Source: Dorea sp. AF36-15AT
GTDB lineage: Bacteria > Bacillota > Clostridia > Lachnospirales > Lachnospiraceae
Length of the DNA: 63,185 bases
Assembly: GCF_003477705.1 (NCBI RefSeq)
Contig: NZ_QUDV01000009.1
Coordinates: 1-63,185 of the forward strand
Reading direction: 5' to 3'
Under the pieces are notes generated by a model, which was not told where the DNA came from, ran no database searches, and saw only the letters and a program-made list of their open reading frames with translations. Numbering within the stretch: the first letter of the stretch is position 1; every line of letters begins with the position of its first letter. The position numbers were made by a program, and so were the translations under genes. Positions 1 through 63,185 of this stretch are shown here, piece after piece.

Positions 1-740
1 ATATTTTCCAGCCATTTTACGATACCATTCGTAAGTAAGATCCCCGCTCCGATTCCGACTGGGATTCCAATGAGTCCTTCCAGTATTCCTTCCCAGTAAA
101 CCACACAAATCCTTTGAAATTTACTCGCCCCGATACTTCCCAATGTTCCCAGATATCTTAGTTTTTCAAACGTAGAGATGGAATAGGCATTGTAAATCAG
201 CACACAGCCCATAAGCATCACCATTGTAACTATAACATTGATGATTCCGCCCACGCTCATACTGGTTTCGTCATTTAGTCCATAGTATTCTAAAAGTTCT
301 ATATGATAGGTAATATTGTATTTTCCCGTTTCACGATAAGGAAGGCGCCGCCACTCTTCCTCCGGAAGCTGTTCCATGCCGATCTTTTTGCCGATTTTCT
401 GTGTTCTGACAAACATACGCCAACTGACGTTTTTCATTTCAGCAGCCACACACAAACCTGCATCCGGTTCGCAGTCTTCGCATTCCGTTTCCGATACATT
501 ACATAGCTTTTTATTCTCTTTCAGGCTTTCATACTGTTCCTGATCCAAATCATGGAAGATCAAATGCCAGCTTCCCTGGTCTTCCCGGATGCTCTCCCGG
601 ATCATTCCCATCAGAGTATTGGCAAAGAGCGAAATCGTTGTGAGAATGATCATCGTGCATGCAATTCCAAGGATGGTAGCTCTGGTACGCTTTTTATTCT
701 TTTTCAGATAACGTAAGGTTAGTTTAAAAATAATTCCCAT
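1..740 (-). CDS. FtsX-like ABC transporter permease (C-terminus beyond window)
   Basis: About 246 N-terminal residues are visible; the gene runs off the left edge. The translation opens MGIIFKLTLRYLKKNKKRTR, followed by a membrane segment at about residues 22-42, a polar external domain of about 120 residues, a second membrane segment at about 170-190 (GGIINVIVTMVMLMGCVLIY) and the start of a third. This is the MacB/FtsX permease plan, used with an ATPase to move lipids or peptides or to act in antimicrobial peptide sensing and resistance. A clear RBS (GGAGGAG) precedes the ATG. It lies downstream of the peptide gene in the same direction, separated by a hairpin, so it may belong to the signalling cassette as exporter or immunity function. 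The ATPase is not in view; substrate is unknown. Confidence 0.85.
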   Translation of the reverse strand, partial: MGIIFKLTLRYLKKNKKRTRATILGIACTMIILTTISLFANTLMGMIRESIREDQGSWHLIFHDLDQEQYESLKENKKLCNVSETECEDCEPDAGLCVAAEMKNVSWRMFVRTQKIGKKIGMEQLPEEEWRRLPYRETGKYNITYHIELLEYYGLNDETSMSVGGIINVIVTMVMLMGCVLIYNAYSISTFEKLRYLGTLGSIGASKFQRICVVYWEGILEGLIGIPVGIGAGILLTNGIVKWLEN

Positions 741-765
741 ATCCGCTCCTCCATTCGTTAGCGAA

Positions 766-794
766 AAGAACCATGACACAATGTCATGGATCTT
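766..794 (-). terminator. Hairpin between peptide gene and ABC permease
   Basis: A perfect 8-bp inverted repeat (CCATGACA / TGTCATGG, 3-nt loop) extends through one mismatch by four more pairs (AAGA / TCTT). On the minus strand it is followed by a short T-rich stretch (TTCTTTTCG). It could be a leaky terminator or RNA-processing site that lowers permease expression relative to the peptide. Confidence 0.55.
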
Positions 795-801
795 CTGATA
801 A

Positions 802-945
802 CTATTTTCCATACTCAAAGTTGTGAATATTCTTATAATGCAATATTATCTTATTCTGCGATGTTGTTTTAAAGCTACAATACTTACAGGTATATGTTGT
901 ACCACCCACAACTTTTTTCGTTTCTTTGGCAGTCAATTTTCTCAT
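802..945 (-). CDS. Gly-Gly leader peptide with C2H2 zinc-finger-like mature part (47 aa)
   Basis: A 47-residue ORF. The first 15 residues, MRKLTAKETKKVVGG, resemble the double-glycine leaders of bacteriocin and peptide pheromone precursors, which C39-peptidase ABC exporters cut after GG. The predicted 32-residue mature part carries Cys-X2-Cys-X12-His-X4-His (CKYC ... LHYKNIH), exactly the spacing of a C2H2 zinc finger, then a short tail NFEYGK. The RBS AGGAG lies 7 nt before the ATG and starts right at the stop codon of the upstream kinase gene, so the two are probably translationally coupled. The position beside an AgrC/ComD-like kinase and a LytTR regulator suggests a secreted signal or bacteriocin. 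Function is inferred; I do not recognise this peptide family. Confidence 0.75.
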   Translation of the reverse strand: MRKLTAKETKKVVGGTTYTCKYCSFKTTSQNKIILHYKNIHNFEYGK

Positions 946-957
946 TTTTTTGCTCCT

Positions 958-2274
958 TTACATATTATCGTAAAAACTAACCATCACGCAATGCCTGTCT
1001 TCTAACGTCTCCTGAATCAGGTCGCCGTCATGACGTTCCACGATTCGTTCTACGCTTTTCATTCCATATCCATGCACAGACGAATTTGCCGCACCGCTGA
1101 TTAGTCTTTTTTTCAAAAATAACGGTCGTTTCACAACATTATTACTGATTTTTATTAAAGTCATATCCATCCGCTTTTTTATTTCAACACGTATCCAGTT
1201 GCCTTGTTCATCTGCTTCTTCACAGTTCTCAATCGCATGATCAATCAGATTTCCAAACAGTATGCTTTGTTCTGCTTCTGTCAGGCCACCGATCGACACC
1301 ATCTCAGTCTCTATATCAAAACGTATTTCTCTTTCTTCCGCCTTTTGTTTCTTCTGTGTCAATATAAAATCAAGAAAGTAATTTCCGGTCCATACTACAC
1401 CTTTCACCTCAAGATATTCCTGATCAAGTTCATTCAAATAATCTTCTATTCGCTGCCATTCCCCCTTTTGAACCATCATACGCAGCCCCAGCAGGTGATG
1501 TCTTATATCATGTACAGCCCGCCAGCTATTTTCCGTACTCTCTAACAAAGATTGGTATCTTTGTTCCAAAATACTGTCATGTAATTCCAGTATCTTCTGG
1601 TCTTTCGCCATAAGGCGATTTTTCAGGAAAAAAAGTACAATGATTGTGGCAATCACCAATACGCCAAGAAGCGAAAAGCCACCATCCAACCCGTTCATGG
1701 ATATTTCTCCTATAGCCATTTCAACCAGTTTTTTCTGATACCTAAGTATCAAAAGAGATATAATTATGTCAATTAACACAAAATATCCTGTATACTCTTC
1801 ATTAATCTTCCACTTATATTTTATGATCAATATCGCTAACCATATAAGAATTATTCGTGATAATGTAAAGATAACAATTTGTTCCAAAGATACTGCATTC
1901 AAAAAAACTCTTGGCAAAAACTTCTCTCCCAACAATGTCATACTAAAAAAAGCTATTATGAAATCCAACAATGTAAGCACTCCATAATACAGCCAAACAT
2001 AGCTGAATATAAACAAATATCCTTTTTTCCTTATGACAAATATAACAAGACAAAATAAAATGACCTCCACCAGGAACATAGTTCTCGAAAAGAACCATAA
2101 ACGCCTGTTTGCAGTCAGTAAAACAGAAATAAACAGAGAACTCACTACTAGAATACCTTTATAACATCTGTTCATCTTTTTTCTGTCAAAAATGGTATAT
2201 AACATCAAATAATAGCCTGTTATAACTTCCACCAAAGAAACTACGAACAACAGGATAAAACATACACTCCCCAC
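958..2274 (-). CDS. AgrC/ComD-like membrane sensor histidine kinase
   Basis: 438 residues, GTG start with GGAGGAG 8 nt upstream. The N-terminal half (to about residue 230) has six or seven hydrophobic segments, as in peptide-pheromone receptors of the HPK10/GHKL class. The phospho-acceptor box is VHDIRHHLLGLR near residue 255. The ATPase domain has an N-box variant (LFGNLIDHAIENCEE, where families usually read N-A-I-E-A) and a G-box HGYGMKSVERIVERHDG. It starts 2 nt after the regulator stop codon and ends at the peptide RBS, so the three genes are one operon. The likely ligand is the product of the adjacent peptide gene; this is inference from context. Confidence 0.9.
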   Translation of the reverse strand: MGSVCFILLFVVSLVEVITGYYLMLYTIFDRKKMNRCYKGILVVSSLFISVLLTANRRLWFFSRTMFLVEVILFCLVIFVIRKKGYLFIFSYVWLYYGVLTLLDFIIAFFSMTLLGEKFLPRVFLNAVSLEQIVIFTLSRIILIWLAILIIKYKWKINEEYTGYFVLIDIIISLLILRYQKKLVEMAIGEISMNGLDGGFSLLGVLVIATIIVLFFLKNRLMAKDQKILELHDSILEQRYQSLLESTENSWRAVHDIRHHLLGLRMMVQKGEWQRIEDYLNELDQEYLEVKGVVWTGNYFLDFILTQKKQKAEEREIRFDIETEMVSIGGLTEAEQSILFGNLIDHAIENCEEADEQGNWIRVEIKKRMDMTLIKISNNVVKRPLFLKKRLISGAANSSVHGYGMKSVERIVERHDGDLIQETLEDRHCVMVSFYDNM

Positions 2275-2276
2275 AG

Positions 2277-2990
2277 CTATTGCTCCTCCCAGTATTTCCG
2301 AATATTTTCTTTTACTTTTTTGATCCTTGCATGACTTGCTTCAACAGCATCTCTATTGCTCAGATAAATCACATTATCCCTGACTTTCATAATATGCCTT
2401 AAATTAACCACACTGCTCCTATCGACTATTACAAATTCATCACTCATTAATTTTTCCAAAACATTCTCAATACTGATTCGTTCACGTACTTCACCTTTCA
2501 CGGTAAAAAAGCTCGTATACTTTGTTCCTTTCGCTTTTTGTATATAGATAATATCATCCTGACACATTTTCACTCTCTGTGTATCCGAACCTATATAGCA
2601 ATACTTTATTGAATGATTCCGCACAATCTCAATCAGTCTCTCTATTATTTCCGGCAGTCTTTCTTCAACATCCTCTTTTAGAATATACTGGTATGCTTCC
2701 ATACGATAGCTTTCAATTGCATATTCCACATAAGCCGTAAGAAAAATAATATAAATATTCGGATCACGATCGCGCGCTTTTTTGCCCATTTCAATACCGT
2801 TTATCTCCGGCATATCCACATCAGAAATCAAAATCTGATACCTGGTTGTTTCAAATGCCACTAGGAAATTCTCCGCTTTCTCATACGTGTCTATATGTAC
2901 ATCTTTGAATTCCCCCGACAGATTTAACAAAATTTCACGGATATTTTCCAAGACGCTTTTCTCATTATCCACTATTGCAATATTTATCAA
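2277..2990 (-). CDS. LytTR-family response regulator
   Basis: A receiver domain (INIAIVDNEKSV, phospho-acceptor Asp57 in ISDVDMPEING, Lys in LKED) followed by a LytTR DNA-binding domain (about residues 130-235, with IIYIQKAKGTKYTSFFT and VDRSSVVNLRHI). I place the start at the TTG at 2990, preceded by GGAGGG, giving 237 residues. A longer reading to an ATG at 3044 adds 18 residues that do not fit the receiver fold. It is the partner of the downstream AgrC-like kinase (2-nt gap). LytTR regulators bind pairs of short direct repeats two helix turns apart; such a pair lies upstream at 3105-3133, so autoactivation is likely. Confidence 0.9.
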   Translation of the reverse strand: MINIAIVDNEKSVLENIREILLNLSGEFKDVHIDTYEKAENFLVAFETTRYQILISDVDMPEINGIEMGKKARDRDPNIYIIFLTAYVEYAIESYRMEAYQYILKEDVEERLPEIIERLIEIVRNHSIKYCYIGSDTQRVKMCQDDIIYIQKAKGTKYTSFFTVKGEVRERISIENVLEKLMSDEFVIVDRSSVVNLRHIMKVRDNVIYLSNRDAVEASHARIKKVKENIRKYWEEQ

Positions 2991-3067
2991 TATTCTCCCT
3001 CCATACAAATGTATACTGCTTGCCATTCTGATATAATAATACAATAAAAGTAGATTTTTTGTTACAA

Positions 3068-3133
3068 ATTATAACATAATTTTATCATCGCTTCGAAATA
3101 TTGACCATGAATTAGATATTTTCTGCCCATGAA
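3068..3133 (-). promoter_or_regulatory. Candidate LytTR operator repeats and promoter
   Basis: On the minus strand two copies of TTCATGG (3127-3133 and 3105-3111) are exactly 22 bp apart, the period typical of LytTR sites. They are followed by a perfect -10 TATAAT (3068-3073) with no good -35 box. A weak -35 plus upstream direct repeats is the usual layout of AgrA/ComE-activated promoters. AGAAAATAT is also repeated here. The rest of 3134-3333 shows no gene. Confidence 0.55.
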
Positions 3134-3333
3134 TATTTTCTGGCAGACAAATTCCCAAAACATAAATCATCATCAAAAAATAATCTTCGTAAGTATCAAA
3201 AAACACATTCCAAGATTGTATGCGATTGTCAAGGTCCTGATCCAACTCAAACTTTTACTCATCGCAATACAAAAAAATCTGCCACTTCACGATTTCTCAA
3301 TCGTAAAGCAACAGATCCTTTTCTTTTTATATT

Positions 3334-4359
3334 CTACTTTATAAACATTGCATCTCCAAAGGAGAAAAATCTGTATTTTTGCTCAATTGCTTCCTGATAT
3401 GCATTCAGCACATGCTCTCTGCCTGCCAGTGCGGATACCAGCATGATCAGTGTAGACTCCGGCAGATGGAAATTCGTGATCAGTGCATCCAGAATCTTGA
3501 ACTTGTATCCCGGATAAATGAAGATCTCTGTCCATCCGCTGCATTCTCTGAGGCGTCCGTTCTCATCTGCTGCCGACTCTACAGTTCTGCAGCTTGTGGT
3601 TCCCACGCAGATCACGCGTCCGCCATTGTCCTTGGCACGGTTAATCTTCTCAGCCGCTTCGGCATCAATATGGTAAAATTCTGAATGCATGTGATGCTCC
3701 AGAATGTCATCTACCTTAACCGGGCGGAAGGTTCCAAGTCCTACATGCAGTGTAACTCTGGCAATATCTATGCCTTTTTCCTCGATCTGCTTCAGCAGCT
3801 CCGGTGTGAAATGAAGTCCCGCTGTCGGTGCAGCCGCAGATCCGGTATGCTTGGCATATACGGTCTGATAACGGTTCTTGTCCTCAAGCTGATGTGTGAT
3901 ATACGGCGGTAATGGCATCTGTCCAAGCTGATCCAGAATCTCTTCAAAGATTCCTTCATATTCAAACTTGATCAGGCGGTTGCCTTCCTCTACGACATCG
4001 ATGACTTCACCAACCAGCAGACCTTCGCCGAACACGATCCGTGTGCCTGGTCTTGCTTTCTTGCCAGGTTTTACCAGTGTCTCCCACACATTGTTCTCTT
4101 TGCGCTTCAGCAGAAGCACTTCTATCTTGGCTCCGGTTCCCTCACGGGCACCGATCAGCCTCGCCGGAATCACCTTGGTGTCATTGATCACCAGACAGTC
4201 CCCCGGGTTCAGATAATCCACGATCTCTTTGAAAATGTGATGAGAGGTCTCGCCTGTCTCTTTGTCTAGCACCAGGAGCCTGGAACTGGAGCGGTCCTCC
4301 AGCGGATCCTGTGCGATCAATTCTTCCGGCAGATCAAAATAAAAATCCTGTCGTTTCAT
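3334..4359 (-). CDS. queA: S-adenosylmethionine:tRNA ribosyltransferase-isomerase
   Basis: 341 residues, full family length. It opens [19 protein letters not shown] and contains family motifs [24 protein letters not shown] and [13 protein letters not shown]. QueA transfers and isomerises the ribosyl part of AdoMet onto 7-aminomethyl-7-deazaguanine at tRNA position 34, the penultimate step of queuosine synthesis, in the cytoplasm. It lies 19 nt after pheT in the same direction and may be co-transcribed with it. No other queuosine gene is in view. Confidence 0.97.
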
Positions 4360-4378
4360 ATTATCTTATCTCTCCGTT

Positions 4379-6799
4379 CTATTTGCGAAGCTCGATTCCC
4401 ATAGCTTCAAGACCGGCAAGAATCTTATCCATTGCTTTGGAAATATCTGACTCTTCCAGTGTTCTGTCTTTTGCACGGAATGTAATAGAGTAAGCTACAG
4501 ACTTGAATCCCGGTTTGATCTGAGCTCCTTCGTACAGGTCAAACAGTGAGTAGCTCTCCAGATGAGCTCCGCCATTTTTCTCAATTACTTCTTCAATCTG
4601 TCCTACCATGATGTTCTTCGGCACTACCATACTGAGGTCACGGTTTACAGCCGGGAACTTGGCAATTCCCTCATATTTACGGTCAAATGTAGCACGCGCT
4701 ACGATCTCCGGCATATCGATCACTGCGATGTATGCTCTCTCTCCGATTCCGTAGATATCTGCAACGTCCGGATGTACTTCTCCCAGATATCCGACTACGG
4801 TTCCATCGTAAATGATATTAGCCTGACGTCCCGGATGCAGGAATGTCTTGCCTGCGTTTGGATCGTAAGTCTCTTTCTTGTGCAGTCCGATCTTGTCAAA
4901 GAACTCTTCTACGACACCCTTCATGCTGAAGAAATCGCCTTCTCCGTACATACCCAGAGTGAACTGCATACGCTCATCCGGAAGTTCTGTCAACGGAAGT
5001 GCCTTTGGCAGATATACATTTCCAAGTTCGTATAATTTTACATTTTTATTTCTACGGTTGTAGTTGGTAGCAAGTGATGTCAGCATACCGTTCAGGGATG
5101 TCGTTCTCATCACGCTGTAATCCTCACCCAGCGGGTTACGGATCTCAATTGCCTGACGAAGCTTGGAATCCTCCGGCAGTAATAATTTATCAAATACCTT
5201 CGGGCTCTCGAAGGAATATGACATACCCTGGCTGAATCCGCAGAACTCTGCGATATTTCTTGCCACCTCTTCAATACGGAGCTTGTAAGACAGCTTACCT
5301 GTCGTAGCTTCTCCGCTTGGAAGTGTGGTCGGAATATTGTCATATCCGAAGAATCTTGCAACTTCCTCTGCCACGTCTGCCAGACGGTGGATATCCTGAC
5401 GGAAAGTCGGAGCTACGATCTCATTCGTAGTCTCATCATATTCCAGTTCTACTAACTTCAGATAGCCAAGCATCTGTTCTTTCGTCAGATCTGTTCCGAG
5501 AAGTGCATTGATCTTCTCTGCGTCAAATGTAACTCTTGACGGCTCTCTCTTCTCCGCATAGACGTCTACCATTCCGCCTACAACTTCTCCGGCACCCATT
5601 TCTTCTACTAACTGGCATGCGCGGTCGATTGCTGCCTGTGCATTTTCCGGATCCAGACCTTTCTCGAATTTGCCGGATGCATCGGTACGAAGTCCGATCT
5701 TCTTAGCTGATTTACGGATGTTGGTTCCGTTGAAGCATGCAGCTTCGAACAGCATTGTCTTAACATTATCTGTAATCATAGAGTTCTCGCCACCCATGAT
5801 ACCTGCTACACCGATCGATTTTTCGCCATCACAAATCATCAGTACAGAGCTGTCCATCTCTCTTTCCTGTCCATCCAGAGTTACGAATTTCTCACCATCT
5901 TCTGCACGGCGCACTACGATCTCGCGGCCTGCGATCGTATCCAGATCATACGCATGCATCGGCTGTCCATATTCTTCCATTACATAGTTGGTAATATCTA
6001 CCAGATTGTTAATCGGGCGGATTCCAACAGATGCCAGTCTTCTCTGCATCCACTCCGGTGACGGTCCGATCTTAATATTTTTTACAACTCTTGCTGTATA
6101 TCTCGGGCAGAGTTCCTGATCCTTGACCGTAACCTTTACATAGTCATTGACATCCTCGTCATTGCCAGTCGGTGTTACAATCGGCGGATGGAATTCCTTG
6201 CGGAATGTAGCTGCTGCTTCTCTCGCAATGCCGATCACGCTGTAGCAGTCTACACGGTTGGATGTGATCTCATATTCAAATACCACATCATCCAGTCCCA
6301 GTGCGCTGATCGCACTGCTTCCTACTTCTACATCTTTCTGGAAAATGTAGATACCGTATTCCGGTGCCTCCGGGTACATATCACGGTTAGATCCCAGTTC
6401 TTCGATGGAACACATCATACCATTACTCGGTACACCGCGAAGCTTGCCTTTCTTAATCTTGATACCGCCGGCTACACGCTGTCCAGGCTCGTGACCTCCG
6501 GCCACACGTCCGCCGTCCAGAACAACCGGTACCTTGTCTCCTTCTTTTACATTCGGAGCACCTGTAACGATCTGAATCGTCTCAGTTCCGATATTTACCT
6601 GACAAATGATCAGTTTATCTGCATCCGGATGCTTCTCAATCTTGTCGATCTGACCTACTACGATGCGGTCCAGATCTGCATCCATTTTTTCAAATCCTTC
6701 TACTTTTGTACCGGAAAGTGTCATCGCATCGGTATATTCCTGCGCTGTCACATCCAGATCCGGCACATATGCTTTTATCCATGATAATGAAGTATCCAT
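4379..6799 (-). CDS. pheT: Phenylalanyl-tRNA synthetase beta subunit
   Basis: 806 residues, normal length for the bacterial beta chain. Domains in order: tRNA-binding OB domain (about 40-150, VGQIDKIEKHPDADKL), B3/B4 editing region (about 210-400), B5 (about 405-475), core catalytic-like module, and C-terminal FDX-ACB anticodon-binding domain (about 712-805, KYEGIAKFPAVNRDLS). It forms the alpha2beta2 enzyme with PheS and carries editing of mischarged Tyr-tRNA-Phe. An RBS AAAGGAG precedes the ATG. The gap of 180 nt to pheS is unusually long and holds a structured repeat. Confidence 0.98.
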   Translation of the reverse strand: MDTSLSWIKAYVPDLDVTAQEYTDAMTLSGTKVEGFEKMDADLDRIVVGQIDKIEKHPDADKLIICQVNIGTETIQIVTGAPNVKEGDKVPVVLDGGRVAGGHEPGQRVAGGIKIKKGKLRGVPSNGMMCSIEELGSNRDMYPEAPEYGIYIFQKDVEVGSSAISALGLDDVVFEYEITSNRVDCYSVIGIAREAAATFRKEFHPPIVTPTGNDEDVNDYVKVTVKDQELCPRYTARVVKNIKIGPSPEWMQRRLASVGIRPINNLVDITNYVMEEYGQPMHAYDLDTIAGREIVVRRAEDGEKFVTLDGQEREMDSSVLMICDGEKSIGVAGIMGGENSMITDNVKTMLFEAACFNGTNIRKSAKKIGLRTDASGKFEKGLDPENAQAAIDRACQLVEEMGAGEVVGGMVDVYAEKREPSRVTFDAEKINALLGTDLTKEQMLGYLKLVELEYDETTNEIVAPTFRQDIHRLADVAEEVARFFGYDNIPTTLPSGEATTGKLSYKLRIEEVARNIAEFCGFSQGMSYSFESPKVFDKLLLPEDSKLRQAIEIRNPLGEDYSVMRTTSLNGMLTSLATNYNRRNKNVKLYELGNVYLPKALPLTELPDERMQFTLGMYGEGDFFSMKGVVEEFFDKIGLHKKETYDPNAGKTFLHPGRQANIIYDGTVVGYLGEVHPDVADIYGIGERAYIAVIDMPEIVARATFDRKYEGIAKFPAVNRDLSMVVPKNIMVGQIEEVIEKNGGAHLESYSLFDLYEGAQIKPGFKSVAYSITFRAKDRTLEESDISKAMDKILAGLEAMGIELRK

Positions 6800-6826
6800 T
6801 ATAATCTCCTTTCAATGTAACACTTA

Positions 6827-6978
6827 TTCGTGCTTCCTTCTATTGTGTGCTCTTATTAAGTCTCCAGAATCCCGCCGGTTCCCGGCGCCGCCTCCCCAAG
6901 AGGCTCCCGATTCTGTCGAACCGTTCGCACACAGAAGTAAATACTCACTTCGTTCGTGCTTCCTTCTGTTGTGTGCTC
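6827..6978 (-). repeat. Structured element with 26-bp direct repeats between pheS and pheT
   Basis: A 26-bp direct repeat (minus strand GAGCACACAAYAGAAGGAAG plus CACGAA) occurs at 6953-6978, two bases after the pheS stop, and at 6827-6852, with one mismatch. Between the copies, CAGAATC and GATTCTG close a stem that contains two further hairpins (GCCTC/GAGGC and CGCCGG/CCGGCG). GCACACA...CAGAAG also pairs with CTTCTGTGTGC. It looks like a duplicated or inserted structured element inside the pheST operon. Alternative: an mRNA processing or stabilising structure. Confidence 0.6.
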
Positions 6979-6979
6979 A

Positions 6980-7999
6980 CTAGAACTGTTTCAAGAATCT
7001 GATATCGTTTTCGTACAGTAATCTCATGTCGTCGATTTCGTATTTCAGAAGTGCGATTCTTTCCAGTCCTACACCAAATGCGAATCCTGTGTATTCTTCC
7101 GGATCAATTCCGCACATTTCGAGTACGTGTGGATGTACCATTCCGCATCCCAGGATCTCGATCCATCCGGATCCTTTACAGAAACGGCATCCCTTACCGC
7201 CGCACTTGAAGCAGCTTACATCTACCTCAGCGCTTGGCTCTGTGAATGGGAAATGATGTGGGCGGAACTTTGTCTTGGTATCTTCACCGAACAGTTCCTT
7301 TGCAAATACTTCCAGTGTTCCTTTCAGGTCTGCGAATGAAATGTTCTTATCGATAACCAGTCCTTCGATCTGATGGAAAGATGGTGAATGTGTTGCATCT
7401 ACTTCATCTGAACGGAATACTCGTCCAGGTGCGATCATACGGATTGGCAGCTTGCCCTGTTCCATTACACGGGCCTGTACCGGTGATGTCTGTGTTCTCA
7501 GCACAATATCATCATTGATATAGAAAGTATCCTGCTCATCCTTTGCCGGATGATCTGCCGGAATATTCAGTTTCTCAAAGTTATACAGATCGTATTCTAC
7601 TTCCGGTCCTTCTACTACTTCGTATCCCATACCGATGAAAATACGTTCTACTTCTTCCAGTGCGATCGTATTCGGATGACGGTGTCCTACCATGTTCTTC
7701 TTAGCCGGCAGTGTAACGTCGATAACTTCCTGTTTCATCTTTTCTTCACGGATCGCACGCTCCATTTTCTGCTTGCTTTCTTCCAGAATCTCTTCGATGG
7801 CTGCACGTGTCTCATTAACCATCTGACCTACTTTCGGTCTTTCTTCCGGTGCTACATCTTTCATTCCTTTAAGAACAGCAGTCAGTTCTCCTTTTTTACC
7901 AAGGAATCTGACGCGGGCTTCGTTCAATTTCTCCGGTACATCAGCAGACTGAATTGCTTCAATGGCTTCTCTGCGGATGCTTTCCAATCTTTCTTTCAT
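6980..7999 (-). CDS. pheS: Phenylalanyl-tRNA synthetase alpha subunit
   Basis: 339 residues, family length. An N-terminal coiled coil (about 1-85) is followed by the class II catalytic core: motif 2 region FRSDEVDATHSPSFHQIEGL, and motif 3 near the C-terminus (GFAFGVGLERIALLKY). It activates phenylalanine and charges tRNA-Phe together with PheT. It is the first gene after the T-box leader. RBS GGAAGAGAAGG region lies just before the ATG. Confidence 0.98.
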   Translation of the reverse strand: MKERLESIRREAIEAIQSADVPEKLNEARVRFLGKKGELTAVLKGMKDVAPEERPKVGQMVNETRAAIEEILEESKQKMERAIREEKMKQEVIDVTLPAKKNMVGHRHPNTIALEEVERIFIGMGYEVVEGPEVEYDLYNFEKLNIPADHPAKDEQDTFYINDDIVLRTQTSPVQARVMEQGKLPIRMIAPGRVFRSDEVDATHSPSFHQIEGLVIDKNISFADLKGTLEVFAKELFGEDTKTKFRPHHFPFTEPSAEVDVSCFKCGGKGCRFCKGSGWIEILGCGMVHPHVLEMCGIDPEEYTGFAFGVGLERIALLKYEIDDMRLLYENDIRFLKQF

Positions 8000-8098
8000 C
8001 CTTCTCTTCCTTTCTCTTTCATAAATAATTAAATGACTATGTTTCCTCTTTAATAACTATATCGTTCAGAGCCACTTCCAAAATACTCTGAACGAATA

Positions 8099-8372
8099 CA
8101 AAAAAACCTCATCCCAAAAGGGACGAGGTTAACTCGCGGTACCACCCTGATTCCTATCTTACGACAGGCACTCATGTTCGTGTAACGTACGAATACGGCA
8201 TGTCCTACTATCGAATCATCATATATCGAAATATTCAAACATGCAGCTAACGTGGGAAATTCGATCCCTGCCTGAACCCGGAGCTACTTTCAGCCTGTGG
8301 TATGCCCCTCTCTGATGGAAAACAGTTCTCTACTGACACGGTCATCACTTTTATCTTTGATTTAAACAATAC
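8099..8372 (-). promoter_or_regulatory. T-box riboswitch of pheST
   Basis: Minus-strand leader with the diagnostic T-box sequence AGGGTGGTACCGCG (8137-8150), followed by an intrinsic terminator (ACCTCGTCCC TTTTGGGATGAGGT, then a T run, 8099-8130). Uncharged tRNA-Phe binding should favour the antiterminator and allow pheST transcription. Two UUC triplets in the stem I region could be the specifier; I cannot fix which. A further hairpin GTTCAGAG/CTCTGAAC sits after the terminator at 8063-8094, before pheS. Confidence 0.93.
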
Positions 8373-8378
8373 AAAGTC

Positions 8379-8407
8379 ATTATACTCACTGACTTTTTTA
8401 ATGTCAA
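8379..8407 (-). promoter_or_regulatory. Consensus sigma-A promoter for pheST
   Basis: Perfect TTGACA (8402-8407) and perfect TATAAT (8379-8384) with a 17-bp spacer on the minus strand, just upstream of the T-box. It lies 8 bp beyond the stop codon of the upstream gene. Confidence 0.92.
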
Positions 8408-8415
8408 GCCGATTC

Positions 8416-9321
8416 TTACGTTTCTGAATCTGTTTCTGAAGCTGTTTCCGAAGCTCCTTCTGTAATATCTGCCTTCTCTTCAGCAGTTTCCTTTTTATCT
8501 GCTCCGGTAAAGAGTACATCTTTCATATAGATATTAAGTTGTGCTCCAAACAACACACAGTACATACAGAAATACAGCCAGAGCATGATCAGCACGATTG
8601 TAGTCAGACTACCGTACATATCCGAAAATCCTTTGAAAATATCCAGGTATACAGAAAATACCCAGGATATGACCAACCAGCCAATCGCTGTAAATATCGC
8701 TCCCGGAATCTGCTTGCGGAACAGATCTTTTCGGTTTGGTAAAAACTTATATATAAGAAGTAAAAAACCGATTACCACAACCGGCGTAATCGCCATCCTC
8801 AATTCCATCAATTTATTTGCCACATGCTTAATGGCAGGCATATGAGACGTGATAAATATATTCAGCGAATTACCGAATACCGACATAACCAGCAATAATA
8901 TGATTGCAATCAGGAACAGCACTGTATAAAATGTCGCTCTGAAACGCAGATAAATATAGTTACGTGTCTCTGGGCATCCATAAATTGTATTAAATCCGGT
9001 AGAAATTGATAATACACCCTTGCCGGCAGACCACAGTGCCACAATAACTGTAATCGGGATAATAGTACTTGACTGGTTATATACCTGATTCACAATTGAC
9101 GTGATCAGGGAATCTACACTGGTAGGAAATACCTGCACTACTGCTGTCATTACATCTGCTTTCGTAACCGGCGTATATCTTACCATAGTAAGCAAAAGCA
9201 ATATAATCGGAATCAGCGATAACATAAAGAAATATGCAGCCTGAGCTGCATATGCCCCAACATGATGTCTCCCCATATCCTTGGGAATTCTCATTACCCT
9301 CTCTATGGTCTCTCTTTTCAT
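8416..9321 (-). CDS. YihY/BrkB-family membrane protein
   Basis: 301 residues with five or six hydrophobic segments between about 25 and 265, and an acidic Ser/Thr-rich tail (GASETASETDSET). The motif AYAAQAAYFFMLSLIPIILLL near residue 25 and the TIYGCPETRNYIYLR and WLYFCMYCVLFGAQLNIYM segments are typical of YihY/BrkB proteins, an inner-membrane family once misannotated as RNase BN and sometimes proposed as transporters. Substrate unknown. RBS GGAGG lies 5 nt before the ATG. It appears monocistronic, with pheST having its own promoter directly downstream. Confidence 0.9.
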   Translation of the reverse strand: MKRETIERVMRIPKDMGRHHVGAYAAQAAYFFMLSLIPIILLLLTMVRYTPVTKADVMTAVVQVFPTSVDSLITSIVNQVYNQSSTIIPITVIVALWSAGKGVLSISTGFNTIYGCPETRNYIYLRFRATFYTVLFLIAIILLLVMSVFGNSLNIFITSHMPAIKHVANKLMELRMAITPVVVIGFLLLIYKFLPNRKDLFRKQIPGAIFTAIGWLVISWVFSVYLDIFKGFSDMYGSLTTIVLIMLWLYFCMYCVLFGAQLNIYMKDVLFTGADKKETAEEKADITEGASETASETDSET

Positions 9322-9404
9322 ACTAACCTCCGTAAATCAGTATGTGCATCATACCATTTTCATTTAATTATTTCAAGTAAAAATATCAAATAGCCGTTTC
9401 TCCG

Positions 9405-10727
9405 CTATCGGATTTCTACATTTTGATAAAATAATTTCAGTATCTCCATGTAATTTTTACCATTCTTAGCCATTTCATTGGCTCCATTCTGGCTCATACC
9501 GATACCATGCCCATAGCCGCCGCCTCTGATCACATAGCTGTTCGCTTTCTTCTCTATAGAAATAAATGCACTTGGAAGTAATCTCTGACTATCTACGGTC
9601 TGTCCATCATTTCTTACGATCGAATATCCACTTCCTCCCAGGGCTGTCCGAATCTTATTCTCTGTCTCCACCGTAATACTCCCTCCGTTTCCAACCGCCG
9701 TCAGTTCTGCTGCCACATCGCCGTCACCTCGCCTGGTTACTTCCACACTCTCCAGTGTTCCCAGATCCTTACCGGCATAATTACTGAGAAGTGCTGCCAT
9801 TCGCTCTGATGATATCTCCGCCGTCCACTGATACCAGGGCAGATCTTTTTCATAATCTCCGACATCTCCACACACAGATATACTTTGAAGATATGCATTA
9901 CTTTCATTGACCTCACCGCCCCAGGCTGTCATATCCGTTGTCTCTCCACATGAAGTCGAAAAGTAATATGTAGAAGCCACGTTTCCCTGATACCAGACCA
10001 CCTGACCTGTTGTATCTTTTACCGCCTGCGTAGCTGTATCTGCCGGATAACTGTTATTGTACACCTGATACTCTACACTGTCATTGACATGTGCCTGATA
10101 TTCCGGATATGCATAATCCTGCATCTGTCGCACTGCATAGCTTCTGGCACACACCGCCTGCGCCTTCAATGCTTCCATTTCATAAGACGCCGGCATCTCA
10201 CTCGGCACAACTCTGCACAGATAGCTTTCCATCGGCAGTTCATTAATCACAGTCATACCTTCTTCACCGGACCACACTTCAATCTTTCCCTGATAAGATG
10301 GTATTCCCCGGCCACGTTCAATACTTTCCACCCGGATCTCTTCATCCGGATTCAGCGGTTCTGCCGAAAGATGTCCATTCTTTAGCCGCACATCATCTGC
10401 CAGAAGCGTCAGCACGCCTCCTGTCCAATCTTCCTCCCGCCCATCATATTTTAGCCTCAGGCCACTGTCTGCTGCCAGACTGACCGAACTGTGTAGCACG
10501 CTTCCATAACCGCTTGTCATCAATGCCACGCGGATATTCTGATTCTCCACCATTCCGGTATTCTGATCCGTTTCTCCACTCTGTCCTTTCAATTTACTCT
10601 CCGTCTGCTCTCCGGATCTGCCATTTCCGATCCGTTCCGGATGTACCAGACGCATTCCCGCCAGTACCAGACTAAGCACCGCCATAAAACTGATGATGTA
10701 TAAAATATATCGATTCTGTCTTCTCAT
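9405..10727 (-). CDS. SpoIID/LytB-domain protein
   Basis: About 440 residues from the ATG at 10727 (MRRQNRYILYIISFM). An upstream in-frame ATG at 10832 adds 35 residues in low-complexity, structured DNA and is less likely. One N-terminal membrane anchor (about residues 8-28) is followed by the SpoIID domain (about 150-440) with ESYLCRVVPSEMPASYEMEA, ALKAQAVCARSYAV and the C-terminal GYGHGIGMSQNGANEMA motif. SpoIID proteins are lytic transglycosylases that cleave stem-peptide-free glycan during spore engulfment. Whether this is sporulation SpoIID itself or a vegetative paralogue cannot be told from the window, since no SpoIIQ/SpoIIIA genes are near. Confidence 0.88.
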   Translation of the reverse strand: MRRQNRYILYIISFMAVLSLVLAGMRLVHPERIGNGRSGEQTESKLKGQSGETDQNTGMVENQNIRVALMTSGYGSVLHSSVSLAADSGLRLKYDGREEDWTGGVLTLLADDVRLKNGHLSAEPLNPDEEIRVESIERGRGIPSYQGKIEVWSGEEGMTVINELPMESYLCRVVPSEMPASYEMEALKAQAVCARSYAVRQMQDYAYPEYQAHVNDSVEYQVYNNSYPADTATQAVKDTTGQVVWYQGNVASTYYFSTSCGETTDMTAWGGEVNESNAYLQSISVCGDVGDYEKDLPWYQWTAEISSERMAALLSNYAGKDLGTLESVEVTRRGDGDVAAELTAVGNGGSITVETENKIRTALGGSGYSIVRNDGQTVDSQRLLPSAFISIEKKANSYVIRGGGYGHGIGMSQNGANEMAKNGKNYMEILKLFYQNVEIR

Positions 10728-10815
10728 ATTTGTATTCTTATCTCTTTCCAAGACTACTTTCTCTAATGTATGAAACTTTGTAGTGGGTTTAGAACCCCAC
10801 CCCATTTTTGAACCC

Positions 10816-11000
10816 CGCCCATGCATTCGCAAAACCGCACGATGCTTCGTGCTTTTCAGCTGCTACGCAGCTAATTTTGCTCATGTATGGGCGGCGTCTC
10901 TATTCGAGCCGCCTCACGGACGAGAAATCTGTTACTTACATGCAAGCATGACGCATCAGATTTCTCGTCCGAAAGGGTTTCTAAATAATACCCCTTTGGG
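10816..11000. repeat. Dense array of inverted repeats (structured intergenic element)
   Basis: In order on the plus strand: CCGCCCATGCATTCGCAAAA (10816-10835) pairs imperfectly with TTTTGCTCATGTATGGGCGG (about 10875-10894), enclosing GCACGA/TCGTGC and AGCTGC/GCAGCT hairpins, which gives a cloverleaf-like fold. Next come a GGCGGC/GCCGCC hairpin, a perfect 14-bp inverted repeat GGACGAGAAATCTG/CAGATTTCTCGTCC with an inner CATGC/GCATG, and an AAAGGG/CCCTTT stem. No convincing ORF fits. It is either a dispersed repeat or part of a structured RNA between the 6S-like RNA and the SpoIID gene. Confidence 0.65.
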
Positions 11001-11004
11001 CATA

Positions 11005-11032
11005 AAAAGAACGGCTTTGCAGCCGTTCTTTT
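11005..11032. terminator. Strong intrinsic terminator
   Basis: AAAAGAACGGCT, loop TTGC, AGCCGTTCTTTT: a 12-bp perfect stem with A and T runs on both sides, so it can work in both directions. On the minus strand it ends the 6S-like RNA. Confidence 0.88.
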
Positions 11033-11034
11033 AT

Positions 11035-11221
11035 CTTTTGTATATCCCGAAATGCCGGTTTCTGTCTCTTGACTCCTAGCTGCTGCTAGGTGGGTGTCCG
11101 CATCCGCTTTTCTGCCTTCCCCTGCGTATCTGGAGGCTTGACATATTACGGAGATATAAGAGTCCCGTTTAAAGTAATGTAGGTTCAAAACAACAGAAGT
11201 TGTCGCGCATCCCAGGTCACT
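11035..11221 (-). ncRNA. ssrS: Probable 6S RNA
   Basis: A region with no ORF that has its own promoter (TGGAAA at 11251-11256, 17-bp spacer, TATAAT at 11228-11233) and ends in the terminator at 11005-11032. The 5' end CCUGGGAUGC pairs over 10 bp (with G-U pairs) with GCAUUUCGGG near the 3' end. Inside it, CUGUUGUUUUGA pairs with UCAAGAGACAG, giving a long rod broken by a large central loop. That is the 6S RNA architecture, which mimics an open promoter and binds the sigma-A holoenzyme. The segment TTGAACCTACATTAC also looks like clostridial 6S sequences as I remember them. Another structured RNA of about 190 nt is possible. Confidence 0.62.
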
Positions 11222-11295
11222 GTAGTTATTATAACCCAATCATATATTTTTTTCCACTATTTTAGTAAAAAATATATAAAATTACAAATATTCTT

Positions 11296-12786
11296 CTATA
11301 ACTCAAGAATCGCCTTTACAGTATCTTCCATCTTATCAACATCACATTCCAGTGTGTGAAGAATGTTCGCATTCAGAATCTCCTTGATCGCATTCGGCAT
11401 CTCTGTGTTAGATACCTGACTCAATTCTTTCAATAAATCGAATTCATCTACAGATGCATACTTCTCATCGATTGCTGCCATAACGCTGCCTGCAAATTTG
11501 TATGGGCTGGCTGTGGAGGCAACTACACACTTTGTCTTGTCTCCTGAGTTCTCCTGATATTCCTGACACACATGTGCCGCTACTGCAGTATGTGTATCCA
11601 TTACATAGCCTGTTTTTTTATAAACATCATGAATAGTCTCTGCCGTCTGCGCTTCTGTTGCATACCCCGCTGCAAAATCTTTCAATCCTGCTTTCATTGC
11701 GTCAGTAATCTCATACACACCTTCACTCTTCAATGCCTGCATCAACTCTGCATTCTTCTTATCATCACATCCTGCGATCTGGTAGATCAGTCTCTCAAGA
11801 TTGCTGGAAATCAGAATATCCATAGATGGTGATGTAGTCAGTTTGAACTCTCTGTCCTTGCGGTCATACACACCAGTCTGGAAGAAATCAAACAGCACTT
11901 TATTTTCATTGGATGCACAGATCAGTTTTGCGATCGGAACGCCCATATTCTTTGCATAGTATGCAGCAAGAATATTGCCAAAGTTACCGGTAGGAACTAC
12001 AACATTGATCTGTTCTCCCGGCTGTATTTCTTCATTATCCAAAAGCTTCGCATAGGCATATACATAGTACACCACCTGCGGCACCAGACGTCCGATGTTG
12101 ATTGAATTGGCAGATGAAAACTGATAGCCATGCTTATCCAGATCTTCTGCAAGCTTCTTATCTTCAAACATTGCTTTCACGCCGCTCTGCGCATTGTCAA
12201 AGTTGCCGTGAATTGCTACAACGTCTACGTTATCTCCGGTCTGAGTCACCATCTGCATCTCCTGTACCTTGCTGACTCCGTTCTTCGGATAGAACACAAT
12301 GATCCGTGTACCTTCTACATTGGCAAAACCTGCCATAGCAGCCTTACCGGTATCTCCCGAAGTTGCTGTCAGGATCACGATCTCATTCTTCACGTGATTC
12401 TTCTTAGCTGATGTAGTAAGAAGATGTGGAAGAATGGAAAGTGCCATATCTTTAAATGCGATCGTTGCTCCGTGAAACAGCTCAATAAAATATGTGCCAT
12501 CTACTTTTACTAATGGTGCGATCTCTTCCGTGTCAAATTTACTGTCATAAGCCTTCTGAATACAATTCTTCAGCTCTTCTTCAGTAAAATCGGTAAGGAA
12601 TTCCTTCATTACAGCATAAGCTGTCTCCTGATATGTCATTCCCTTTAATTCTTCCATAGACACAGATAACTTTGGAAGATGATCCGGCACAAACAGACCA
12701 CCATCATCCGCAAGACCTTTTAAGATTGCCTGCGATGCTGTTACCGTTACCTCTGAATTTCTTGTGCTTCTGTATCGTACATCCAT
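11296..12786 (-). CDS. thrC: Threonine synthase
   Basis: About 496 residues, the long form of threonine synthase. It opens MDVRYRSTRNSEVTVTASQA. The PLP lysine lies in HGATIAFKDMALSILP, and the phosphate/PLP-binding segment is ATSGDTGKAAMAGF. It converts O-phosphohomoserine to threonine. Three consecutive ATG codons occur; the third (12786) has the best spacing to AGGAG. The gene follows leuD by about 20 nt, so leuC-leuD-thrC look co-transcribed, an arrangement that joins branched-chain and threonine synthesis. Confidence 0.96.
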   Translation of the reverse strand: MDVRYRSTRNSEVTVTASQAILKGLADDGGLFVPDHLPKLSVSMEELKGMTYQETAYAVMKEFLTDFTEEELKNCIQKAYDSKFDTEEIAPLVKVDGTYFIELFHGATIAFKDMALSILPHLLTTSAKKNHVKNEIVILTATSGDTGKAAMAGFANVEGTRIIVFYPKNGVSKVQEMQMVTQTGDNVDVVAIHGNFDNAQSGVKAMFEDKKLAEDLDKHGYQFSSANSINIGRLVPQVVYYVYAYAKLLDNEEIQPGEQINVVVPTGNFGNILAAYYAKNMGVPIAKLICASNENKVLFDFFQTGVYDRKDREFKLTTSPSMDILISSNLERLIYQIAGCDDKKNAELMQALKSEGVYEITDAMKAGLKDFAAGYATEAQTAETIHDVYKKTGYVMDTHTAVAAHVCQEYQENSGDKTKCVVASTASPYKFAGSVMAAIDEKYASVDEFDLLKELSQVSNTEMPNAIKEILNANILHTLECDVDKMEDTVKAILEL

Positions 12787-12807
12787 CATCATTTCTCCTG
12801 TTATATA

Positions 12808-13302
12808 CTATTTGTTCTTTTTGCTGTTGATGTAATTAACCAGGCCACCTGCAGAGATCAGTTCCTGCATAAATGGAGGAAATGCCTGTCCCTGGAACTC
12901 AGTACCCTTGGTACGATTATATATACGTCCGCTGTCAAAATCAATCTCAACCTGATCTCCGGCGTCAATTCCTTCTGCCGCTTCCGGACATTCGATGATC
13001 GGAAGTCCGATATTGATCGCATTACGATAGAAAATTCGTGCAAATGTATCTGCGATAACACAGCTTACGCCTGCAGTCTTCAGACACAGCGGTGCATGCT
13101 CTCTGGAAGATCCGCAGCCAAAGTTCTTTCTCGCTACGATAATATCTCCCGGCTGTACCTTCCCGGCAAATTCCGGATCAATATCTACCATCGCATGGCT
13201 CGCCAGCTCCTGTGGATCAAAAGAGTTCAGATATCTGGCCGGTATAATAACGTCTGTATCTACGTTATCTCCATATTTAAACACATGTCCTAATGCTTTC
13301 AT
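12808..13302 (-). CDS. leuD: 3-isopropylmalate dehydratase small subunit
   Basis: 164 residues, the short LeuD form of bacteria and archaea that pairs with a separate LeuC. Visible motifs are [29 protein letters not shown] and [18 protein letters not shown], which form the swivelling aconitase-D domain. It isomerises 2- to 3-isopropylmalate with LeuC. Its start overlaps the last base of leuC, a sign of translational coupling. Confidence 0.97.
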
Positions 13303-14579
13303 TATCTGTCACCCCCTACTTTTTCCGGATTCGCAATGCATCCGGCGATCGCACTTGCTGCTGCCACTTCCGGAGATGCAAGATAGATCAGAGAATCTAC
13401 ATGTCCCATACGGCCAACGAAGTTACGGTTGGTGGTAGATACACATTTCTCACCTGCTGCCATAACACCCATATGACCTCCCATACATGGTCCGCAGCTT
13501 GGTGTATTAACTGCACATCCTGCATCTACAAAGATGTCCAGAAGTCCTTCTGCGATACACTGCTTGTAGATCTTCTGTGTAGCAGGAACTACCATAACAC
13601 GTACATCCGGATGTACGGTATGCCCTTTGAGGATAGCTGCTGCTTTTCTCAGGTCAGACATACGTCCATTTGTACAGGAACCGATCACTACCTGGTCGAT
13701 CTTAATAGGCTCCATAGCCTCTACTTCGTCGATTGTCTTAGCATTGCCCGGAAGATGTGGAAATGCAACGGTCGGACGGACTTCTGAAAGATCAATCTCG
13801 ATCACATCCTCGTATACAGCATCCTCATCTGCTTCGTATACATGGTATTCCTTCTTGCAGTGCTCTGCCAGATAAGCCTTTGTCTGCTCATCTACCGGGA
13901 AGATACCATTCTTGGCACCTGCTTCGATTGCCATGTTAGCAATCGTAAATCTGTCATCCATGGAAAGATGTGACACACCTTCTCCTGTAAATTCCATTGA
14001 TTTATACAGAGCTCCATCTACGCCGATCTTACCAATGATATGGATAATGATATCCTTACCGCTTACAAACTCAGACGGTTCTCCCTTCAGTACAAACTTG
14101 ATCGCACTCGGCACCTTGAACCAAAGTTCTCCGGTAGCCATACCAGTAGAAATGTCGGTCGTACCTACGCCTGTAGAGAACGCTCCCAATGCTCCGTATG
14201 TACAGGTATGCGAATCTGCACCAATGATGCATTCTCCTGCTGTAACCACTCCTGCCTCCGGAAGAATCGCATGCTCTACTCCTGATTTGCCCTGTTCAAA
14301 ATACCAGCTGAGACCCTGATCCTTCGCAAACTCACGAATTGCCTTGGAGTTCTCTGCTGACTTAATATCTTTATTCGGTGTAAAATGATCTGGTACCAGA
14401 ACAACCTTATCTTTATCAAACACTTTATCTGCCATCTGTCTGAAGATCGGCAGTGCCATTGGTCCGGTGATGTCATTCGCCATAACGATATCAAGCTTCG
14501 CCATAATAAGCTGTCCTGCTTCCACATGATCCAGACCTGCATGTGCAGCCAGAATCTTCTGTGTCATCGTCATTCCCAT
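13302..14579 (-). CDS. leuC: 3-isopropylmalate dehydratase large subunit
   Basis: 425 residues, the short-type LeuC (homoaconitase-like, HacA family). The [4Fe-4S] cysteines are visible in [13 protein letters not shown] and in [41 protein letters not shown] is the substrate-binding signature. It is the catalytic half of isopropylmalate isomerase in leucine synthesis. RBS GGAGG lies upstream. First gene of the leuC-leuD-thrC group; no T-box or leader peptide is obvious upstream. leuA and leuB are absent from the window. Confidence 0.97.
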
Positions 14580-14595
14580 GATGAATGTTCCTCCT

Positions 14596-16539
14596 TTATC
14601 TTTTCTTCATACGTGTAATCATAACACACACAATAACAGCCACGCAAGAAAGAATGCATACAAGCATCCAATTTGATAAATTCGCTCCATCTCCGGTTCT
14701 TACTGTCTGAGCTTTTACAGTCTGTCCGGGAGTTTCCTGTTTCTCCTTCTCCGGTTTATTCGGTTCTTCCGGAACCTCTGGCTTATCATCCGTCATCGTA
14801 CCAAGATTCACCGTCACATGATCCTTTTTAATCGTCACTTCGAAAGGTGGAATCAGTTCATGATTCTGATTTGCCTCACACCTCAGCTCTTCAATCGTAT
14901 AAGTATCATACGGAAGTGCACCTTTGCAGTCATCCGGTGCGGTCAGAGTTCCCTCTGTATCGATTCCAAACCAGACTCCATCCTCCATGTTCTCTCCGCA
15001 ATTCGTATTTGACGTATGCAGATTCCACTCTGCCGACGTTGATGCATAGCCGTTCTCATCTGTCACGATCACATGGGATTCCCCGGTTGTATTACTGGTA
15101 ATCTTAAATGGTACTTTCGAAAGTCTCTTATGGGTGCCGTCTGCAATCTTGATAAGTTCCAGATCCCCACGGATCACATGATCTGATGCTTTATGCGCAT
15201 TGCCCCCGGTGAGTACAGCCGTATCTCCGTCCGGCCGTATCTGTGTCAGATATCTGCCTTCCTGTACTTCCCCGGATTCATCCTGAAACTGCATTCCATC
15301 CAGCAGATATCCTTTCGGTGCCTCAATCTCTTCCACCGTGATCGTTCCAAGTGGCAGTATCACCTGATCATTCATCATATAGAAGGCATCACCCTCTATA
15401 AGATGCGCTTCATCCAGCCGACATACATATGCGCTATCGGACTCTCCCTTTTCTTCCTTTATCTCCAATACCCAGCTCCGTTCCGGAACCTCCGGAAGAT
15501 TATCTGTCTCATAATATCCTGCATAATAATTCACACGCATTTTCGCACCGGCAAGATCTGCTCCACCAAGTGCCTGACTTTCACCAGTTTCGGCATCTGC
15601 TTTGCAGATTGACACTTCTGCCTTATTCCACACCGGTGTATCCTTTACTTCTGCCACAGCAGTCTTCTCCGCTTCCACTGTCACAGGATATACATTCGTA
15701 TTCAGCCGATACCCAAAAGGTGCCTGCTTTTCTTTTACGTAATAATTGCCCGGTGCAAGTTCTACTGCCGTCGTTTCTCCATTCGCATCCGTCTTAAGCA
15801 CCGCCTTCTGATCCGTACAGCTTTCGTCTGCATACACACCATATTCTGCCCCCTGAAGGGTGTAACAGCGATTGCCCTCCGTCAGTTCGTTATCCTCCGC
15901 TGTCTTTTTAAGTCTTGCATACCCTGTCGGGTGATATTCCCAATATCCCAGGTTCTGATGTGCCGCCGCTCCGTCTGACAGCAGATATACCGTAAATCCT
16001 TTCGGCGCTGCCGGAAGTCCGGCGATCCGGTTGATAAATGCCTGTCCATAGCCATAATAATTATCATCATGACCATTAGCCACCGATCCGGCAAGACATG
16101 TTTCCACATAGCTGGCTCCAACATCTCCAGGACCTTTCCAGCCATAGTAATATATCTTCCGGAGCTGCTCGTTCCCCCGATTTTCTGCCGTATACTCCGC
16201 TACTGTAGTTAATGTACTTCCTGTCTGTGTCGGTGGTTCCATCTCATGACACACACACATTGCTGTTGTTCCACCATCGATTTCAAAATATCCCACTCTT
16301 AGTAATCCGTCGTTGTACCTGGTGTCATAGTAAGTCAGTACATGTGTGCCGCCCGCCTGGCGCTGTGTCACACTGTTCTGTTCTGCAACATCTTCTATAT
16401 CGCTCTCTTCTTCGCGTTCTTCTGCCCGTACTGATATCGCTCCCACACACCCACAGAATGACAGGATAAATACAACAACAGCAACTGCAAGTGGCATGAT
16501 TCTACCTGCTCTGCCCTTATTATCTCTTATCTTCTTCAT
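14596..16539 (-). CDS. Surface adhesin with thioester-like and SpaA-type domains
   Basis: About 647 residues from the ATG at 16539 ([25 protein letters not shown]). Signal peptide: [21 protein letters not shown]. Residues about 60-240 ([42 protein letters not shown]) resemble the thioester domain that tips Gram-positive adhesins. Three SpaA-like Ig folds follow ([27 protein letters not shown], [31 protein letters not shown]). A Pro/Glu linker, VRTGD and a C-terminal membrane helix with MKKR end the protein. The anchor lacks a classic LPXTG; VRTGD could be a variant sortase signal. No sortase gene is nearby. Whether a real Cys-Gln thioester forms is uncertain. Confidence 0.85.
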
Positions 16540-16688
16540 GTATCCTTTCCTCCAATTTTTAATATCTCTCCGCTTCGAGTATCGACATAATAACTCTTTC
16601 AAGGTATCTTTGTCAACACATTTTTAAAGTTTTATTTCAACCCGTTTTTCGGTAAAAAAAAGAGACCGTAAAGCCCCTTTTTTACCAT

Positions 16689-17567
16689 TTATTTCCTTTT
16701 ATTCCGACGCATTGCCACCCGTTTCTTGACTTCTCTCAAAGCATCCTTATGGATACGTGATTCCATATTCGGGAATGCCTTTACCAGACGTTCGCCGACA
16801 CTTCCAAGTCCATTAACCAGACTGTCATAACGTCCTTTCAGTTCATCCAGCTTCTGCTGCTGACTCTTGTACCATTCTTCCTTACCGGCACTGTATTCAG
16901 CACGCAATTCTTTTCTGACTTCTTTCATACTAGCCACTTTACTCTTAAGCTGTTCTTCTTTCTCCATCCCGTCTTTGACATTTTCATAGATGTTCTCACC
17001 CATGCGGTCAGAGAATTCCCGCAGCTCCGCAGCAATCTTTTCCATTGCTTCAAGACGTTTGTTCAGTTTTAGGATTGCAGATGCAGTTACATAGAGATCT
17101 GCAAGCATCGCAATACTTAATATTACCAGTATTACGATCCCTGCAATATGAGGGATGTACCCGATCAGATGTGCAACAAGCGGTTGAAAACACTTAACAA
17201 TGAACACACAGAACACACCCCAGATCAGCGAAAATGGCAGGCACACATAACCGCCGATATTAAGCGGCTGTCCGGAATAATCCCACCATTTCTGATGAAA
17301 GATCCGGTCCATTACATATCCTGTCAGCCATTCGATAAATGTTACAAGTACAGCCGATGCCAAATATAATATTAACAGACTTTCTGAAAATCCCTGTAAT
17401 GAAAATATTACCGATACAACTCCGACTCCATAAATCGGACAGATCGGACCATTCAAGAATCCTCTGTTGACAAACCTTCCTTCTTTTACTGCCGCAAATG
17501 CGACCTCCACGCACCATCCAAGTACACCGTACACAAAAAAGTACGCCAGTATTTCATAGATTCCCAT
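16689..17567 (-). CDS. CmpB-type putative ABC transporter membrane protein
   Basis: 292 residues. The first about 165 residues hold five hydrophobic segments with the CmpB family (PF06541-type) signature: FFVYGVLGWCVEVAFAAVKEGRF, NRGFLNGPICPIYGVG and WWDYSGQPLNIGGYVCLPFS. The C-terminal 120 residues are charged and coiled-coil-like (MEKIAAELREFSDRMGENIY onward). Named a type IV ABC transporter component in databases, but its real function is not known and no ATPase lies beside it. It appears to stand alone. Confidence 0.82.
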   Translation of the reverse strand: MGIYEILAYFFVYGVLGWCVEVAFAAVKEGRFVNRGFLNGPICPIYGVGVVSVIFSLQGFSESLLILYLASAVLVTFIEWLTGYVMDRIFHQKWWDYSGQPLNIGGYVCLPFSLIWGVFCVFIVKCFQPLVAHLIGYIPHIAGIVILVILSIAMLADLYVTASAILKLNKRLEAMEKIAAELREFSDRMGENIYENVKDGMEKEEQLKSKVASMKEVRKELRAEYSAGKEEWYKSQQQKLDELKGRYDSLVNGLGSVGERLVKAFPNMESRIHKDALREVKKRVAMRRNKRK

Positions 17568-17671
17568 ATTTTATTCCTTTCCCAGTAATCTAATTTCCCA
17601 TTTAAGTCTTATCGACTATTATATGGGAAGTTGTAAATTTCGTCAATTGGTGCTATACTTTTTCAAATAAT

Positions 17672-17686
17672 AGATAATAATTATCA
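17672..17686 (+). promoter_or_regulatory. Fur box upstream of feoA
   Basis: AGATAATAATTATCA matches 14 of 15 positions of the 7-1-7 Fur box TGATAATNATTATCA and is palindromic. It lies 24 bp before the feoA start, so ferrous-iron repression of feoAB is expected. Confidence 0.88.
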
Positions 17687-17709
17687 ATAAGATTAAAGTG
17701 AGGATTACT

Positions 17710-17943
17710 ATGGTTTTAAAAGAAGGCTTAAATGGACACACTTACCGTGTGCTGTCCATACAAATCGAGCTCCAATTGGAGCGTCGGCTGGAAGCACTCG
17801 GTCTGACAGACGGCAGTCTGATTACTATATTAAATAATGACAAGCACGGTGCACTTACCGTCAAGTTCCGCGGCACACGCTTTGCTCTCGGCAGACGTAT
17901 TGCTGATCACATTGAGATTGAGGAGGTGCACACACATGAATAA
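17710..17943 (+). CDS. feoA: Ferrous iron transport protein A
   Basis: 77 residues, an SH3-like FeoA domain (LKEGLNGHTYRVLSIQIELQ ... LGLTDGSLITILN ... FRGTRFALGRRIADHIEIEEV). Start chosen at the ATG at 17710, which has AGTGAGG 6 nt upstream; a GTG at 17698 is the alternative. FeoA assists FeoB-mediated Fe2+ uptake, probably by binding its cytosolic part. Its last codons overlap the feoB start by 8 nt. A Fur box precedes it. Confidence 0.95.
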   Translation: MVLKEGLNGHTYRVLSIQIELQLERRLEALGLTDGSLITILNNDKHGALTVKFRGTRFALGRRIADHIEIEEVHTHE

Positions 17944-19981
17944 CTCTGTTACCGTCGGTTTTATCGGCAATCCTAACTGCGGTAAAACCACACTGTTTAA
18001 CGCTTATACCGGTGCCAATCTCAAGGTTGCCAACTGGCCGGGCGTTACGGTAGAAAAGAAAGAAGGGCATACCACCTACGAAGGACAGGATTACACGCTG
18101 ATCGATCTTCCGGGTATCTATAGCCTGACTTCCTATACTATGGAAGAGAAAGTCTCCCGCGAATGTATCCTGAGCGACGAAGTTGATGTGATCATCGATG
18201 TAGCTGACGCATCCAGCCTGGAGCGAAACCTGTATCTGACACTGCAGTTGATCGAACTTGGCAAACCAGTGGTTCTTGCTCTGAATATGATGGATATTGT
18301 AGAGGAACGCGGCATGGAGATTGACCTGCACCGGCTCCCGGAAATGCTGGGCATCCCGGTGATTCCGGTATCTGCCAGAAAGAAAACCGGGCTTTCCATA
18401 TTAATGCACGCCGTTGCACATCACAAAGATGTATTACATCAGGATCCTCTGATCCATCATCATCCGGGACTGCACAGCAAGCACCGCCATGACCATCATG
18501 CGGAGTATACGATGGTGTACACAGATGATATTGAAGATAAAATTGATATTCTGATTGAACGAATCACGCATACATATCCGGACTTTCCGAACAAAAGATG
18601 GTTAGCCATTAAGTACATGGAAAAGGATACCAGTGCTTCCGAACAATGGCCACTTGACACCTCAGATATTCTGGATTGCAGCTATGAAAAAGATTTAATT
18701 AATCAAAAATATGATTTTATTGAGGAAATCATAGGCGAAACACTGGTCAATAAATCCAGCCGTGAAGAGCGTACAGACCGGATTGATCGATGGCTCACCG
18801 GCAAATACACCGGTCTTCCAATCTTCTTACTTATTATGGCAATGGTATTTTTCCTGACCTTTACGGTAGGCGATTTCCTGAAAGGATATTTTGAGATCGC
18901 ATTGGATCTATTTTCTTCGGCGGTAGCCAATGGTCTGGCTTCCATACATACCTATCCGATGCTTCAGTCCCTTGTGGTGGATGGTATCATCGCAGGTGTA
19001 GGTGGTATTCTCACCTTCCTGCCCAATATATTCATTCTGTTCCTTGCCCTCGCATTTCTGGAAGACAGCGGATATATGTCCAGAGTTGCCTTTGTCATGG
19101 ATGACATCATGAGCGGGCTTGGGCTCTCCGGACGCGCATTTATCCCACTTCTGCTCGGATTCGGATGTTCCGTTCCAGCAGTCATGGCCTCCAGGGCTCT
19201 GGAACACAGGAAAGACCGGTTAAAGACTATCCTGATCACACCATTTATGTCCTGCAGTGCCAGACTTCCGATCTATGTATTATTTTCCTCTATGTTTTTT
19301 GGAAAATATGCGATGTTGGTCTGCTATGGCATGTATCTTCTGGGTATCATCGTGGCAATCTTAACTGCATTCATCCTGTCCCGGATTGACAACAGCAAAG
19401 CAGAACATGCGCTGTTGATCGAGCTTCCGGAATACAAGACACCAAATGCCAGAACCATAGCCATCTATGTATGGGAAAAGGTCAAGGATTACCTGACACG
19501 TGCAGGAACCGTCATTTTCCTGGCGTCCGTTGTTATGTGGGTACTTTTAAACTTTGGCCCGAATGGGTATGTAACAGACATCAGCCAGAGCTTCGGTTCC
19601 TATATCGGCAGAGCCATCGTACCTGTCTTCGCACCGGCAGGTCTTGGATACTGGCAGATCATCGTTGCACTGATCGCAGGAATCGCTGCCAAGGAAGTAG
19701 TAGTCTCCAGCTGTGGAGTTCTCTTCGGTATCTCAAACATTGCTACTGCACATGGCATGAGCACTGCGCTGGTTGCCTTAAACAGTATTGGATTCGGTAC
19801 TGCCAATGCTCTGGCGCTGATGGTATTCTGTCTGCTGTATGTTCCGTGTACTGCAACAATTGCTACGATCCGTCGTGAAACCGAAAGCAGAAAGCTTACC
19901 ATTCTCTTTGTACTGTTCCAGCTCTGTGTTGCCTGGATCATGAGTTTTCTGTTCTATCATATCTTTCTGTTAATAGGATAA
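17936..19981 (+). CDS. feoB: Ferrous iron transporter B
   Basis: 681 residues from MNNSVTVGFIGNPNCGKTTL; start overlaps feoA with GAGGAGG upstream. GTPase motifs: G1 GNPNCGKTT, G3 DLPGIYSLTSYTMEE, G4 NMMD. A His-rich stretch (HHHPGLHSKHRHDHHAEY) at about residues 180-197 sits after the G domain and could bind metal. The membrane part has eight or more helices with the two FeoB gate cores (MSRVAFVMDDIMSGLGLSGR, GCSVPAVMASR, and AAKEVVVSSCGVLFG). It imports Fe2+ across the cytoplasmic membrane. A terminator follows directly. Confidence 0.97.
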   Translation: MNNSVTVGFIGNPNCGKTTLFNAYTGANLKVANWPGVTVEKKEGHTTYEGQDYTLIDLPGIYSLTSYTMEEKVSRECILSDEVDVIIDVADASSLERNLYLTLQLIELGKPVVLALNMMDIVEERGMEIDLHRLPEMLGIPVIPVSARKKTGLSILMHAVAHHKDVLHQDPLIHHHPGLHSKHRHDHHAEYTMVYTDDIEDKIDILIERITHTYPDFPNKRWLAIKYMEKDTSASEQWPLDTSDILDCSYEKDLINQKYDFIEEIIGETLVNKSSREERTDRIDRWLTGKYTGLPIFLLIMAMVFFLTFTVGDFLKGYFEIALDLFSSAVANGLASIHTYPMLQSLVVDGIIAGVGGILTFLPNIFILFLALAFLEDSGYMSRVAFVMDDIMSGLGLSGRAFIPLLLGFGCSVPAVMASRALEHRKDRLKTILITPFMSCSARLPIYVLFSSMFFGKYAMLVCYGMYLLGIIVAILTAFILSRIDNSKAEHALLIELPEYKTPNARTIAIYVWEKVKDYLTRAGTVIFLASVVMWVLLNFGPNGYVTDISQSFGSYIGRAIVPVFAPAGLGYWQIIVALIAGIAAKEVVVSSCGVLFGISNIATAHGMSTALVALNSIGFGTANALALMVFCLLYVPCTATIATIRRETESRKLTILFVLFQLCVAWIMSFLFYHIFLLIG

Positions 19982-19996
19982 ATACGAAGTGAAACA

Positions 19997-20034
19997 AGAA
20001 AGGCATCGGGATTGCTCCCGCTGCCTTTCTTTTT
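19997..20034 (+). terminator. feoAB terminator
   Basis: AGAAAGGC..CGGG / CCCG..GCCTTTCT stem followed by TTTTTC, just after feoB. The A-rich opposite flank may also serve the convergent aldehyde dehydrogenase gene. Confidence 0.88.
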
Positions 20035-20066
20035 CTTTATATCTTTCCGTATCTGTGCATAATGGC

Positions 20067-21434
20067 CTACATCAGCTTCTTTAATATATTCAATTTGTTC
20101 TTGAACGGTGCATACCGGATTGGAATATCCAGAAGTACCGATTTCTTCATAATGCTCTTTTTATGTGTAAATGTGTCAAAGCTGTCCTTTCCATGATAGC
20201 CACCCATTCCACTGTTGCCCACGCCGCCGAATGGCATATGGGACGTTGCCAGATGTACTATCGTATCATTGATGCAGCCGCCGCCATAAGACACCTGTTT
20301 GAGCATCATGGCTTCTCTTTGCTTATCTTTCGTGAAGTAATACAATGCTAACGGCCTCGGTCTGGCATTGACCATTTGAATCGCCTCTTCAATATCATAA
20401 AATGTAAGAACCGGAAGCAGCGGTCCGAAAATCTCCTCCTGCATTACCGGGCTCTCCCAGGTCACCTGATCCAACACGGTCGGCTCAATCTTAAGCATGT
20501 CCACATTAGATCCACCACCACATACTATGTGTGCCCGCTCCGTCAGCCCCAGTACACGGTTATAATGCTTTTCATTGATCATCTTCGGATAATCCGGATT
20601 CTGCATCGGATCCTTTCCAAACATCTTACGGATATATTTTTCCATATAACGAACGAGCTTGTCTTTCACACTGTTCTGTACCAGAATATAATCTGGTGCC
20701 ACACAGGTCTGCCCACTATTCAGGAACTTACCCCAGACAATACGCTTTGCCGCCAGCTTCAGATCTGCAGTCTCGTCTACAATACAAGGACTCTTGCCGC
20801 CAAGTTCCAGACTCACCGGTGTCAGATGTGCAGATGCCTTCTCCATGACGTATTTACCAACATTTACACTTCCTGTAAAGAAGATATAGTCAAACTTTTC
20901 ATTCAAAAGTGCCTGATTCTCCTGTCTGCCACCTTCTACTACAGCGATATATTTCTCCTGAAACAATTCTCTCAACATATCTGCCATAACCTTTGTAGTA
21001 TGTGGTGAATACGCAGATGGCTTCACTACTGCACAATTACCTGCACAGATTGCCCCCACAAGTGGTGCGATCGTAAGCTGGAACGGATAATTCCAAGGTG
21101 ACATGATTAACACGATGCCATACGGTTCCGGATATATAAAAGACTTCGATGGAAATTGCGTGATCGGTGTAGGCACTCTCTTCGGTGCTGCCCATTTCCG
21201 AAGATGCTTTAATGTATATCGAATCTCTTCTTTTACTATACCAATCTCAGTAGCATAAGCTTCAAAATTTGATTTATTCAGATCCATATAAAGTGCATCC
21301 ATAATCTCCTGTTCATGTACTGTGATCCACTGATACAGCTTCTTTAACTGGCGGATACGAAACTCCACATCCTTAGTATCACCTGTTTGAAAATACGCTC
21401 TCTGCGTATGCAGCATACTCTTATACTCCATCAT
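20067..21434 (-). CDS. Aldehyde dehydrogenase (class 3 type)
   Basis: 455 residues, length of class 3 ALDH. Catalytic residues are seen as Glu in LELGGKSPCIV and Cys in LNSGQTCVAPDYIL. MSPWNYPFQLTIAPLVGAI is the cofactor-binding stretch, and the C-terminal hydrophobic tail typical of membrane-bound FALDH is absent. It oxidises (probably medium or long-chain, or aromatic) aldehydes with NAD(P). It follows a small membrane protein and a PHP gene in the same direction, possibly one transcript. Substrate unknown. Confidence 0.94.
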   Translation of the reverse strand: MMEYKSMLHTQRAYFQTGDTKDVEFRIRQLKKLYQWITVHEQEIMDALYMDLNKSNFEAYATEIGIVKEEIRYTLKHLRKWAAPKRVPTPITQFPSKSFIYPEPYGIVLIMSPWNYPFQLTIAPLVGAICAGNCAVVKPSAYSPHTTKVMADMLRELFQEKYIAVVEGGRQENQALLNEKFDYIFFTGSVNVGKYVMEKASAHLTPVSLELGGKSPCIVDETADLKLAAKRIVWGKFLNSGQTCVAPDYILVQNSVKDKLVRYMEKYIRKMFGKDPMQNPDYPKMINEKHYNRVLGLTERAHIVCGGGSNVDMLKIEPTVLDQVTWESPVMQEEIFGPLLPVLTFYDIEEAIQMVNARPRPLALYYFTKDKQREAMMLKQVSYGGGCINDTIVHLATSHMPFGGVGNSGMGGYHGKDSFDTFTHKKSIMKKSVLLDIPIRYAPFKNKLNILKKLM

Positions 21435-21457
21435 AATGTTCTCCTATTTCAACTATC

Positions 21458-21631
21458 TCAGATGGCAAGCTGTGTGTCGGTGCCATAACAGATTGCTGCT
21501 GCGCACACACACCACATCGCCAGATATACAATGCCCGGTATCCTTGTCTCTGCAAATCCATATACCAGAATAATCATGAGCATCGCAATCACACCTGCCA
21601 CTGCTACTAATTTCTTTCCTAATTTTTTCAT
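21458..21631 (-). CDS. Small two-helix membrane protein
   Basis: 57 residues starting MKKLGKKLVAVAGVIAML, chosen for the GGAAGTGAGG site 8 nt upstream. Two hydrophobic segments (about 8-28 and 34-50: IPGIVYLAMWCVCAAAICYG). It lies between the PHP protein and the aldehyde dehydrogenase in the same direction. I do not recognise a family. Confidence 0.6.
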   Translation of the reverse strand: MKKLGKKLVAVAGVIAMLMIILVYGFAETRIPGIVYLAMWCVCAAAICYGTDTQLAI

Positions 21632-21692
21632 AAAAGAACACCTCACTTCCTGTAATCAATATAGCAAGTAAGGTGTCCAATAATCCGTACAC

Positions 21693-22535
21693 CTATTTCT
21701 TTGAGCGGAATTTTTTTGCTTTTTTAAGATATGGGATCTCGATCGGATCTACCGGAGTCACCGGGTTCTCAATCTTATCTTTTCTTCTCCGTTTGAAATA
21801 CTTCAGCATAGCTCCTCCCCGGTTATAGAACCAGAACAGATCTGCCAGTATCTTGTGAAATGCTCCCATTTTCTCCTTGGTAGTTCTGCCATACAGAACA
21901 CCTCCGGCCTGAATTGCTGCCTTTTCCCGGATCAGATTAATAAGCTCCGTCTCACAGGTAACCATCTCCGGAAGTATCGTATAGCCTGTCCCGATACAGT
22001 CTGGCTTGTGGGCATCACTTCCACCAACTCCCGGTTTCCCGTATTCAGCCGCAAGTCTGGCTGCACTGTCATTAGACTCCTGTGATTCGCATGCGTTAAA
22101 CACCTCTATAAAATCAAATCTTTTCACAAATTCCTGTGACTTCCGATACCTTTTTGTATTGGTCATACTCATATATTTAGCTCCATACGGATGCGCCGGG
22201 CCAAGGATACCTCCATGCCTGTGTACGAATTCAATCAGCATCGATACCGGAAGACCTTTTAACTCCAACAGCCTCATACGAACGCCCTCCGGCATAATGC
22301 AGAGCATATGTCCTGCATCCAGTGTATCATACTCAATGCCTTTCAAAACTACGAAATCCTGGTGAGCTTTCCCTTTCATTTCATATTTCCAATGCCTGTA
22401 ACCATGATAACTGTCGTGGTCCGTGATCAGCATTCCATCAAAGCCTTTTTCTTTCAGAACAGTAATATATTCATCCAGGCTTACCCGGCTGTCAATCGAG
22501 CCTTCATGCACATGACAATGCATATCTATCTTCAT
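21693..22535 (-). CDS. PHP-domain metal-dependent phosphoesterase
   Basis: 280 residues. PHP motifs with metal ligands are MKIDMHCHVHEGSIDS, ITDHDSYHGY, KGIEYDTLDAGHM, GPAHPYG and GGSDAHKPDCIGTG. The tail (about 210-280) is basic. Related proteins are trinucleotide or nucleoside 3',5'-bisphosphate phosphatases, or of unknown function. First gene of a possible three-gene group with the small membrane protein and the aldehyde dehydrogenase. Confidence 0.88.
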   Translation of the reverse strand: MKIDMHCHVHEGSIDSRVSLDEYITVLKEKGFDGMLITDHDSYHGYRHWKYEMKGKAHQDFVVLKGIEYDTLDAGHMLCIMPEGVRMRLLELKGLPVSMLIEFVHRHGGILGPAHPYGAKYMSMTNTKRYRKSQEFVKRFDFIEVFNACESQESNDSAARLAAEYGKPGVGGSDAHKPDCIGTGYTILPEMVTCETELINLIREKAAIQAGGVLYGRTTKEKMGAFHKILADLFWFYNRGGAMLKYFKRRRKDKIENPVTPVDPIEIPYLKKAKKFRSKK

Positions 22536-22656
22536 GTGTAAGCCTCCTTTGTCATTTTTTCTTTATTATACCACGTTACTGCCAAAATACAACAAAGGCA
22601 GTCTGCCCGCCACAGTCTCTGCTGTCACTGGCAAACTGCCTTCTACTTCATTTAAA

Positions 22657-23520
22657 TCACTCTATGATCTTAAAATCATCATCAAAGTCAAGATTATCAT
22701 ATCCGGATTCCAGATCATCATCAAGATATCCTTCATCCTCATCATAATCTCCATCCAGACTGTCCTCGCTGTCTAGAACATCGTCGTAATCTGTCTCCAG
22801 ATCATCGTCATCTTCCAGATCGGTTACTTCTGTATCATCCATATTATCATCGTCAAGCAACATTCGTGCCTGCTCTACTTCTGCTTCTCTGGATTCTTTT
22901 TCTCTGTGCTCTCCGGCTTTCTTGACCTGCTTCCTGCCAACCTGTCTGGATCGCATGATGAACTGTACTGCCACACAGATTGCAATAAGCACTACCGGCA
23001 CTCCAATCACTGCTGCCAGATAATTACCTAACCCCAACATGGAAACAGCTGCATTACCTGCCATGTAACCACCATAAATGGATGTGATAATAATTACCAA
23101 TGGATCAAACATCTTCATCGTAACGATCGCGAGAACCAATCCTAACACGCCACATACAGCAATCACCGGTATAACCTGCTGATTGATAGCCGATACTCCC
23201 ATGCTGAATATTGCCAGCCATACAAAGAAAAATATACCAACTCTGTAAAATACACATACAAGAATCGCCAGTATCACTGCGCCTCCTGCCATAGCTCCCA
23301 CAGAAGCCATTCCATTCAGTCCTGCCACAACAGAAACGATGCCCCCTGCTGCCACTCCCAGAACCAGTCCTACCAATGCTGCCCACACACGTGCCAGTTT
23401 CAATCCAAACAGACCGATGATCAATCCGATACAGATCGTAACCGCCAGTATAACCGTACTCTGCAGAAAGGACAAACCATTGCCCACTATCTGATTTACC
23501 TGGGTCATCATATCACTCAT
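22657..23520 (-). CDS. TM198/DUF4203-like membrane protein with acidic tail
   Basis: 287 residues. Seven or so closely packed Gly/Ala/Val-rich helices (about 20-195) resemble the TM198/DUF4203 fold. A charged linker (RQVGRKQVKKAGEHREKE) is followed by an extremely acidic C-terminus (about residues 225-287, runs such as DLEDDDDLETDYDD). Function unknown. The tail could bind cations or basic proteins; the next gene upstream on this strand encodes a very Lys/Ala-rich protein, which is an intriguing charge match but not evidence of interaction. Confidence 0.75.
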   Translation of the reverse strand: MSDMMTQVNQIVGNGLSFLQSTVILAVTICIGLIIGLFGLKLARVWAALVGLVLGVAAGGIVSVVAGLNGMASVGAMAGGAVILAILVCVFYRVGIFFFVWLAIFSMGVSAINQQVIPVIAVCGVLGLVLAIVTMKMFDPLVIIITSIYGGYMAGNAAVSMLGLGNYLAAVIGVPVVLIAICVAVQFIMRSRQVGRKQVKKAGEHREKESREAEVEQARMLLDDDNMDDTEVTDLEDDDDLETDYDDVLDSEDSLDGDYDEDEGYLDDDLESGYDNLDFDDDFKIIE

Positions 23521-23572
23521 ACTACTTCTCCTTTGTGTTACTCCTTCATGACTGCATCTTCCGGTGAGCCGA

Positions 23573-24121
23573 TTAGAATTCTACTGATCCACTCTCTGTT
23601 TCGTTGATCACATAGTATACTTTGCTTTCTTCCGGTTTAATATAAAGATCCATAGTCTTGATCTCACCGATCTTGTGACCGGACTTTTTCCATGCTTTCT
23701 TTACATCAGCAATCATTGTATTCTCATGTACCTGCTTGCCATAGTATTCTACGTAAGCATTTACCTTCATGTCTTTTTTGCTTCTTCTTGTAGTTGCTTT
23801 CTTTGCAGCTTTTTTAGTTTCTTCTACAACTGTCTTAGCTGCTGCTTTTGTCTCTTTTGCTGCTGTCTTAGCTGCCGCTTTTGTCTCTTTTACCGCTTTC
23901 TTGGCTGCCGGCTTAACTTCTGCTGCTGCATTCTTCACTGCCGCTGCTGTCTTGATTTCTTTTTCTTCTGTACCCGGCTCAGCCTTTTCTGAAGTCTCAG
24001 CAGCCTTTTCAACTGCTGCAACCTTTCTTGCTACTGCCTGTGCTTCAGACACAGCCTTTCTTGCTGCTGCCTGTGCCTCTGCTGCAACATTCTTACCAGC
24101 CGTCTTCTTAGTTCTTGCCAT
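23573..24121 (-). CDS. Ala/Lys-rich histone H1-like protein with DUF6465 domain
   Basis: 182 residues. Residues 1-115 are almost only Ala, Lys, Glu and Thr, with repeats of the kind AAKETKAAAKTAA and AARKAVSEAQ, like eukaryotic H1 tails and bacterial AlgP/Hc1-type proteins. The C-terminal about 65 residues (KVNAYVEYYGKQVHENTMIA, KVYYVINETESGSVEF) form a DUF6465-type domain found in many Lachnospiraceae proteins. The basic repeats suggest nucleic-acid or polyanion binding; this is inference. RBS AGGAGG-like sequence precedes the ATG. Confidence 0.82.
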   Translation of the reverse strand: MARTKKTAGKNVAAEAQAAARKAVSEAQAVARKVAAVEKAAETSEKAEPGTEEKEIKTAAAVKNAAAEVKPAAKKAVKETKAAAKTAAKETKAAAKTVVEETKKAAKKATTRRSKKDMKVNAYVEYYGKQVHENTMIADVKKAWKKSGHKIGEIKTMDLYIKPEESKVYYVINETESGSVEF

Positions 24122-24251
24122 GACAAATCCTCCAAATACTATATTCTATCTACACTTATGTGCTGTCCCATTCTGTCTGACCTCTGATGTAACAGAAATT
24201 ATTATAGCACTTCTGGAAGATATTTCAATTAAAGATTACAGCGTAACTATT

Positions 24252-24563
24252 TTATTTACCGACAAAAGTCAACAATTCCTGCTTTGTCTGCTCTCCAACT
24301 GTACGTTTCACAACCTCTCCATTCTCAAAAATGAGAAAAGTAGGAATAGACATAACGCGGTATTCTCTGGCAATATCCATGGCGCTGTCAATATCCAGCT
24401 TGCACACCCTAATATCCGGATACTCATCTGCGATTTCTTCTACGATCGGTCCCATATTCTGACACGGTCCGCACCACTGTGCCCAGAAGTCTACCAATAC
24501 CGGCTTATCTGCCTTTAATACTACATCTTTAAAATGTTCTGCTGTTACATGTATTGCTGCCAT
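24252..24563 (-). CDS. trxA: Thioredoxin
   Basis: 103 residues, standard length. Active site WAQWCGPCQNMGP; the cis-Pro segment is MSIPTFLIFENGEVV. Cytosolic disulfide reductase. It stands between the histone-like gene and the GTPase gene, all on the minus strand, with its own RBS (AGAGGA). No thioredoxin reductase nearby. Confidence 0.97.
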   Translation of the reverse strand: MAAIHVTAEHFKDVVLKADKPVLVDFWAQWCGPCQNMGPIVEEIADEYPDIRVCKLDIDSAMDIAREYRVMSIPTFLIFENGEVVKRTVGEQTKQELLTFVGK

Positions 24564-24704
24564 ATATTTATCCTCTTTTCTTTTTTAGATAGTTTGTAAG
24601 TTCCTGATCAGATTATACATGATACCTGAAAAAATATCACTGTTTTTCCTCAATATATCCTCACAAAAAATCTCATTAACCCTATTTAAGATCTAATGAA
24701 TATC

Positions 24705-27446
24705 TCACTTCAGATTCTTTCTGCCAAGCCTCACTTCTTCCATATGACGCACCAGATTTTCATCCATATGGTCAAACAGATAGTTGCGATCAGATTCTCT
24801 GTGTCTGTCCCATTCTTCCCGGATCTGCCTCTCTGTAAATGCGATCTCTTCACGAAATTCTCTGGCTGAGATCAGATGTGCCCCCTGGCTGGTTGTGATC
24901 ACCTGCTCCACGCCATCTGAGGTCACAACCGTCACATGTCGTTTTCTTCCAATCTCATGGACTACTTTTTCGATATACTGATCGGCAGTCTCAGCTTCCT
25001 TGGTAAATACCACATGGATATTGTGATAACGTTGGATTTCCAGTACCTCACCGTCTACCTTATAGGCATCAAATACCAGAATGAGTACACATCTGCGGAA
25101 GCCCTGATAATTGCTCAGCACATCCATCAGTTTATTTCTCGCCGCCTCAATATTATCTTTTGCCAGTTCTTTTAACTCATCCCAGGCAAAGATTACATTA
25201 TAACCATCTACCAGCAGATACTCTATTCCGTCATCTCGATGCTTTTTCGGCTTACTGTCCACTGTCACTACCGTCTGACCGACAGGCGCATTCCTCCGCT
25301 CGATCTTGCCATACGTACGGATAAAGATATCTTCCAGCTCTTTTTCTTCTTTGGCATTCCATCCGATGCCAGCCGAAGACGGTGCTTTCTTTCCGGTCAT
25401 GCGGTCCTTACGGCGTGCAGAAGACGTATCAGTTGTCATGTCCTTCTGAATCTCCTGCCGCTTTTTCAGTTGACTCTCGATATGCATATGCGAGAACACT
25501 TCATTCCATGGCACATAATATCCTGCTCCATGGGAACAGAATACAGAACCAGCCGGATTCTCCGTATCTGCTTCCGGATCATAGCCAATTTCTTCTATCA
25601 CAGTATCCTGATCTGCACACGGACGATAACCGTCTAATGTACAAAACAGCCGTCCCCTGCCTCTGGTATAGGTCGTCACTTCCATCTGATAATCCCGCAT
25701 AGCAGATACCGGCGCCATTCCTGTGATTACTGTCATATCACCGTCCGTTTCCGGCGGTTCAAATTCGCCATGCATCTTCTGAATGTCATTCAGAGCTCTT
25801 CCCACATTCTCTGCCGGGATCTCCATAGCAAATGAATAATACGGTTCCAGCAGCACATTATCTGCCTGCATCAGTCCCTGCCGCACTGCACGGTATACTG
25901 CCTGCCGGAAATCTCCGCCCTCCGTATGCTTGAGATGTGCTCTTCCTGCTGCCAGTGTAATATGAACATCCGTAATCACAGAGCCTGTCAGCACGCCCCG
26001 GTGCTGCTTCTCATACAGATGTGTCAGAATCAGTCTCTGCCAGTTCTTATCCAGGATATCTTCACTACACTCCGTGTCACACACCACACCACTGCCTGGT
26101 TCACCCGGTTCCATGATCAGATGTACTTCCGAATAATGGCGGAGCGGTTCATAATGTCCCACTCCTTCTACCGTATTGCGGATTGTTTCTTTATACACGA
26201 TACTTCCTGCATCAAATGTAACCGCAATACCAAATCGCTCTTCGATCAGGCTTCTTAAGATCTCAATCTGGATCTCGCCCATGAGTTGAACACCAATCTC
26301 ACCATTTTCTTCCTTCCATACAATCCGCAGCATCGGATCTTCTTCTTCCAACTGCTTCAGATAGCCAAGCATGGTATGCGCATCCACTTCTCGTGGATAC
26401 TGCACACGGTAGCTGAGTACTGGTTCCAGCATTGGTGCCGAAACATCCTTCTCATCACCAAGTGTCATGCCTGGTCTGGTAAATGCGAGACCAGTCACTG
26501 CGCAGACAGTGCCAGCTTCCGCTTCCTGCACAAGCTCGTACTTTTCTCCCGAATAAATACGAATCTGGTTAACTTTTTCTTTCTTTTGTTCTTCATTTGT
26601 TTCTTCAGCAAACAGTGCTTCTTTTACTTTCAGACTGCCTCCGGTAATCTTCATATGTGTCAGCCGGTTGCCTGACGGATCTCTGGATATCTTATAGACT
26701 CTCGCGCCAAACACATTCGGATAAACCGGTGATTCCGTATACGCTTCCAGTCCCTGAAGAAAAGCTTCGATTCCTTCCTGTTTTAAAGCAGAACCAAAAT
26801 AACATGGAAACAGACGTCTGCTGCGTATCAGGCGTCGTATCGTATCTGCCGACAGCGTATCTGTTTCCAGATATTCTTCCATAGCATTTTCTTCTAACAT
26901 CGCCATGCTCTCCAGCCATTCGCTCTCTGACACCGCTACCCTTGCATTGCCTTCAGTCAGACCGGCTGATCCTGGAAATGCTGTGCAGCCTTCTGACAGC
27001 CTGTTCTGTAATTCTGTCAACACTTTTTCCGGATCCGTTCCTGCCTGATCCATCTTATTTACAAAGATGAAGGTCGGAATCTGATATCTGGCGAGCAGCC
27101 GCCACAGAGTCTCCGTGTGTCCCTGCACACCATCAGCTCCATTTACCACCAGAATTGCATAATCCAACACCTGTAATGTACGTTCCATTTCTGCCGCAAA
27201 ATCTACATGTCCCGGCGTATCAAGAAGTGTCACCGGACGGTCACCCAGCATGATCTCCGCCTGTTTGGAAAATATCGTAATGCCACGGCTCTGCTCCAGT
27301 TCATAATTATCCAGATAGGCATCCCCATGATCGACTCTTCCGAGCTTACGGATCTTTCCCGTCTGAAAAAGTATGCTCTCTGCCAGTGTCGTCTTACCGG
27401 AATCCACGTGCGCCAGAATTCCTGCCGTCAACTTACATTTCGACAT
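24705..27446 (-). CDS. TetM-like translational GTPase fused to NYN/YacP RNase domain
   Basis: 913 residues, about 270 longer than Tet(M). Residues 1-650 are an EF-G-like ribosomal-protection GTPase: G1 AHVDSGKTTLAES, G2/switch SRGITIFSKQAE, G3 DTPGHVDF, G4 NKMDQAGTD. Domains III-V follow (TRGRGRLFCTLDGYRPC near 620). After a linker (about 660-730) comes a NYN/PIN-like domain: EYLLVDGYNVIFAWDE, VLILVFDAYKVDGE, FTKEAETADQYIEK and VVTSDGVEQ. This matches YacP/Rae1, a ribosome-dependent mRNA endonuclease. The fusion suggests a factor that enters the A site and cuts mRNA or clears ribosomes, rather than plain tetracycline resistance. It overlaps the parvulin gene by 14 nt. Confidence 0.92.
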   Translation of the reverse strand: MSKCKLTAGILAHVDSGKTTLAESILFQTGKIRKLGRVDHGDAYLDNYELEQSRGITIFSKQAEIMLGDRPVTLLDTPGHVDFAAEMERTLQVLDYAILVVNGADGVQGHTETLWRLLARYQIPTFIFVNKMDQAGTDPEKVLTELQNRLSEGCTAFPGSAGLTEGNARVAVSESEWLESMAMLEENAMEEYLETDTLSADTIRRLIRSRRLFPCYFGSALKQEGIEAFLQGLEAYTESPVYPNVFGARVYKISRDPSGNRLTHMKITGGSLKVKEALFAEETNEEQKKEKVNQIRIYSGEKYELVQEAEAGTVCAVTGLAFTRPGMTLGDEKDVSAPMLEPVLSYRVQYPREVDAHTMLGYLKQLEEEDPMLRIVWKEENGEIGVQLMGEIQIEILRSLIEERFGIAVTFDAGSIVYKETIRNTVEGVGHYEPLRHYSEVHLIMEPGEPGSGVVCDTECSEDILDKNWQRLILTHLYEKQHRGVLTGSVITDVHITLAAGRAHLKHTEGGDFRQAVYRAVRQGLMQADNVLLEPYYSFAMEIPAENVGRALNDIQKMHGEFEPPETDGDMTVITGMAPVSAMRDYQMEVTTYTRGRGRLFCTLDGYRPCADQDTVIEEIGYDPEADTENPAGSVFCSHGAGYYVPWNEVFSHMHIESQLKKRQEIQKDMTTDTSSARRKDRMTGKKAPSSAGIGWNAKEEKELEDIFIRTYGKIERRNAPVGQTVVTVDSKPKKHRDDGIEYLLVDGYNVIFAWDELKELAKDNIEAARNKLMDVLSNYQGFRRCVLILVFDAYKVDGEVLEIQRYHNIHVVFTKEAETADQYIEKVVHEIGRKRHVTVVTSDGVEQVITTSQGAHLISAREFREEIAFTERQIREEWDRHRESDRNYLFDHMDENLVRHMEEVRLGRKNLK

Positions 27447-28173
27447 ATTTTTCTTTCAACTCTTTTTCTTTTGCTTCATATGCGTCATTCTGTTTCTTCT
27501 GGAAAAGTGTGTTCACTATTGTTGCTTTCACAGCTTCAAATGGCTGTACCTCAGCCTCATTTTTCTTCTCCACACGGATCAGGTGATATCCGAACTGTGT
27601 CTTTACCGGTCCTACAACCTTGCCTGGTTCTGCTGCGAATGCTGCCTCATCAAACTCTTTGACCATCTGACCATGCCCGAATTCTCCAAGGTCTCCCCCC
27701 TGCTGTCCGGATGGACAGGTAGAATGCTGCTTTGCTGCTTCCTCAAAAGAGATCTCTCCACTTACGATACTGTTCAGGATGTCAGTGCATTTATCCTCAT
27801 CCTCTACCAGAATATGCTTCGCCTGCACAGTCTCTTCTTTCTTAAATTTATTCGGATTCGCTTCGTAATACTCTTTGGCTTCCTCTTCCGTCACCTTTAC
27901 ATTTTTCACTGCCTCGCGCATAGCAAGCTGTGCCAGAATATCACGTCTGGTATTCTCCAGAATACGTGCAAATTCCTCAGTCTTATCCAGACCCTGCTCA
28001 ACTGCATCTGCCGAAAAGGTATACAACGCCAGATACTGATCCAGCAGTCTCTCCTTGAATCCCGGATACTGCAGATATGCCTTTCTGTCCTGCGGCAGAT
28101 TCTCTACAAATAAATCAAATTCTTCCTGTTTAATCTCTTTTCCTGCAACAACTGCAATTACTCCATCTTTCAT
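27433..28173 (-). CDS. Parvulin-type peptidyl-prolyl isomerase
   Basis: 246 residues from the ATG at 28173 (MKDGVIAVVAGKEIKQEEFD, RBS AAGGAG). An N-terminal SurA-like helical part (1-110) is followed by a rotamase domain (about 115-215: QAKHILVEDEDKC, CPSGQQGGDLGEFGHGQMVK, TQFGYHLIRVEKK). No signal peptide is seen, so it probably acts in the cytoplasm as a foldase, unlike lipoprotein PrsA. It overlaps the start of the GTPase-NYN gene, so the two are likely co-expressed and translationally coupled. Confidence 0.93.
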   Translation of the reverse strand: MKDGVIAVVAGKEIKQEEFDLFVENLPQDRKAYLQYPGFKERLLDQYLALYTFSADAVEQGLDKTEEFARILENTRRDILAQLAMREAVKNVKVTEEEAKEYYEANPNKFKKEETVQAKHILVEDEDKCTDILNSIVSGEISFEEAAKQHSTCPSGQQGGDLGEFGHGQMVKEFDEAAFAAEPGKVVGPVKTQFGYHLIRVEKKNEAEVQPFEAVKATIVNTLFQKKQNDAYEAKEKELKEKYVEM

Positions 28174-28198
28174 GTTCTTATCTCCTTCTATATCTTTC

Positions 28199-28675
28199 TT
28201 ATAACTCCATCGGTTTCCCGTCCAGAGCCGCACTGACTAATCGGTCGTGTCCATCATAGACCAGCTTCAGTGAGAAAAATGACTCCCTTTCCACCAGAAG
28301 TCTCAGAAAAATGCGATCACCTTCCCATAGATTCAATTCTCCGATCCGGTCGATCTCTACCCATTCCAGATCTCCCTCATCACACGGAATCTCTTCGCCT
28401 TTAAATCCATCGGCCGTAAACAACGACATATATTCCGTCACACCGCTTCCTGATACAAAGGTCACGATGCCCCGGAACAGATAAGATGTCAGTGTATACC
28501 CGGTCTCTTCTTTTACTTCCCTGAGCAGGCATTCCTCCGGACTCTCATCCGCTTCAAAATGACCGCCTACGCCGATCCACTTACCTTCATTGACATCGTT
28601 CTCCTTCACATTGCGGTGAAGCATCAGATATTTTCCATCATTTTCAATATAACAAAGTGTACTTAAGGATTCCAT
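28199..28675 (-). CDS. NUDIX hydrolase (8-oxo-dGTP diphosphatase type)
   Basis: 158 residues from the ATG at 28675 (MESLSTLCYIENDGKYLMLH, RBS GGAG). The Nudix box is GGHFEADESPEECLLREVKEETG in pattern: G-X5-E-X7-REVKEETG, with all catalytic acids present. Similar Firmicute proteins are annotated as MutT-like 8-oxo-dGTP diphosphatases. Probably co-transcribed with the parvulin and GTPase genes. A divergent RluA gene starts 72 bp away. Confidence 0.92.
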   Translation of the reverse strand: MESLSTLCYIENDGKYLMLHRNVKENDVNEGKWIGVGGHFEADESPEECLLREVKEETGYTLTSYLFRGIVTFVSGSGVTEYMSLFTADGFKGEEIPCDEGDLEWVEIDRIGELNLWEGDRIFLRLLVERESFFSLKLVYDGHDRLVSAALDGKPMEL

Positions 28676-28746
28676 GCTTTTCTCCTGTTTTCCAAAGCTT
28701 TTCAAATGTGCTATGATTAGTTTATCGGAATTTAGGAGGAAATGCA

Positions 28747-29640
28747 ATGAATCGAACGATAAATTATCAGATAGATAAGACTGCCGCCGGACTCCGCGTG
28801 GAACAGTTTTTGAAACGTAAGGGATATTCTTCCCAGAATATCTCTTCCATTAAGCATATGCCAGAAAGCATTCTGGTGAATGGCGTCCATTATTATATGC
28901 GGCAGGAGCTTGCCGAAGGGGACTGTTTAAGTGTCCGCATCAGTGAGACCAAATGCTCTGACAAAATCCCACCGGTAGAATTACCTTTAGATATTGTCTA
29001 TGAAGACGAAGATATCATTGTCCTGAACAAACCGGCCGGCATGCCAATCCATCCTTCCCTGAATAATTACTATAATACAATGGCCAATGCACTGGCGTGG
29101 TACTACCAAGAGCAGGACAAGCCATTTATCTTCCGGTGCTGTAACAGACTGGATCGGGATACCTCCGGACTTACTGTCGTGGCAAAACATCTGGTCAGTG
29201 CCGGAATTCTCTCTTCGATGACCGGACGCAGGGAAGTCCACAGGGAATACCTTGCCATTGCCTCTGGACACGTAACGCCCGAAGCTGGCACCATCTCTGC
29301 CCCACTCGGCAGAAAACCCGGCACCATCATCGAGCGTATGGTGGACTGGGATAACGGCGAAACCGCTATCACCCATTATCATGTTGTAAAAACGACCAGA
29401 CATTACAGTCTGGTCGCATTGAAGCTTGAGACCGGACGCACACACCAGATCCGCATTCATATGAAGCATCTGGGATATCCACTGATCGGAGATTATCTCT
29501 ACAATCCGGACATGCGCCACATTGGTCGTCAGGCTCTTCATTCTCATAAACTTTCATTTTGTCATCCGATCACTGGAGAAATAATGTCTTTCACCGCTCC
29601 TCTCCCAGATGACATGCAGGCAACACTGAATGCCGATTAA
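28747..29640 (+). CDS. RluA-family pseudouridine synthase
   Basis: 297 residues. S4-like N-terminal segment (AGLRVEQFLKRKGYSSQNIS), then the catalytic domain with IVLNKPAGMPIHPS, catalytic Asp in CNRLDRDTSGLTVVAK, GRKPGTIIERMVD and LETGRTHQIRIHMKHLGYPL. It makes pseudouridine in rRNA or tRNA; the exact target cannot be deduced. RBS TAGGAGG lies 5 nt before the ATG. Its stop codon overlaps that of the convergent cytX gene. Confidence 0.95.
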   Translation: MNRTINYQIDKTAAGLRVEQFLKRKGYSSQNISSIKHMPESILVNGVHYYMRQELAEGDCLSVRISETKCSDKIPPVELPLDIVYEDEDIIVLNKPAGMPIHPSLNNYYNTMANALAWYYQEQDKPFIFRCCNRLDRDTSGLTVVAKHLVSAGILSSMTGRREVHREYLAIASGHVTPEAGTISAPLGRKPGTIIERMVDWDNGETAITHYHVVKTTRHYSLVALKLETGRTHQIRIHMKHLGYPLIGDYLYNPDMRHIGRQALHSHKLSFCHPITGEIMSFTAPLPDDMQATLNAD

Positions 29641-30815
29641 GCTTTCTTGCTTCCCATGCATTTCCGGATAATGACACAGATCACAATGGTCACTGCCATA
29701 TCCGGAAGTGTATTTCCTACCGGAATATCCACACCCATTAAGTATCGATATAATACAAATCCTACAATCCAGATTACAATGTTCGTCACATCAATCGCAT
29801 CTGACAGACTGTCTGCACGTTTCAGGATAAAGAAGTCTGCGATCTGGATCGCGATCATCGGTGCAAATACAGAACCGATCAGATACAGGAAATCCGTAAT
29901 ATTATCCATCGGATATACGATCGCCCCAACAGTACCGATCACGGTCACTGCTACGGCTGCATATTTTCCATTCAGTTTGGAAAATACAGATTCAGCAGAA
30001 ATGCCTGCGGAATACGCATCCAGGAACGTGGTAGTTACTGTTGAAAATACAATGATCAACAGTCCTGCGATTCCAAGTCCTGCTTTCACCATGATCTGAG
30101 CAATATCATACTCTCCGGTGTAAATCGCCGCACCCATACCGATCACGTACATCCAGCAGCTGATGATACCATAAACAACAGCACTGACTGCTGTTGCTTT
30201 CACCGGCTCCTCTGCTTCTCTTGTATAGTCACTGATCAGCGGAAGCCATGATAACGGCATCGCTACCGCCAGCTCTACAGCTGCGCCAAAGGACATTGCC
30301 TCACTTGTATCCACATTTCCTGCCGCTCCACTGAAGAAGATTACCTTGCAAAGTACCAGTGTCAGGATAAACAAAGCTGCCATTGCAATGGTATTGACCT
30401 TGCCAAGATTGGTAATCCCTACCAGAATCCACACAATGATCAATGCTCCGATTACCAGACACCACACCCATCTTCCGGTATTCAATACGCCATCTGCTGC
30501 CAACGCACCATCATAGATCATGATCGCCGTCCAGCCAACCAGCTGAAGGACATTTAAAAAAGAAAAGAATACTCCGCCGTTCTGTCCAAAACTCATTTTA
30601 ACCGTTTCCATTGCACTTCTTCTGGTCTTACCGCCGATCACACCTGCCAGGAATAACATGGTACATCCGATAATGTGACCGATAATGATTGCCAGAATAC
30701 CTTTCTGGAATCCAAGCGGTGCAAATGCTGTACCGGTAAGGATCTCTGCCAGCGATACGCCTGCGCCAAACCAGATCAGACCATTCTCAAAGATTGAGGT
30801 TCTCTTTTCCTTCAT
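29637..30815 (-). CDS. cytX: Hydroxymethylpyrimidine permease of the cytosine permease family
   Basis: 392 residues from the ATG at 30815 (MKEKRTSIFENGLIWFGAGV; RBS GGAGG overlaps the end of thiD). Twelve hydrophobic segments of the NCS1 nucleobase-cation symporter fold; AEILTGTAFAPLGFQKGI near the start is typical of CytX. Under a TPP riboswitch and next to thiD, it very likely imports the thiamine pyrimidine precursor HMP. The operon lacks thiC, consistent with salvage rather than synthesis. Confidence 0.92.
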   Translation of the reverse strand: MKEKRTSIFENGLIWFGAGVSLAEILTGTAFAPLGFQKGILAIIIGHIIGCTMLFLAGVIGGKTRRSAMETVKMSFGQNGGVFFSFLNVLQLVGWTAIMIYDGALAADGVLNTGRWVWCLVIGALIIVWILVGITNLGKVNTIAMAALFILTLVLCKVIFFSGAAGNVDTSEAMSFGAAVELAVAMPLSWLPLISDYTREAEEPVKATAVSAVVYGIISCWMYVIGMGAAIYTGEYDIAQIMVKAGLGIAGLLIIVFSTVTTTFLDAYSAGISAESVFSKLNGKYAAVAVTVIGTVGAIVYPMDNITDFLYLIGSVFAPMIAIQIADFFILKRADSLSDAIDVTNIVIWIVGFVLYRYLMGVDIPVGNTLPDMAVTIVICVIIRKCMGSKKA

Positions 30816-30816
30816 C

Positions 30817-31632
30817 TTAGACTTCCTCCTTTGCGCATTCCGTATATTCATTTTTAATTGCAAATCCGTGATTCATCGGACCACTGCCTTTACCCAGATC
30901 AAGCATTGCTGCCAGCGCACCGGAAATGTATTTCTTTGCACGCTCTACTGAAGTATCCAGATCATATCCTTTTGCCAGATTCGATGCAATCGCGCTGGAC
31001 AGTGTACAGCCGGTTCCATGCGTATTCGGATTATCAATACGCTCTCCGTAGAACCATTTATATTCGCCGTCTCTCCACAGCAGGTCATTGGCATCGTTTA
31101 ACTGATGTCCTCCTTTGCAGAGTACTGCACAGTGATATTCTGTTCCAATCTTCTCTGCTGCCTTGATCATATCTTCTTCTGTATGGATCTCCATACCAGA
31201 CAACACTTCTGCCTCCGGAATATTCGGAGTCAACACGGTTGCAATCGGAAGCAAGCGCTTTTTCAATGCATCAACTGCTTCATCACAGATCAGTTTTGCT
31301 CCACTGGTAGCTACCATAACCGGATCTACTACGATGTTCTTTGCTTTATATTCTTCCAGCTTATCTGCAATCTTATTGATCAATGCATCCGAAGATACCA
31401 TACCAATCTTCACTGCATTCGGATAAATATCGGTAAATATATTATCCATCTGATCTTCCAGAAATTCTGGCGTTATTTCCATAATACCTGTGACTCCGGT
31501 TGTATTCTGTGCAGTCAGAGCTGTGATCGCACTCATAGCGTATACGCCATTGCTGATCATTGTCTTAATATCTGCCTGAATTCCGGCGCCTCCACTGGAA
31601 TCACTTCCAGCGATTGTTAATGCTGTTCTCAT
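30817..31632 (-). CDS. thiD: Hydroxymethylpyrimidine/phosphomethylpyrimidine kinase
   Basis: 271 residues, normal length. Ribokinase-fold motifs: ALTIAGSDSSGGAGIQADIK, AITALTAQNTTGV, VDPVMVATSGAKL and NTHGTGCTLSSAIASNLAKG (catalytic Asp region is degenerate-normal for this family). It phosphorylates HMP twice to HMP-PP. One base separates its stop from the cytX start. A 116-nt gap with a short imperfect hairpin (31687-31724) separates it from the HAD gene. Confidence 0.96.
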   Translation of the reverse strand: MRTALTIAGSDSSGGAGIQADIKTMISNGVYAMSAITALTAQNTTGVTGIMEITPEFLEDQMDNIFTDIYPNAVKIGMVSSDALINKIADKLEEYKAKNIVVDPVMVATSGAKLICDEAVDALKKRLLPIATVLTPNIPEAEVLSGMEIHTEEDMIKAAEKIGTEYHCAVLCKGGHQLNDANDLLWRDGEYKWFYGERIDNPNTHGTGCTLSSAIASNLAKGYDLDTSVERAKKYISGALAAMLDLGKGSGPMNHGFAIKNEYTECAKEEV

Positions 31633-31748
31633 ACCTCATTCTTCCTTTCTTCTGTATCTATCTATGCATTAATTTTTCCGCTTACTGCGGGACGACTGAA
31701 GGTGGTGCCCCCAATCAGCCGTCGGATTACTCCCGTAACTATATCGTC

Positions 31749-32396
31749 TTATAGCGGCAGTTTTCCTGCCTCAGACCAGTCTTCCAACACATAATCTGCC
31801 GTTTCCCGAATCTGCTGCCAGTCATCTCCATTGCTCATATCCCGGATACCAACCGTAATAAAACCTGCATTCTTTGCAGTCTCAATCGCATATCCGGCAT
31901 CCTCAAATACCATTATTTCTTCCGGCTTTCTGCCCACTATCGATGCACACTGCAGATAAATCTCCGGCTCATGCTTACCCCTGCCAAGTTCAGAACAGGT
32001 CCGGATTTCCTGAAAATAATGGTCCATGCCAAGTCGCTTCAACGCTGCCTCTGCATATTCCTTATGACCTGCCGTAGCAATTATCATAGGAATTTTATTC
32101 GTATATAGTTTCTCAAGAAACTCTATCACATCTTTTTTTGCCTGTACCTCTTTGTAATAGAAGTCTCTGACTACCATCAGAAGCCCCTGTGTGATCTCTT
32201 CTGCCGACTGCGGTAAATTATAATGCTCTTTCGTATATGCCACGCCCTCTTCTATCGTCATCGGATACAGAATCTTGCTCAGTCCCGGTTCCGGTTCTAC
32301 CTGAATGTTCTCCAGATACCGGACACCTGCCACTTCCCAGATTCCCATAGAATCCAAAAGCGTTCCATCTACGTCAAAGATTGCCCCGCGGATCAT
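31749..32396 (-). CDS. HAD-superfamily phosphatase in thiamine operon
   Basis: 215 residues. HAD motif I FDVDGTLLDSMG, motif II IIATAG, motif III/IV K...VFEDAGYAIETAKNAG; helical cap of beta-phosphoglucomutase type. Its start overlaps thiE by 4 nt. HAD phosphatases occur in thiamine salvage clusters and may hydrolyse TMP to thiamine or repair by-products; here the role is inferred from context only. Confidence 0.9.
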   Translation of the reverse strand: MIRGAIFDVDGTLLDSMGIWEVAGVRYLENIQVEPEPGLSKILYPMTIEEGVAYTKEHYNLPQSAEEITQGLLMVVRDFYYKEVQAKKDVIEFLEKLYTNKIPMIIATAGHKEYAEAALKRLGMDHYFQEIRTCSELGRGKHEPEIYLQCASIVGRKPEEIMVFEDAGYAIETAKNAGFITVGIRDMSNGDDWQQIRETADYVLEDWSEAGKLPL

Positions 32397-33034
32397 GCAT
32401 TCACCATCCTGAATACCGCTTCCTTCAATTCCCTCGTAGCCTCAGTAATATCTTTCTGCGCAAAAATGGCACTGATCACAGCCACGCCGTCCAGCCCGTT
32501 TCCGGCAAGTTTTTCTACATTGTCTTTACCAATCCCACCAATAGCAATGACCGGAATATGTACCGCCTCTGTGATCTCGCGGATCATCCCTCCGTCCAAT
32601 ACATCTACATCCGTCTTCGACCCGGTCGGAAATACAGCCCCTACTCCCAGATAATCAGCTCCACGTTCCTCAGCAAGAAGTGCCTCCTCTACGGTATGCG
32701 CAGACACCCCGATAATCTTATCTGAGCCAAGTTTCGCTCTTACATCTCCGGCTTCCATGTCATCCTGTCCCACATGCACACCATCTGCATCCATTTTCAG
32801 TGCGATCTCTACATTATCATTGATTACAAACGGGACGTGATATCTGGCACACAGTTCTTTGATTTCTACTGCTTCTTCAAAAAAATGTTCCTGATCCAGT
32901 TCTTTTTCACGAAGCTGGATAAAAGTCGCACCGCCCTTCAGTGCTTTCTCCACCTGATCATACAGGCGTTCCCCATTCAGCCATCTGCTGTCTGTCACAG
33001 CATATAGTAACAGATCTTCTCTATCGAACTTCAT
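32393..33034 (-). CDS. thiE: Thiamine-phosphate synthase
   Basis: 213 residues, family length, TIM barrel. Motifs: LLYAVTDSRWLNG, GGATFIQLREKELD, FVINDNVEIALKMDADGVHVGQDD, GVSAHTVEEAL, YLGVGAVFPTGSKTD and AIGGIGKDNV. It joins HMP-PP and HET-P to thiamine phosphate. It overlaps thiM (14 nt) and the HAD gene (4 nt). Confidence 0.97.
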   Translation of the reverse strand: MKFDREDLLLYAVTDSRWLNGERLYDQVEKALKGGATFIQLREKELDQEHFFEEAVEIKELCARYHVPFVINDNVEIALKMDADGVHVGQDDMEAGDVRAKLGSDKIIGVSAHTVEEALLAEERGADYLGVGAVFPTGSKTDVDVLDGGMIREITEAVHIPVIAIGGIGKDNVEKLAGNGLDGVAVISAIFAQKDITEATRELKEAVFRMVNA

Positions 33035-33842
33035 ATTTTGCTCCTTTCTCCAGCATCTCCGGAGTCATATTATAAATAGCATCAATGATCCGGTTGCGAT
33101 ATGTCGCATTTCCGTCTCCCGGCTGCATATAATCATATGCAATCTCACCTGCAAGACCCATCGTACACACTGCTGCTGCCGCCGCACCACATATATCATC
33201 CGGATTGGCTGCCAGAAATGCCGTCATCATGCCAGACAACTGGCATCCCGTACCTGTGATCCGTCCCATTTCCGGACGTCCATTGTGTACTACATAGCAG
33301 ATCTTGCCGTCACTGATCAGATCGATTGCTCCGGTGATTGCAATCACACTGCCACTCTGAGCCGCGTAGTCTTTCACAAATACCACTGCCTGATCCAGAT
33401 TCTCATCTGTAACTGCATCTGCCACATCAGCATCTACGCCTTTCGTTGTTCCATTGCCGAGTGCCAGTGTCTTAATCTCTGAAATATTTCCACGGATCAC
33501 ATCAAAATGGATCTTTTCAATCAAGCCAAGCGCAGTATCGGTCCGCAGTTTACTCGCTCCGGCACCCACCGGGTCAAGCAGCACTGCATGGTTCAATTCA
33601 TTCGATTTCTCACCGGCAGCATACATTGCCTCAATCGTTCTCACATTCAACGTACCGATATTAATATTCAACCCATTACATATAGAAGTAATATCAATAA
33701 TATCTGCCGGTTCGTCAGACATAATCGGGCTTCCGCCACATGCCAGAAGCACATTCGCCACATCATTAACCGTAACGTAATTGGTAATATTATGGATCAG
33801 AGGTGCTTTCGTTCTGACTTGTTTCAGGTATTTTCCTAACAT
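33021..33842 (-). CDS. thiM: Hydroxyethylthiazole kinase
   Basis: 273 residues from the ATG at 33842 (MLGKYLKQVRTKAPLIHNIT; RBS AAGGA). Ribokinase-fold ThiM motifs: NYVTVNDVANVLLACGGSPIMSDEP, LDPVGAGASKLRT, and the catalytic GTGCQLSGMMTAF. It phosphorylates the thiazole precursor HET. First gene after the TPP riboswitch. With thiE, thiD and cytX it completes a precursor-salvage route. Confidence 0.97.
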   Translation of the reverse strand: MLGKYLKQVRTKAPLIHNITNYVTVNDVANVLLACGGSPIMSDEPADIIDITSICNGLNINIGTLNVRTIEAMYAAGEKSNELNHAVLLDPVGAGASKLRTDTALGLIEKIHFDVIRGNISEIKTLALGNGTTKGVDADVADAVTDENLDQAVVFVKDYAAQSGSVIAITGAIDLISDGKICYVVHNGRPEMGRITGTGCQLSGMMTAFLAANPDDICGAAAAAVCTMGLAGEIAYDYMQPGDGNATYRNRIIDAIYNMTPEMLEKGAKYEVR

Positions 33843-33920
33843 ACAGTTTCCTTCTTTCATTAAATGATTATAGAAATTTGTGCAAGCACGATTTTGGCAC
33901 AACAGTTTACCGCACAAAAA

Positions 33921-33945
33921 GAGACACCCATGCAGGTGTCTCCGA
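33921..33945 (-). terminator. Regulatory terminator of the TPP riboswitch
   Basis: GAGACACC/GGTGTCTC stem with 6-nt loop, followed on the minus strand by TTTTTG. It lies between the TPP aptamer and thiM and is the expected expression platform. Confidence 0.9.
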
Positions 33946-33959
33946 AAAAAATCATATAT

Positions 33960-34043
33960 TGATTCCTACGGCGGCATTATCCGCATCAGGTCAAAGGGTC
34001 GAAACTCCTGTTTCCTCTCAGCCTGTCTCACAAGCTCCCCTAT
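33960..34043 (-). promoter_or_regulatory. TPP riboswitch aptamer
   Basis: Minus strand carries GGGGAGCTTG, the diagnostic GGCTGAGAGGAAAC, GACCCTTTGACCTGATGCGG and ATAATGCCGCCGTAGGAA, the conserved blocks of the THI element in correct order. With TPP bound, the downstream terminator should form and silence thiM-thiE-HAD-thiD-cytX. Confidence 0.97.
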
Positions 34044-34106
34044 CTTCATTCATTACTTATGAACTCCAGTATCATTATATGAAGTCTTATTCTAAATGTC
34101 AATTGT

Positions 34107-35831
34107 TTATGCATTTGCTGCTATTACATTCTGCTGTGCATTTTCTTCTGTATCAAATCTCACATAAGTCACACGGTCCAATGCTTCTTCTGCAATACCG
34201 GTACAGTTATCTGCCACACGGTCAAGATTCAGCAGGATACCGGAATATGCTCTGGTAAGCTCCGGATCACACAGATTCTCCTGCAAACGTTCCAGATGCT
34301 TCTTGGTGCTTTTCTTCTGTGCCTTGCGCATGCGCTTCTTATCCTGAATCACCTGTTCCGCCTGATCCACATTGTCTGTTGCCACCGCTGTAATTGCCTG
34401 TTCAAACAATTCTTCTGCAATAGTCACACACTGTGCCAGTTCTTCTTTTGCCTGTTCTGACAAAATCTTCTCTGATGTACCGATACGCTCATAAATATTT
34501 ACCACATCTCCACATCGGTCTGCAATACGATCAATGTTATTGGCAATCGCAAGATATCCTGCAACCCGCTCTGCCTGCACTTCCGTCAGTGCACCACCGG
34601 TAAACAACTTTGAGATGTACGTCACAATTGCATCCTGCAGCGTCTTGATCGCATCGTGATATTTCTTAAACAACGATTTTGTTTCTTCCTTGTTATCTCC
34701 TGATACGATTTCTTTCAAAATCTTCAACATCTTTTCTGTAGATGTTGCAATACGGTTAATCTCGTTAGAAACCATGTACATTGCCGGAATCGGCTGACCT
34801 ATCATCTTATCATCCAGATACTGTGGTTCATAAGAATGTACTTTCTTCGTATCATCTCCGCGTACGATCGTTGTCACGATCTTCACCATCAATGGAATCA
34901 ATGGCAACCATACTAATGTACAGACTACATTAAACGTGGTATGCGCATTGGCAATCTGTCTGGAAATCACCTCCACTTCCGGTCCTTTTGGCGAAATGAA
35001 CTGTACAAACTTCGCCAGCACCGGAATCAGGAACAGAAATACTATGCTTCCTGTAATATTAAAAATACTGTGTGCAAGCGCAGTTCTCTTGGCATTCTTA
35101 GACTGTCCGATGGATGCTAACAATGCTGTGATCGTTGTACCAATGTTATCACCAAACAAAATCGGAATTGCTCCTGCCAGACCGATCACACTGGTCACTC
35201 CATCCGGTCCAGGCTGTGACGCAAAATTCTGCAGCACCGCAATCGTAGCTGAACTGCTCTGCACAACCAGCGTCATCACGGCACCAAGCAGAACACCAAG
35301 CACCGGAATATCTGATACTTTCGCCATAAGTTCTACAAAAATCGGGCTGTTTGCAAGTGGCTTCATAACACTTCCCATGATCTCAATGCCTTCAAACAAC
35401 AGACCAAAAGAAAAAATAACCAGACCAACATTCTTTACCTTTTCTTTCTTAGAAGCAAAGTAAAGCATAAAGCCAACAAAAATAATCGGATATATATAGT
35501 CTGTAATCTTAAATGCCATAAGCTGTGCAGTCATTGTTGTACCAATATTGGCACCAAAAATAACAGAAATTGCCTGTGGCAGACTCATCAGTCCGGCGCT
35601 GACAAAACCAATCACCATAACTGTAGTTGCAGAACTGCTCTGCAGCACTGCTGTAACCAGTGCTCCTGCCAGCACTCCCATAATCGGATTCTTAGTCAGG
35701 AACTCCAAAATCTTCTTCATTTTCTCTCCGGCAGCCTTCTGCAGCGCATCACTCATACTGTTCATCCCATACAAAAACAGTGCCAGACCGCCAGCCAATC
35801 CAAATACTACCTTACATACTTCATTCATCAC
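34107..35831 (-). CDS. Na/Pi cotransporter family protein with PhoU-like domain
   Basis: 574 residues. The membrane domain (1-320) carries the inverted repeat of the NptA/PiT-II family with VLQSSSATTVMVIGFVSAG and VVQSSSATIAVLQNFAS. The cytosolic C-terminal part (about 345-560) is helical and PhoU-like (EINRIATSTEKMLKILKEIV ... NNIDRIADRCGDVVN). Probably sodium-driven phosphate (or related anion) uptake, with the PhoU part as regulator. No pst genes nearby. Short RBS region; start at first of two Met codons. Confidence 0.93.
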   Translation of the reverse strand: MMNEVCKVVFGLAGGLALFLYGMNSMSDALQKAAGEKMKKILEFLTKNPIMGVLAGALVTAVLQSSSATTVMVIGFVSAGLMSLPQAISVIFGANIGTTMTAQLMAFKITDYIYPIIFVGFMLYFASKKEKVKNVGLVIFSFGLLFEGIEIMGSVMKPLANSPIFVELMAKVSDIPVLGVLLGAVMTLVVQSSSATIAVLQNFASQPGPDGVTSVIGLAGAIPILFGDNIGTTITALLASIGQSKNAKRTALAHSIFNITGSIVFLFLIPVLAKFVQFISPKGPEVEVISRQIANAHTTFNVVCTLVWLPLIPLMVKIVTTIVRGDDTKKVHSYEPQYLDDKMIGQPIPAMYMVSNEINRIATSTEKMLKILKEIVSGDNKEETKSLFKKYHDAIKTLQDAIVTYISKLFTGGALTEVQAERVAGYLAIANNIDRIADRCGDVVNIYERIGTSEKILSEQAKEELAQCVTIAEELFEQAITAVATDNVDQAEQVIQDKKRMRKAQKKSTKKHLERLQENLCDPELTRAYSGILLNLDRVADNCTGIAEEALDRVTYVRFDTEENAQQNVIAANA

Positions 35832-35920
35832 ATTCTCCTCATTTCCTATGTGTTTCCTCTTTCTTTATCAAGTAAACATTATCAGAGAAATATGATTATC
35901 TTTGCAGATTTAGGTTAAAT

Positions 35921-38900
35921 CTATGTAAAATATGTAAAAATCTTCTCTTTCAGCTTCTGTGCCTCGATCGGTTTGGTAAGATGTCCGTCCATTCCGGCCT
36001 TGCCGCATTCTACGATACTTTCTGATGTCACCTGCGCTGTCAGTGCCAGAATCGGAATCTTCTTCGCATCGCTCCGTTCCATTTGACGGATGTATCTGGC
36101 CGCCTCCAGTCCATCCATGACCGGCATCATGATATCCATCAGGATCATATCATATGTTCCAGGTTCAGAAGCAGCAAACATCTCCACAGCTTCTTTACCG
36201 TTCCACGCTTTATCTACCTTAATCTTCATATCCTCCAGGTAAAATTCCGCAATCTCCATATTAATCTCGTTATCCTCCGCCAGAAGTATATGAAGATTTT
36301 CTATTGCAGTGACATCTGATATTCCCCCTGTCTCTTTTATCATTTCGCTTTCTGTATCCAGCTCAAATGGTATCTGACAGGTAATTTTTGTCCCTTTCCC
36401 AAGCTCACTCTCTACCTGAACGGAACCATGCATTTTCTGAATCAGCCCCTGCACGATTGACATACCCAGACCGGTTCCTTTATACTGTGTTCTTGCATCT
36501 GACTGTTCCTGCGTAAATGGCTTAAATAAATGTTCTTCTACAAATTCCCGACTCATGCCAACACCGGTATCTGTAATGATAAATTCATAGTATACTATCT
36601 TTCCGTCACAGGATAATTCTCCGGCATAGGTCTCGATAGAACCGCCTTCTTTATTATATTTAATTGCATTACTAAACAGGTTCACCATAATCTGACGAAG
36701 CTGCAACGGACTTCCAATCAGCGATGTGTGTACCATATGTCCTCTGGAAATTCGATGTTCAAGTCCCATCTCCGTAAGCTGTGCTTCTACTAACGCTCTC
36801 ACTTCCCGCATCAATTCTACCAGATCAAATGGTTCTCTTGGAAGTTCAATCTGATCTACTTCAATCTTACTCATATCCAGCACATCATTTATCAATTCCA
36901 GAAGATGACCTGCTGAAATCTGTATTTTTTCCATACATTCTCTGCTCTTCTCCGGATCTTCTTCTGCCCGACGCATAATCTCCAACATACCCATGATACC
37001 ATTGATCGGCGTACGGATATCATGACTCATACGGTTCAGGAATTCTGTCTTCGCCTTACTTGCCAGATCTGCTTTATGAAATGCTGATTCCAGGCGTTCC
37101 TTTTCCTGATGCTCCTTCTCATGGAACTCTGATGTATCCTTAAACAGAATAATACCATGAACCACTCTGCTTTCCTGCTGCGTTCTGCTGTCATACACCA
37201 TATCTCTGGACATGAGCACCGTCTTCTGAAGCCAGTATAATCTTCTTTCTACACCGCGCTCACAGTATTCCACCGTAATCTGCTTCTCACCATTCTCAAA
37301 ACGCTCCAGAAGCTTTTCAGAAGAATCCATGATCCGGTAATTTTCCAGTGTGTCTTCCGTCACATATTTTCTGCGTTCTGCACAATATGCATTATAAGAA
37401 TACGGTGGTTCTATATGAGAATCAGAGTCAGGGTCACCCTCCGGATAATACACTTTTTCCAGACAGTCATGTGTCAATTCCACTGAATATATCGCCTGTG
37501 CCGTCTCCATCAGCGCATCTACATAATCACCGTTTTCCATCAGAGAATGTTTCACCTGATCATAATATCTGGTCAGCTGCAGCTTTTCATTCTGTGCAAC
37601 TTCCTTCCGGTCACGGAATGGTTCAAAGCCAAGGATAAAATGATGCAGACGTCCATCTGGCGCATGGTCCACATCCAGGATTGTCATACGTCCTCTCTTC
37701 ACAGGTGGTACATTTCCGCTCAGATATGACTGTATAATCTCCTTTTCCTTACTCAAATGTATCTGTATATAATCAATCTGCAGCTTCCTCCACATATCTC
37801 TACGAGTATCATCTGTAGCTAATATCTGCACAATCTGTTCGACTGCTCCGGAATAACTTCCTTCTTCCGCCAGGAAGAACTCGGAACCTGCACGCAGTAT
37901 CCGGTACTGATCCAACATAGCATCACAGTAAATACAATCTGTAAAATAGTATTCCTGTTTCCTCACCCAGGCCAGCAGGCTCCGGTTTTTTCTCTGTCTT
38001 TCCGCTGCCTCTTCCATCTTGGCATGATTCTTATCTACATACATATTCTTATCCGCCAATCGGAATAATTCCCGCATGGTACACTGTTCAAAATCACAGG
38101 ACAATGCATATCCTACTGCATAGCTTAGCGGCATCTCCGGGTGTTCTGCAGAATACGCAACCATATGCTCCCGAATCATCCGAAGCATTCTCCTTATCTC
38201 CGAATGATCCAGTCCATGAAATACTGCAATAAATTCATCGCCGCCATCTCTTCCTGTAAAATATTCAACTGGTACAGCTTTTCGCAATTCCACCGCAAAG
38301 GATCTGATATACTCATCCCCCTTTTCGTGACCCAGATTATTATTGATCGTACGCAGATTGTTCAGGTCAAATACACAGACTGCTGTCAGTCCATCCAACG
38401 GTACCGGTTCCGGGTTCCCCAGGATTTCTTCACATTTATTCTTATTTGGAAGTCCTGTCGCCTCATCCAGATATACCTTCTTCTGGAGCATACGATTCTG
38501 CGCTGCGAATCTCAATGCTTTGATCAGTTCAAATGCAATCAGGATAATAAGACCTGCAATATCCGCAAATACAATCTGCTCCAACACATTCAATGCTGAA
38601 GCTTTTCGCTGAGAATATGCTTCTGCATAACCAACCGCCTCATCACAGATGCCGAAAAAAGTCTCACTCTTCTCGATAATATCCGTATTCTCATACCCAT
38701 TCTCACGGACCGACAGAATCTCTTTTTTAAGTTCTTCAAAATAAGAGTCCAGTTCTTCCATCTTGTTCTGAAAATCCTTATCATCCAGACACACCAGGTT
38801 CAGATCACTACTTCCCTCTCGGAGTCCCTGAATATAGGAACTGATGGTATTCATCATCTTATCCTGTGGTTCTTCCGCATCTTCCAGCTTGATCATACGC

Positions 38901-39067
38901 TGGGTTTCGCCACGCACCAGTCCGGCATAATTCACCACTCGTGCAGTTCCCTGTATCTGTCCAACAAGCGATATGATGACAAAAAATAATATGATCAAAA
39001 TACTCGTCATCACCATCATCAATGTACGCATAATATATGTTAATTTATTTTGTGTCTTTTTCATCAT
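35921..39067 (-). CDS. Hybrid sensor kinase with GGDEF domain and receiver
   Basis: 1048 residues. Order: TM1 (about 10-35), external helical sensor with DUF-like QRMIKLEDAEEPQ, TM2 (about 165-185), a GGDEF domain (about 195-350) with intact TGRDGGDEFIAVFHG, a long linker with PAS-like sections (about 360-650), HisKA (FLNRMSHDIRTPINGIMGML), HATPase (LFSNAIKYNKEGG, DTGVGMSREF, GTGLGMSIV) and a C-terminal receiver (LLAEDNEINMEIAE, LMDIMMPVMDG). It may combine phosphorelay with cyclic-di-GMP synthesis or sensing. Partner regulator and signal unknown; no histidine phosphotransfer gene nearby. Confidence 0.93.
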   Translation of the reverse strand: MMKKTQNKLTYIMRTLMMVMTSILIILFFVIISLVGQIQGTARVVNYAGLVRGETQRMIKLEDAEEPQDKMMNTISSYIQGLREGSSDLNLVCLDDKDFQNKMEELDSYFEELKKEILSVRENGYENTDIIEKSETFFGICDEAVGYAEAYSQRKASALNVLEQIVFADIAGLIILIAFELIKALRFAAQNRMLQKKVYLDEATGLPNKNKCEEILGNPEPVPLDGLTAVCVFDLNNLRTINNNLGHEKGDEYIRSFAVELRKAVPVEYFTGRDGGDEFIAVFHGLDHSEIRRMLRMIREHMVAYSAEHPEMPLSYAVGYALSCDFEQCTMRELFRLADKNMYVDKNHAKMEEAAERQRKNRSLLAWVRKQEYYFTDCIYCDAMLDQYRILRAGSEFFLAEEGSYSGAVEQIVQILATDDTRRDMWRKLQIDYIQIHLSKEKEIIQSYLSGNVPPVKRGRMTILDVDHAPDGRLHHFILGFEPFRDRKEVAQNEKLQLTRYYDQVKHSLMENGDYVDALMETAQAIYSVELTHDCLEKVYYPEGDPDSDSHIEPPYSYNAYCAERRKYVTEDTLENYRIMDSSEKLLERFENGEKQITVEYCERGVERRLYWLQKTVLMSRDMVYDSRTQQESRVVHGIILFKDTSEFHEKEHQEKERLESAFHKADLASKAKTEFLNRMSHDIRTPINGIMGMLEIMRRAEEDPEKSRECMEKIQISAGHLLELINDVLDMSKIEVDQIELPREPFDLVELMREVRALVEAQLTEMGLEHRISRGHMVHTSLIGSPLQLRQIMVNLFSNAIKYNKEGGSIETYAGELSCDGKIVYYEFIITDTGVGMSREFVEEHLFKPFTQEQSDARTQYKGTGLGMSIVQGLIQKMHGSVQVESELGKGTKITCQIPFELDTESEMIKETGGISDVTAIENLHILLAEDNEINMEIAEFYLEDMKIKVDKAWNGKEAVEMFAASEPGTYDMILMDIMMPVMDGLEAARYIRQMERSDAKKIPILALTAQVTSESIVECGKAGMDGHLTKPIEAQKLKEKIFTYFT

Positions 39068-39253
39068 TTCTACTGCTCCGTATCACTCCAATTCTTTTCC
39101 CACACAGTCTTCCATCATAACGGAATCATTTTTCACAAGTACCGCAAATCCAAGACCTCGACTTATATATCGTAACAAACTTGCCTTATGCTTACAATAT
39201 CTTTACATCTGATTTTTGATTTGGTAAACTTCTCTCCAAACACAACCTCCCCC

Positions 39254-39390
39254 GAGGATGTCAAGTCATCGCTACAAACTTTTTAACCTTTTTTCCTTCG
39301 ATTTTTCCTATAAAACCGTTGTTTTGGAACGGAGGACGTTATATTGTTGTCACAAAATCAGTGGGGAGGATGTAACGTCATTGTCACATT
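39254..39390. repeat. Three imperfect direct repeats, IS-end-like
   Basis: Copies of a 25-bp unit at 39254-39278, 39332-39356 and 39366-39390 share the pattern GAGGAYGT...GTCAT/TTGT..CACAAA. On the minus strand the block begins TGTGACAATGACGTTACATC. Staggered subterminal repeats with a TGT start are seen at IS21-family ends, but no transposase is present. The remaining sequence in 39068-39460 has no gene I can support. Confidence 0.4.
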
Positions 39391-39460
39391 TATCCATCAA
39401 CAAATGTCATATTATTACCACTATAGCCAGCCTATCAAATCAAGCTTAGCGAAACTTAAA

Positions 39461-39663
39461 TTATGCCCAATATGGAATATACTTTTTATATCTGGGTGTT
39501 GTATCCGGGTCCATTACTTTAATATATCCACCTTCAACGGCACTGGTAAGAAGTCTCGATGCCTTGGCCTTCTCTTTTTCTCCCAAACCGAATATTTTTT
39601 GAATATCTGAATTAGAAATACCTTATCCTGGAGTATCGTTTCTTTTAACTTAATTATATCCAT
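39461..39663 (-). pseudogene. Remnant of an AlbA/RecG-like transcriptional regulator
   Basis: In one minus-strand frame (39461-39622) the translation ISNSDIQKIFGLGEKEKAKA then SRLLTSAVEGGYIKV and PRYKKYIPYWA-stop is read. This is the winged-helix end typical of Schlafen/AlbA_2-type ATP-binding regulators. A stop at 39623-39625 interrupts that frame. Upstream, a good RBS and ATG (39663) open MDIIKLKETILQDKVF in another frame that runs out of phase through the remnant. I read this as a decayed gene end with frameshift, not a functional 49-residue protein. Confidence 0.6.
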
Positions 39664-39735
39664 GCTGCCGCCCCTTTTCCTGTGTAATATCGATACATAA
39701 AATAAGATCAAATCGCCGCAAAAATATGCGGCTTT

Positions 39736-40077
39736 TTATAGCATCATAATAATTGCATCTATAATAATTTCCGTCACCAAACTAAGAAGCACACTTCCTA
39801 ATATCGTGCAAAGAACAATCCCAATTATAGGATGTCTTACCTTCCATTTTGTCATCATCCCATATATTTTCTGCTCTAAACAACTTTCTTTGTCCCAGAA
39901 CGAAGACATCTTGCTTTTCTTTACACAGCCTTCCGTCTTTTCTTTGCTGATTTTCCCAACCATATACGCATATAAGTACATTCTGTAATAAGTAAGCCTT
40001 CTCTGCATTCTTTCTTCTATATCATTTTTTGTTTCGGCAAAAAATTGCATATCATTATAGTTATAAACGTAATCCAT
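39736..40077 (-). CDS. Hypothetical membrane protein
   Basis: 113 residues, unrecognised. The N-terminal 75 residues are charged (NDIEERMQRRLTYYRMYLYA), and the C-terminal 30 residues form one membrane helix (IIGIVLCTILGSVLLSLVTE). Lies in the decayed accessory stretch between the AlbA remnant and the KilA-N pseudogene. Function unknown. Confidence 0.55.
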   Translation of the reverse strand: MDYVYNYNDMQFFAETKNDIEERMQRRLTYYRMYLYAYMVGKISKEKTEGCVKKSKMSSFWDKESCLEQKIYGMMTKWKVRHPIIGIVLCTILGSVLLSLVTEIIIDAIIMML

Positions 40078-40158
40078 ATTTTTCCTCTTCCTTGGCTGTT
40101 ATATCCTACATCAAATATTATGATATAGGAAAAATACTTTACAAAATTCTCCTCAAAT

Positions 40159-40897
40159 TCATACCTCTGGCATTCCTCCATCACTCTCTATCATTTTAAT
40201 CTCTTCAGCTGCATTCAAGACATTCAGCTGATATTCAGCAATCTCTTGTAATATTTTAAATCTTTCTCCTTTTTCTTTTCCTTCACGCAGCATCTGTGCA
40301 TTATGTGATTCCAGATTGGATAGAACTGTTAATTCATTAATTGTTGCAAAATCTCTGACATTGTTTTTCTTCGCAAGTTCAGGATTTGCCTCTCTCCATG
40401 CTTTCGCCGTAAATCCAAATAATGCTACATTTAATATATCTGCTTCTTCCGCATATGCCAGCCATTGAAGGTTTTCTCTGTAATTCATTTGAGGAAGCAA
40501 GTATCTTTTTACAGCATCCGTCTGGATCAGATAATTATTTTTACTTAAAAAACGTTTTGCATCCCATTCCTTTTGTCCAGAATTGTTTTCTTCTTCCTTT
40601 AACCGTTGAATTTGTTTCATTTGCCCATTCCGAAACACTAGGTGTAAAAGTCAATAACCCTGCTTGCTTTTTAAAGTGTTCGGATTCGAACACTTTAAAA
40701 TTGGGATTATATATCTGTTCCCATACAGACAAATATTCCAAAGTACCACGATTTCTTAACCAATTTCTTACCACATCTGCTGCCCTGACAGAATCTGATT
40801 TAGCTTTAGCAATATCTGTAATACAAATATAATCATCTAACTCCTGTTTCGAAATAGAAATCTGCACGTTTTGCACTTCAATTATTTTATTCTTCAT
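40159..40897 (-). pseudogene. KilA-N domain protein, broken by internal deletion and frameshift
   Basis: The 5' part (40541-40897) encodes the KilA-N start: ISKQELDDYICITDIAKAKS, VVRNWLRNRGTLEYLSVWEQ and TFTPSVSEWANETNS. The frame then shifts. The 3' part (from about 40620) continues IQRLKEEENNS, EWDAKRFLSKNNYLIQTDAV and ILNVALFGFTAKAWREANPE, the usual C-terminal half. The family's central block (Gly-rich segment and EFASWISPEFKLYLIKEF-type motif) is missing, so about 40 residues were deleted at the junction. KilA-N proteins are phage and plasmid DNA-binding proteins. Confidence 0.82.
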
Positions 40898-41093
40898 TCA
40901 CATCTTCCTTTACGATAAGATTATCCATCCTTACTCTATACGCCAACAAACGTAACACATAATCTGGCATCTTTCTGGTTCCTCGTTCCCACTCTGTTAC
41001 TGTTCTGTATGGAATTTCAAAATATTCACAAAATTCCTTTCTGTTCATTCCGGTACTTTCTCGTAATTCTTTTATTTTATCTTTTATTTCCAT
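40887..41093 (-). CDS. XRE-family helix-turn-helix regulator
   Basis: 68 residues from the ATG at 41093 (MEIKDKIKELRESTGMNRKE; RBS GGGGGAG). HTH: MNRKEFCEYFEIPYRTVTEWERGTRKMPDYV in pattern, with the recognition helix at YRTVTEWERG. Overlaps the KilA-N start by 11 nt, so the two formed one unit. Small Cro-like regulators of this type often pair with KilA-N or toxin genes in mobile DNA. Confidence 0.82.
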   Translation of the reverse strand: MEIKDKIKELRESTGMNRKEFCEYFEIPYRTVTEWERGTRKMPDYVLRLLAYRVRMDNLIVKEDVNEE

Positions 41094-41169
41094 TTTCTCC
41101 CCCCTTTTCATTTACACATTGTGTATGTATTGTAGCATATTTTTTCATTTATTACTACATCTATCATCT

Positions 41170-42861
41170 TCATTTTGGTATGCTCTCTGAAAGGCATAGT
41201 CTCCCATACCCCACCTGATTATTGGGATATTCTGCAAATCCCGGCAGCTCTCTCGCCCCCCTTCTAAGATATGCCTTTACTTTCTCCCCATACAGGTAGG
41301 GATCATTTTCTTTTATGATTCCCCATTCCATCAGTAGTGCTGCGCTCCCTGTTACAAATGGTACTGCAAATGAAGTCCCTGTATACTCTCCATATCCTCC
41401 ACCTGTCGCCACACTTCTTACCGCCACCCCGGGTGCCACAAGATCCGGCTTCGCCGTTTCCCAGAAAGTGTTTTCGTCTGCCGGACCACGTCCGGAGAAA
41501 TCCGCATAGGTAAATGTTCTTGCATCATATGCACCAATGGTGATCACCCGACTTGCCGTTGCCGGTATGGTCATGGTTGCCTGTGCACTTGGCCTGGTAA
41601 ATCCGGTTCCGCTATTTAGCACACCACCTCCCGGAAGCCAAAGGTCATATCTTCCATCTACCACTCGATTGCCAGTCAGAATGATCTGCCACAGCCCAGA
41701 AGCAATATAATCGTTTACTGCCAGAAAATCAATAAAGATTTCCTGTCTTGTGCTGTAAGGAGCTGGCATGCCATAGTATAAAAACAGTTCTGTCTGTCCT
41801 ACACGAAATCGCTGTGGTCCAAGCACTTCCTGCAATGGTCCGATCTGTATACCTGACGGATTCACAAGCGTAATGCTCATTTCATCCGTGTAATTCTTCC
41901 AGATCTGTACATTTAATCCTGCTTCTTTTTCCTGTACCGCCAGTTCTGTCCGTTGTTCCTCACCGGTTCTTACTATGCCGGAAGCATGCCCTGCTCCGAC
42001 GCCTTCATTGCCTGCTCCCACACAGATGCAGCATCGTCCCAGTCCCGCCACGCTGTCCAGATAACGCTCAACCAACGACTGTCCGTTGTGCGCGCCGTAT
42101 GAATTGCCGAAACTGATATTCACTGCCACAGGCATGTCAAGTTCTATACTTTTCCGAATCACATAGTCTACACCTCGCATCAGTTCCGTTGTCCTTGGGA
42201 ATCCTTCTTGCCTTGGCAGTCCCATTTTCACCACAATTAGTTCACTCTCCGATGCTACCTCTGCTGCAATTCCAGCAACTGCTGTTCCGTGTCCGGAACT
42301 GTCAACGCTTGGTACTATACGATATCGTTCTGCTAAATTTCCTGCGCTTAGTGCTTGATTAATTTCTTCCGAAATATATTCTTTTCCATTTGTCTGATCC
42401 CAAAGGTAACGGATTCTTGTGCTTCCATCCGCTTTGAGAAATGCATCCAAACTATAATCAATCCCGGAATCTATCATACCGATCAGCACTCCCTTTCCGG
42501 ATAACCCAAACCGGGAACCTTGTACTGAATCAATACAAGACACCCTCTTTCCATTTGCAATCTGAAAATATAATCGTTTCGGCTTTTCTATATATTCTAC
42601 CTGTGGAATCGCAGACAATTGATCAATCACAGACTCTCGCACTGTCACAATCATATACTCATTCAAAAGCACTGTCATGTCCACAACCAGTGGACGGATC
42701 ATATCTATATCTCCGGAATATTTTACGATCAGCTCCCACTCTTTTTCAATGGGATCATAGCCCACATCCAGAATCTCAGACCGTTCTCTTTCATTCTCGT
42801 CTGCATCTAATGCTAAGTTTAATAAATTCTCCAGCTTCTGATTATTCACACTTCGCTCCAC
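41170..42861 (-). CDS. Subtilisin-like S8 peptidase (Csp-type)
   Basis: 563 residues. Catalytic triad visible: Asp in IGMIDSGIDYSLDAF, His in SSGHGTAVAGIAAEVASES, Ser in YTGTSFAVPFVTGSAALLME. A long insertion (about 300-410) with a jelly-roll-like stretch sits between His and Ser, as in Csp germination proteases and related Lachnospiraceae S8 enzymes. No signal peptide; the N-terminal about 90 residues look like a prodomain. The GTG at 42861 has a poor RBS; the GTG at 42849 has GGAG 4 nt upstream and may be the true start. The role in spore germination is possible but unproven. Confidence 0.92.
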   Translation of the reverse strand: MERSVNNQKLENLLNLALDADENERERSEILDVGYDPIEKEWELIVKYSGDIDMIRPLVVDMTVLLNEYMIVTVRESVIDQLSAIPQVEYIEKPKRLYFQIANGKRVSCIDSVQGSRFGLSGKGVLIGMIDSGIDYSLDAFLKADGSTRIRYLWDQTNGKEYISEEINQALSAGNLAERYRIVPSVDSSGHGTAVAGIAAEVASESELIVVKMGLPRQEGFPRTTELMRGVDYVIRKSIELDMPVAVNISFGNSYGAHNGQSLVERYLDSVAGLGRCCICVGAGNEGVGAGHASGIVRTGEEQRTELAVQEKEAGLNVQIWKNYTDEMSITLVNPSGIQIGPLQEVLGPQRFRVGQTELFLYYGMPAPYSTRQEIFIDFLAVNDYIASGLWQIILTGNRVVDGRYDLWLPGGGVLNSGTGFTRPSAQATMTIPATASRVITIGAYDARTFTYADFSGRGPADENTFWETAKPDLVAPGVAVRSVATGGGYGEYTGTSFAVPFVTGSAALLMEWGIIKENDPYLYGEKVKAYLRRGARELPGFAEYPNNQVGYGRLCLSESIPK

Positions 42862-42928
42862 ACGTTCACGCTTTTATTCTCATATCTATGAAATGAATAA
42901 CCTGCTAATGATGCTTTATTGCATAAAA

Positions 42929-42957
42929 TAAGGCGCACGGTCAATCCGTGCGCCTTA
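42929..42957 (-). terminator. Terminator downstream of PPi-PFK
   Basis: TAAGGCGCACGG / CCGTGCGCCTTA, a 12-bp perfect stem with 5-nt loop, followed on the minus strand by TTTTATG. It insulates the phosphofructokinase gene from the S8 peptidase gene. Confidence 0.85.
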
Positions 42958-42984
42958 CAATAATATATCATTATTCAAATCTAA

Positions 42985-44652
42985 TTAGATCTCTTCGCCT
43001 TTTTCAAGTGCAAGTGTTCTTGTTGTGATATCACATACAGAAGCTGGTCCATAGTACTGGATAGCACCTGGGAATAAGAATGCAGTCTCAACAGCCCACT
43101 GATCTCTGTGTGCCTCAAAGTACTTGAATGGAGCTCCATCAAGCTCTGTAAGTGCTTTTCTGATAACCGGCTTATCTTTACCATTTCTTCTTTCCATGTT
43201 CATCATCTTAGTGATCGGCATACCGCCTGCAACCCACTCTTCAGCCGGCTTAGACAGGTTAGATACCTTAGAAAGATATCCATTGAAGCCATACTGGATC
43301 AGCATGAATGCATTGTATCCAAGTGAATAGCAGTAGTCAGCATCGAAGTTAGATGGGAATGCACATCTTCCTTCGTATCCGAAGAAGTGATGCTGTGTAG
43401 CGAATTTACCTGTGTATGTTCCTGCTGCTTTTCTCTCAGCAAGCTTGTCAGCTACCAGTGCTGCAAACAACTTCTCAGACTCGATCAGAGATACCTGTAC
43501 GTTACCGTGCGGATCTCTCTCAAGGAACAGCTGCTGCTGAATTCCCTGCGGCAGAATCTCAAATACAGACATAGACTCTTTTGTAAGTCCAGCCTTGATG
43601 AATTCATATTTAGCATCCCATGATGGAAGTGCATTGAACTCTTCTGTCTTCTCACCCGCAAGAAGCTCATTGATCTCAGCGATCAGTACAGAGAATTCAG
43701 GAACGAACTCTACGATACCCTCTGGGATAATAGCTACACCGAAGTTATCTCCGTTAGCTGCTCTCTTCTCTACAGAATCAGCAATGTAATCAGCGATCTC
43801 AGACAGTGACATCTTCTTAGCTGCTACTTCCTCACCGATCAGGCAGATGTTCGGCTGAGTCTCAAGTGCACACTCCAGTGCTACGTGAGAAGCTGAACGT
43901 CCCATAACCTTGATGAAGTGCCAGTACTTTTTAGCTGAGTTAGCATCTCTCTCGATGTTACCGATCAGCTCGCTGTATGTCTTAGTTGCTGTATCGAAAC
44001 CAAATGAACACTCGATATCTTCATTCTTAAGGTCTCCGTCGATTGTCTTAGGGCATCCGATTACCTGAACGCCTGTGTTATTAGCCGCCATATACTCAGC
44101 AAGTGTACATGCATTTGTATTAGAATCGTCTCCACCGATGATAACGATCGCTGTGATTCCGTGCTTCTTGCATACTTCTGCTGCTACTGCAAACTGCTCC
44201 GGAGTCTCAAGCTTCGTTCTTCCGGAACCGATGATATCAAATCCACCGGTATTTCTATACTGATCAATGTACTCATCTGTCATCTCGATGTATTTATCTT
44301 CCAAAAGTCCGCTCGGACCACCCTTGAATCCAAGGAGGACATTGTCCTTGTTAGTAGCCTTCAGTGCATCATACAGACCACTTACTACGTTGTGTCCACC
44401 AGGAGCCTGCCCACCTGACAGGATAACACCTACAACCTGCTTCTTATCTGCAGCTGTGTTCTGTCCTTTTATAAATGTGATCTCCGGCTTTCCATATGTG
44501 TTAGGGAAAAGCTCTGCAATCTTCTCCTGATCAGCAACGCTCTGAGTTGCTTCTCCTTCTTTTACGCTGATTTCTGCGATACCATTTCTGAGCATTCCAG
44601 GAAGTTTTGGAGTATACTCATATCTTGCCTTCTGAAGTGGTGAAATTCTCAT
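42985..44652 (-). CDS. pfp: Diphosphate--fructose-6-phosphate 1-phosphotransferase
   Basis: 555 residues, the long PPi-PFK type. Start chosen at the ATG at 44652 ([20 protein letters not shown]), 8 nt after GGAG; an ATG 6 bases upstream is too close. [21 protein letters not shown] and [15 protein letters not shown] carry the Asp that favours pyrophosphate over ATP, and [11 protein letters not shown] is the catalytic loop. Reversible glycolytic enzyme using PPi, which spares ATP in fermentative Clostridia. Confidence 0.96.
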
Positions 44653-44741
44653 AATCATTTCTCCTTTATTATAATGTTTATTAATTAACCCATTCGGTTC
44701 CTCACGTATTTTACCATAAACACACGCACTCTTCAAATATT

Positions 44742-45758
44742 TTAATTAAATCCGATAATCTTTCTTGCAAGCAGATATGCCAGTGATGAAATCTTACGTC
44801 CGGACTTGCCCGGAAGATTCATACTCTGACCAAGAATGCCATATCGAATACGTACAAATGTCTTCTTATCCTTCTGTCTCAGATATTTCCAGAGTTCCTT
44901 CTTCTTTTCCATATTCTCCGGATCTTTGGAGCGAATGCACAAAATAGAAGAAACGGTCATCATGATTGCCAGATATTTTTCCATATATGCGCGCAGTTTT
45001 TTATTAGAAATCTGACGCATCTGGTACATATCTATCATCGTTCTGGTTACAAATATCTGCTGGTCAACACGCTTGATCATAACCTTTTCATTGACCGACT
45101 GATCTTCTCGTCCAATATAATATCTGTAGAAATCCTCATCCATATAATACATCTTACGTACATGTGGAAGCGGATAATATACATAGATATTATCTACATA
45201 GAACGTATGCTTCGGTAATGTAAGCTGACACAGTTTCAGCATATCAGTACGATAAATAACTGAATGCATCAAAATATACTGATCAATATGGAATCTGCCC
45301 ACATCTGACCATTTAAAAATCTGGTTCTGAGGCAGTACATTACGGTAATGAATCACCTTCTTATGCGATACTCCCTCTTTTTCATATACATAATTGGCTA
45401 TAAGCATATCTACTTCTTCGCCATGTTCTTCCATCTTCTTCAGTACATTCAAAATATTCTGTAATGATTCTGTATTAACCCAGTCATCACTGTCTACAAC
45501 TTTAAAATATTTTCCCTCGGCATTGGCAAGTCCATAATTAACTGCGTCACCATGTCCACCATTCTCTTTGTCAATCACGCGGATAATATCCGGATACTTT
45601 TCTGCATACTCATGTCCAATCTTAGATGTATTATCTTTTGATCCATCATTCACAATAATAATCTCTACATCTTCCCCGCCGGTAAGAATGGTCTCAATCG
45701 CATGCGCCATGTATTCCTGCGAATTATAACAGGGAATTGCAAATGAAATATACTTCAT
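44742..45758 (-). CDS. Family 2 glycosyltransferase
   Basis: 338 residues. GT-A fold N-terminus: [53 protein letters not shown] and the metal-binding [15 protein letters not shown]. The C-terminal part is basic and amphipathic ([17 protein letters not shown]), perhaps a membrane contact. Substrate unknown; probably envelope polysaccharide or glycolipid. RBS GAAAGGA lies upstream. Confidence 0.92.
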
Positions 45759-46083
45759 AAATCTATCCTTTCACTTCATTCAATAGATACCATAATAGTA
45801 TATCCCATTTTATCACTTTTTCCAATTCGCCTTTTTTACCAAAAAATGTCCGAAAAGGTCGTAAATATGCCGTCATAACTCCAGTTGTTCACAGTTTGTT
45901 CATTTTTCTTTCAAAAATACTTCACTTATTAAACCTTATTTTTTCACAGATACCGGCTATACTATAATCATCAACAAGAGATAGACGATAAGTAAATTAA
46001 CATAGATAAAACTTTTTCATAATACGTGCCGGGCCCGCGAAAGCGGTGACCCGGCATCCTCCCTTTTAGGACTCTTTTTCATT
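45759..46083. other. 325-bp gene-free region with GNRA-capped hairpin
   Basis: No ORF is supported. At 46027-46056, TGCCGGG and CCCGGCA close a second stem CCGC-GAAA-GCGG, with a C/TGA internal loop. On the minus strand this lies upstream-to-downstream of nothing but the GT2 promoter region, and it is just past the PrsW stop, so it probably terminates PrsW transcription although no long T run follows. A TATACTATAAT stretch near 45960 could be a plus-strand -10 for a short transcript ending at the hairpin. Confidence 0.5.
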
Positions 46084-46788
46084 CTATATGTACCGATCCA
46101 TATCTGACATCTTTCGAAGCAACCGAAATGCCAACACAAACATTGCGATTGTATATGTATAGAATGCAATCGTCGGAAGTTCCACCGAAAGAATCAGATC
46201 ATAGCAGCCGTGGATAAATGCCGACACTACAACAGCAAACTTTCGATACCGTCTGGAAAGATCTATTCGTCCTATGCGTTCATATTGCTTTGCAAATCCA
46301 TAAAACGCACCCATAAACACGCCAAAGCATGCATGTCCCGGAACAGCTGTCACAGCACGGATTAGCGCTGTCCCCCATCCATAACCGATAGAATAACTAA
46401 TATTCTCCAACACTGCAAAGCCAAGAGAAATGTACACAGCATACAACATTCCATCATACAGGCAGTTAAACTCTATTGATTTCCAGGTTCTTAATTTTAA
46501 CATTATGTATTTGGAACCCTCTTCTGCATATGCCACAATTATCATACAGGTAATCAGATGATAGACCAGACTGTTTTCAGACAGAAAGCTCTGTAACACC
46601 CAATCCCCTGCCATCTCCACCAGCAATGCCGGAAACGCAGAGAATATTCCACACATAATCAGTGTCACTAACATCTTGGGAGACTCTTTTTCAACTTTGT
46701 CCTTTTGATATACTTTTACCAAAAGAATGATTGCCGGTACAACTGCAAGAAGAATTAAATTGCGATAATAATAGTAGATTCCAAACAT
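46084..46788 (-). CDS. PrsW-family intramembrane metalloprotease
   Basis: 234 residues from the ATG at 46788 (MFGIYYYYRNLILLA); an ATG two codons upstream is too near the GAGGG. Seven or eight helices. Family motifs with likely metal ligands: IVAYAEEGSKYIML, LGFAVLENISYSIGYGWG, PGHACFGVFMGAFYGFA and a late His in SAFIHGCYDLIL. PrsW in Bacillus cuts anti-sigma factor RsiW; target here unknown, and no sigma/anti-sigma pair is nearby. Confidence 0.9.
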   Translation of the reverse strand: MFGIYYYYRNLILLAVVPAIILLVKVYQKDKVEKESPKMLVTLIMCGIFSAFPALLVEMAGDWVLQSFLSENSLVYHLITCMIIVAYAEEGSKYIMLKLRTWKSIEFNCLYDGMLYAVYISLGFAVLENISYSIGYGWGTALIRAVTAVPGHACFGVFMGAFYGFAKQYERIGRIDLSRRYRKFAVVVSAFIHGCYDLILSVELPTIAFYTYTIAMFVLAFRLLRKMSDMDRYI

Positions 46789-46883
46789 AAACATGCCCTC
46801 TTCTCTCATAATCTTACTTTGAGTATAATAAACTAATAACACGCAAGTCAACCTGTTAATGTCAATCCTATATCACAAATTTT

Positions 46884-47675
46884 CTAGCAGTATTTCATTT
46901 TTGAAAAATCCACCTGAAATCCTTCATACAACACAGATTCTACACATTCATCAAACGTATAAATTGCCGGCAGAGCGTCCCGTTCCTCTGCATACACTAC
47001 AATCCTCATTTTCGCCGGATCAATGATCCAGTATTCGTTCACTCCTGCACTCTGATACTTGTGGCGCTTCAGTTCATAATCATGGTTGGAATCTTCTGCC
47101 GATACAATCTCCATGATCAGTTCCGGCGCCCCCATACAGTTCTTGCCATCCCGAAGCATTTCCTTACGCTGTACCACAAAAATGTCTGGCTGCAGAACCG
47201 TATAATCATCTCCTTCCAGGCATACATTACACGGAGCTGCCAGTACTTTTCTGCCCCCGCCATGGCTATGCATATAATACATAAGCTCTGATGCAAGCAT
47301 TACCAGAAGTTCCTGATGTCTCACAGACGGAGACCTGCGGTAATAAAGTTTCCCATCAATCAATTCTGCCTTCAATTCATCCGGAAGTGCGTCATAAGCA
47401 CTTCTCGGAATTCTTCGTTCCGGCTTTCCAGACTGATAGACGCCTTGTTCTCTTGCCACGGACAATTCTATACTACCTCCCATGGTGTAATAGTCCATAC
47501 CCAGTGCCTGAATCAGCGCATTCATCGTCTTGTCTCTTGGATATCTTGTCATACCGCTGAAAATCTTATTCAGTGTCCCCACCGGTATCCCGGCCTGATC
47601 TGCAAGCTTCTGGTTCGTCCATCCTAGTTCTCTCTTTCGGTTCTTCATTTCTTCGATGCTAGATTTTATATACAT
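46884..47675 (-). CDS. XRE helix-turn-helix fused to Uma2 (DUF820) nuclease-fold domain
   Basis: 263 residues. Residues 1-65 are an XRE HTH (TNQKLADQAGIPVGTLNKIF). Residues about 85-260 are a Uma2/DUF820 domain of the PD-(D/E)XK fold: RHQELLVMLASELMYYM, VLQPDIFVVQ, APELIMEIVSAEDSNHDYEL and the K...Y..AGVNEYWIIDP block. Uma2 domains are common in cyanobacteria and Firmicutes, with no proven role. The fusion suggests a DNA-targeted nuclease or an autoregulated toxin-like protein. It lies 18 nt after the pseudokinase gene. Confidence 0.88.
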   Translation of the reverse strand: MYIKSSIEEMKNRKRELGWTNQKLADQAGIPVGTLNKIFSGMTRYPRDKTMNALIQALGMDYYTMGGSIELSVAREQGVYQSGKPERRIPRSAYDALPDELKAELIDGKLYYRRSPSVRHQELLVMLASELMYYMHSHGGGRKVLAAPCNVCLEGDDYTVLQPDIFVVQRKEMLRDGKNCMGAPELIMEIVSAEDSNHDYELKRHKYQSAGVNEYWIIDPAKMRIVVYAEERDALPAIYTFDECVESVLYEGFQVDFSKMKYC

Positions 47676-47693
47676 ACTCCTGCCTCCTCGTAC

Positions 47694-48845
47694 TTAACTT
47701 TCTTCCCCGGATGTCTGTTCTTCCACAACATCCTCCTTCTGCAGCTGCTCTTTTGCGAATTCAATACACTCCGCATACCTTTCATCCTCTTCATCCGGAA
47801 TTTCCTGACGCATACGCTCCAATAACATTTCCACCGACTCTTCTTCATCCTCAGTCCGCTTCTCTGTATTATCGTCTTCTCCGTCTGCCCTGCTCATCAT
47901 CCCGCATAATCTGACCATATCCTTTGCAAATGCATCCGGCTCTTTCATCTCTTCCAGATATCTGCTGCACACTTCATAATCTTTCATCTGACTGAAATAC
48001 ACAAATGCCAGATCATACAGCAATTCCTGCTCCCGCTTGCTACTTTCATCCTGCAATTCTTTTCTTTCCGTCTCCCACTGTTCCTTTAACTCCTGAAACT
48101 GTTCCTGATACGCCTGCGCCTTCATGTCCTCTTTCCGTTCTGTATCAGCAAGTTTCGTATCCTGTCCGCCCTGTCGGCGACTCTGTCCGGATATGCATGA
48201 AACAATCCTGTTTCCTGACAAGACCAGCAGTCCTATTACTGCCAACGCAATCATCACATACATTATCTTTTTACTTCCATTTCTTTTTTCTGACAAAGAA
48301 AACTGTCCTGAAAGATCTGATAATTTCTGATACCTCTTCTTACCCTGCTTATCCAGACATCTGGTTATAATCTTCTGAATACGTACGCTTTCCAGAAATT
48401 TGAGTTCAGGTTCCAGCTCAACTGACGATAAAACATACTGTATCATCTTGCCAAAACCGTAGATATCTTCCTTCTCTTCTGACTTCTGATAATACTGGTT
48501 CTCTGGCGACAGAAAATTTTCCCTCACATAGCGCCGCTGCATAAGATGCATCATGTCTTCCTGCTCTTTGCTTGCAAGATCCAACAAATATACCTTCCTA
48601 TCCTCCCCAACGATTACGCTATATGGATTCACATACTGATAGCAAGGATTACCACGACATCTGTGAAAGTGATCCAGATCAGCAATAATCTGCCGAGCCC
48701 ATTCATAAAACTGTTCTTTTGTAATGTGCGCATGATATTTCAGCCATACGATCAACGGTTTTCCCTTCACAATATCCGTACTCATATAACATTTGTCACC
48801 ATGCATTACAAATTTCAGAATCTCATAGTTCCTTTTTTCTTCCAA
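47694..48845 (-). CDS. Membrane-anchored protein pseudokinase
   Basis: 383 residues; TTG start with GGAG 8 nt upstream. Residues 1-190 follow a Ser/Thr kinase fold: DIVKGKPLIVWLKYHAHITK, ARQIIADLDHFHRCRGNPCY. The catalytic loop HRD is replaced (YQYVNPYSVIV) and DFG reads DLA (VYLLDLASKE). There is no Gly-rich loop or VAIK lysine. One membrane helix (about 197-215: IMYVMIALAVIGLLVLSGN) precedes a coiled, acidic external part of about 165 residues. It resembles the layout of EssB/YukC and other pseudokinase scaffolds, but no type VII secretion gene is near. Partner unknown. Confidence 0.8.
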   Translation of the reverse strand: MEEKRNYEILKFVMHGDKCYMSTDIVKGKPLIVWLKYHAHITKEQFYEWARQIIADLDHFHRCRGNPCYQYVNPYSVIVGEDRKVYLLDLASKEQEDMMHLMQRRYVRENFLSPENQYYQKSEEKEDIYGFGKMIQYVLSSVELEPELKFLESVRIQKIITRCLDKQGKKRYQKLSDLSGQFSLSEKRNGSKKIMYVMIALAVIGLLVLSGNRIVSCISGQSRRQGGQDTKLADTERKEDMKAQAYQEQFQELKEQWETERKELQDESSKREQELLYDLAFVYFSQMKDYEVCSRYLEEMKEPDAFAKDMVRLCGMMSRADGEDDNTEKRTEDEEESVEMLLERMRQEIPDEEDERYAECIEFAKEQLQKEDVVEEQTSGEES

Positions 48846-49018
48846 TTCCCCATCTCCTTTTAATTTTACATAAGTTTATTATTATGCTAACTCGTTTTGT
48901 TTGTTATGTCAATATCTATTTTCATTTATTTTATTTTGAGAAAAAAATAACAGCACCATACACATTATTATGTATATAGTGCTGTTTCTATTTTTTTACC
49001 TTATTTTTATTCCCGAAT

Positions 49019-49455
49019 TTACCGTTTTTCCGCTAATCTTTTTCCTACAGCTCCGCCCGGATGAATCAAAGCAAACTGTTCATTCTGATATCCCGTCTCT
49101 TCAATCACCGCTGCCTGAAGCGCGTCAAACACTGCTGTTACAGCCACAAAGCTTGATGTCCCCTGACAATTATATTTATCCGTCTCTTCCGTTACACGAA
49201 TCGGAAGTATAATATCTGACTCTTTGGCAAGTTCTGATTCCGGCCTCTCCGTAATACCAATTACGGTCACAGATTTCTTATGGCAAATGTCTAATATCGG
49301 AAATAATTCATCAGTCTTACCGCCTCTGGATGCCCATACTAATACATCACCAGACTGCATAAATCCGCCCGCTCCGTGAACTGCTTCTGCCGGAGAAAGG
49401 AACCTCGCCGGCTTTTCTGCACAACACATTAAATGTGCAAAATGCTCTGAATAAA
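49019..49455 (-). pseudogene. SIS-domain (KpsF/GutQ-like) protein, 5' end missing
   Basis: About 145 residues of a sugar-isomerase domain: PARFLSPAEAVHGAGGFMQS, DVLVWASRGGKTDELFPILD, TVIGITERPESELAKESDII and IHPGGAVGKRLAEKR-stop. The domain's opening part with the V-x-G-x-GKS sugar-binding turn is absent. The reading frame runs straight into the terminator of the neighbouring tRNA-Arg, so the promoter and about 40 or more codons were lost. Likely a remnant of an arabinose-5-phosphate isomerase-type gene. Confidence 0.75.
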
Positions 49456-49460
49456 AAAAA

Positions 49461-49482
49461 CCTGTAGGCAAACACCTACAGG
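49461..49482 (-). terminator. tRNA-Arg terminator
   Basis: CCTGTAGG / CCTACAGG stem, 6-nt loop, followed on the minus strand by an 8-T run. It directly abuts the truncated SIS gene. Confidence 0.92.
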
Positions 49483-49490
49483 CTTAAGTA

Positions 49491-49564
49491 CGTGGGCGAG
49501 AAGATTCGAACTCCCGACCTTTTGGTCCGTAGCCAAACGCTCTATCCAGCTGAGCTACGCCCAC
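49491..49564 (-). tRNA. tRNA-Arg (anticodon ACG)
   Basis: Cloverleaf on the minus strand: acceptor GTGGGCG/CGCCCAC, D arm GCTC..GAGC, anticodon stem TTTGG/CCAAA with loop CTACGGA (ACG), T loop TTCGAAT. CCA is not encoded. Confidence 0.96.
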
Positions 49565-49668
49565 ACATTGTTGTGAGTAATTATCTCGCTCACAACAAAA
49601 TTTATTTTATAGCAAAGCATCTGTTTTGTCAACACTTTTTTAAAACTTTTTTCTATATAGCTCCTATC

Positions 49669-51390
49669 CTATATCCTGAATCCACGGTATCGGTTCACAC
49701 AGGCATAGATTTCCTGTCTGCGCACTTCTGCCAGATTTCCCGGCACGTTTCTGCCACACACTGCTCCAGGTCCCTCCTCATTGATCCTGTCACATATCAT
49801 TTCCAACAGTTCATAAATCTCTGTGTGCGGGTTCTTTTCTAATTGTTCCAGTACGTATTTCATCACATAACTCAAAGTTGTAGTCTGCTCTACATCTACA
49901 ATCTGCTCTACATACTTTAATTCTACTGCACTTTTACCGATGGAAAAACTGTCTTTCCCAAACTGTTTTACCTTAATCTGTTCATGTTTCTTTTCCACCT
50001 TATACGCTGTAAGAACTCTGTCATTCTGTTTCCAGAGATTATTGCCCAGCATACTCAACGCCAGTTCATGAACACCGCCCTCCTTTTCCGGTGTTCTCTC
50101 ACAGATGGCTCTGACTTTTTCTGTAATATCCAATGTACGATATGTATCCATCTGTATGACCTTATCTGCGATATGAAAATACGCCCCGGAACTTCCGGCA
50201 ACCAAAATAACTGATACGCCCTGATTTTTATAAAGATTCCTTGCCTGATCGATAAATGGCGTGATTGGCTCTTTATCCTTAGCGATCACTGACTGCATCA
50301 ATTCATCTCTCACCATAAAGTTAGTTGCAGAAGTATCTTCATCAATCAATAATACTTTTGCGCCTGCATTTACTGTCTCCACTACATTCGCAGCCTGTGA
50401 AGTTGATCCACTGGCATCTTCTGTCGAGAAATCCACCGTATCTTTTCCGTTTGGAAGATTATTAATAAATGGAGATATATTAACATGAGACACAGCCCGT
50501 CCATCTTCCGCACGTATCTTCATCGCCGTGTGATCAGTAATCACATATTCTCTTCCGTCTCCCTTAATGTGATTATACACTCCAAGTTCCAGTGCTTTCA
50601 AAAGAGTAGATTTACCATGATAGCCACCGCCAACGATCAAGGTGATCCCTTCGGGAATTCCCATGCCTTTGATTTTACCTTTATGCGGAAGTGTAAGTTC
50701 TACTTCCATTGATTCCGGCGATTCAAATGGCACTGCTCCTCGCATTGGTCGATCTGACACACCACTTTCTCGTGGGAGCATCGCACCATTTGCCACAAAC
50801 GCCACAAGCCCGCGCTCTGGAAGCTGTTCCCTGATTGCCTGCTGATCATCTGCCAATTCCACGATTTCCTGAATCTTCTTCGCATCCATGTTATTATAGT
50901 ATAATGCTCGTTTCACACATTCCGGGACAAAACGAAAAAGTATCTTCTCCAGTTCCGGCGCATTGATCGTACGTCCATTTGCAGAAAAGCCCACTTCAAA
51001 TCTCACCAGAATCCGCCTGTCATCCATTGTCAAAGCGGTTCGTTCCAGCACCTGCTGACCGCATTTTGATATACTCATCAGACCACTTTTGCCGGAACCT
51101 TTTGCCTGAAACATATATCCGCTCATTACCTTTCCAAATTCACGAATCAGATGATCTTGTAACGCTATTCTCCTATGTGGTTCACTAAAAAGTGTCTTTG
51201 GAAACCCTGCCATTTTCTGCATAACTTCAACACTCACTTTAGATGGAGCTGCAAATGGATCTCCCTGCACATGGTCAATATGCAGAATGTATCCCGGAAA
51301 CTGATAACTTCCTCTCAGATCTTTATACGCAGGATAGCTTCTGCGATTAATCCTGTTCAACTGCTCTCTTAATTGTGCCTCTGTATTCAT
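49669..51390 (-). CDS. ABC-class ATPase (PF09818 type)
   Basis: 573 residues, matching the predicted ATPase of the ABC class family. N-terminal domain with RINRRSYPAYKDLRGSYQFP, then Walker A GGGYHGKSTLLKALELGVYN, a TSASGSTSQAAN-like signature (DASGSTSQAANVVE) and Walker B VLLIDEDTSATNFMVRD. No transmembrane partner is nearby. Biological role unknown; RNA or nucleotide-linked functions have been suggested for the family. It starts with RBS AAGGA. Confidence 0.92.
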   Translation of the reverse strand: MNTEAQLREQLNRINRRSYPAYKDLRGSYQFPGYILHIDHVQGDPFAAPSKVSVEVMQKMAGFPKTLFSEPHRRIALQDHLIREFGKVMSGYMFQAKGSGKSGLMSISKCGQQVLERTALTMDDRRILVRFEVGFSANGRTINAPELEKILFRFVPECVKRALYYNNMDAKKIQEIVELADDQQAIREQLPERGLVAFVANGAMLPRESGVSDRPMRGAVPFESPESMEVELTLPHKGKIKGMGIPEGITLIVGGGYHGKSTLLKALELGVYNHIKGDGREYVITDHTAMKIRAEDGRAVSHVNISPFINNLPNGKDTVDFSTEDASGSTSQAANVVETVNAGAKVLLIDEDTSATNFMVRDELMQSVIAKDKEPITPFIDQARNLYKNQGVSVILVAGSSGAYFHIADKVIQMDTYRTLDITEKVRAICERTPEKEGGVHELALSMLGNNLWKQNDRVLTAYKVEKKHEQIKVKQFGKDSFSIGKSAVELKYVEQIVDVEQTTTLSYVMKYVLEQLEKNPHTEIYELLEMICDRINEEGPGAVCGRNVPGNLAEVRRQEIYACVNRYRGFRI

Positions 51391-51488
51391 ACTTATTCCA
51401 TCCTTTTTCTTTTCTTATTATGATGCCTGTGGATTGCCTCGTGTTTTTCCTGACATCTTATTATAACATAAAGAGAAAGGAGAAATTC

Positions 51489-52229
51489 CTACAAATTTCT
51501 CCTCACTTCCTGTATTGCTCTCAATATGGTCATACGCGCTTTCTTTGCCTGCTCCGGTTTCATCTCTGGCACACCTTCCAGAGGGTATTCTTTGCCCATA
51601 TTTTTATACTTATTAATTCCCATCGTATGGTATGGCAGGATCTCCAATCCCACCAGATTACGCAGACCTCCGATCAGATGTCCGGTATCTGTCAGTTCCT
51701 TTTCACCGTCAGTAATCCCCGGCACTACCACATGCCGAATTACTACCGGTATCTCTGCCCTTTCAAGAGCTTTCATGAACTGAAGTACCGCTTCCTGCTT
51801 TCTTCCGGTAAGTTCCACATGTCCTGCCGGATCGCTGTGTTTAATATCCAACAGCACCAGATCTGTCACATGGAATAACCGCTCGAATTCGTCCTGCTTT
51901 TCCTTGCTGTACATAATGCCAGATGTATCCAGACAGGTATGGATTCCACGCTTCTTCGCTTCTGTAAAAAGCTCCGTCAGAAATCCAATCTGCAGCAGCG
52001 GTTCTCCGCCTGTAGCTGTAATTCCACCCTTGCGGTAGAATTCTTTATTTCTTTCATAGCGCTCCAAGAGTTCTTCTACGGTCACTTCCGTGCCCGCATT
52101 AATCTCCCACGTATCCGGATTGTGGCAGTACTTACAACGCATAGGACATCCCTGAAAGAATATTACAAAACGAACTCCGGGACCATCTACGGTCCCGAAG
52201 CTCTCTGTGGAATGAATATATCCTGTCAA
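51489..52229 (-). CDS. pflA: Pyruvate formate-lyase activating enzyme
   Basis: 246 residues; TTG start with GGGGAG upstream. Radical-SAM motif CPMRCKYCHNPDTWE (Cys-X3-Cys-X2-Cys), preceded by ESFGTVDGPGVRFVIFFQG, the family signature. It generates the glycyl radical on PFL using AdoMet and a [4Fe-4S] cluster. It follows the separate glycyl-radical chain by 21 nt. Its substrate is therefore probably the small chain rather than the catalytic chain. Confidence 0.96.
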   Translation of the reverse strand: MTGYIHSTESFGTVDGPGVRFVIFFQGCPMRCKYCHNPDTWEINAGTEVTVEELLERYERNKEFYRKGGITATGGEPLLQIGFLTELFTEAKKRGIHTCLDTSGIMYSKEKQDEFERLFHVTDLVLLDIKHSDPAGHVELTGRKQEAVLQFMKALERAEIPVVIRHVVVPGITDGEKELTDTGHLIGGLRNLVGLEILPYHTMGINKYKNMGKEYPLEGVPEMKPEQAKKARMTILRAIQEVRRNL

Positions 52230-52250
52230 TTGATTCTCCCCGCCAGAACC

Positions 52251-52493
52251 TTACATGCTCTCATGGAAAGTTCTTGCGATGATCTCATCCTGCTGCTCTT
52301 TCGTCAGTTTATTAAAGTTTACTGCATAACCGGATACTCTGACGGTAAGCTGCGGATATTTTTCCGGATGTGCCTGTGCATCCAGGAGTTTCTCTCTTGT
52401 AAATACATTAACATTGAGATGGTGTCCACCTTTTTCTGCATAGCCATCCAGAAGGTTTACCAAATTATCAATCTGTGATTCGCTGATATTCAT
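52251..52493 (-). CDS. Separate glycyl-radical chain of pyruvate formate-lyase (GrcA-like)
   Basis: 80 residues from the ATG at 52493 ([20 protein letters not shown]). It is the C-terminal glycyl-radical domain of [41 protein letters not shown] (radical Gly in RVSGYAV), then [12 protein letters not shown]. It begins 1 base after the catalytic-chain stop, so PFL here is a two-chain enzyme. In E. coli the related YfiD/GrcA acts as a spare part for damaged PFL; here it would be the essential radical carrier. Confidence 0.93.
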
Positions 52494-52494
52494 A

Positions 52495-54600
52495 TTACAT
52501 TTCCTCCTCTCTGTCATCTGTAAGGTTCGGTTCCTCACAAGCGCAGTCTGGCTCCATAGAGAAACTCAAGTCATCCAGGCTGATATCGCTCATATATACT
52601 GCATCTTCTTTACCAAGCGCTCCAGGAATGATAGAAAATGTATTAGAAATACCATCCTGTGCATCTTTAAATGGAAGCTTAGACACAGAGCTCAGAGATG
52701 CTACTGCACCGTGGCTGTCTCTCTTGTGCATCGGGTTAGCTCCCGGAGCAAATGCCTCACCTGCTTTTCTTCCGTCTGGTGTGGATCCTGTATTTTTACC
52801 ATATACAACATTGGATGTAATCGTAAGGATTGATGTTGTCGGAATACTTCCACGGTAAGTATGATTACTCTTAATATAATGCATGAACTCTTTTACTACA
52901 GTGTAAGCGATGTCATCTACACGGTCATCATCGTTACCATATTTCGGGAAATCTCCCTCTACTTTATAGTCAACAACGATTCCATTTTCATCGCGGATCG
53001 TCTTAACCTTTGCATATTTGATCGCTGACAGCGAATCGGCAACAACTGAAAGACCTGCAATACCGGTTGCAAACCAGCGTTTTACCTGCTTATCATGAAG
53101 TGCCATCTGAATACGCTCATAGCAGTATTTGTCATGCATATAATGAATGATATTCAGTGCATTAACATATACCTGTGCCAGCCATTTCATCATATCCTGG
53201 AAACGATCCATAACCTCATCGTAATCCAGATACTCTGAAGTAATCGGGCGGTATTTTGGTCCAACCTGTTTCTTAGATACCTCATCCACACCACCGTTGA
53301 TAGCGTAGAGCAGGCACTTAGCCAGGTTCGCACGAGCGCCAAAGAACTGCATTTCTTTACCGACACGCATAGAAGATACACAACAAGCAATTGCATAATC
53401 GTCTCCGTGTGTTACTCGCATCAGATCATCATTCTCATACTGGATAGATGATGATGCAATGGATGTCTTAGCACAGAATCTCTTGAAGTTCTTCGGCAGT
53501 CTTGTTGACCACAGTACGGTCATATTCGGCTCCGGTGCTGTTCCAAGATTCTCCAGTGTATGCAGGTAACGGAATGACATCTTAGTTACCATTGTACGAC
53601 CATCGATACCCATACCACCGATAGACTCTGTTACCCATGTCGGATCACCAGAGAACAGTGCATTATACTCCGGTGTTCTGGCAAATTTAACCAGGCGAAG
53701 CTTCATAATGAAGTGATCAACAAATTCCTGAATCTCTTCCTCTGTGAATGTGCCATTCTTCAGATCTCTTTCTGCATAAATATCAATAAATGTAGAAGTT
53801 CTTCCCAGCGACATTGCTGCACCATTCTGCTCCTTAACAGCAGCAAGGTAACCGAAATACAGCCACTGGATTGCTTCTTTTACATTAGAAGCCGGCTTGG
53901 AAATGTCGTATCCATAGATATTACCCAACTCTTTCAGCTCTTTCAGTGCTTTAATCTGCTCTGAAAGCTCTTCTCTCTGTCTGGTAACATCAGAATACAT
54001 GATCACTCTGGTACCGTCTTTCTGTCTCTGCTTATCCTCGATCAGACGATCCACTCCGTACAGAGCTACTCGTCTGTAATCGCCAATGATTCGTCCACGT
54101 CCGTAAGCATCCGGAAGACCGGTAATAATGTGACTGGAACGGCATGCACGCATCTCCGGTGTATATGCGTCAAACACTCCATCGTTATGAGTCTTTCTGT
54201 GTTTCTGGAAAAAATCAACGATCTGTGGATCTACATGATAACCATTATCTTCGCAGGCCTTAACTGCCATACGGATACCACCATACGGCTGAAGTGAACG
54301 TTTAAACGGCTTATCTGTCTGAAAACCTACGATCTTCTCTTTATCCTTATTCAGATATCCAGGTCCATGAGATGTAATACCTGAGATAATCTTAGTGTCC
54401 ATGTCCAGAACTCCGCCCTTAGCACGCTCTTCAGCCGACAGCTCCATTACCTGATCCCACAGATCCTTTGTAGCCTGCGTCGGACCAGCCAGGAAAGAAT
54501 CATCACCTTCATATGGTGTATAATTCTTCTGAATAAAATCACGGACATTAATTTCTTTCTGCCAAACTCCTCCAACAAATGAATTCCATTCCTGTTCCAT
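52495..54600 (-). CDS. pflB: Pyruvate formate-lyase catalytic chain lacking the glycyl-radical domain
   Basis: 701 residues versus about 750-760 for normal PFL. The twin active-site cysteines are present ([18 protein letters not shown]). [20 protein letters not shown] and [20 protein letters not shown] are family motifs. The chain ends in an acidic tail ([12 protein letters not shown]) instead of the RVSGYAV domain, which is encoded by the next gene. It converts pyruvate and CoA to formate and acetyl-CoA in anaerobic fermentation. Not a sequencing frameshift in appearance: the stop sits after a natural linker and the next ORF has its own start, and the GAGGAGGAAAT end supplies its RBS. Confidence 0.95.
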
Positions 54601-54650
54601 AACTTCCTCCTAAAAGTATATTTCCCGCAGTCCCCTGTTCTGCTTCAATC

Positions 54651-54680
54651 ATTCTAACGTCAAATCAACTCTCTTGTCAA
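54651..54680 (-). promoter_or_regulatory. pfl promoter
   Basis: TTGACA (54675-54680), 18-bp spacer, TAGAAT (54651-54656) on the minus strand, about 50 nt before the pflB ATG. Confidence 0.7.
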
Positions 54681-54694
54681 TCTCCAACGCATTT

Positions 54695-54723
54695 AAAAAA
54701 TGTATATTTTTGAATACATTTTT
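54695..54723. terminator. AT-rich hairpin between flavodoxin and pfl
   Basis: AAAAAATGTAT / ATACATTTTT inverted repeat with an 8-nt loop. Its position just after the flavodoxin stop suggests a weak terminator. It also lies just upstream of the pfl -35, so it could instead be a regulator site. Confidence 0.55.
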
Positions 54724-54731
54724 CACGTCAA

Positions 54732-55154
54732 TTATGCCAACCGCTTTCCAAGTGCTCTACAAGCAGATTCACAATCAGAATCCGGTGCATCATTGCATGT
54801 TACGCTGTCACACGCAAGTACTGCTCCTGCATTACGGCATTCATCTTCCCAGTTTCTCATCCACTCGCCGTCTCCCCATCCGTAAGAACCAAACAGCGCG
54901 ATTTTCTTATCCTTCAGTGCTGACACGCATCCCTCAAACATTGGCTCAAATTCGCCTTCTTCCAGCACTTCATCTCCCATAGCCGGGCATCCAAATGCAA
55001 TTGCATCATAGTCAGCCACTTTCGCCGCATCAAATTCTCCACAATTCAGAAGTTCTCCTTCCGCTCCTACTTCTTTCACACCTTCCAGCACAGCATTTGC
55101 CATAGCCTCTGTATTACCTGTTCCACTCCAATATACAACTGCAATTTTGCTCAT
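54732..55154 (-). CDS. Flavodoxin
   Basis: 140 residues. FMN phosphate-binding loop VVYWSGTGNTEAMANAV, then AFGCPAMGDEVLEE and LFGSYGWGDGEWMRNWEDEC. Low-potential electron carrier that can replace ferredoxin when iron is scarce, and can reduce PflA. It lies 30 nt after the DUF3793 gene and just upstream of the pfl cluster, which fits both iron control and supply of electrons to PFL activation. Confidence 0.95.
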   Translation of the reverse strand: MSKIAVVYWSGTGNTEAMANAVLEGVKEVGAEGELLNCGEFDAAKVADYDAIAFGCPAMGDEVLEEGEFEPMFEGCVSALKDKKIALFGSYGWGDGEWMRNWEDECRNAGAVLACDSVTCNDAPDSDCESACRALGKRLA

Positions 55155-55184
55155 AATGATATCCTCCTTAAATTTAAACTTATG

Positions 55185-55733
55185 TCAAGCAGCTACCGTG
55201 AGCTGCAAAACACTCTTTCCCTGATTCCACAGATGAGTATAAACCTCTGTGCACTTTTTGAATTTCTGAAACGTCTGCAACGCTTCACATTCATTGCAAT
55301 ACACCTTCCAGCACCCACAACACAAAGAATTACGTCCTTCATTCTCCACGAATCCAATCACATCTCCAAGCGGATAACCAAGAAACAGACCGATTTCGTG
55401 TGGAAAATCCTCATTATTTTCCAGACGTCCTCGCAAGTGTCTGAGCGCATAGTCTGCATCAGTACTTTCGTATCCACATTTTTTCAGAAGTTCCGCCACT
55501 CCCGGACGCTTCATATCACGCTCAAGAAAGTTTTTTCTGAATACGTAGATCAATGCCGTCTGCTTTCGGATCTTCAGAATACATACGGATACCCCTTTCT
55601 CTGCCATGCACTGATTCCAGAATTCCACATAGAATTCTACTTCTTCCAGCGAATCGTATTTATATGAAAATAAATTCCCGGTTTTCAGCGAAGCAAGCGT
55701 TGGAGAACAGTTCTCCACCAGATATCTTTCCAT
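55185..55733 (-). CDS. DUF3793 family protein
   Basis: 182 residues from the ATG at 55733 (MERYLVENCSPTLASLKTGN; RBS GGAGACC). Cys-rich; motifs RKQTALIYVFRKNFLERDM and FPHEIGLFLGYPLGDVIGFV, then CCGCWKVYCNECEA, match DUF3793, a family found in Clostridia beside flavodoxin and Feo genes. Biochemical role unknown. Together with flavodoxin it forms an operon whose promoter carries TTAG...CTAA palindromes, suggesting metal (iron) repression. Confidence 0.88.
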   Translation of the reverse strand: MERYLVENCSPTLASLKTGNLFSYKYDSLEEVEFYVEFWNQCMAEKGVSVCILKIRKQTALIYVFRKNFLERDMKRPGVAELLKKCGYESTDADYALRHLRGRLENNEDFPHEIGLFLGYPLGDVIGFVENEGRNSLCCGCWKVYCNECEALQTFQKFKKCTEVYTHLWNQGKSVLQLTVAA

Positions 55734-55824
55734 TCCGAGGTCTCCTTTCAGCCTGTCAGACACTTTTCAGTTCTTTTAGTGTCACCCATTCTGCATGAAT
55801 TATTCTTTTTCTTTAAACCCACAA

Positions 55825-55900
55825 GTTAGTTTTAACACATTTGGATTAGTTTTATCTAACCGTTGATTAAAAGAAATGAGTTAGTTATTCCTAACTCATT
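55825..55900 (-). promoter_or_regulatory. Three TTAG-type operator palindromes
   Basis: AATGAGTTAG..CTAACTCATT (55875-55900, 10-bp arms) covers the expected +1. TTAG-N6-CTAA (55846-55859) and GTTA-N4-TAAC (55825-55836) follow downstream. TTAG..CTAA cores resemble DtxR/IdeR-type iron boxes. A repressor bound here would block the DUF3793-flavodoxin promoter. Confidence 0.55.
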
Positions 55901-55904
55901 TTCT

Positions 55905-55933
55905 AATATAATATATTCTCATTAAAGTGTCAA
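55905..55933 (-). promoter_or_regulatory. Promoter of DUF3793-flavodoxin operon
   Basis: Perfect TTGACA (55928-55933), 17-bp spacer, TATATT (55905-55910) on the minus strand, immediately followed by the operator palindromes. Confidence 0.8.
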
Positions 55934-55979
55934 GCAATTCCATGTCTTTTATTTTATACACAAAAGTAATCCCATTACT

Positions 55980-57320
55980 TTATCCTATACCACCAAGCAG
56001 TGCCCCTGCAACTAATGCCACCAATGCCAGCGGAACAAGCACATACTTTCCGAGCACCAGAAACCATGCTCCAATCTTTTTCTCTCGTCCGGTATTCACA
56101 GCTTTCAGTGCAAACTCCCTGTCAGCCACCCAGAAAAACATGATTGCTGCAAGCATCGCCCCCAGCGGACAGACATAGATTGATACCGCGTCCATCCACC
56201 CCGAAACGATCCCCTGGATCATAAGCGCACTGATACATCCGAATCCCGCAATACTTCCCACTGCAGTCACACGCTTCATTCCAAATATCTCCTGCATAGC
56301 AGCAATTGGCGCTTCATACAGATTCACAAGAGAACTTAAACCAGCAAACAGCACACAAATATAGAATACAATTCCTACTATTTTGCCACCTGCCATACCA
56401 TTAAATACATTGATCAAATAAATAAACATCAGTCCCGGGCCACCCGATGACAATTCCGCACCGCCAACTGCCATACCAGGTATGATCACCAACGCCGCAA
56501 GCATCGCTGCAATCGTATCAAAAATCGCCACATTACGTGCTGAACTCACAAGATCTTCCGACTCACTCAGATACGATCCATAAATCACAGTTCCGTTACC
56601 GGCAATAGATAATGAAAAAAACGCCTGCCCAAACGCGTAGATCCAAAGTTTAGGATCCAAAAGTCCACTTGGATTAATCGTAAATATATAACGATATCCA
56701 CCGACCGCTCCCGGCAATGTAAAAATATAAATTCCCAGACCGACAAACAACACAAACAGCAGCGGCATCATGACACCATTGGCACGTTCGATTCCCCCGG
56801 CAATTCCCATTGCCATAATAACAGCTGTTATAAGTACAGCAATAACCAGCCAGAAATTATTACCAAATGCTGCCGCGGTTCTTCCGAACACTCCTCCGAT
56901 CACATCCATATCCTGACCCATGTCTGCAATCTGACCCGTGATCGCAAGAAATGTATATTTAAAAATCCATCCGACTATCACTGTATATCCGATTGCCATG
57001 GCAAGCGATCCCAGCACCGGAATCCAGCCAATTGTGTTTCCCACTTTCGCATTACCAGTTCGCATCTCCGTGCAATTGCCAAATGCTATAATCGGACCAC
57101 CTTTCGCTGCCCGTCCCAGTGCCATCTCTTCAATCACTCCGGTAGACGCAATCAATATTACAAACAAAATATATGGCAGCAGAAATGTCATACCACCCCA
57201 ATCTGACACCATATATGGGAATCGCCAGATATTTCCCATACCAACCGCAGACCCGATGCAGGCCAGGACAAACCCTGTCCTGCTCTTGAATCCGTCTCTT
57301 TCCTTTTCATGTTTCCCCAT
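55980..57320 (-). CDS. Sodium-dependent neurotransmitter-symporter-family transporter
   Basis: 446 residues with 11 or 12 helices, typical of bacterial NSS/SNF proteins. The signature GSAVGMGNIWRFPYMVSDWG forms the Na+ and substrate site in TM1. LWIYAFGQAFFSLSIAGNGT and GLSSLVNLYEAPIAAMQE are TM6 and TM8 regions. It probably imports an amino acid or amine with sodium; substrate unknown. RBS GGAGG. It is the last chromosomal gene before the integrated element. Confidence 0.94.
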   Translation of the reverse strand: MGKHEKERDGFKSRTGFVLACIGSAVGMGNIWRFPYMVSDWGGMTFLLPYILFVILIASTGVIEEMALGRAAKGGPIIAFGNCTEMRTGNAKVGNTIGWIPVLGSLAMAIGYTVIVGWIFKYTFLAITGQIADMGQDMDVIGGVFGRTAAAFGNNFWLVIAVLITAVIMAMGIAGGIERANGVMMPLLFVLFVGLGIYIFTLPGAVGGYRYIFTINPSGLLDPKLWIYAFGQAFFSLSIAGNGTVIYGSYLSESEDLVSSARNVAIFDTIAAMLAALVIIPGMAVGGAELSSGGPGLMFIYLINVFNGMAGGKIVGIVFYICVLFAGLSSLVNLYEAPIAAMQEIFGMKRVTAVGSIAGFGCISALMIQGIVSGWMDAVSIYVCPLGAMLAAIMFFWVADREFALKAVNTGREKKIGAWFLVLGKYVLVPLALVALVAGALLGGIG

Positions 57321-57446
57321 TTAAATAAATCCTCCAACTACCACTGTTCTCGACCAATCGGCGAAGCCCATTCATATTCCTGCCTTTGCTTCTTAATATA
57401 AAAAATAAGAGAAACGCTGTAATTTCAACGGTTCTCTTGTTTTACT

Positions 57447-57472
57447 TAATGCCGCAGACCGGAATCGAACCG
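57447..57472. repeat. attL (duplicated tRNA-Leu 3' end)
   Basis: TAATGCCGCAGACCGGAATC plus GAACCG, identical to 62522-62547; sequence diverges directly after it (TTTTACTT). Confidence 0.92.
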
Positions 57473-57530
57473 TTTTACTTAATCTCAAATACTGATAGAA
57501 AGGGGCTTTGAAGACTTCATCACGGTTGCG

Positions 57531-57551
57531 GTGTTCAAAAAGTGTTCAAAC
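57531..57551. promoter_or_regulatory. Integrase arm-type sites, left end
   Basis: Two direct copies of GTGTTCAAA (57531-57539, 57542-57550). The same pair lies at the right end at 62443-62461, as expected for arm binding by a tyrosine integrase. Confidence 0.65.
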
Positions 57552-57586
57552 GTTTGTTGCATACAAACAGGAATTTATCTAAGATA

Positions 57587-58267
57587 TTATTTGTCTATTA
57601 ATTCCGCAATATCAATATTAGTTTTATAGTTTTGTTTAACTCCTCCTGGTGAAGTAGTAAAAAATGAAACATATTCTCCATTACTGTAAATGGTAATCTC
57701 TTTTATATCATCGTTTGCATCTTGCTTCGTAGTATCATAATATAACTCTAAGGTGTATATAGGATTGATGTTTTTATCTATATTCTCTACTTTTTCCCAG
57801 TTCTCGATATCTAAAATAGCATTGACCTTATCTATACTACTTTTATCTCCATATTTTGCTATCAGCTTGTCGCTTTGAGAGTCATGTATCTCTATTGATA
57901 CCGCAGAATTCAACATCAAATCTGCATAGTCTTTTGTAGTATCACTAAGCCTTTTGTCATTGGCATAAATAAAGGAAAATAAAGCAACAACAATAATGAC
58001 TAAACCGATTATAATTCCTATATAGAATGGCTGTTTTTTTATCTTCTTATCAATATCTTTTACCATACGAAAATCTCCTTTCAATAAAATGTCAAGAGAA
58101 ACATTGAACTCATCACTAATTTTTACTAATGTAGATAAATCTGGATAGCTCTTTTCGTTCTCCCAATTTGAAACCGTTTGCCTTGTTACATTATACATTT
58201 TTGCAAAAGCTTCTTGTGTCAGCCCTCGTTCCTTTCTGATTTGTGCAATCGCTTGACCTAATTGCAT
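57587..58267 (-). CDS. XRE regulator with membrane anchor and external domain
   Basis: 226 residues. HTH at 1-65 (RKERGLTQEAFAKMYNVTRQ, TVSNWENEKSYPDL), one membrane helix at about 82-102 (FYIGIIIGLVIIVVALFSFI) and an external about 120-residue domain of unknown fold. Such membrane-tethered XRE proteins are common in Clostridial mobile elements and may sense an outside signal. RBS AGGAGG. Confidence 0.85.
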   Translation of the reverse strand: MQLGQAIAQIRKERGLTQEAFAKMYNVTRQTVSNWENEKSYPDLSTLVKISDEFNVSLDILLKGDFRMVKDIDKKIKKQPFYIGIIIGLVIIVVALFSFIYANDKRLSDTTKDYADLMLNSAVSIEIHDSQSDKLIAKYGDKSSIDKVNAILDIENWEKVENIDKNINPIYTLELYYDTTKQDANDDIKEITIYSNGEYVSFFTTSPGGVKQNYKTNIDIAELIDK

Positions 58268-58516
58268 ATTCCTACCTCCTTACAATTACATTTTTATATG
58301 TATTTGCTAAATTAACAAGCAATTAGCTTTTTACATTTCTATTTTTTAACGCAAATATTCTTTGCCTTCTTGTTTTCATGATATTTTCATATACAACGTG
58401 TGAGGCAACTTCCGATTTGTCTGTTTCATGTTATACACAGTATAATTCCATTTTATAAAATATTCAATTAAAAAGGTATGCGAATATTTTTTATTTCCGC
58501 ATACCCATTTATCACT

Positions 58517-58741
58517 TTATTCTTTTACATATCGAATTAACTCACCAATTTCACATTCAAAATAGTTGCATAGTTTACAGATTAAATTTGCGTCCAGTCT
58601 TTGAAATTCATTTCTGCAATATCTATTGAAATTTGACCTCGGTATGTCAAGTTCCTTACAAATCGTATTCTTACTGATACCTTTTTCTTGTAACAGTTCT
58701 TCTATCCTTAATTCTAAATGTCCATAGTTCATGTTCTGCAC
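58517..58741 (-). CDS. Small XRE/Cro-like regulator
   Basis: 74 residues, HTH in KGISKNTICKELDIPRSNFN. C-terminal helix LICKLCNYFECEIGELIRYV is typical of YozG/Cro-type regulators. Palindromes in the adjacent divergent gap (58744-58808) are probable binding sites. Confidence 0.85.
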   Translation of the reverse strand: MQNMNYGHLELRIEELLQEKGISKNTICKELDIPRSNFNRYCRNEFQRLDANLICKLCNYFECEIGELIRYVKE

Positions 58742-58743
58742 CT

Positions 58744-58808
58744 CTACATAAAGTATATTTATTAAATCTTTATGTAGTAATTCACTATATAGTGAGGTAC
58801 TATATAGT
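58744..58808. promoter_or_regulatory. Operator palindromes between divergent element genes
   Basis: CTACATAAAG/CTTTATGTAG inverted repeat (58744-58777), then CACTATATAGTG (58783-58794) and ACTATATAGT (58799-58808). The last two look like two copies of one operator. Confidence 0.55.
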
Positions 58809-58843
58809 TATCCCTCTACTAATAACACGAAAGAGGTATGTAC

Positions 58844-59161
58844 ATGAAAAAGAAAATCATAGCACCAATCACAATACTCTGTTTACTGACCATTCTCTAC
58901 AATTATCTCAGACTGCCGGACTACCATATTACTAACAGCATGTCCTTTAGCAGTGCAGATACCAGAGATACTGAATTGACTGTAATTGTTTACAAATGTT
59001 GGGGAATTGATGGAGTAATCAAAGACATTGAAAACGAACATAACAAAATCAATGGTACGCCTACCACCTTGGAAATCAAGCTCTATTATCCAACTTATTA
59101 CTTGCACACTAATAGCAAACCATTCCGAACTACAACCATTGAATATAATAAAAAAGAATAG
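58844..59161 (+). CDS. Small membrane-anchored or secreted protein
   Basis: 105 residues from the ATG at 58844 (MKKKIIAPITILCLLTILYN), with AGAGGT upstream. An N-terminal hydrophobic segment acts as signal or anchor; the rest is a polar external domain without recognised motifs. Element cargo of unknown function, divergent from the Cro-like gene. Confidence 0.6.
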   Translation: MKKKIIAPITILCLLTILYNYLRLPDYHITNSMSFSSADTRDTELTVIVYKCWGIDGVIKDIENEHNKINGTPTTLEIKLYYPTYYLHTNSKPFRTTTIEYNKKE

Positions 59162-59252
59162 CACTCTATTACTGCTTTTGAAGTAGTATCGGCTATTCCC
59201 TCTCCTTATATTCTTTTGTTCGTATTTTCGCAAACTAACGTTCCGCAAGGAT

Positions 59253-59295
59253 GCCCAGTGCGACGGTTCCTAACAGGGCGGCGGGTCGACTGGGC
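59253..59295. repeat. GC-rich inverted repeat in AT-rich element
   Basis: GCCCAGT..GAC and GTC.ACTGGGC arms around a GC-rich loop. Base composition differs strongly from the neighbours. Candidate transfer origin, replication origin or terminator; not assigned. Confidence 0.4.
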
Positions 59296-59319
59296 AAGTG
59301 GACGGCTGGGAAGCATTTT

Positions 59320-59718
59320 CTACTCAACGACATATTTAACGTTTGATTCTCTCCGTCCCTCATATTTCTCCTGTGCTAACAGTTTATCAAGAAATTCTGA
59401 CACTTCTTCCATGTCTTCACTGTCTATCAAATCCAGTTTTATCAATACATCAAGGTCTGTCTGATTCTTCGGTTGTATTGAGATCGGCTGAGATGTATCC
59501 ACAACCACTTTCAACTGTTTTGTCTTATTTGCTGTTTCAATATCCGTAGTTAATCCCATAACGTGGCTTTTACTCACGCCGAATATCTGTGATAATTTTT
59601 CCCATATAGATTCATCTCTCGGCGTTCCGTTTCCATTTTCATAGTTCGTAAGCATACTTTGTGAAATGCCTAATTCTTTTGCAAGTTCCGCAACGGTTAT
59701 ATTCTTTTCTTTCCGCAA
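59320..59718 (-). CDS. XRE-family repressor of the element
   Basis: 132 residues. N-terminal HTH (KNITVAELAKELGISQSMLT, NYENGNGTPRDESIWEKL). The C-terminal part (about 70-130) is acidic and helical. Divergent from the 106-residue gene and rep, with two palindromic operators in the shared gap, as in a CI-type switch. Confidence 0.85.
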   Translation of the reverse strand: MRKEKNITVAELAKELGISQSMLTNYENGNGTPRDESIWEKLSQIFGVSKSHVMGLTTDIETANKTKQLKVVVDTSQPISIQPKNQTDLDVLIKLDLIDSEDMEEVSEFLDKLLAQEKYEGRRESNVKYVVE

Positions 59719-59793
59719 TTCTTTTATTTTATTTATAGCGAACCTCCTTTATAAGCACATTATATTTCATCAAATTTTCTCTGTCAATCTTTT

Positions 59794-59877
59794 TATCGGA
59801 TATTCAGATATTTTCTATTGACATTCTGCAATGCTTGTTTTATCATAAGATTATCTTAATATCTGATAATCAGATAT
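59794..59877. promoter_or_regulatory. Two-operator divergent control region
   Basis: Perfect palindrome ATATCTGATAATCAGATAT (59859-59877) and a related imperfect copy TATCGGATATTCAGATA (59794-59810). TTGACA near 59818 serves rightward transcription. Likely sites for the XRE repressor. Confidence 0.7.
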
Positions 59878-59895
59878 CTATAAGGAGGTGAAACA

Positions 59896-60216
59896 ATGAT
59901 TAGGGGAAATGACTTTATTTTAAATCCAGACAAACTGCAAGAGGAATTTCAGTTAGTAGAAGTTTCTGACTGGGTAGACTTTTCTACAAAAGAAAAATTA
60001 GGATTCTACTATACAGTTCTTCTTCCAAAATTAAAGTTTGAAAAAGTCAAAGTAGGCATTAAAGCTAACACAGCGATTGTTACCAACGAAGAACTTGAAC
60101 AAAAAGGGCAGATTCCAGTCTCATTTGATGGATTACATACTTGGGCTAGTCTCTATAATGGACGTCTTTCTGTCAAAGCAGAAGCTTCCAATATCAGAAA
60201 AGTGGGAATGAAATAA
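59896..60216 (+). CDS. Element protein preceding rep
   Basis: 106 residues, strong RBS AAGGAGGTG. KLGFYYTVLLPKLKFEKVKV and HTWASLYNGRLSVKAEASNI are the conserved-looking parts. Position before an HUH initiator recalls the small DUF961-type or related proteins of ICEs, but I cannot assign it. Confidence 0.7.
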   Translation: MIRGNDFILNPDKLQEEFQLVEVSDWVDFSTKEKLGFYYTVLLPKLKFEKVKVGIKANTAIVTNEELEQKGQIPVSFDGLHTWASLYNGRLSVKAEASNIRKVGMK

Positions 60217-60228
60217 TTGCCCTACTAT

Positions 60229-60276
60229 GTCAGCCAGTCAGTGCCGGACAACGTCATAGGTGCTGAACTGGCTGAC
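60229..60276. repeat. Inverted repeat upstream of rep, candidate replication origin
   Basis: GTCAGCCAGT (60229-60238) and ACTGGCTGAC (60267-60276), perfect 10-bp arms with a 28-nt loop, about 80 bp before the HUH initiator start. Double-strand origins of rolling-circle replicons have such structures; a terminator for the upstream gene is the alternative. Confidence 0.5.
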
Positions 60277-60358
60277 CTCTATACTTGATATATAAAACAA
60301 CATCTTCCGAAAACAATCGGAACATTCATTACAAAATTGGGGATATGAGGTGAGATTC

Positions 60359-61192
60359 GTGAGCAAAACAAAAGAGTGTTTTGCATACAATACGAAAATC
60401 ATTGAAACTCCTACTACAAAAGAAGTATATATTTACGAAAACCCTATTTTTATTCACTCAAAAGAAAAGGCTGATTTAACAGACACAAATAAACGAAAAA
60501 ACTTTGATGAAATGTCAGCTCATAAGCAATATGACAGTTTAAAACGCAAGCAGAAGCATTACGAACAGGCTCGTTGGGATATTGCCCGTATTGTTGACTG
60601 CAACTTTGATAACAGAACAAAATTTGTAACGCTGACATTTAAAGAAAACATTCAGGAAATCCTGATAACTAACCGAGAATTTAAGTATTTTATCCAGCGA
60701 TTAAATTATTATTTGTACCATACCAAAACCCAGTTATTAAAATACCTTGCAACGTGGGAGAAACAGAAGCGTGGAGCAATCCATTATCATGTTATTTTCT
60801 TTGATTTTCCGTATATAGCAAAAGAAAAATTACAGAATTTATGGTCACATGGATTTATTAAAATCAATCGCATTGATGTAGACAGCAAAGAAAACAGAGG
60901 TCGTTATCTTAGCAAGTATTTTGGAAAAGACCTTGATTTGAAAGAACATAAGAAAAAAGCCTTTTTTAAATCTCAAAATCTGAAAGTTCCACACGAAACA
61001 AAAGTCATGCTGACCGAAGACATTTTACATGACTTACAAAAAGAAAATATCGTCTTTCAGAAAGAATACACAAGGCAAATTTACGATACCAACGCTTTCT
61101 TATCTACTGGTTCATGCTTAAAGGACAGCAGTGTTATCTACATCAAAATTAAAAAAGAAAATCCTTGCGTAAAGGGGGAATCTTATGGATAA
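60359..61192 (+). CDS. HUH-type rolling-circle replication initiator
   Basis: 277 residues from the GTG at 60359, with GAGGTGA upstream. Motif 1 FVTLTFKENI, HUH motif GAIHYHVIFFDFP (His-Tyr-His), catalytic Tyr in NRGRYLSKYFGKDL. This is the Rep arrangement of rolling-circle plasmids and phages. It presumably nicks the element origin after excision. It overlaps the integrase start by 8 nt. Confidence 0.88.
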   Translation: MSKTKECFAYNTKIIETPTTKEVYIYENPIFIHSKEKADLTDTNKRKNFDEMSAHKQYDSLKRKQKHYEQARWDIARIVDCNFDNRTKFVTLTFKENIQEILITNREFKYFIQRLNYYLYHTKTQLLKYLATWEKQKRGAIHYHVIFFDFPYIAKEKLQNLWSHGFIKINRIDVDSKENRGRYLSKYFGKDLDLKEHKKKAFFKSQNLKVPHETKVMLTEDILHDLQKENIVFQKEYTRQIYDTNAFLSTGSCLKDSSVIYIKIKKENPCVKGESYG

Positions 61193-62441
61193 TCCCGTTA
61201 CGTTTTCAGATATAACATTATTGAATACGTTAGCCACCTGTGCTAACATGACCACAGATGAAGTCTTCAAAGATTTTAAAATTATGGCAAATAAAAAAAT
61301 CTTGGAGAATCACAAATATGAAATTTATTACTCGGAATCAGAAAAAAGCTGGCGTACTTATTTACCCGATGAAACCAAACCTAACAAGCGTCGTCCTGTT
61401 AAGAGGAAGAGTAAAGAGAACCTTGAAAAAGAAATCATCAGATTTTATATCGAAAAGCAGAAAGCTGAAAACCGTCAGAATGTCACACTAGAAGAATTAT
61501 ATGCTGAATGGCTTTTGTATAAAAGAGATTATACTTCCGTAAAAGCAAAAACAATTCAAGAATATGTATCTGAATGGAATAGATTTTTCAAAGATACAGA
61601 ACTTGTTAAAATGAAGATAGGCGAAATCAAACCAATCACGCTTATCCGCTTTTTCAGAGAAGCTACAAAAGACCGGCAGTTCACGCATAAGCGAGTCAGT
61701 AATGCACGTTCTGTTCTGAATGGAATCATGAGTTATGCGATTGAAGAAGAAATTATATCTCATAATCCTGTCTCTGATGTGAATTTCAAACAGTTTACCT
61801 ATAAGCCAGTAGAAGTACAAAGTGACAATGTATTTTCCCGTGATGATACGCATAAGTTATTAAATTATCTTCGGTGTATCATAGAGCCATATTCTCTTGC
61901 AATACAGTTATCTTTCTATCTGTTTATCCGTGTTGGAGAAACAAAAGCTATCCGTTGGGAAGATATTGACTACAATAACAGGCTTGTATATCTTCACAGA
62001 CAGGCGACCTGTGAACGTACATTGAATGATGATTTAACATTCTCAAGCCGAAAAGTAAAAGTAGTAAATCAAATGAAAGGAAATACTTCTCATGGATTCC
62101 GTAAACAGTTCCTTACAGACGAAGCACTTAAAATTCTTCACAAAGCAAAGGAATTAAATCCAAATGGAATATATGTTTTTGAACCTAACGGTGAGATTAT
62201 GACAACAGACAGCTTTAACCGCCGATTGAAGAAATATTGCAAAGAAGCCGGTGTTCCTTATCATTCTAGTCATAAAATCCGCTTTTACAATGCTTCAACA
62301 GCTTTTGACGGAAATAATCTTACAACCCTTAGTTATTTAATGGGACATAGTGAGACAGCTACAACATTGCATTACTTGCGGAATGTCAATAAGAGGAAGA
62401 ATGACAGGCTTGCTTTTCAGAATCTTGGTATTTCATCATAA
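61185..62441 (+). CDS. Tyrosine recombinase (integrase)
   Basis: 418 residues, RBS GGGGGA. N-terminal extension of about 45 residues, arm-binding AP2-like domain (about 45-100), core-binding domain (about 110-205) and catalytic domain. The catalytic residues are visible: Arg in LFIRVGETKAIRWEDI, His-X2-Arg in SSHKIRFYNAST, His and Tyr in LMGHSETATTLHYLRN. It acts at the tRNA-Leu att sites next to it. Confidence 0.96.
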   Translation: MDNPVTFSDITLLNTLATCANMTTDEVFKDFKIMANKKILENHKYEIYYSESEKSWRTYLPDETKPNKRRPVKRKSKENLEKEIIRFYIEKQKAENRQNVTLEELYAEWLLYKRDYTSVKAKTIQEYVSEWNRFFKDTELVKMKIGEIKPITLIRFFREATKDRQFTHKRVSNARSVLNGIMSYAIEEEIISHNPVSDVNFKQFTYKPVEVQSDNVFSRDDTHKLLNYLRCIIEPYSLAIQLSFYLFIRVGETKAIRWEDIDYNNRLVYLHRQATCERTLNDDLTFSSRKVKVVNQMKGNTSHGFRKQFLTDEALKILHKAKELNPNGIYVFEPNGEIMTTDSFNRRLKKYCKEAGVPYHSSHKIRFYNASTAFDGNNLTTLSYLMGHSETATTLHYLRNVNKRKNDRLAFQNLGISS

Positions 62442-62442
62442 A

Positions 62443-62462
62443 GTGTTCAAAGGTGTTCAAAC
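62443..62462. promoter_or_regulatory. Integrase arm-type sites, right end
   Basis: Direct copies of GTGTTCAAA at 62443-62451 and 62453-62461, matching the left-end pair, directly after the integrase stop. Confidence 0.65.
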
Positions 62463-62481
62463 ATTTTAAAACAAAAAAATA

Positions 62482-62512
62482 AGAGAAACGCTGTAAATTC
62501 AACGTTTCTCCC
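62482..62512 (-). terminator. tRNA-Leu terminator
   Basis: GAGAAACG / CGTTTCTC stem on the minus strand side of tRNA-Leu, followed by a T run (TTATTTTTTTG). A near-identical copy lies at the left end of the element. Confidence 0.75.
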
Positions 62513-62521
62513 ATTTTTAAC

Positions 62522-62547
62522 TAATGCCGCAGACCGGAATCGAACCG
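62522..62547. repeat. attR within tRNA-Leu 3' end
   Basis: Same 26 bp as attL; here it continues into the complete tRNA-Leu. Confidence 0.92.
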
Positions 62548-62610
62548 GTACGAGAGGTTAGTCCCGCAGGATTTTAAGTCCTGTGCGTCTGCCAGTTCCG
62601 CCACTGCGGC
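62525..62610 (-). tRNA. tRNA-Leu (anticodon TAA)
   Basis: Class II tRNA with long variable arm, acceptor GCCGCAG/CTGCGGC, anticodon loop CTTAAAA, T loop TTCGATT. Integration target of the element; the 3' end is restored by attR. Confidence 0.97.
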
Positions 62611-62641
62611 ATTCAATTGTGATTCGCAACTTTGTTGCGAA

Positions 62642-62714
62642 TGGGACCTACAGGGCTCGAACCTGTGACCCTCTGCTTGTAAGGCAGATGCTCTCCCAGC
62701 TGAGCTAAGATCCC
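62642..62714 (-). tRNA. tRNA-Val (anticodon TAC)
   Basis: Acceptor GGGATCT/AGGTCCC, anticodon loop CTTACAA, T loop TTCGAGC. Confidence 0.97.
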
Positions 62715-62718
62715 AAAA

Positions 62719-62792
62719 CGACCCAGAAGAGACTCGAACTCTCGACCTCCGCCGTGACAGGGCGGCGCTCTAACCAACTGAGCCACTGGGCC
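62719..62792 (-). tRNA. tRNA-Asp (anticodon GTC)
   Basis: Acceptor GGCCCAG/CTGGGTC, anticodon loop CTGTCAC, T loop TTCGAGT. Confidence 0.97.
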
Positions 62793-62854
62793 AAATATTA
62801 AATTAAATCACCATGCACCCAGCGTCTATACCAGACGCTCTTGTGCTGGATTAG

Positions 62855-62928
62855 TGGACCTTCGGGGACTCGAACCCAGGACCGATCGGTTATGAGCCGA
62901 TTGCTCTAACCAGCTGAGCTAAAGGTCC
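62855..62928 (-). tRNA. tRNA-Met (anticodon CAT)
   Basis: Acceptor GGACCTT/AAGGTCC, anticodon loop CTCATAA, T loop TTCGAGT; elongator-like acceptor. A hairpin AGCGTCT/AGACGCT (62821-62839) separates it from tRNA-Asp. Confidence 0.93.
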
Positions 62929-62951
62929 ATATGACGTCCCTTAAAGGACTA

Positions 62952-63024
62952 AGCCGATGATCGGACTCGAACCGATAACCTGCTGATTACAAATCAGCTG
63001 CTCTGCCAATTGAGCCACATCGGC
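62952..63024 (-). tRNA. tRNA-Thr (anticodon TGT)
   Basis: Acceptor GCCGATG/CATCGGC, anticodon stem GCTGA/TCAGC with loop TTTGTAA, T loop TTCGAGT. Parts of it recur in the tandem repeats that follow. Confidence 0.97.
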
Positions 63025-63185
63025 ATGATGTGTTGCAAGCAGCTGATTTGTAATCATCAGCTCTACCTGCGATTGACGTGGTCAATCTTACTGAATTGAG
63101 CCACATCGGCATGATGTGTTGCAAGCAGCTGATTTGTAATCAGTAGCTCTGCCTGCGATTGACGTGGTCAATCTTACTGAATTGA
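63011..63185. repeat. 86-bp tandem repeats derived from tRNA-Thr
   Basis: Two full 86-bp units (63011-63096, 63097-63182) and the start of a third at 63183, nearly identical. Each begins with the tRNA-Thr 5' end in the tRNA's orientation (TGAGCCACATCGGCAT on the plus strand). It then has the anticodon arm in the opposite orientation (CAGCTGATTTGTAATCA), and then a perfect GATTGAC/GTCAATC hairpin. The array continues past the window edge. Confidence 0.85.

What the first reader, a model, noticed from the sequence alone, without database searches (positions are those of the whole stretch)
802..945. Double-glycine peptide whose mature part is a C2H2 zinc-finger pattern
The 47-residue peptide has a Gly-Gly leader (KETKKVVGG) and a predicted 32-residue mature part with Cys-X2-Cys-X12-His-X4-His. 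Known Gly-Gly pheromones and class II bacteriocins do not, to my knowledge, use this classical zinc-finger spacing. Coupled to an AgrC-like kinase and LytTR regulator, it suggests a metal-binding secreted signal or bacteriocin, perhaps sensing or using zinc.
Basis: partly seen in the sequence, partly recalled or inferred. Interest (0 to 1): 0.85.

Follow-up and report, generated by a model that had tools for sequence, protein, structure and literature searches.

The report
Secreted zinc-finger peptide signal candidate
A gut bacterium carries a tiny gene, in the slot where some relatives keep an antibiotic-peptide gene under a sensor-regulator pair, whose product looks like an export tag followed by a single free-standing zinc finger; if it is secreted and binds zinc, it would be an unusual, metal-folded bacterial signal or bacteriocin.

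Summary
The ORF is real, on the minus strand (945..802), 12 bases behind a GHKL kinase gene, with an AGGAG ribosome site. It reads as a 15-residue Gly-Gly leader plus a 32-residue core with Cys-X2-Cys-X12-His-X4-His. The core is more than a spacing match: a Pfam C2H2 model reaches E 3.4e-5, below its cut-off; all 30 PDB matches at E<=10 are finger proteins, while three shuffles with Cys/His fixed find none. A natural variant changes 9 of 16 later residues but keeps both His. AlphaFold2 gives beta-beta-alpha with a 4-row alignment (pLDDT 88) but not from the single sequence. In 8 of 21 related kinase loci this slot holds a lanthipeptide-like precursor, followed by LanM in 5 of 5 tested; here an FtsX permease follows. 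The promoter carries LytTR-type repeats. Gly-Gly leaders before zinc-finger or zinc-ribbon-like cores occur elsewhere in Lachnospiraceae. Best reading: a secreted, zinc-folded inducer/bacteriocin. Secretion, zinc binding and activity are untested; no exporter was seen.

The parts
802..945 (-). 47-aa precursor gene: Gly-Gly leader plus C2H2 zinc-finger-like core (ATG 945..943, stop 804..802)
901..945 (-). leader MRKLTAKETKKVVGG (L-12, E-8, V-4, GG -2/-1)
   Evidence: consensus passage in PMC6363468
805..900 (-). predicted mature peptide, 32 aa, C-X2-C-X12-H-X4-H
   Evidence: against:
953..957 (-). ribosome-binding site AGGAG
958..2274 (-). GHKL (AgrC-like) histidine kinase; 8 hydrophobic peaks, two of them overlapping, before the ATPase domain
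2277..2990 (-). LytTR response regulator (TTG start at 2990 inferred by reading GGAGGGAG upstream)
   Evidence: (tested as 2277-2987)
3102..3112 (-). LytTR-type direct repeat, promoter-proximal copy ATTCATGGTCA
3124..3134 (-). LytTR-type direct repeat, distal copy ATTCATGGGCA, 22 bp start to start
3068..3073 (-). candidate -10 box TATAAT within ATGTTATAAT, shared with two lanthipeptide-type operons; the consensus scan did not list it (no -35 match) and listed 3107..3079 instead
771..789 (-). hairpin between peptide and permease genes (possible attenuator)
   Evidence: z -2.8; 3 of 200 shuffles fold as well
3..743 (-). FtsX-like permease, runs off the window edge; stands where the relatives have LanM

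Best explanation
The gene encodes a secreted peptide that is the cognate product, and probably the inducer, of the kinase-regulator pair encoded just upstream. Proposed mechanism: regulator, kinase and peptide are made from one LytTR-controlled operon (layout and repeats shown by sequence; control inferred); the Gly-Gly leader is removed during export by a C39-type exporter encoded elsewhere (inferred, none seen here); outside the cell the 32-mer folds around Zn(II) into a beta-beta-alpha C2H2 finger (inferred from similarity); the folded peptide is sensed by the multi-spanning GHKL kinase, whose LytTR partner activates the operon in a positive loop (inferred from the repeats and homologous systems). 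In several relatives of the kinase the same slot holds a lanthipeptide-like precursor, so here a zinc finger appears to have taken the place of a thioether-locked peptide as inducer and possibly bacteriocin, with the FtsX permease as likely immunity (inferred).
For: ORF, RBS and motif. Core resembles C2H2 fingers: Pfam E 3.4e-5; 30 of 30 PDB matches at E<=10 are finger proteins, best the isolated 30-residue ZFY finger 1klr, E 0.006; three shuffles with Cys/His kept find no finger; variant P0004 matches the ZHX1 chain at 1.3e-5 and the Pfam ZHX finger at 1.4e-4. The variant keeps both His and L35 while 9 of 16 residues after position 29 differ; the Cys lie in the identical stretch and so say little. 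AF2 with alignment: pLDDT 88.1, beta-beta-alpha; nearly all of the 50 listed Foldseek matches are C2H2 fingers. Slot: LanA-like ORF directly behind the kinase in 8 of 21 kinase loci, LanM next in 5 of 5 tested. Promoter: 11-nt repeats, 22-bp step, then ATGTTATAAT, shared with G001 and G300; LytTR sites are described as two 9-11-nt repeats with 11-13-nt spacers (PMC4847170 passage).
Confidence: 0.5

Rival explanations
1. It is a precursor of a modified peptide (lanthipeptide or other RiPP): the Cys and Thr/Ser residues are crosslinked by an enzyme encoded beyond the window edge, and the finger pattern is incidental.
For: Eight of 21 related kinase loci have a lanthipeptide-like precursor in this slot, with LanM after it in 5 of 5 tested; the core has Thr before both Cys; the window ends inside the next gene.
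Against: LanM directly follows the precursor in the tested relatives, but an FtsX permease follows here. Both His and L35 are kept between two variants, which thioether chemistry does not need. C2H2 similarity exceeds Cys/His spacing. The relatives' precursors end in CC or CCN and do not look like this core.
Confidence: 0.15
2. It is a cytoplasmic mini zinc finger (nucleic-acid or protein binding, for example a regulator of the kinase) and the Gly-Gly is not a processing site.
For: Fingers usually act inside cells (general knowledge); no exporter seen; NCBI names the related P0006 'C2H2-type zinc finger protein'.
Against: The Gly-Gly with L(-12), E(-8), V(-4) sits directly before the finger; the gene lies behind an AgrC-like kinase in a precursor slot; G148, G263 and others show the same design, a leader ending in GG then a zinc-module-like core, in multigene families.
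Confidence: 0.15
3. It is a bacteriocin or a metal-handling peptide (zinc scavenger or delivery) whose production is controlled by the pair but which is not itself the signal.
For: Precursors in the relatives' slot are presumably bacteriocins; an FtsX-type permease follows, a common immunity type (recalled); several paralogous Gly-Gly zinc-ribbon-like peptides per genome in G263 and G719 look like products rather than signals.
Against: The Gly-Gly pattern used found only one such gene in the window; the kinase-adjacent position and variable second half also fit a signal; nothing here tests killing or zinc uptake.
Confidence: 0.2

Closest known systems
LytTR/GHKL three-component peptide systems (ComCDE, BlpCHR, PlnABCD type; names recalled)
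   Same: Gly-Gly peptide gene beside an AgrC-like GHKL kinase and LytTR regulator, with direct repeats before the promoter (site layout from PMC4847170 and PMC6193735 passages)
   Different: The core is a C2H2-finger-like module, and the operon promoter resembles that of lanthipeptide clusters; signalling not tested
Class II lanthipeptide (LanA-LanM) clusters of Lachnospiraceae with LytTR/GHKL control
   Same: Homologous kinase (43% down to 24% in the 8 loci with a LanA-like ORF), same slot, same promoter layout in G001 and G300
   Different: No LanM next to it, no C-terminal CC, finger-like core, FtsX permease instead
Isolated classical C2H2 fingers such as the 30-residue ZFY finger (PDB 1klr, 5znf)
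   Same: Y-X-C-X2-C-X-F/Y...H-X4-H, similar length, E 0.006 and 0.022; present in the PDB as stand-alone 30-residue NMR structures
   Different: Those are cut from eukaryotic proteins; this is a whole bacterial gene product behind a Gly-Gly leader
Nif11-like Gly-Gly leader peptides of Lachnospiraceae (LahA type; P0006 and the G148, G263, G719 families)
   Same: Gly-Gly leader followed by C2H2-like or Cys4 zinc-ribbon-like cores
   Different: Their leaders are longer; the window's is short and ComC-like; most Gly-Gly peptides printed outside G263, G719, G148 and G027 have no pair of C-X2-4-C motifs

Membership tests
Classical C2H2 zinc finger | C-X2-4-C-X12-H-X3-5-H with hydrophobic core positions | tested here: met
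   (Y18, F25, I33 and L35 read from the sequence; the usual aromatic four residues after the second Cys is Thr here, with F two residues after it, as in the ZFY finger)
Classical C2H2 zinc finger | Pfam C2H2 model above its curated cut-off | tested here: not met
   best PF23224 23.7 bits against 25; PF00096 13.3 against 25.2
Classical C2H2 zinc finger | beta-beta-alpha fold | tested here: inconclusive
   yes with a 4-row alignment (pLDDT 88.1), no from the single sequence (pLDDT 63)
Classical C2H2 zinc finger | binds Zn(II) through Cys2His2 | not testable with these tools
   needs a metal titration
Double-glycine secreted peptide | leader with L(-12), E(-8), L(-7) and GG at -2/-1 | tested here: inconclusive
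   against the consensus passage in PMC6363468: L(-12), E(-8), GG met; -7 is Thr
Double-glycine secreted peptide | C39 peptidase exporter in the same genome | tested here: inconclusive
   no whole genome held; none found in the window by a simple motif scan
Double-glycine secreted peptide | match to a known Gly-Gly or bacteriocin family model | tested here: not met
   only two weak unrelated NCBIfam matches at E<=1, no bacteriocin or Gly-Gly model
Class II lanthipeptide precursor | LanM gene next to the precursor | tested here: not met
   next gene is an FtsX permease; genes beyond the window edge unknown
LytTR/GHKL peptide-signalling operon | GHKL kinase, LytTR regulator, direct repeats before the promoter | tested here: met
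LytTR/GHKL peptide-signalling operon | the peptide activates the kinase | not testable with these tools
   needs a reporter assay
Nif11-type leader peptide | Nif11-like leader domain | tested here: not met
   no Nif11 or NHLP match at E<=1 for the window peptide

The most novel reading that the evidence does not exclude
Double-glycine secretion is used in Lachnospiraceae to release small, independently folding zinc modules (single C2H2 fingers here and in G148, Cys4 zinc ribbons in G263, G719, G272 and others), with Zn(II) taking the structural place of lanthionine or disulfide crosslinks; in this operon the zinc finger is the autoinducer of a LytTR quorum-sensing loop, so that signalling depends on free zinc in the gut.
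Probability: 0.25. Interest if true: 0.88.

Novelty: new variant of a known kind. Interest (0 to 1): 0.66.

Why it matters
Secreted bacterial peptides are known to be held in shape by lanthionines, disulfides or backbone rings (general knowledge); a C2H2 finger held by zinc would be a different solution, would tie a peptide signal or weapon to zinc availability, and would give a very small, easily synthesised test case. The wider set of Gly-Gly leaders in front of zinc-ribbon-like cores makes the idea testable on many genes at once.

Tried and rejected
Led nowhere: no relative of the peptide in plasmids or phages, in GTDB r220 species genomes (59 pattern matches, none confirmed) or in IMG/VR (87 pattern matches, none confirmed). 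The peptide alone in 397 family genomes gave weak matches in 181 (E<=1); of the 30 loci fetched, only L111 of G148 held the Gly-Gly finger pattern. Profiles of the design found no genome other than G148 below E 1e-4 in 397 and 383 genomes; those profiles contained G148's own peptides, so G148 matched by construction, and the two genome sets overlap. Finger peptides of this kind are therefore rare in what was searched. Species could not be named: the nearest QueA is 90% identical, in a Eubacteriales MAG. Synonymous-rate conservation could not be tested. Considered and rejected: plain chance spacing; an ordinary lanthipeptide precursor (no LanM next door); a Nif11 peptide (no match). Host mimicry, suggested by the closeness to animal fingers, has no support beyond similarity. 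Paper searches whose listings showed nothing on Gly-Gly zinc-finger or zinc-ribbon peptides: (open-licence full texts only; judged from titles and abstract starts). Papers: passages seen of PMC9200625, PMC6363468, PMC2887384, PMC6193735, PMC4847170 and PMC13289728; all others were search listings only. ComC, BlpC and PlnA comparisons and the role of FtsX-type permeases in immunity are recalled.

Full report
OBSERVATION. Window 802-945, minus strand, encodes MRKLTAKETKKVVGG|TTYTCKYCSFKTTSQNKIILHYKNIHNFEYGK. The start lies 12 bases behind the stop of a GHKL kinase gene, with AGGAG before it. The order on the minus strand is LytTR regulator, GHKL kinase, peptide, FtsX-like permease cut by the window edge. 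Cys20, Cys23, His36 and His41 give C-X2-C-X12-H-X4-H. Among random shuffles of the 32 core residues 56 of 400,000 give the strict pattern.

RELATIVES. In 5.8 billion proteins one search found 3 relatives and a profile search 6, 6 different ones in all: P0003 (98%, cluster of 47 sequences), P0007 and P0008 (98%, 96%), P0004 (identical to position 29, then 9 of 16 residues different, with Lys32, Leu35, His36, Asn39, Ile40, His41 and Asn42 kept), P0005 (a 29-residue stretch ending exactly where the variants diverge) and P0006, the G148 peptide. P0004's core matches a ZHX1 chain at 1.3e-5, summed over two stretches that alone reach only 0.88 and 1.4, and the Pfam ZHX finger at 1.4e-4, below its cut-off. 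P0006's core matches 110 PDB sequences at E<=10; nearly all of the 60 listed are finger proteins, best E 4.7e-15 over a multi-finger chain, with one clear exception, an antifreeze protein. P0004, P0007 and P0008 share an upstream reading frame unlike the end of the window's kinase, so in other strains or copies the gene has another neighbour. That P0005 ends at the branch point could mean that both variants coexist in a sample and break assemblies there; this is a guess.

LEADER. L(-12), E(-8), V(-4) and GG fit the recognition sequence L(-12)-X3-E(-8)-L(-7) quoted in PMC6363468 (passages), except that position -7 is Thr. No Gly-Gly family model in NCBIfam matches at E<=1. A simple motif scan found no C39-like motif in the window. 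C39 was found in 1 of 5 other genomes tested (G263); not in G001, G148, G300 or G047, whose completeness is not known to me; the same search rang in 8 of 14 control genomes. The export step is therefore the weakest link.

SLOT AND OPERON. I took the window kinase through 15 genomes (12 with a match) and 397 genomes (19 with E<=1e-30) and read the neighbourhoods of 21 kinase loci: all 20 places listed plus the best one of G004. In 8 of 21 (L173, L178-L184) the ORF directly behind the kinase encodes a 47-50-residue peptide with a short GD, GN or GE motif near the start and a C-terminal CC (CCN in L184); 13 of 21 showed none, among them G004 (L174), the fourth-best match (L194) and partial, contig-edge or distant kinases. 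The gene behind it is a LanM (DUF4135 + LANC_like) in 5 of 5 tested (L195, L198; L196, L200, L201). In L199 the LanM appears interrupted by inserted genes, and the G001 contig ends just after the precursor. So the kinase is related to kinases that sit in class II lanthipeptide clusters, and the zinc-finger gene sits in the precursor slot. No Pfam model named 3 of these precursors and no NCBIfam model named 4; the G001 one matched neither library.

PROMOTER. Upstream of the regulator lie ATTCATGGGCA and ATTCATGGTCA, 22 bp apart. LytTR sites are described as two 9-11-nt repeats with 11-13-nt spacers (PMC4847170 passage), and autoregulated LytTR operons carry such repeats just before -35 (PMC6193735 passages). 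Of 11 upstream regions, 6 (window, L204, L195, L200, L201, L197) have a pair matching at 10 or 11 of 11 positions at 20-22 bp, with at most 6 of 300 shuffles as good; 5 (L198, L199, two of L196, L202) do not. L200 and L201 are near-identical operons and count as one. In window, G001 and G300 the repeats are followed by the same ATGTTATAAT, although the consensus scan does not list that -10 in the window; G300 shares even TTCATGG. In G001 the repeats lie before an extra ORF that precedes the regulator. This supports a common control with lanthipeptide operons. A hairpin lies between peptide and permease.

A WIDER THEME. G148 has two further Gly-Gly peptides with C2H2-like cores and two with Cys/His or Cys4 cores, near each other (L171); a fifth lies beside a kinase-regulator pair of another type (L172). 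G263 and G719 hold many Gly-Gly peptides with Cys4 zinc-ribbon-like cores; one of G263's matched Pfam zinc-ribbon models and the Nif11 models weakly, below their cut-offs. A profile built from G263 and G148 peptides matched 16 of 397 genomes at E<=1e-4, those two by construction; in the 30 loci fetched, peptides with two C-X2-4-C pairs after the GG were read in 8 genomes: those two and G719, G272, G204, G166, G340 and G027. Many other Gly-Gly peptides in that listing have no such pairs. NCBI already names P0006 a C2H2-type zinc finger protein; the listings of my paper searches showed none that joins Gly-Gly leaders with zinc modules.

MECHANISM. Most likely a secreted, zinc-folded inducer and/or bacteriocin of an autoregulated LytTR operon. 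Shown by sequence: gene, leader, finger-like core, operon order, repeats, precursor slot. Inferred: cleavage, export, zinc binding, sensing, positive feedback, immunity by the permease. Signal versus bacteriocin cannot be told apart here; in homologous systems one peptide can do both (recalled).

VERDICT.

Noticed in passing
L177 (G263:C6:110000-118000), L234-L236, L250, L260: Multigene families of Nif11-like Gly-Gly leader peptides whose cores look like Cys4 zinc ribbons, several per genome in G263 and G719.
   Followed up: partly
L171:11908-13463 and L172:6412-6663 (G148): Four nearby Gly-Gly peptides with C2H2-like, Cys/His or Cys4 cores, and a fifth beside a His_kinase plus receiver/Trans_reg_C-like pair.
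   Followed up: partly
L173, L178-L184: A lanthipeptide-like precursor set ending in CC or CCN; those tested match no Pfam or NCBIfam model.
   Followed up: partly
L199:4545-12681 (G333): The LanM-type gene behind the precursor appears interrupted by inserted genes that read like mobile elements (not profile-tested).
   Followed up: no
P0005: A 29-residue protein that ends exactly at the point where the two C-terminal variants diverge, on 5 contigs; possibly an assembly break at coexisting alleles.
   Followed up: no
window 771-789, minus strand: Perfect 8-bp hairpin followed by a T-rich stretch between the peptide and permease genes, possibly an attenuator.
   Followed up: no
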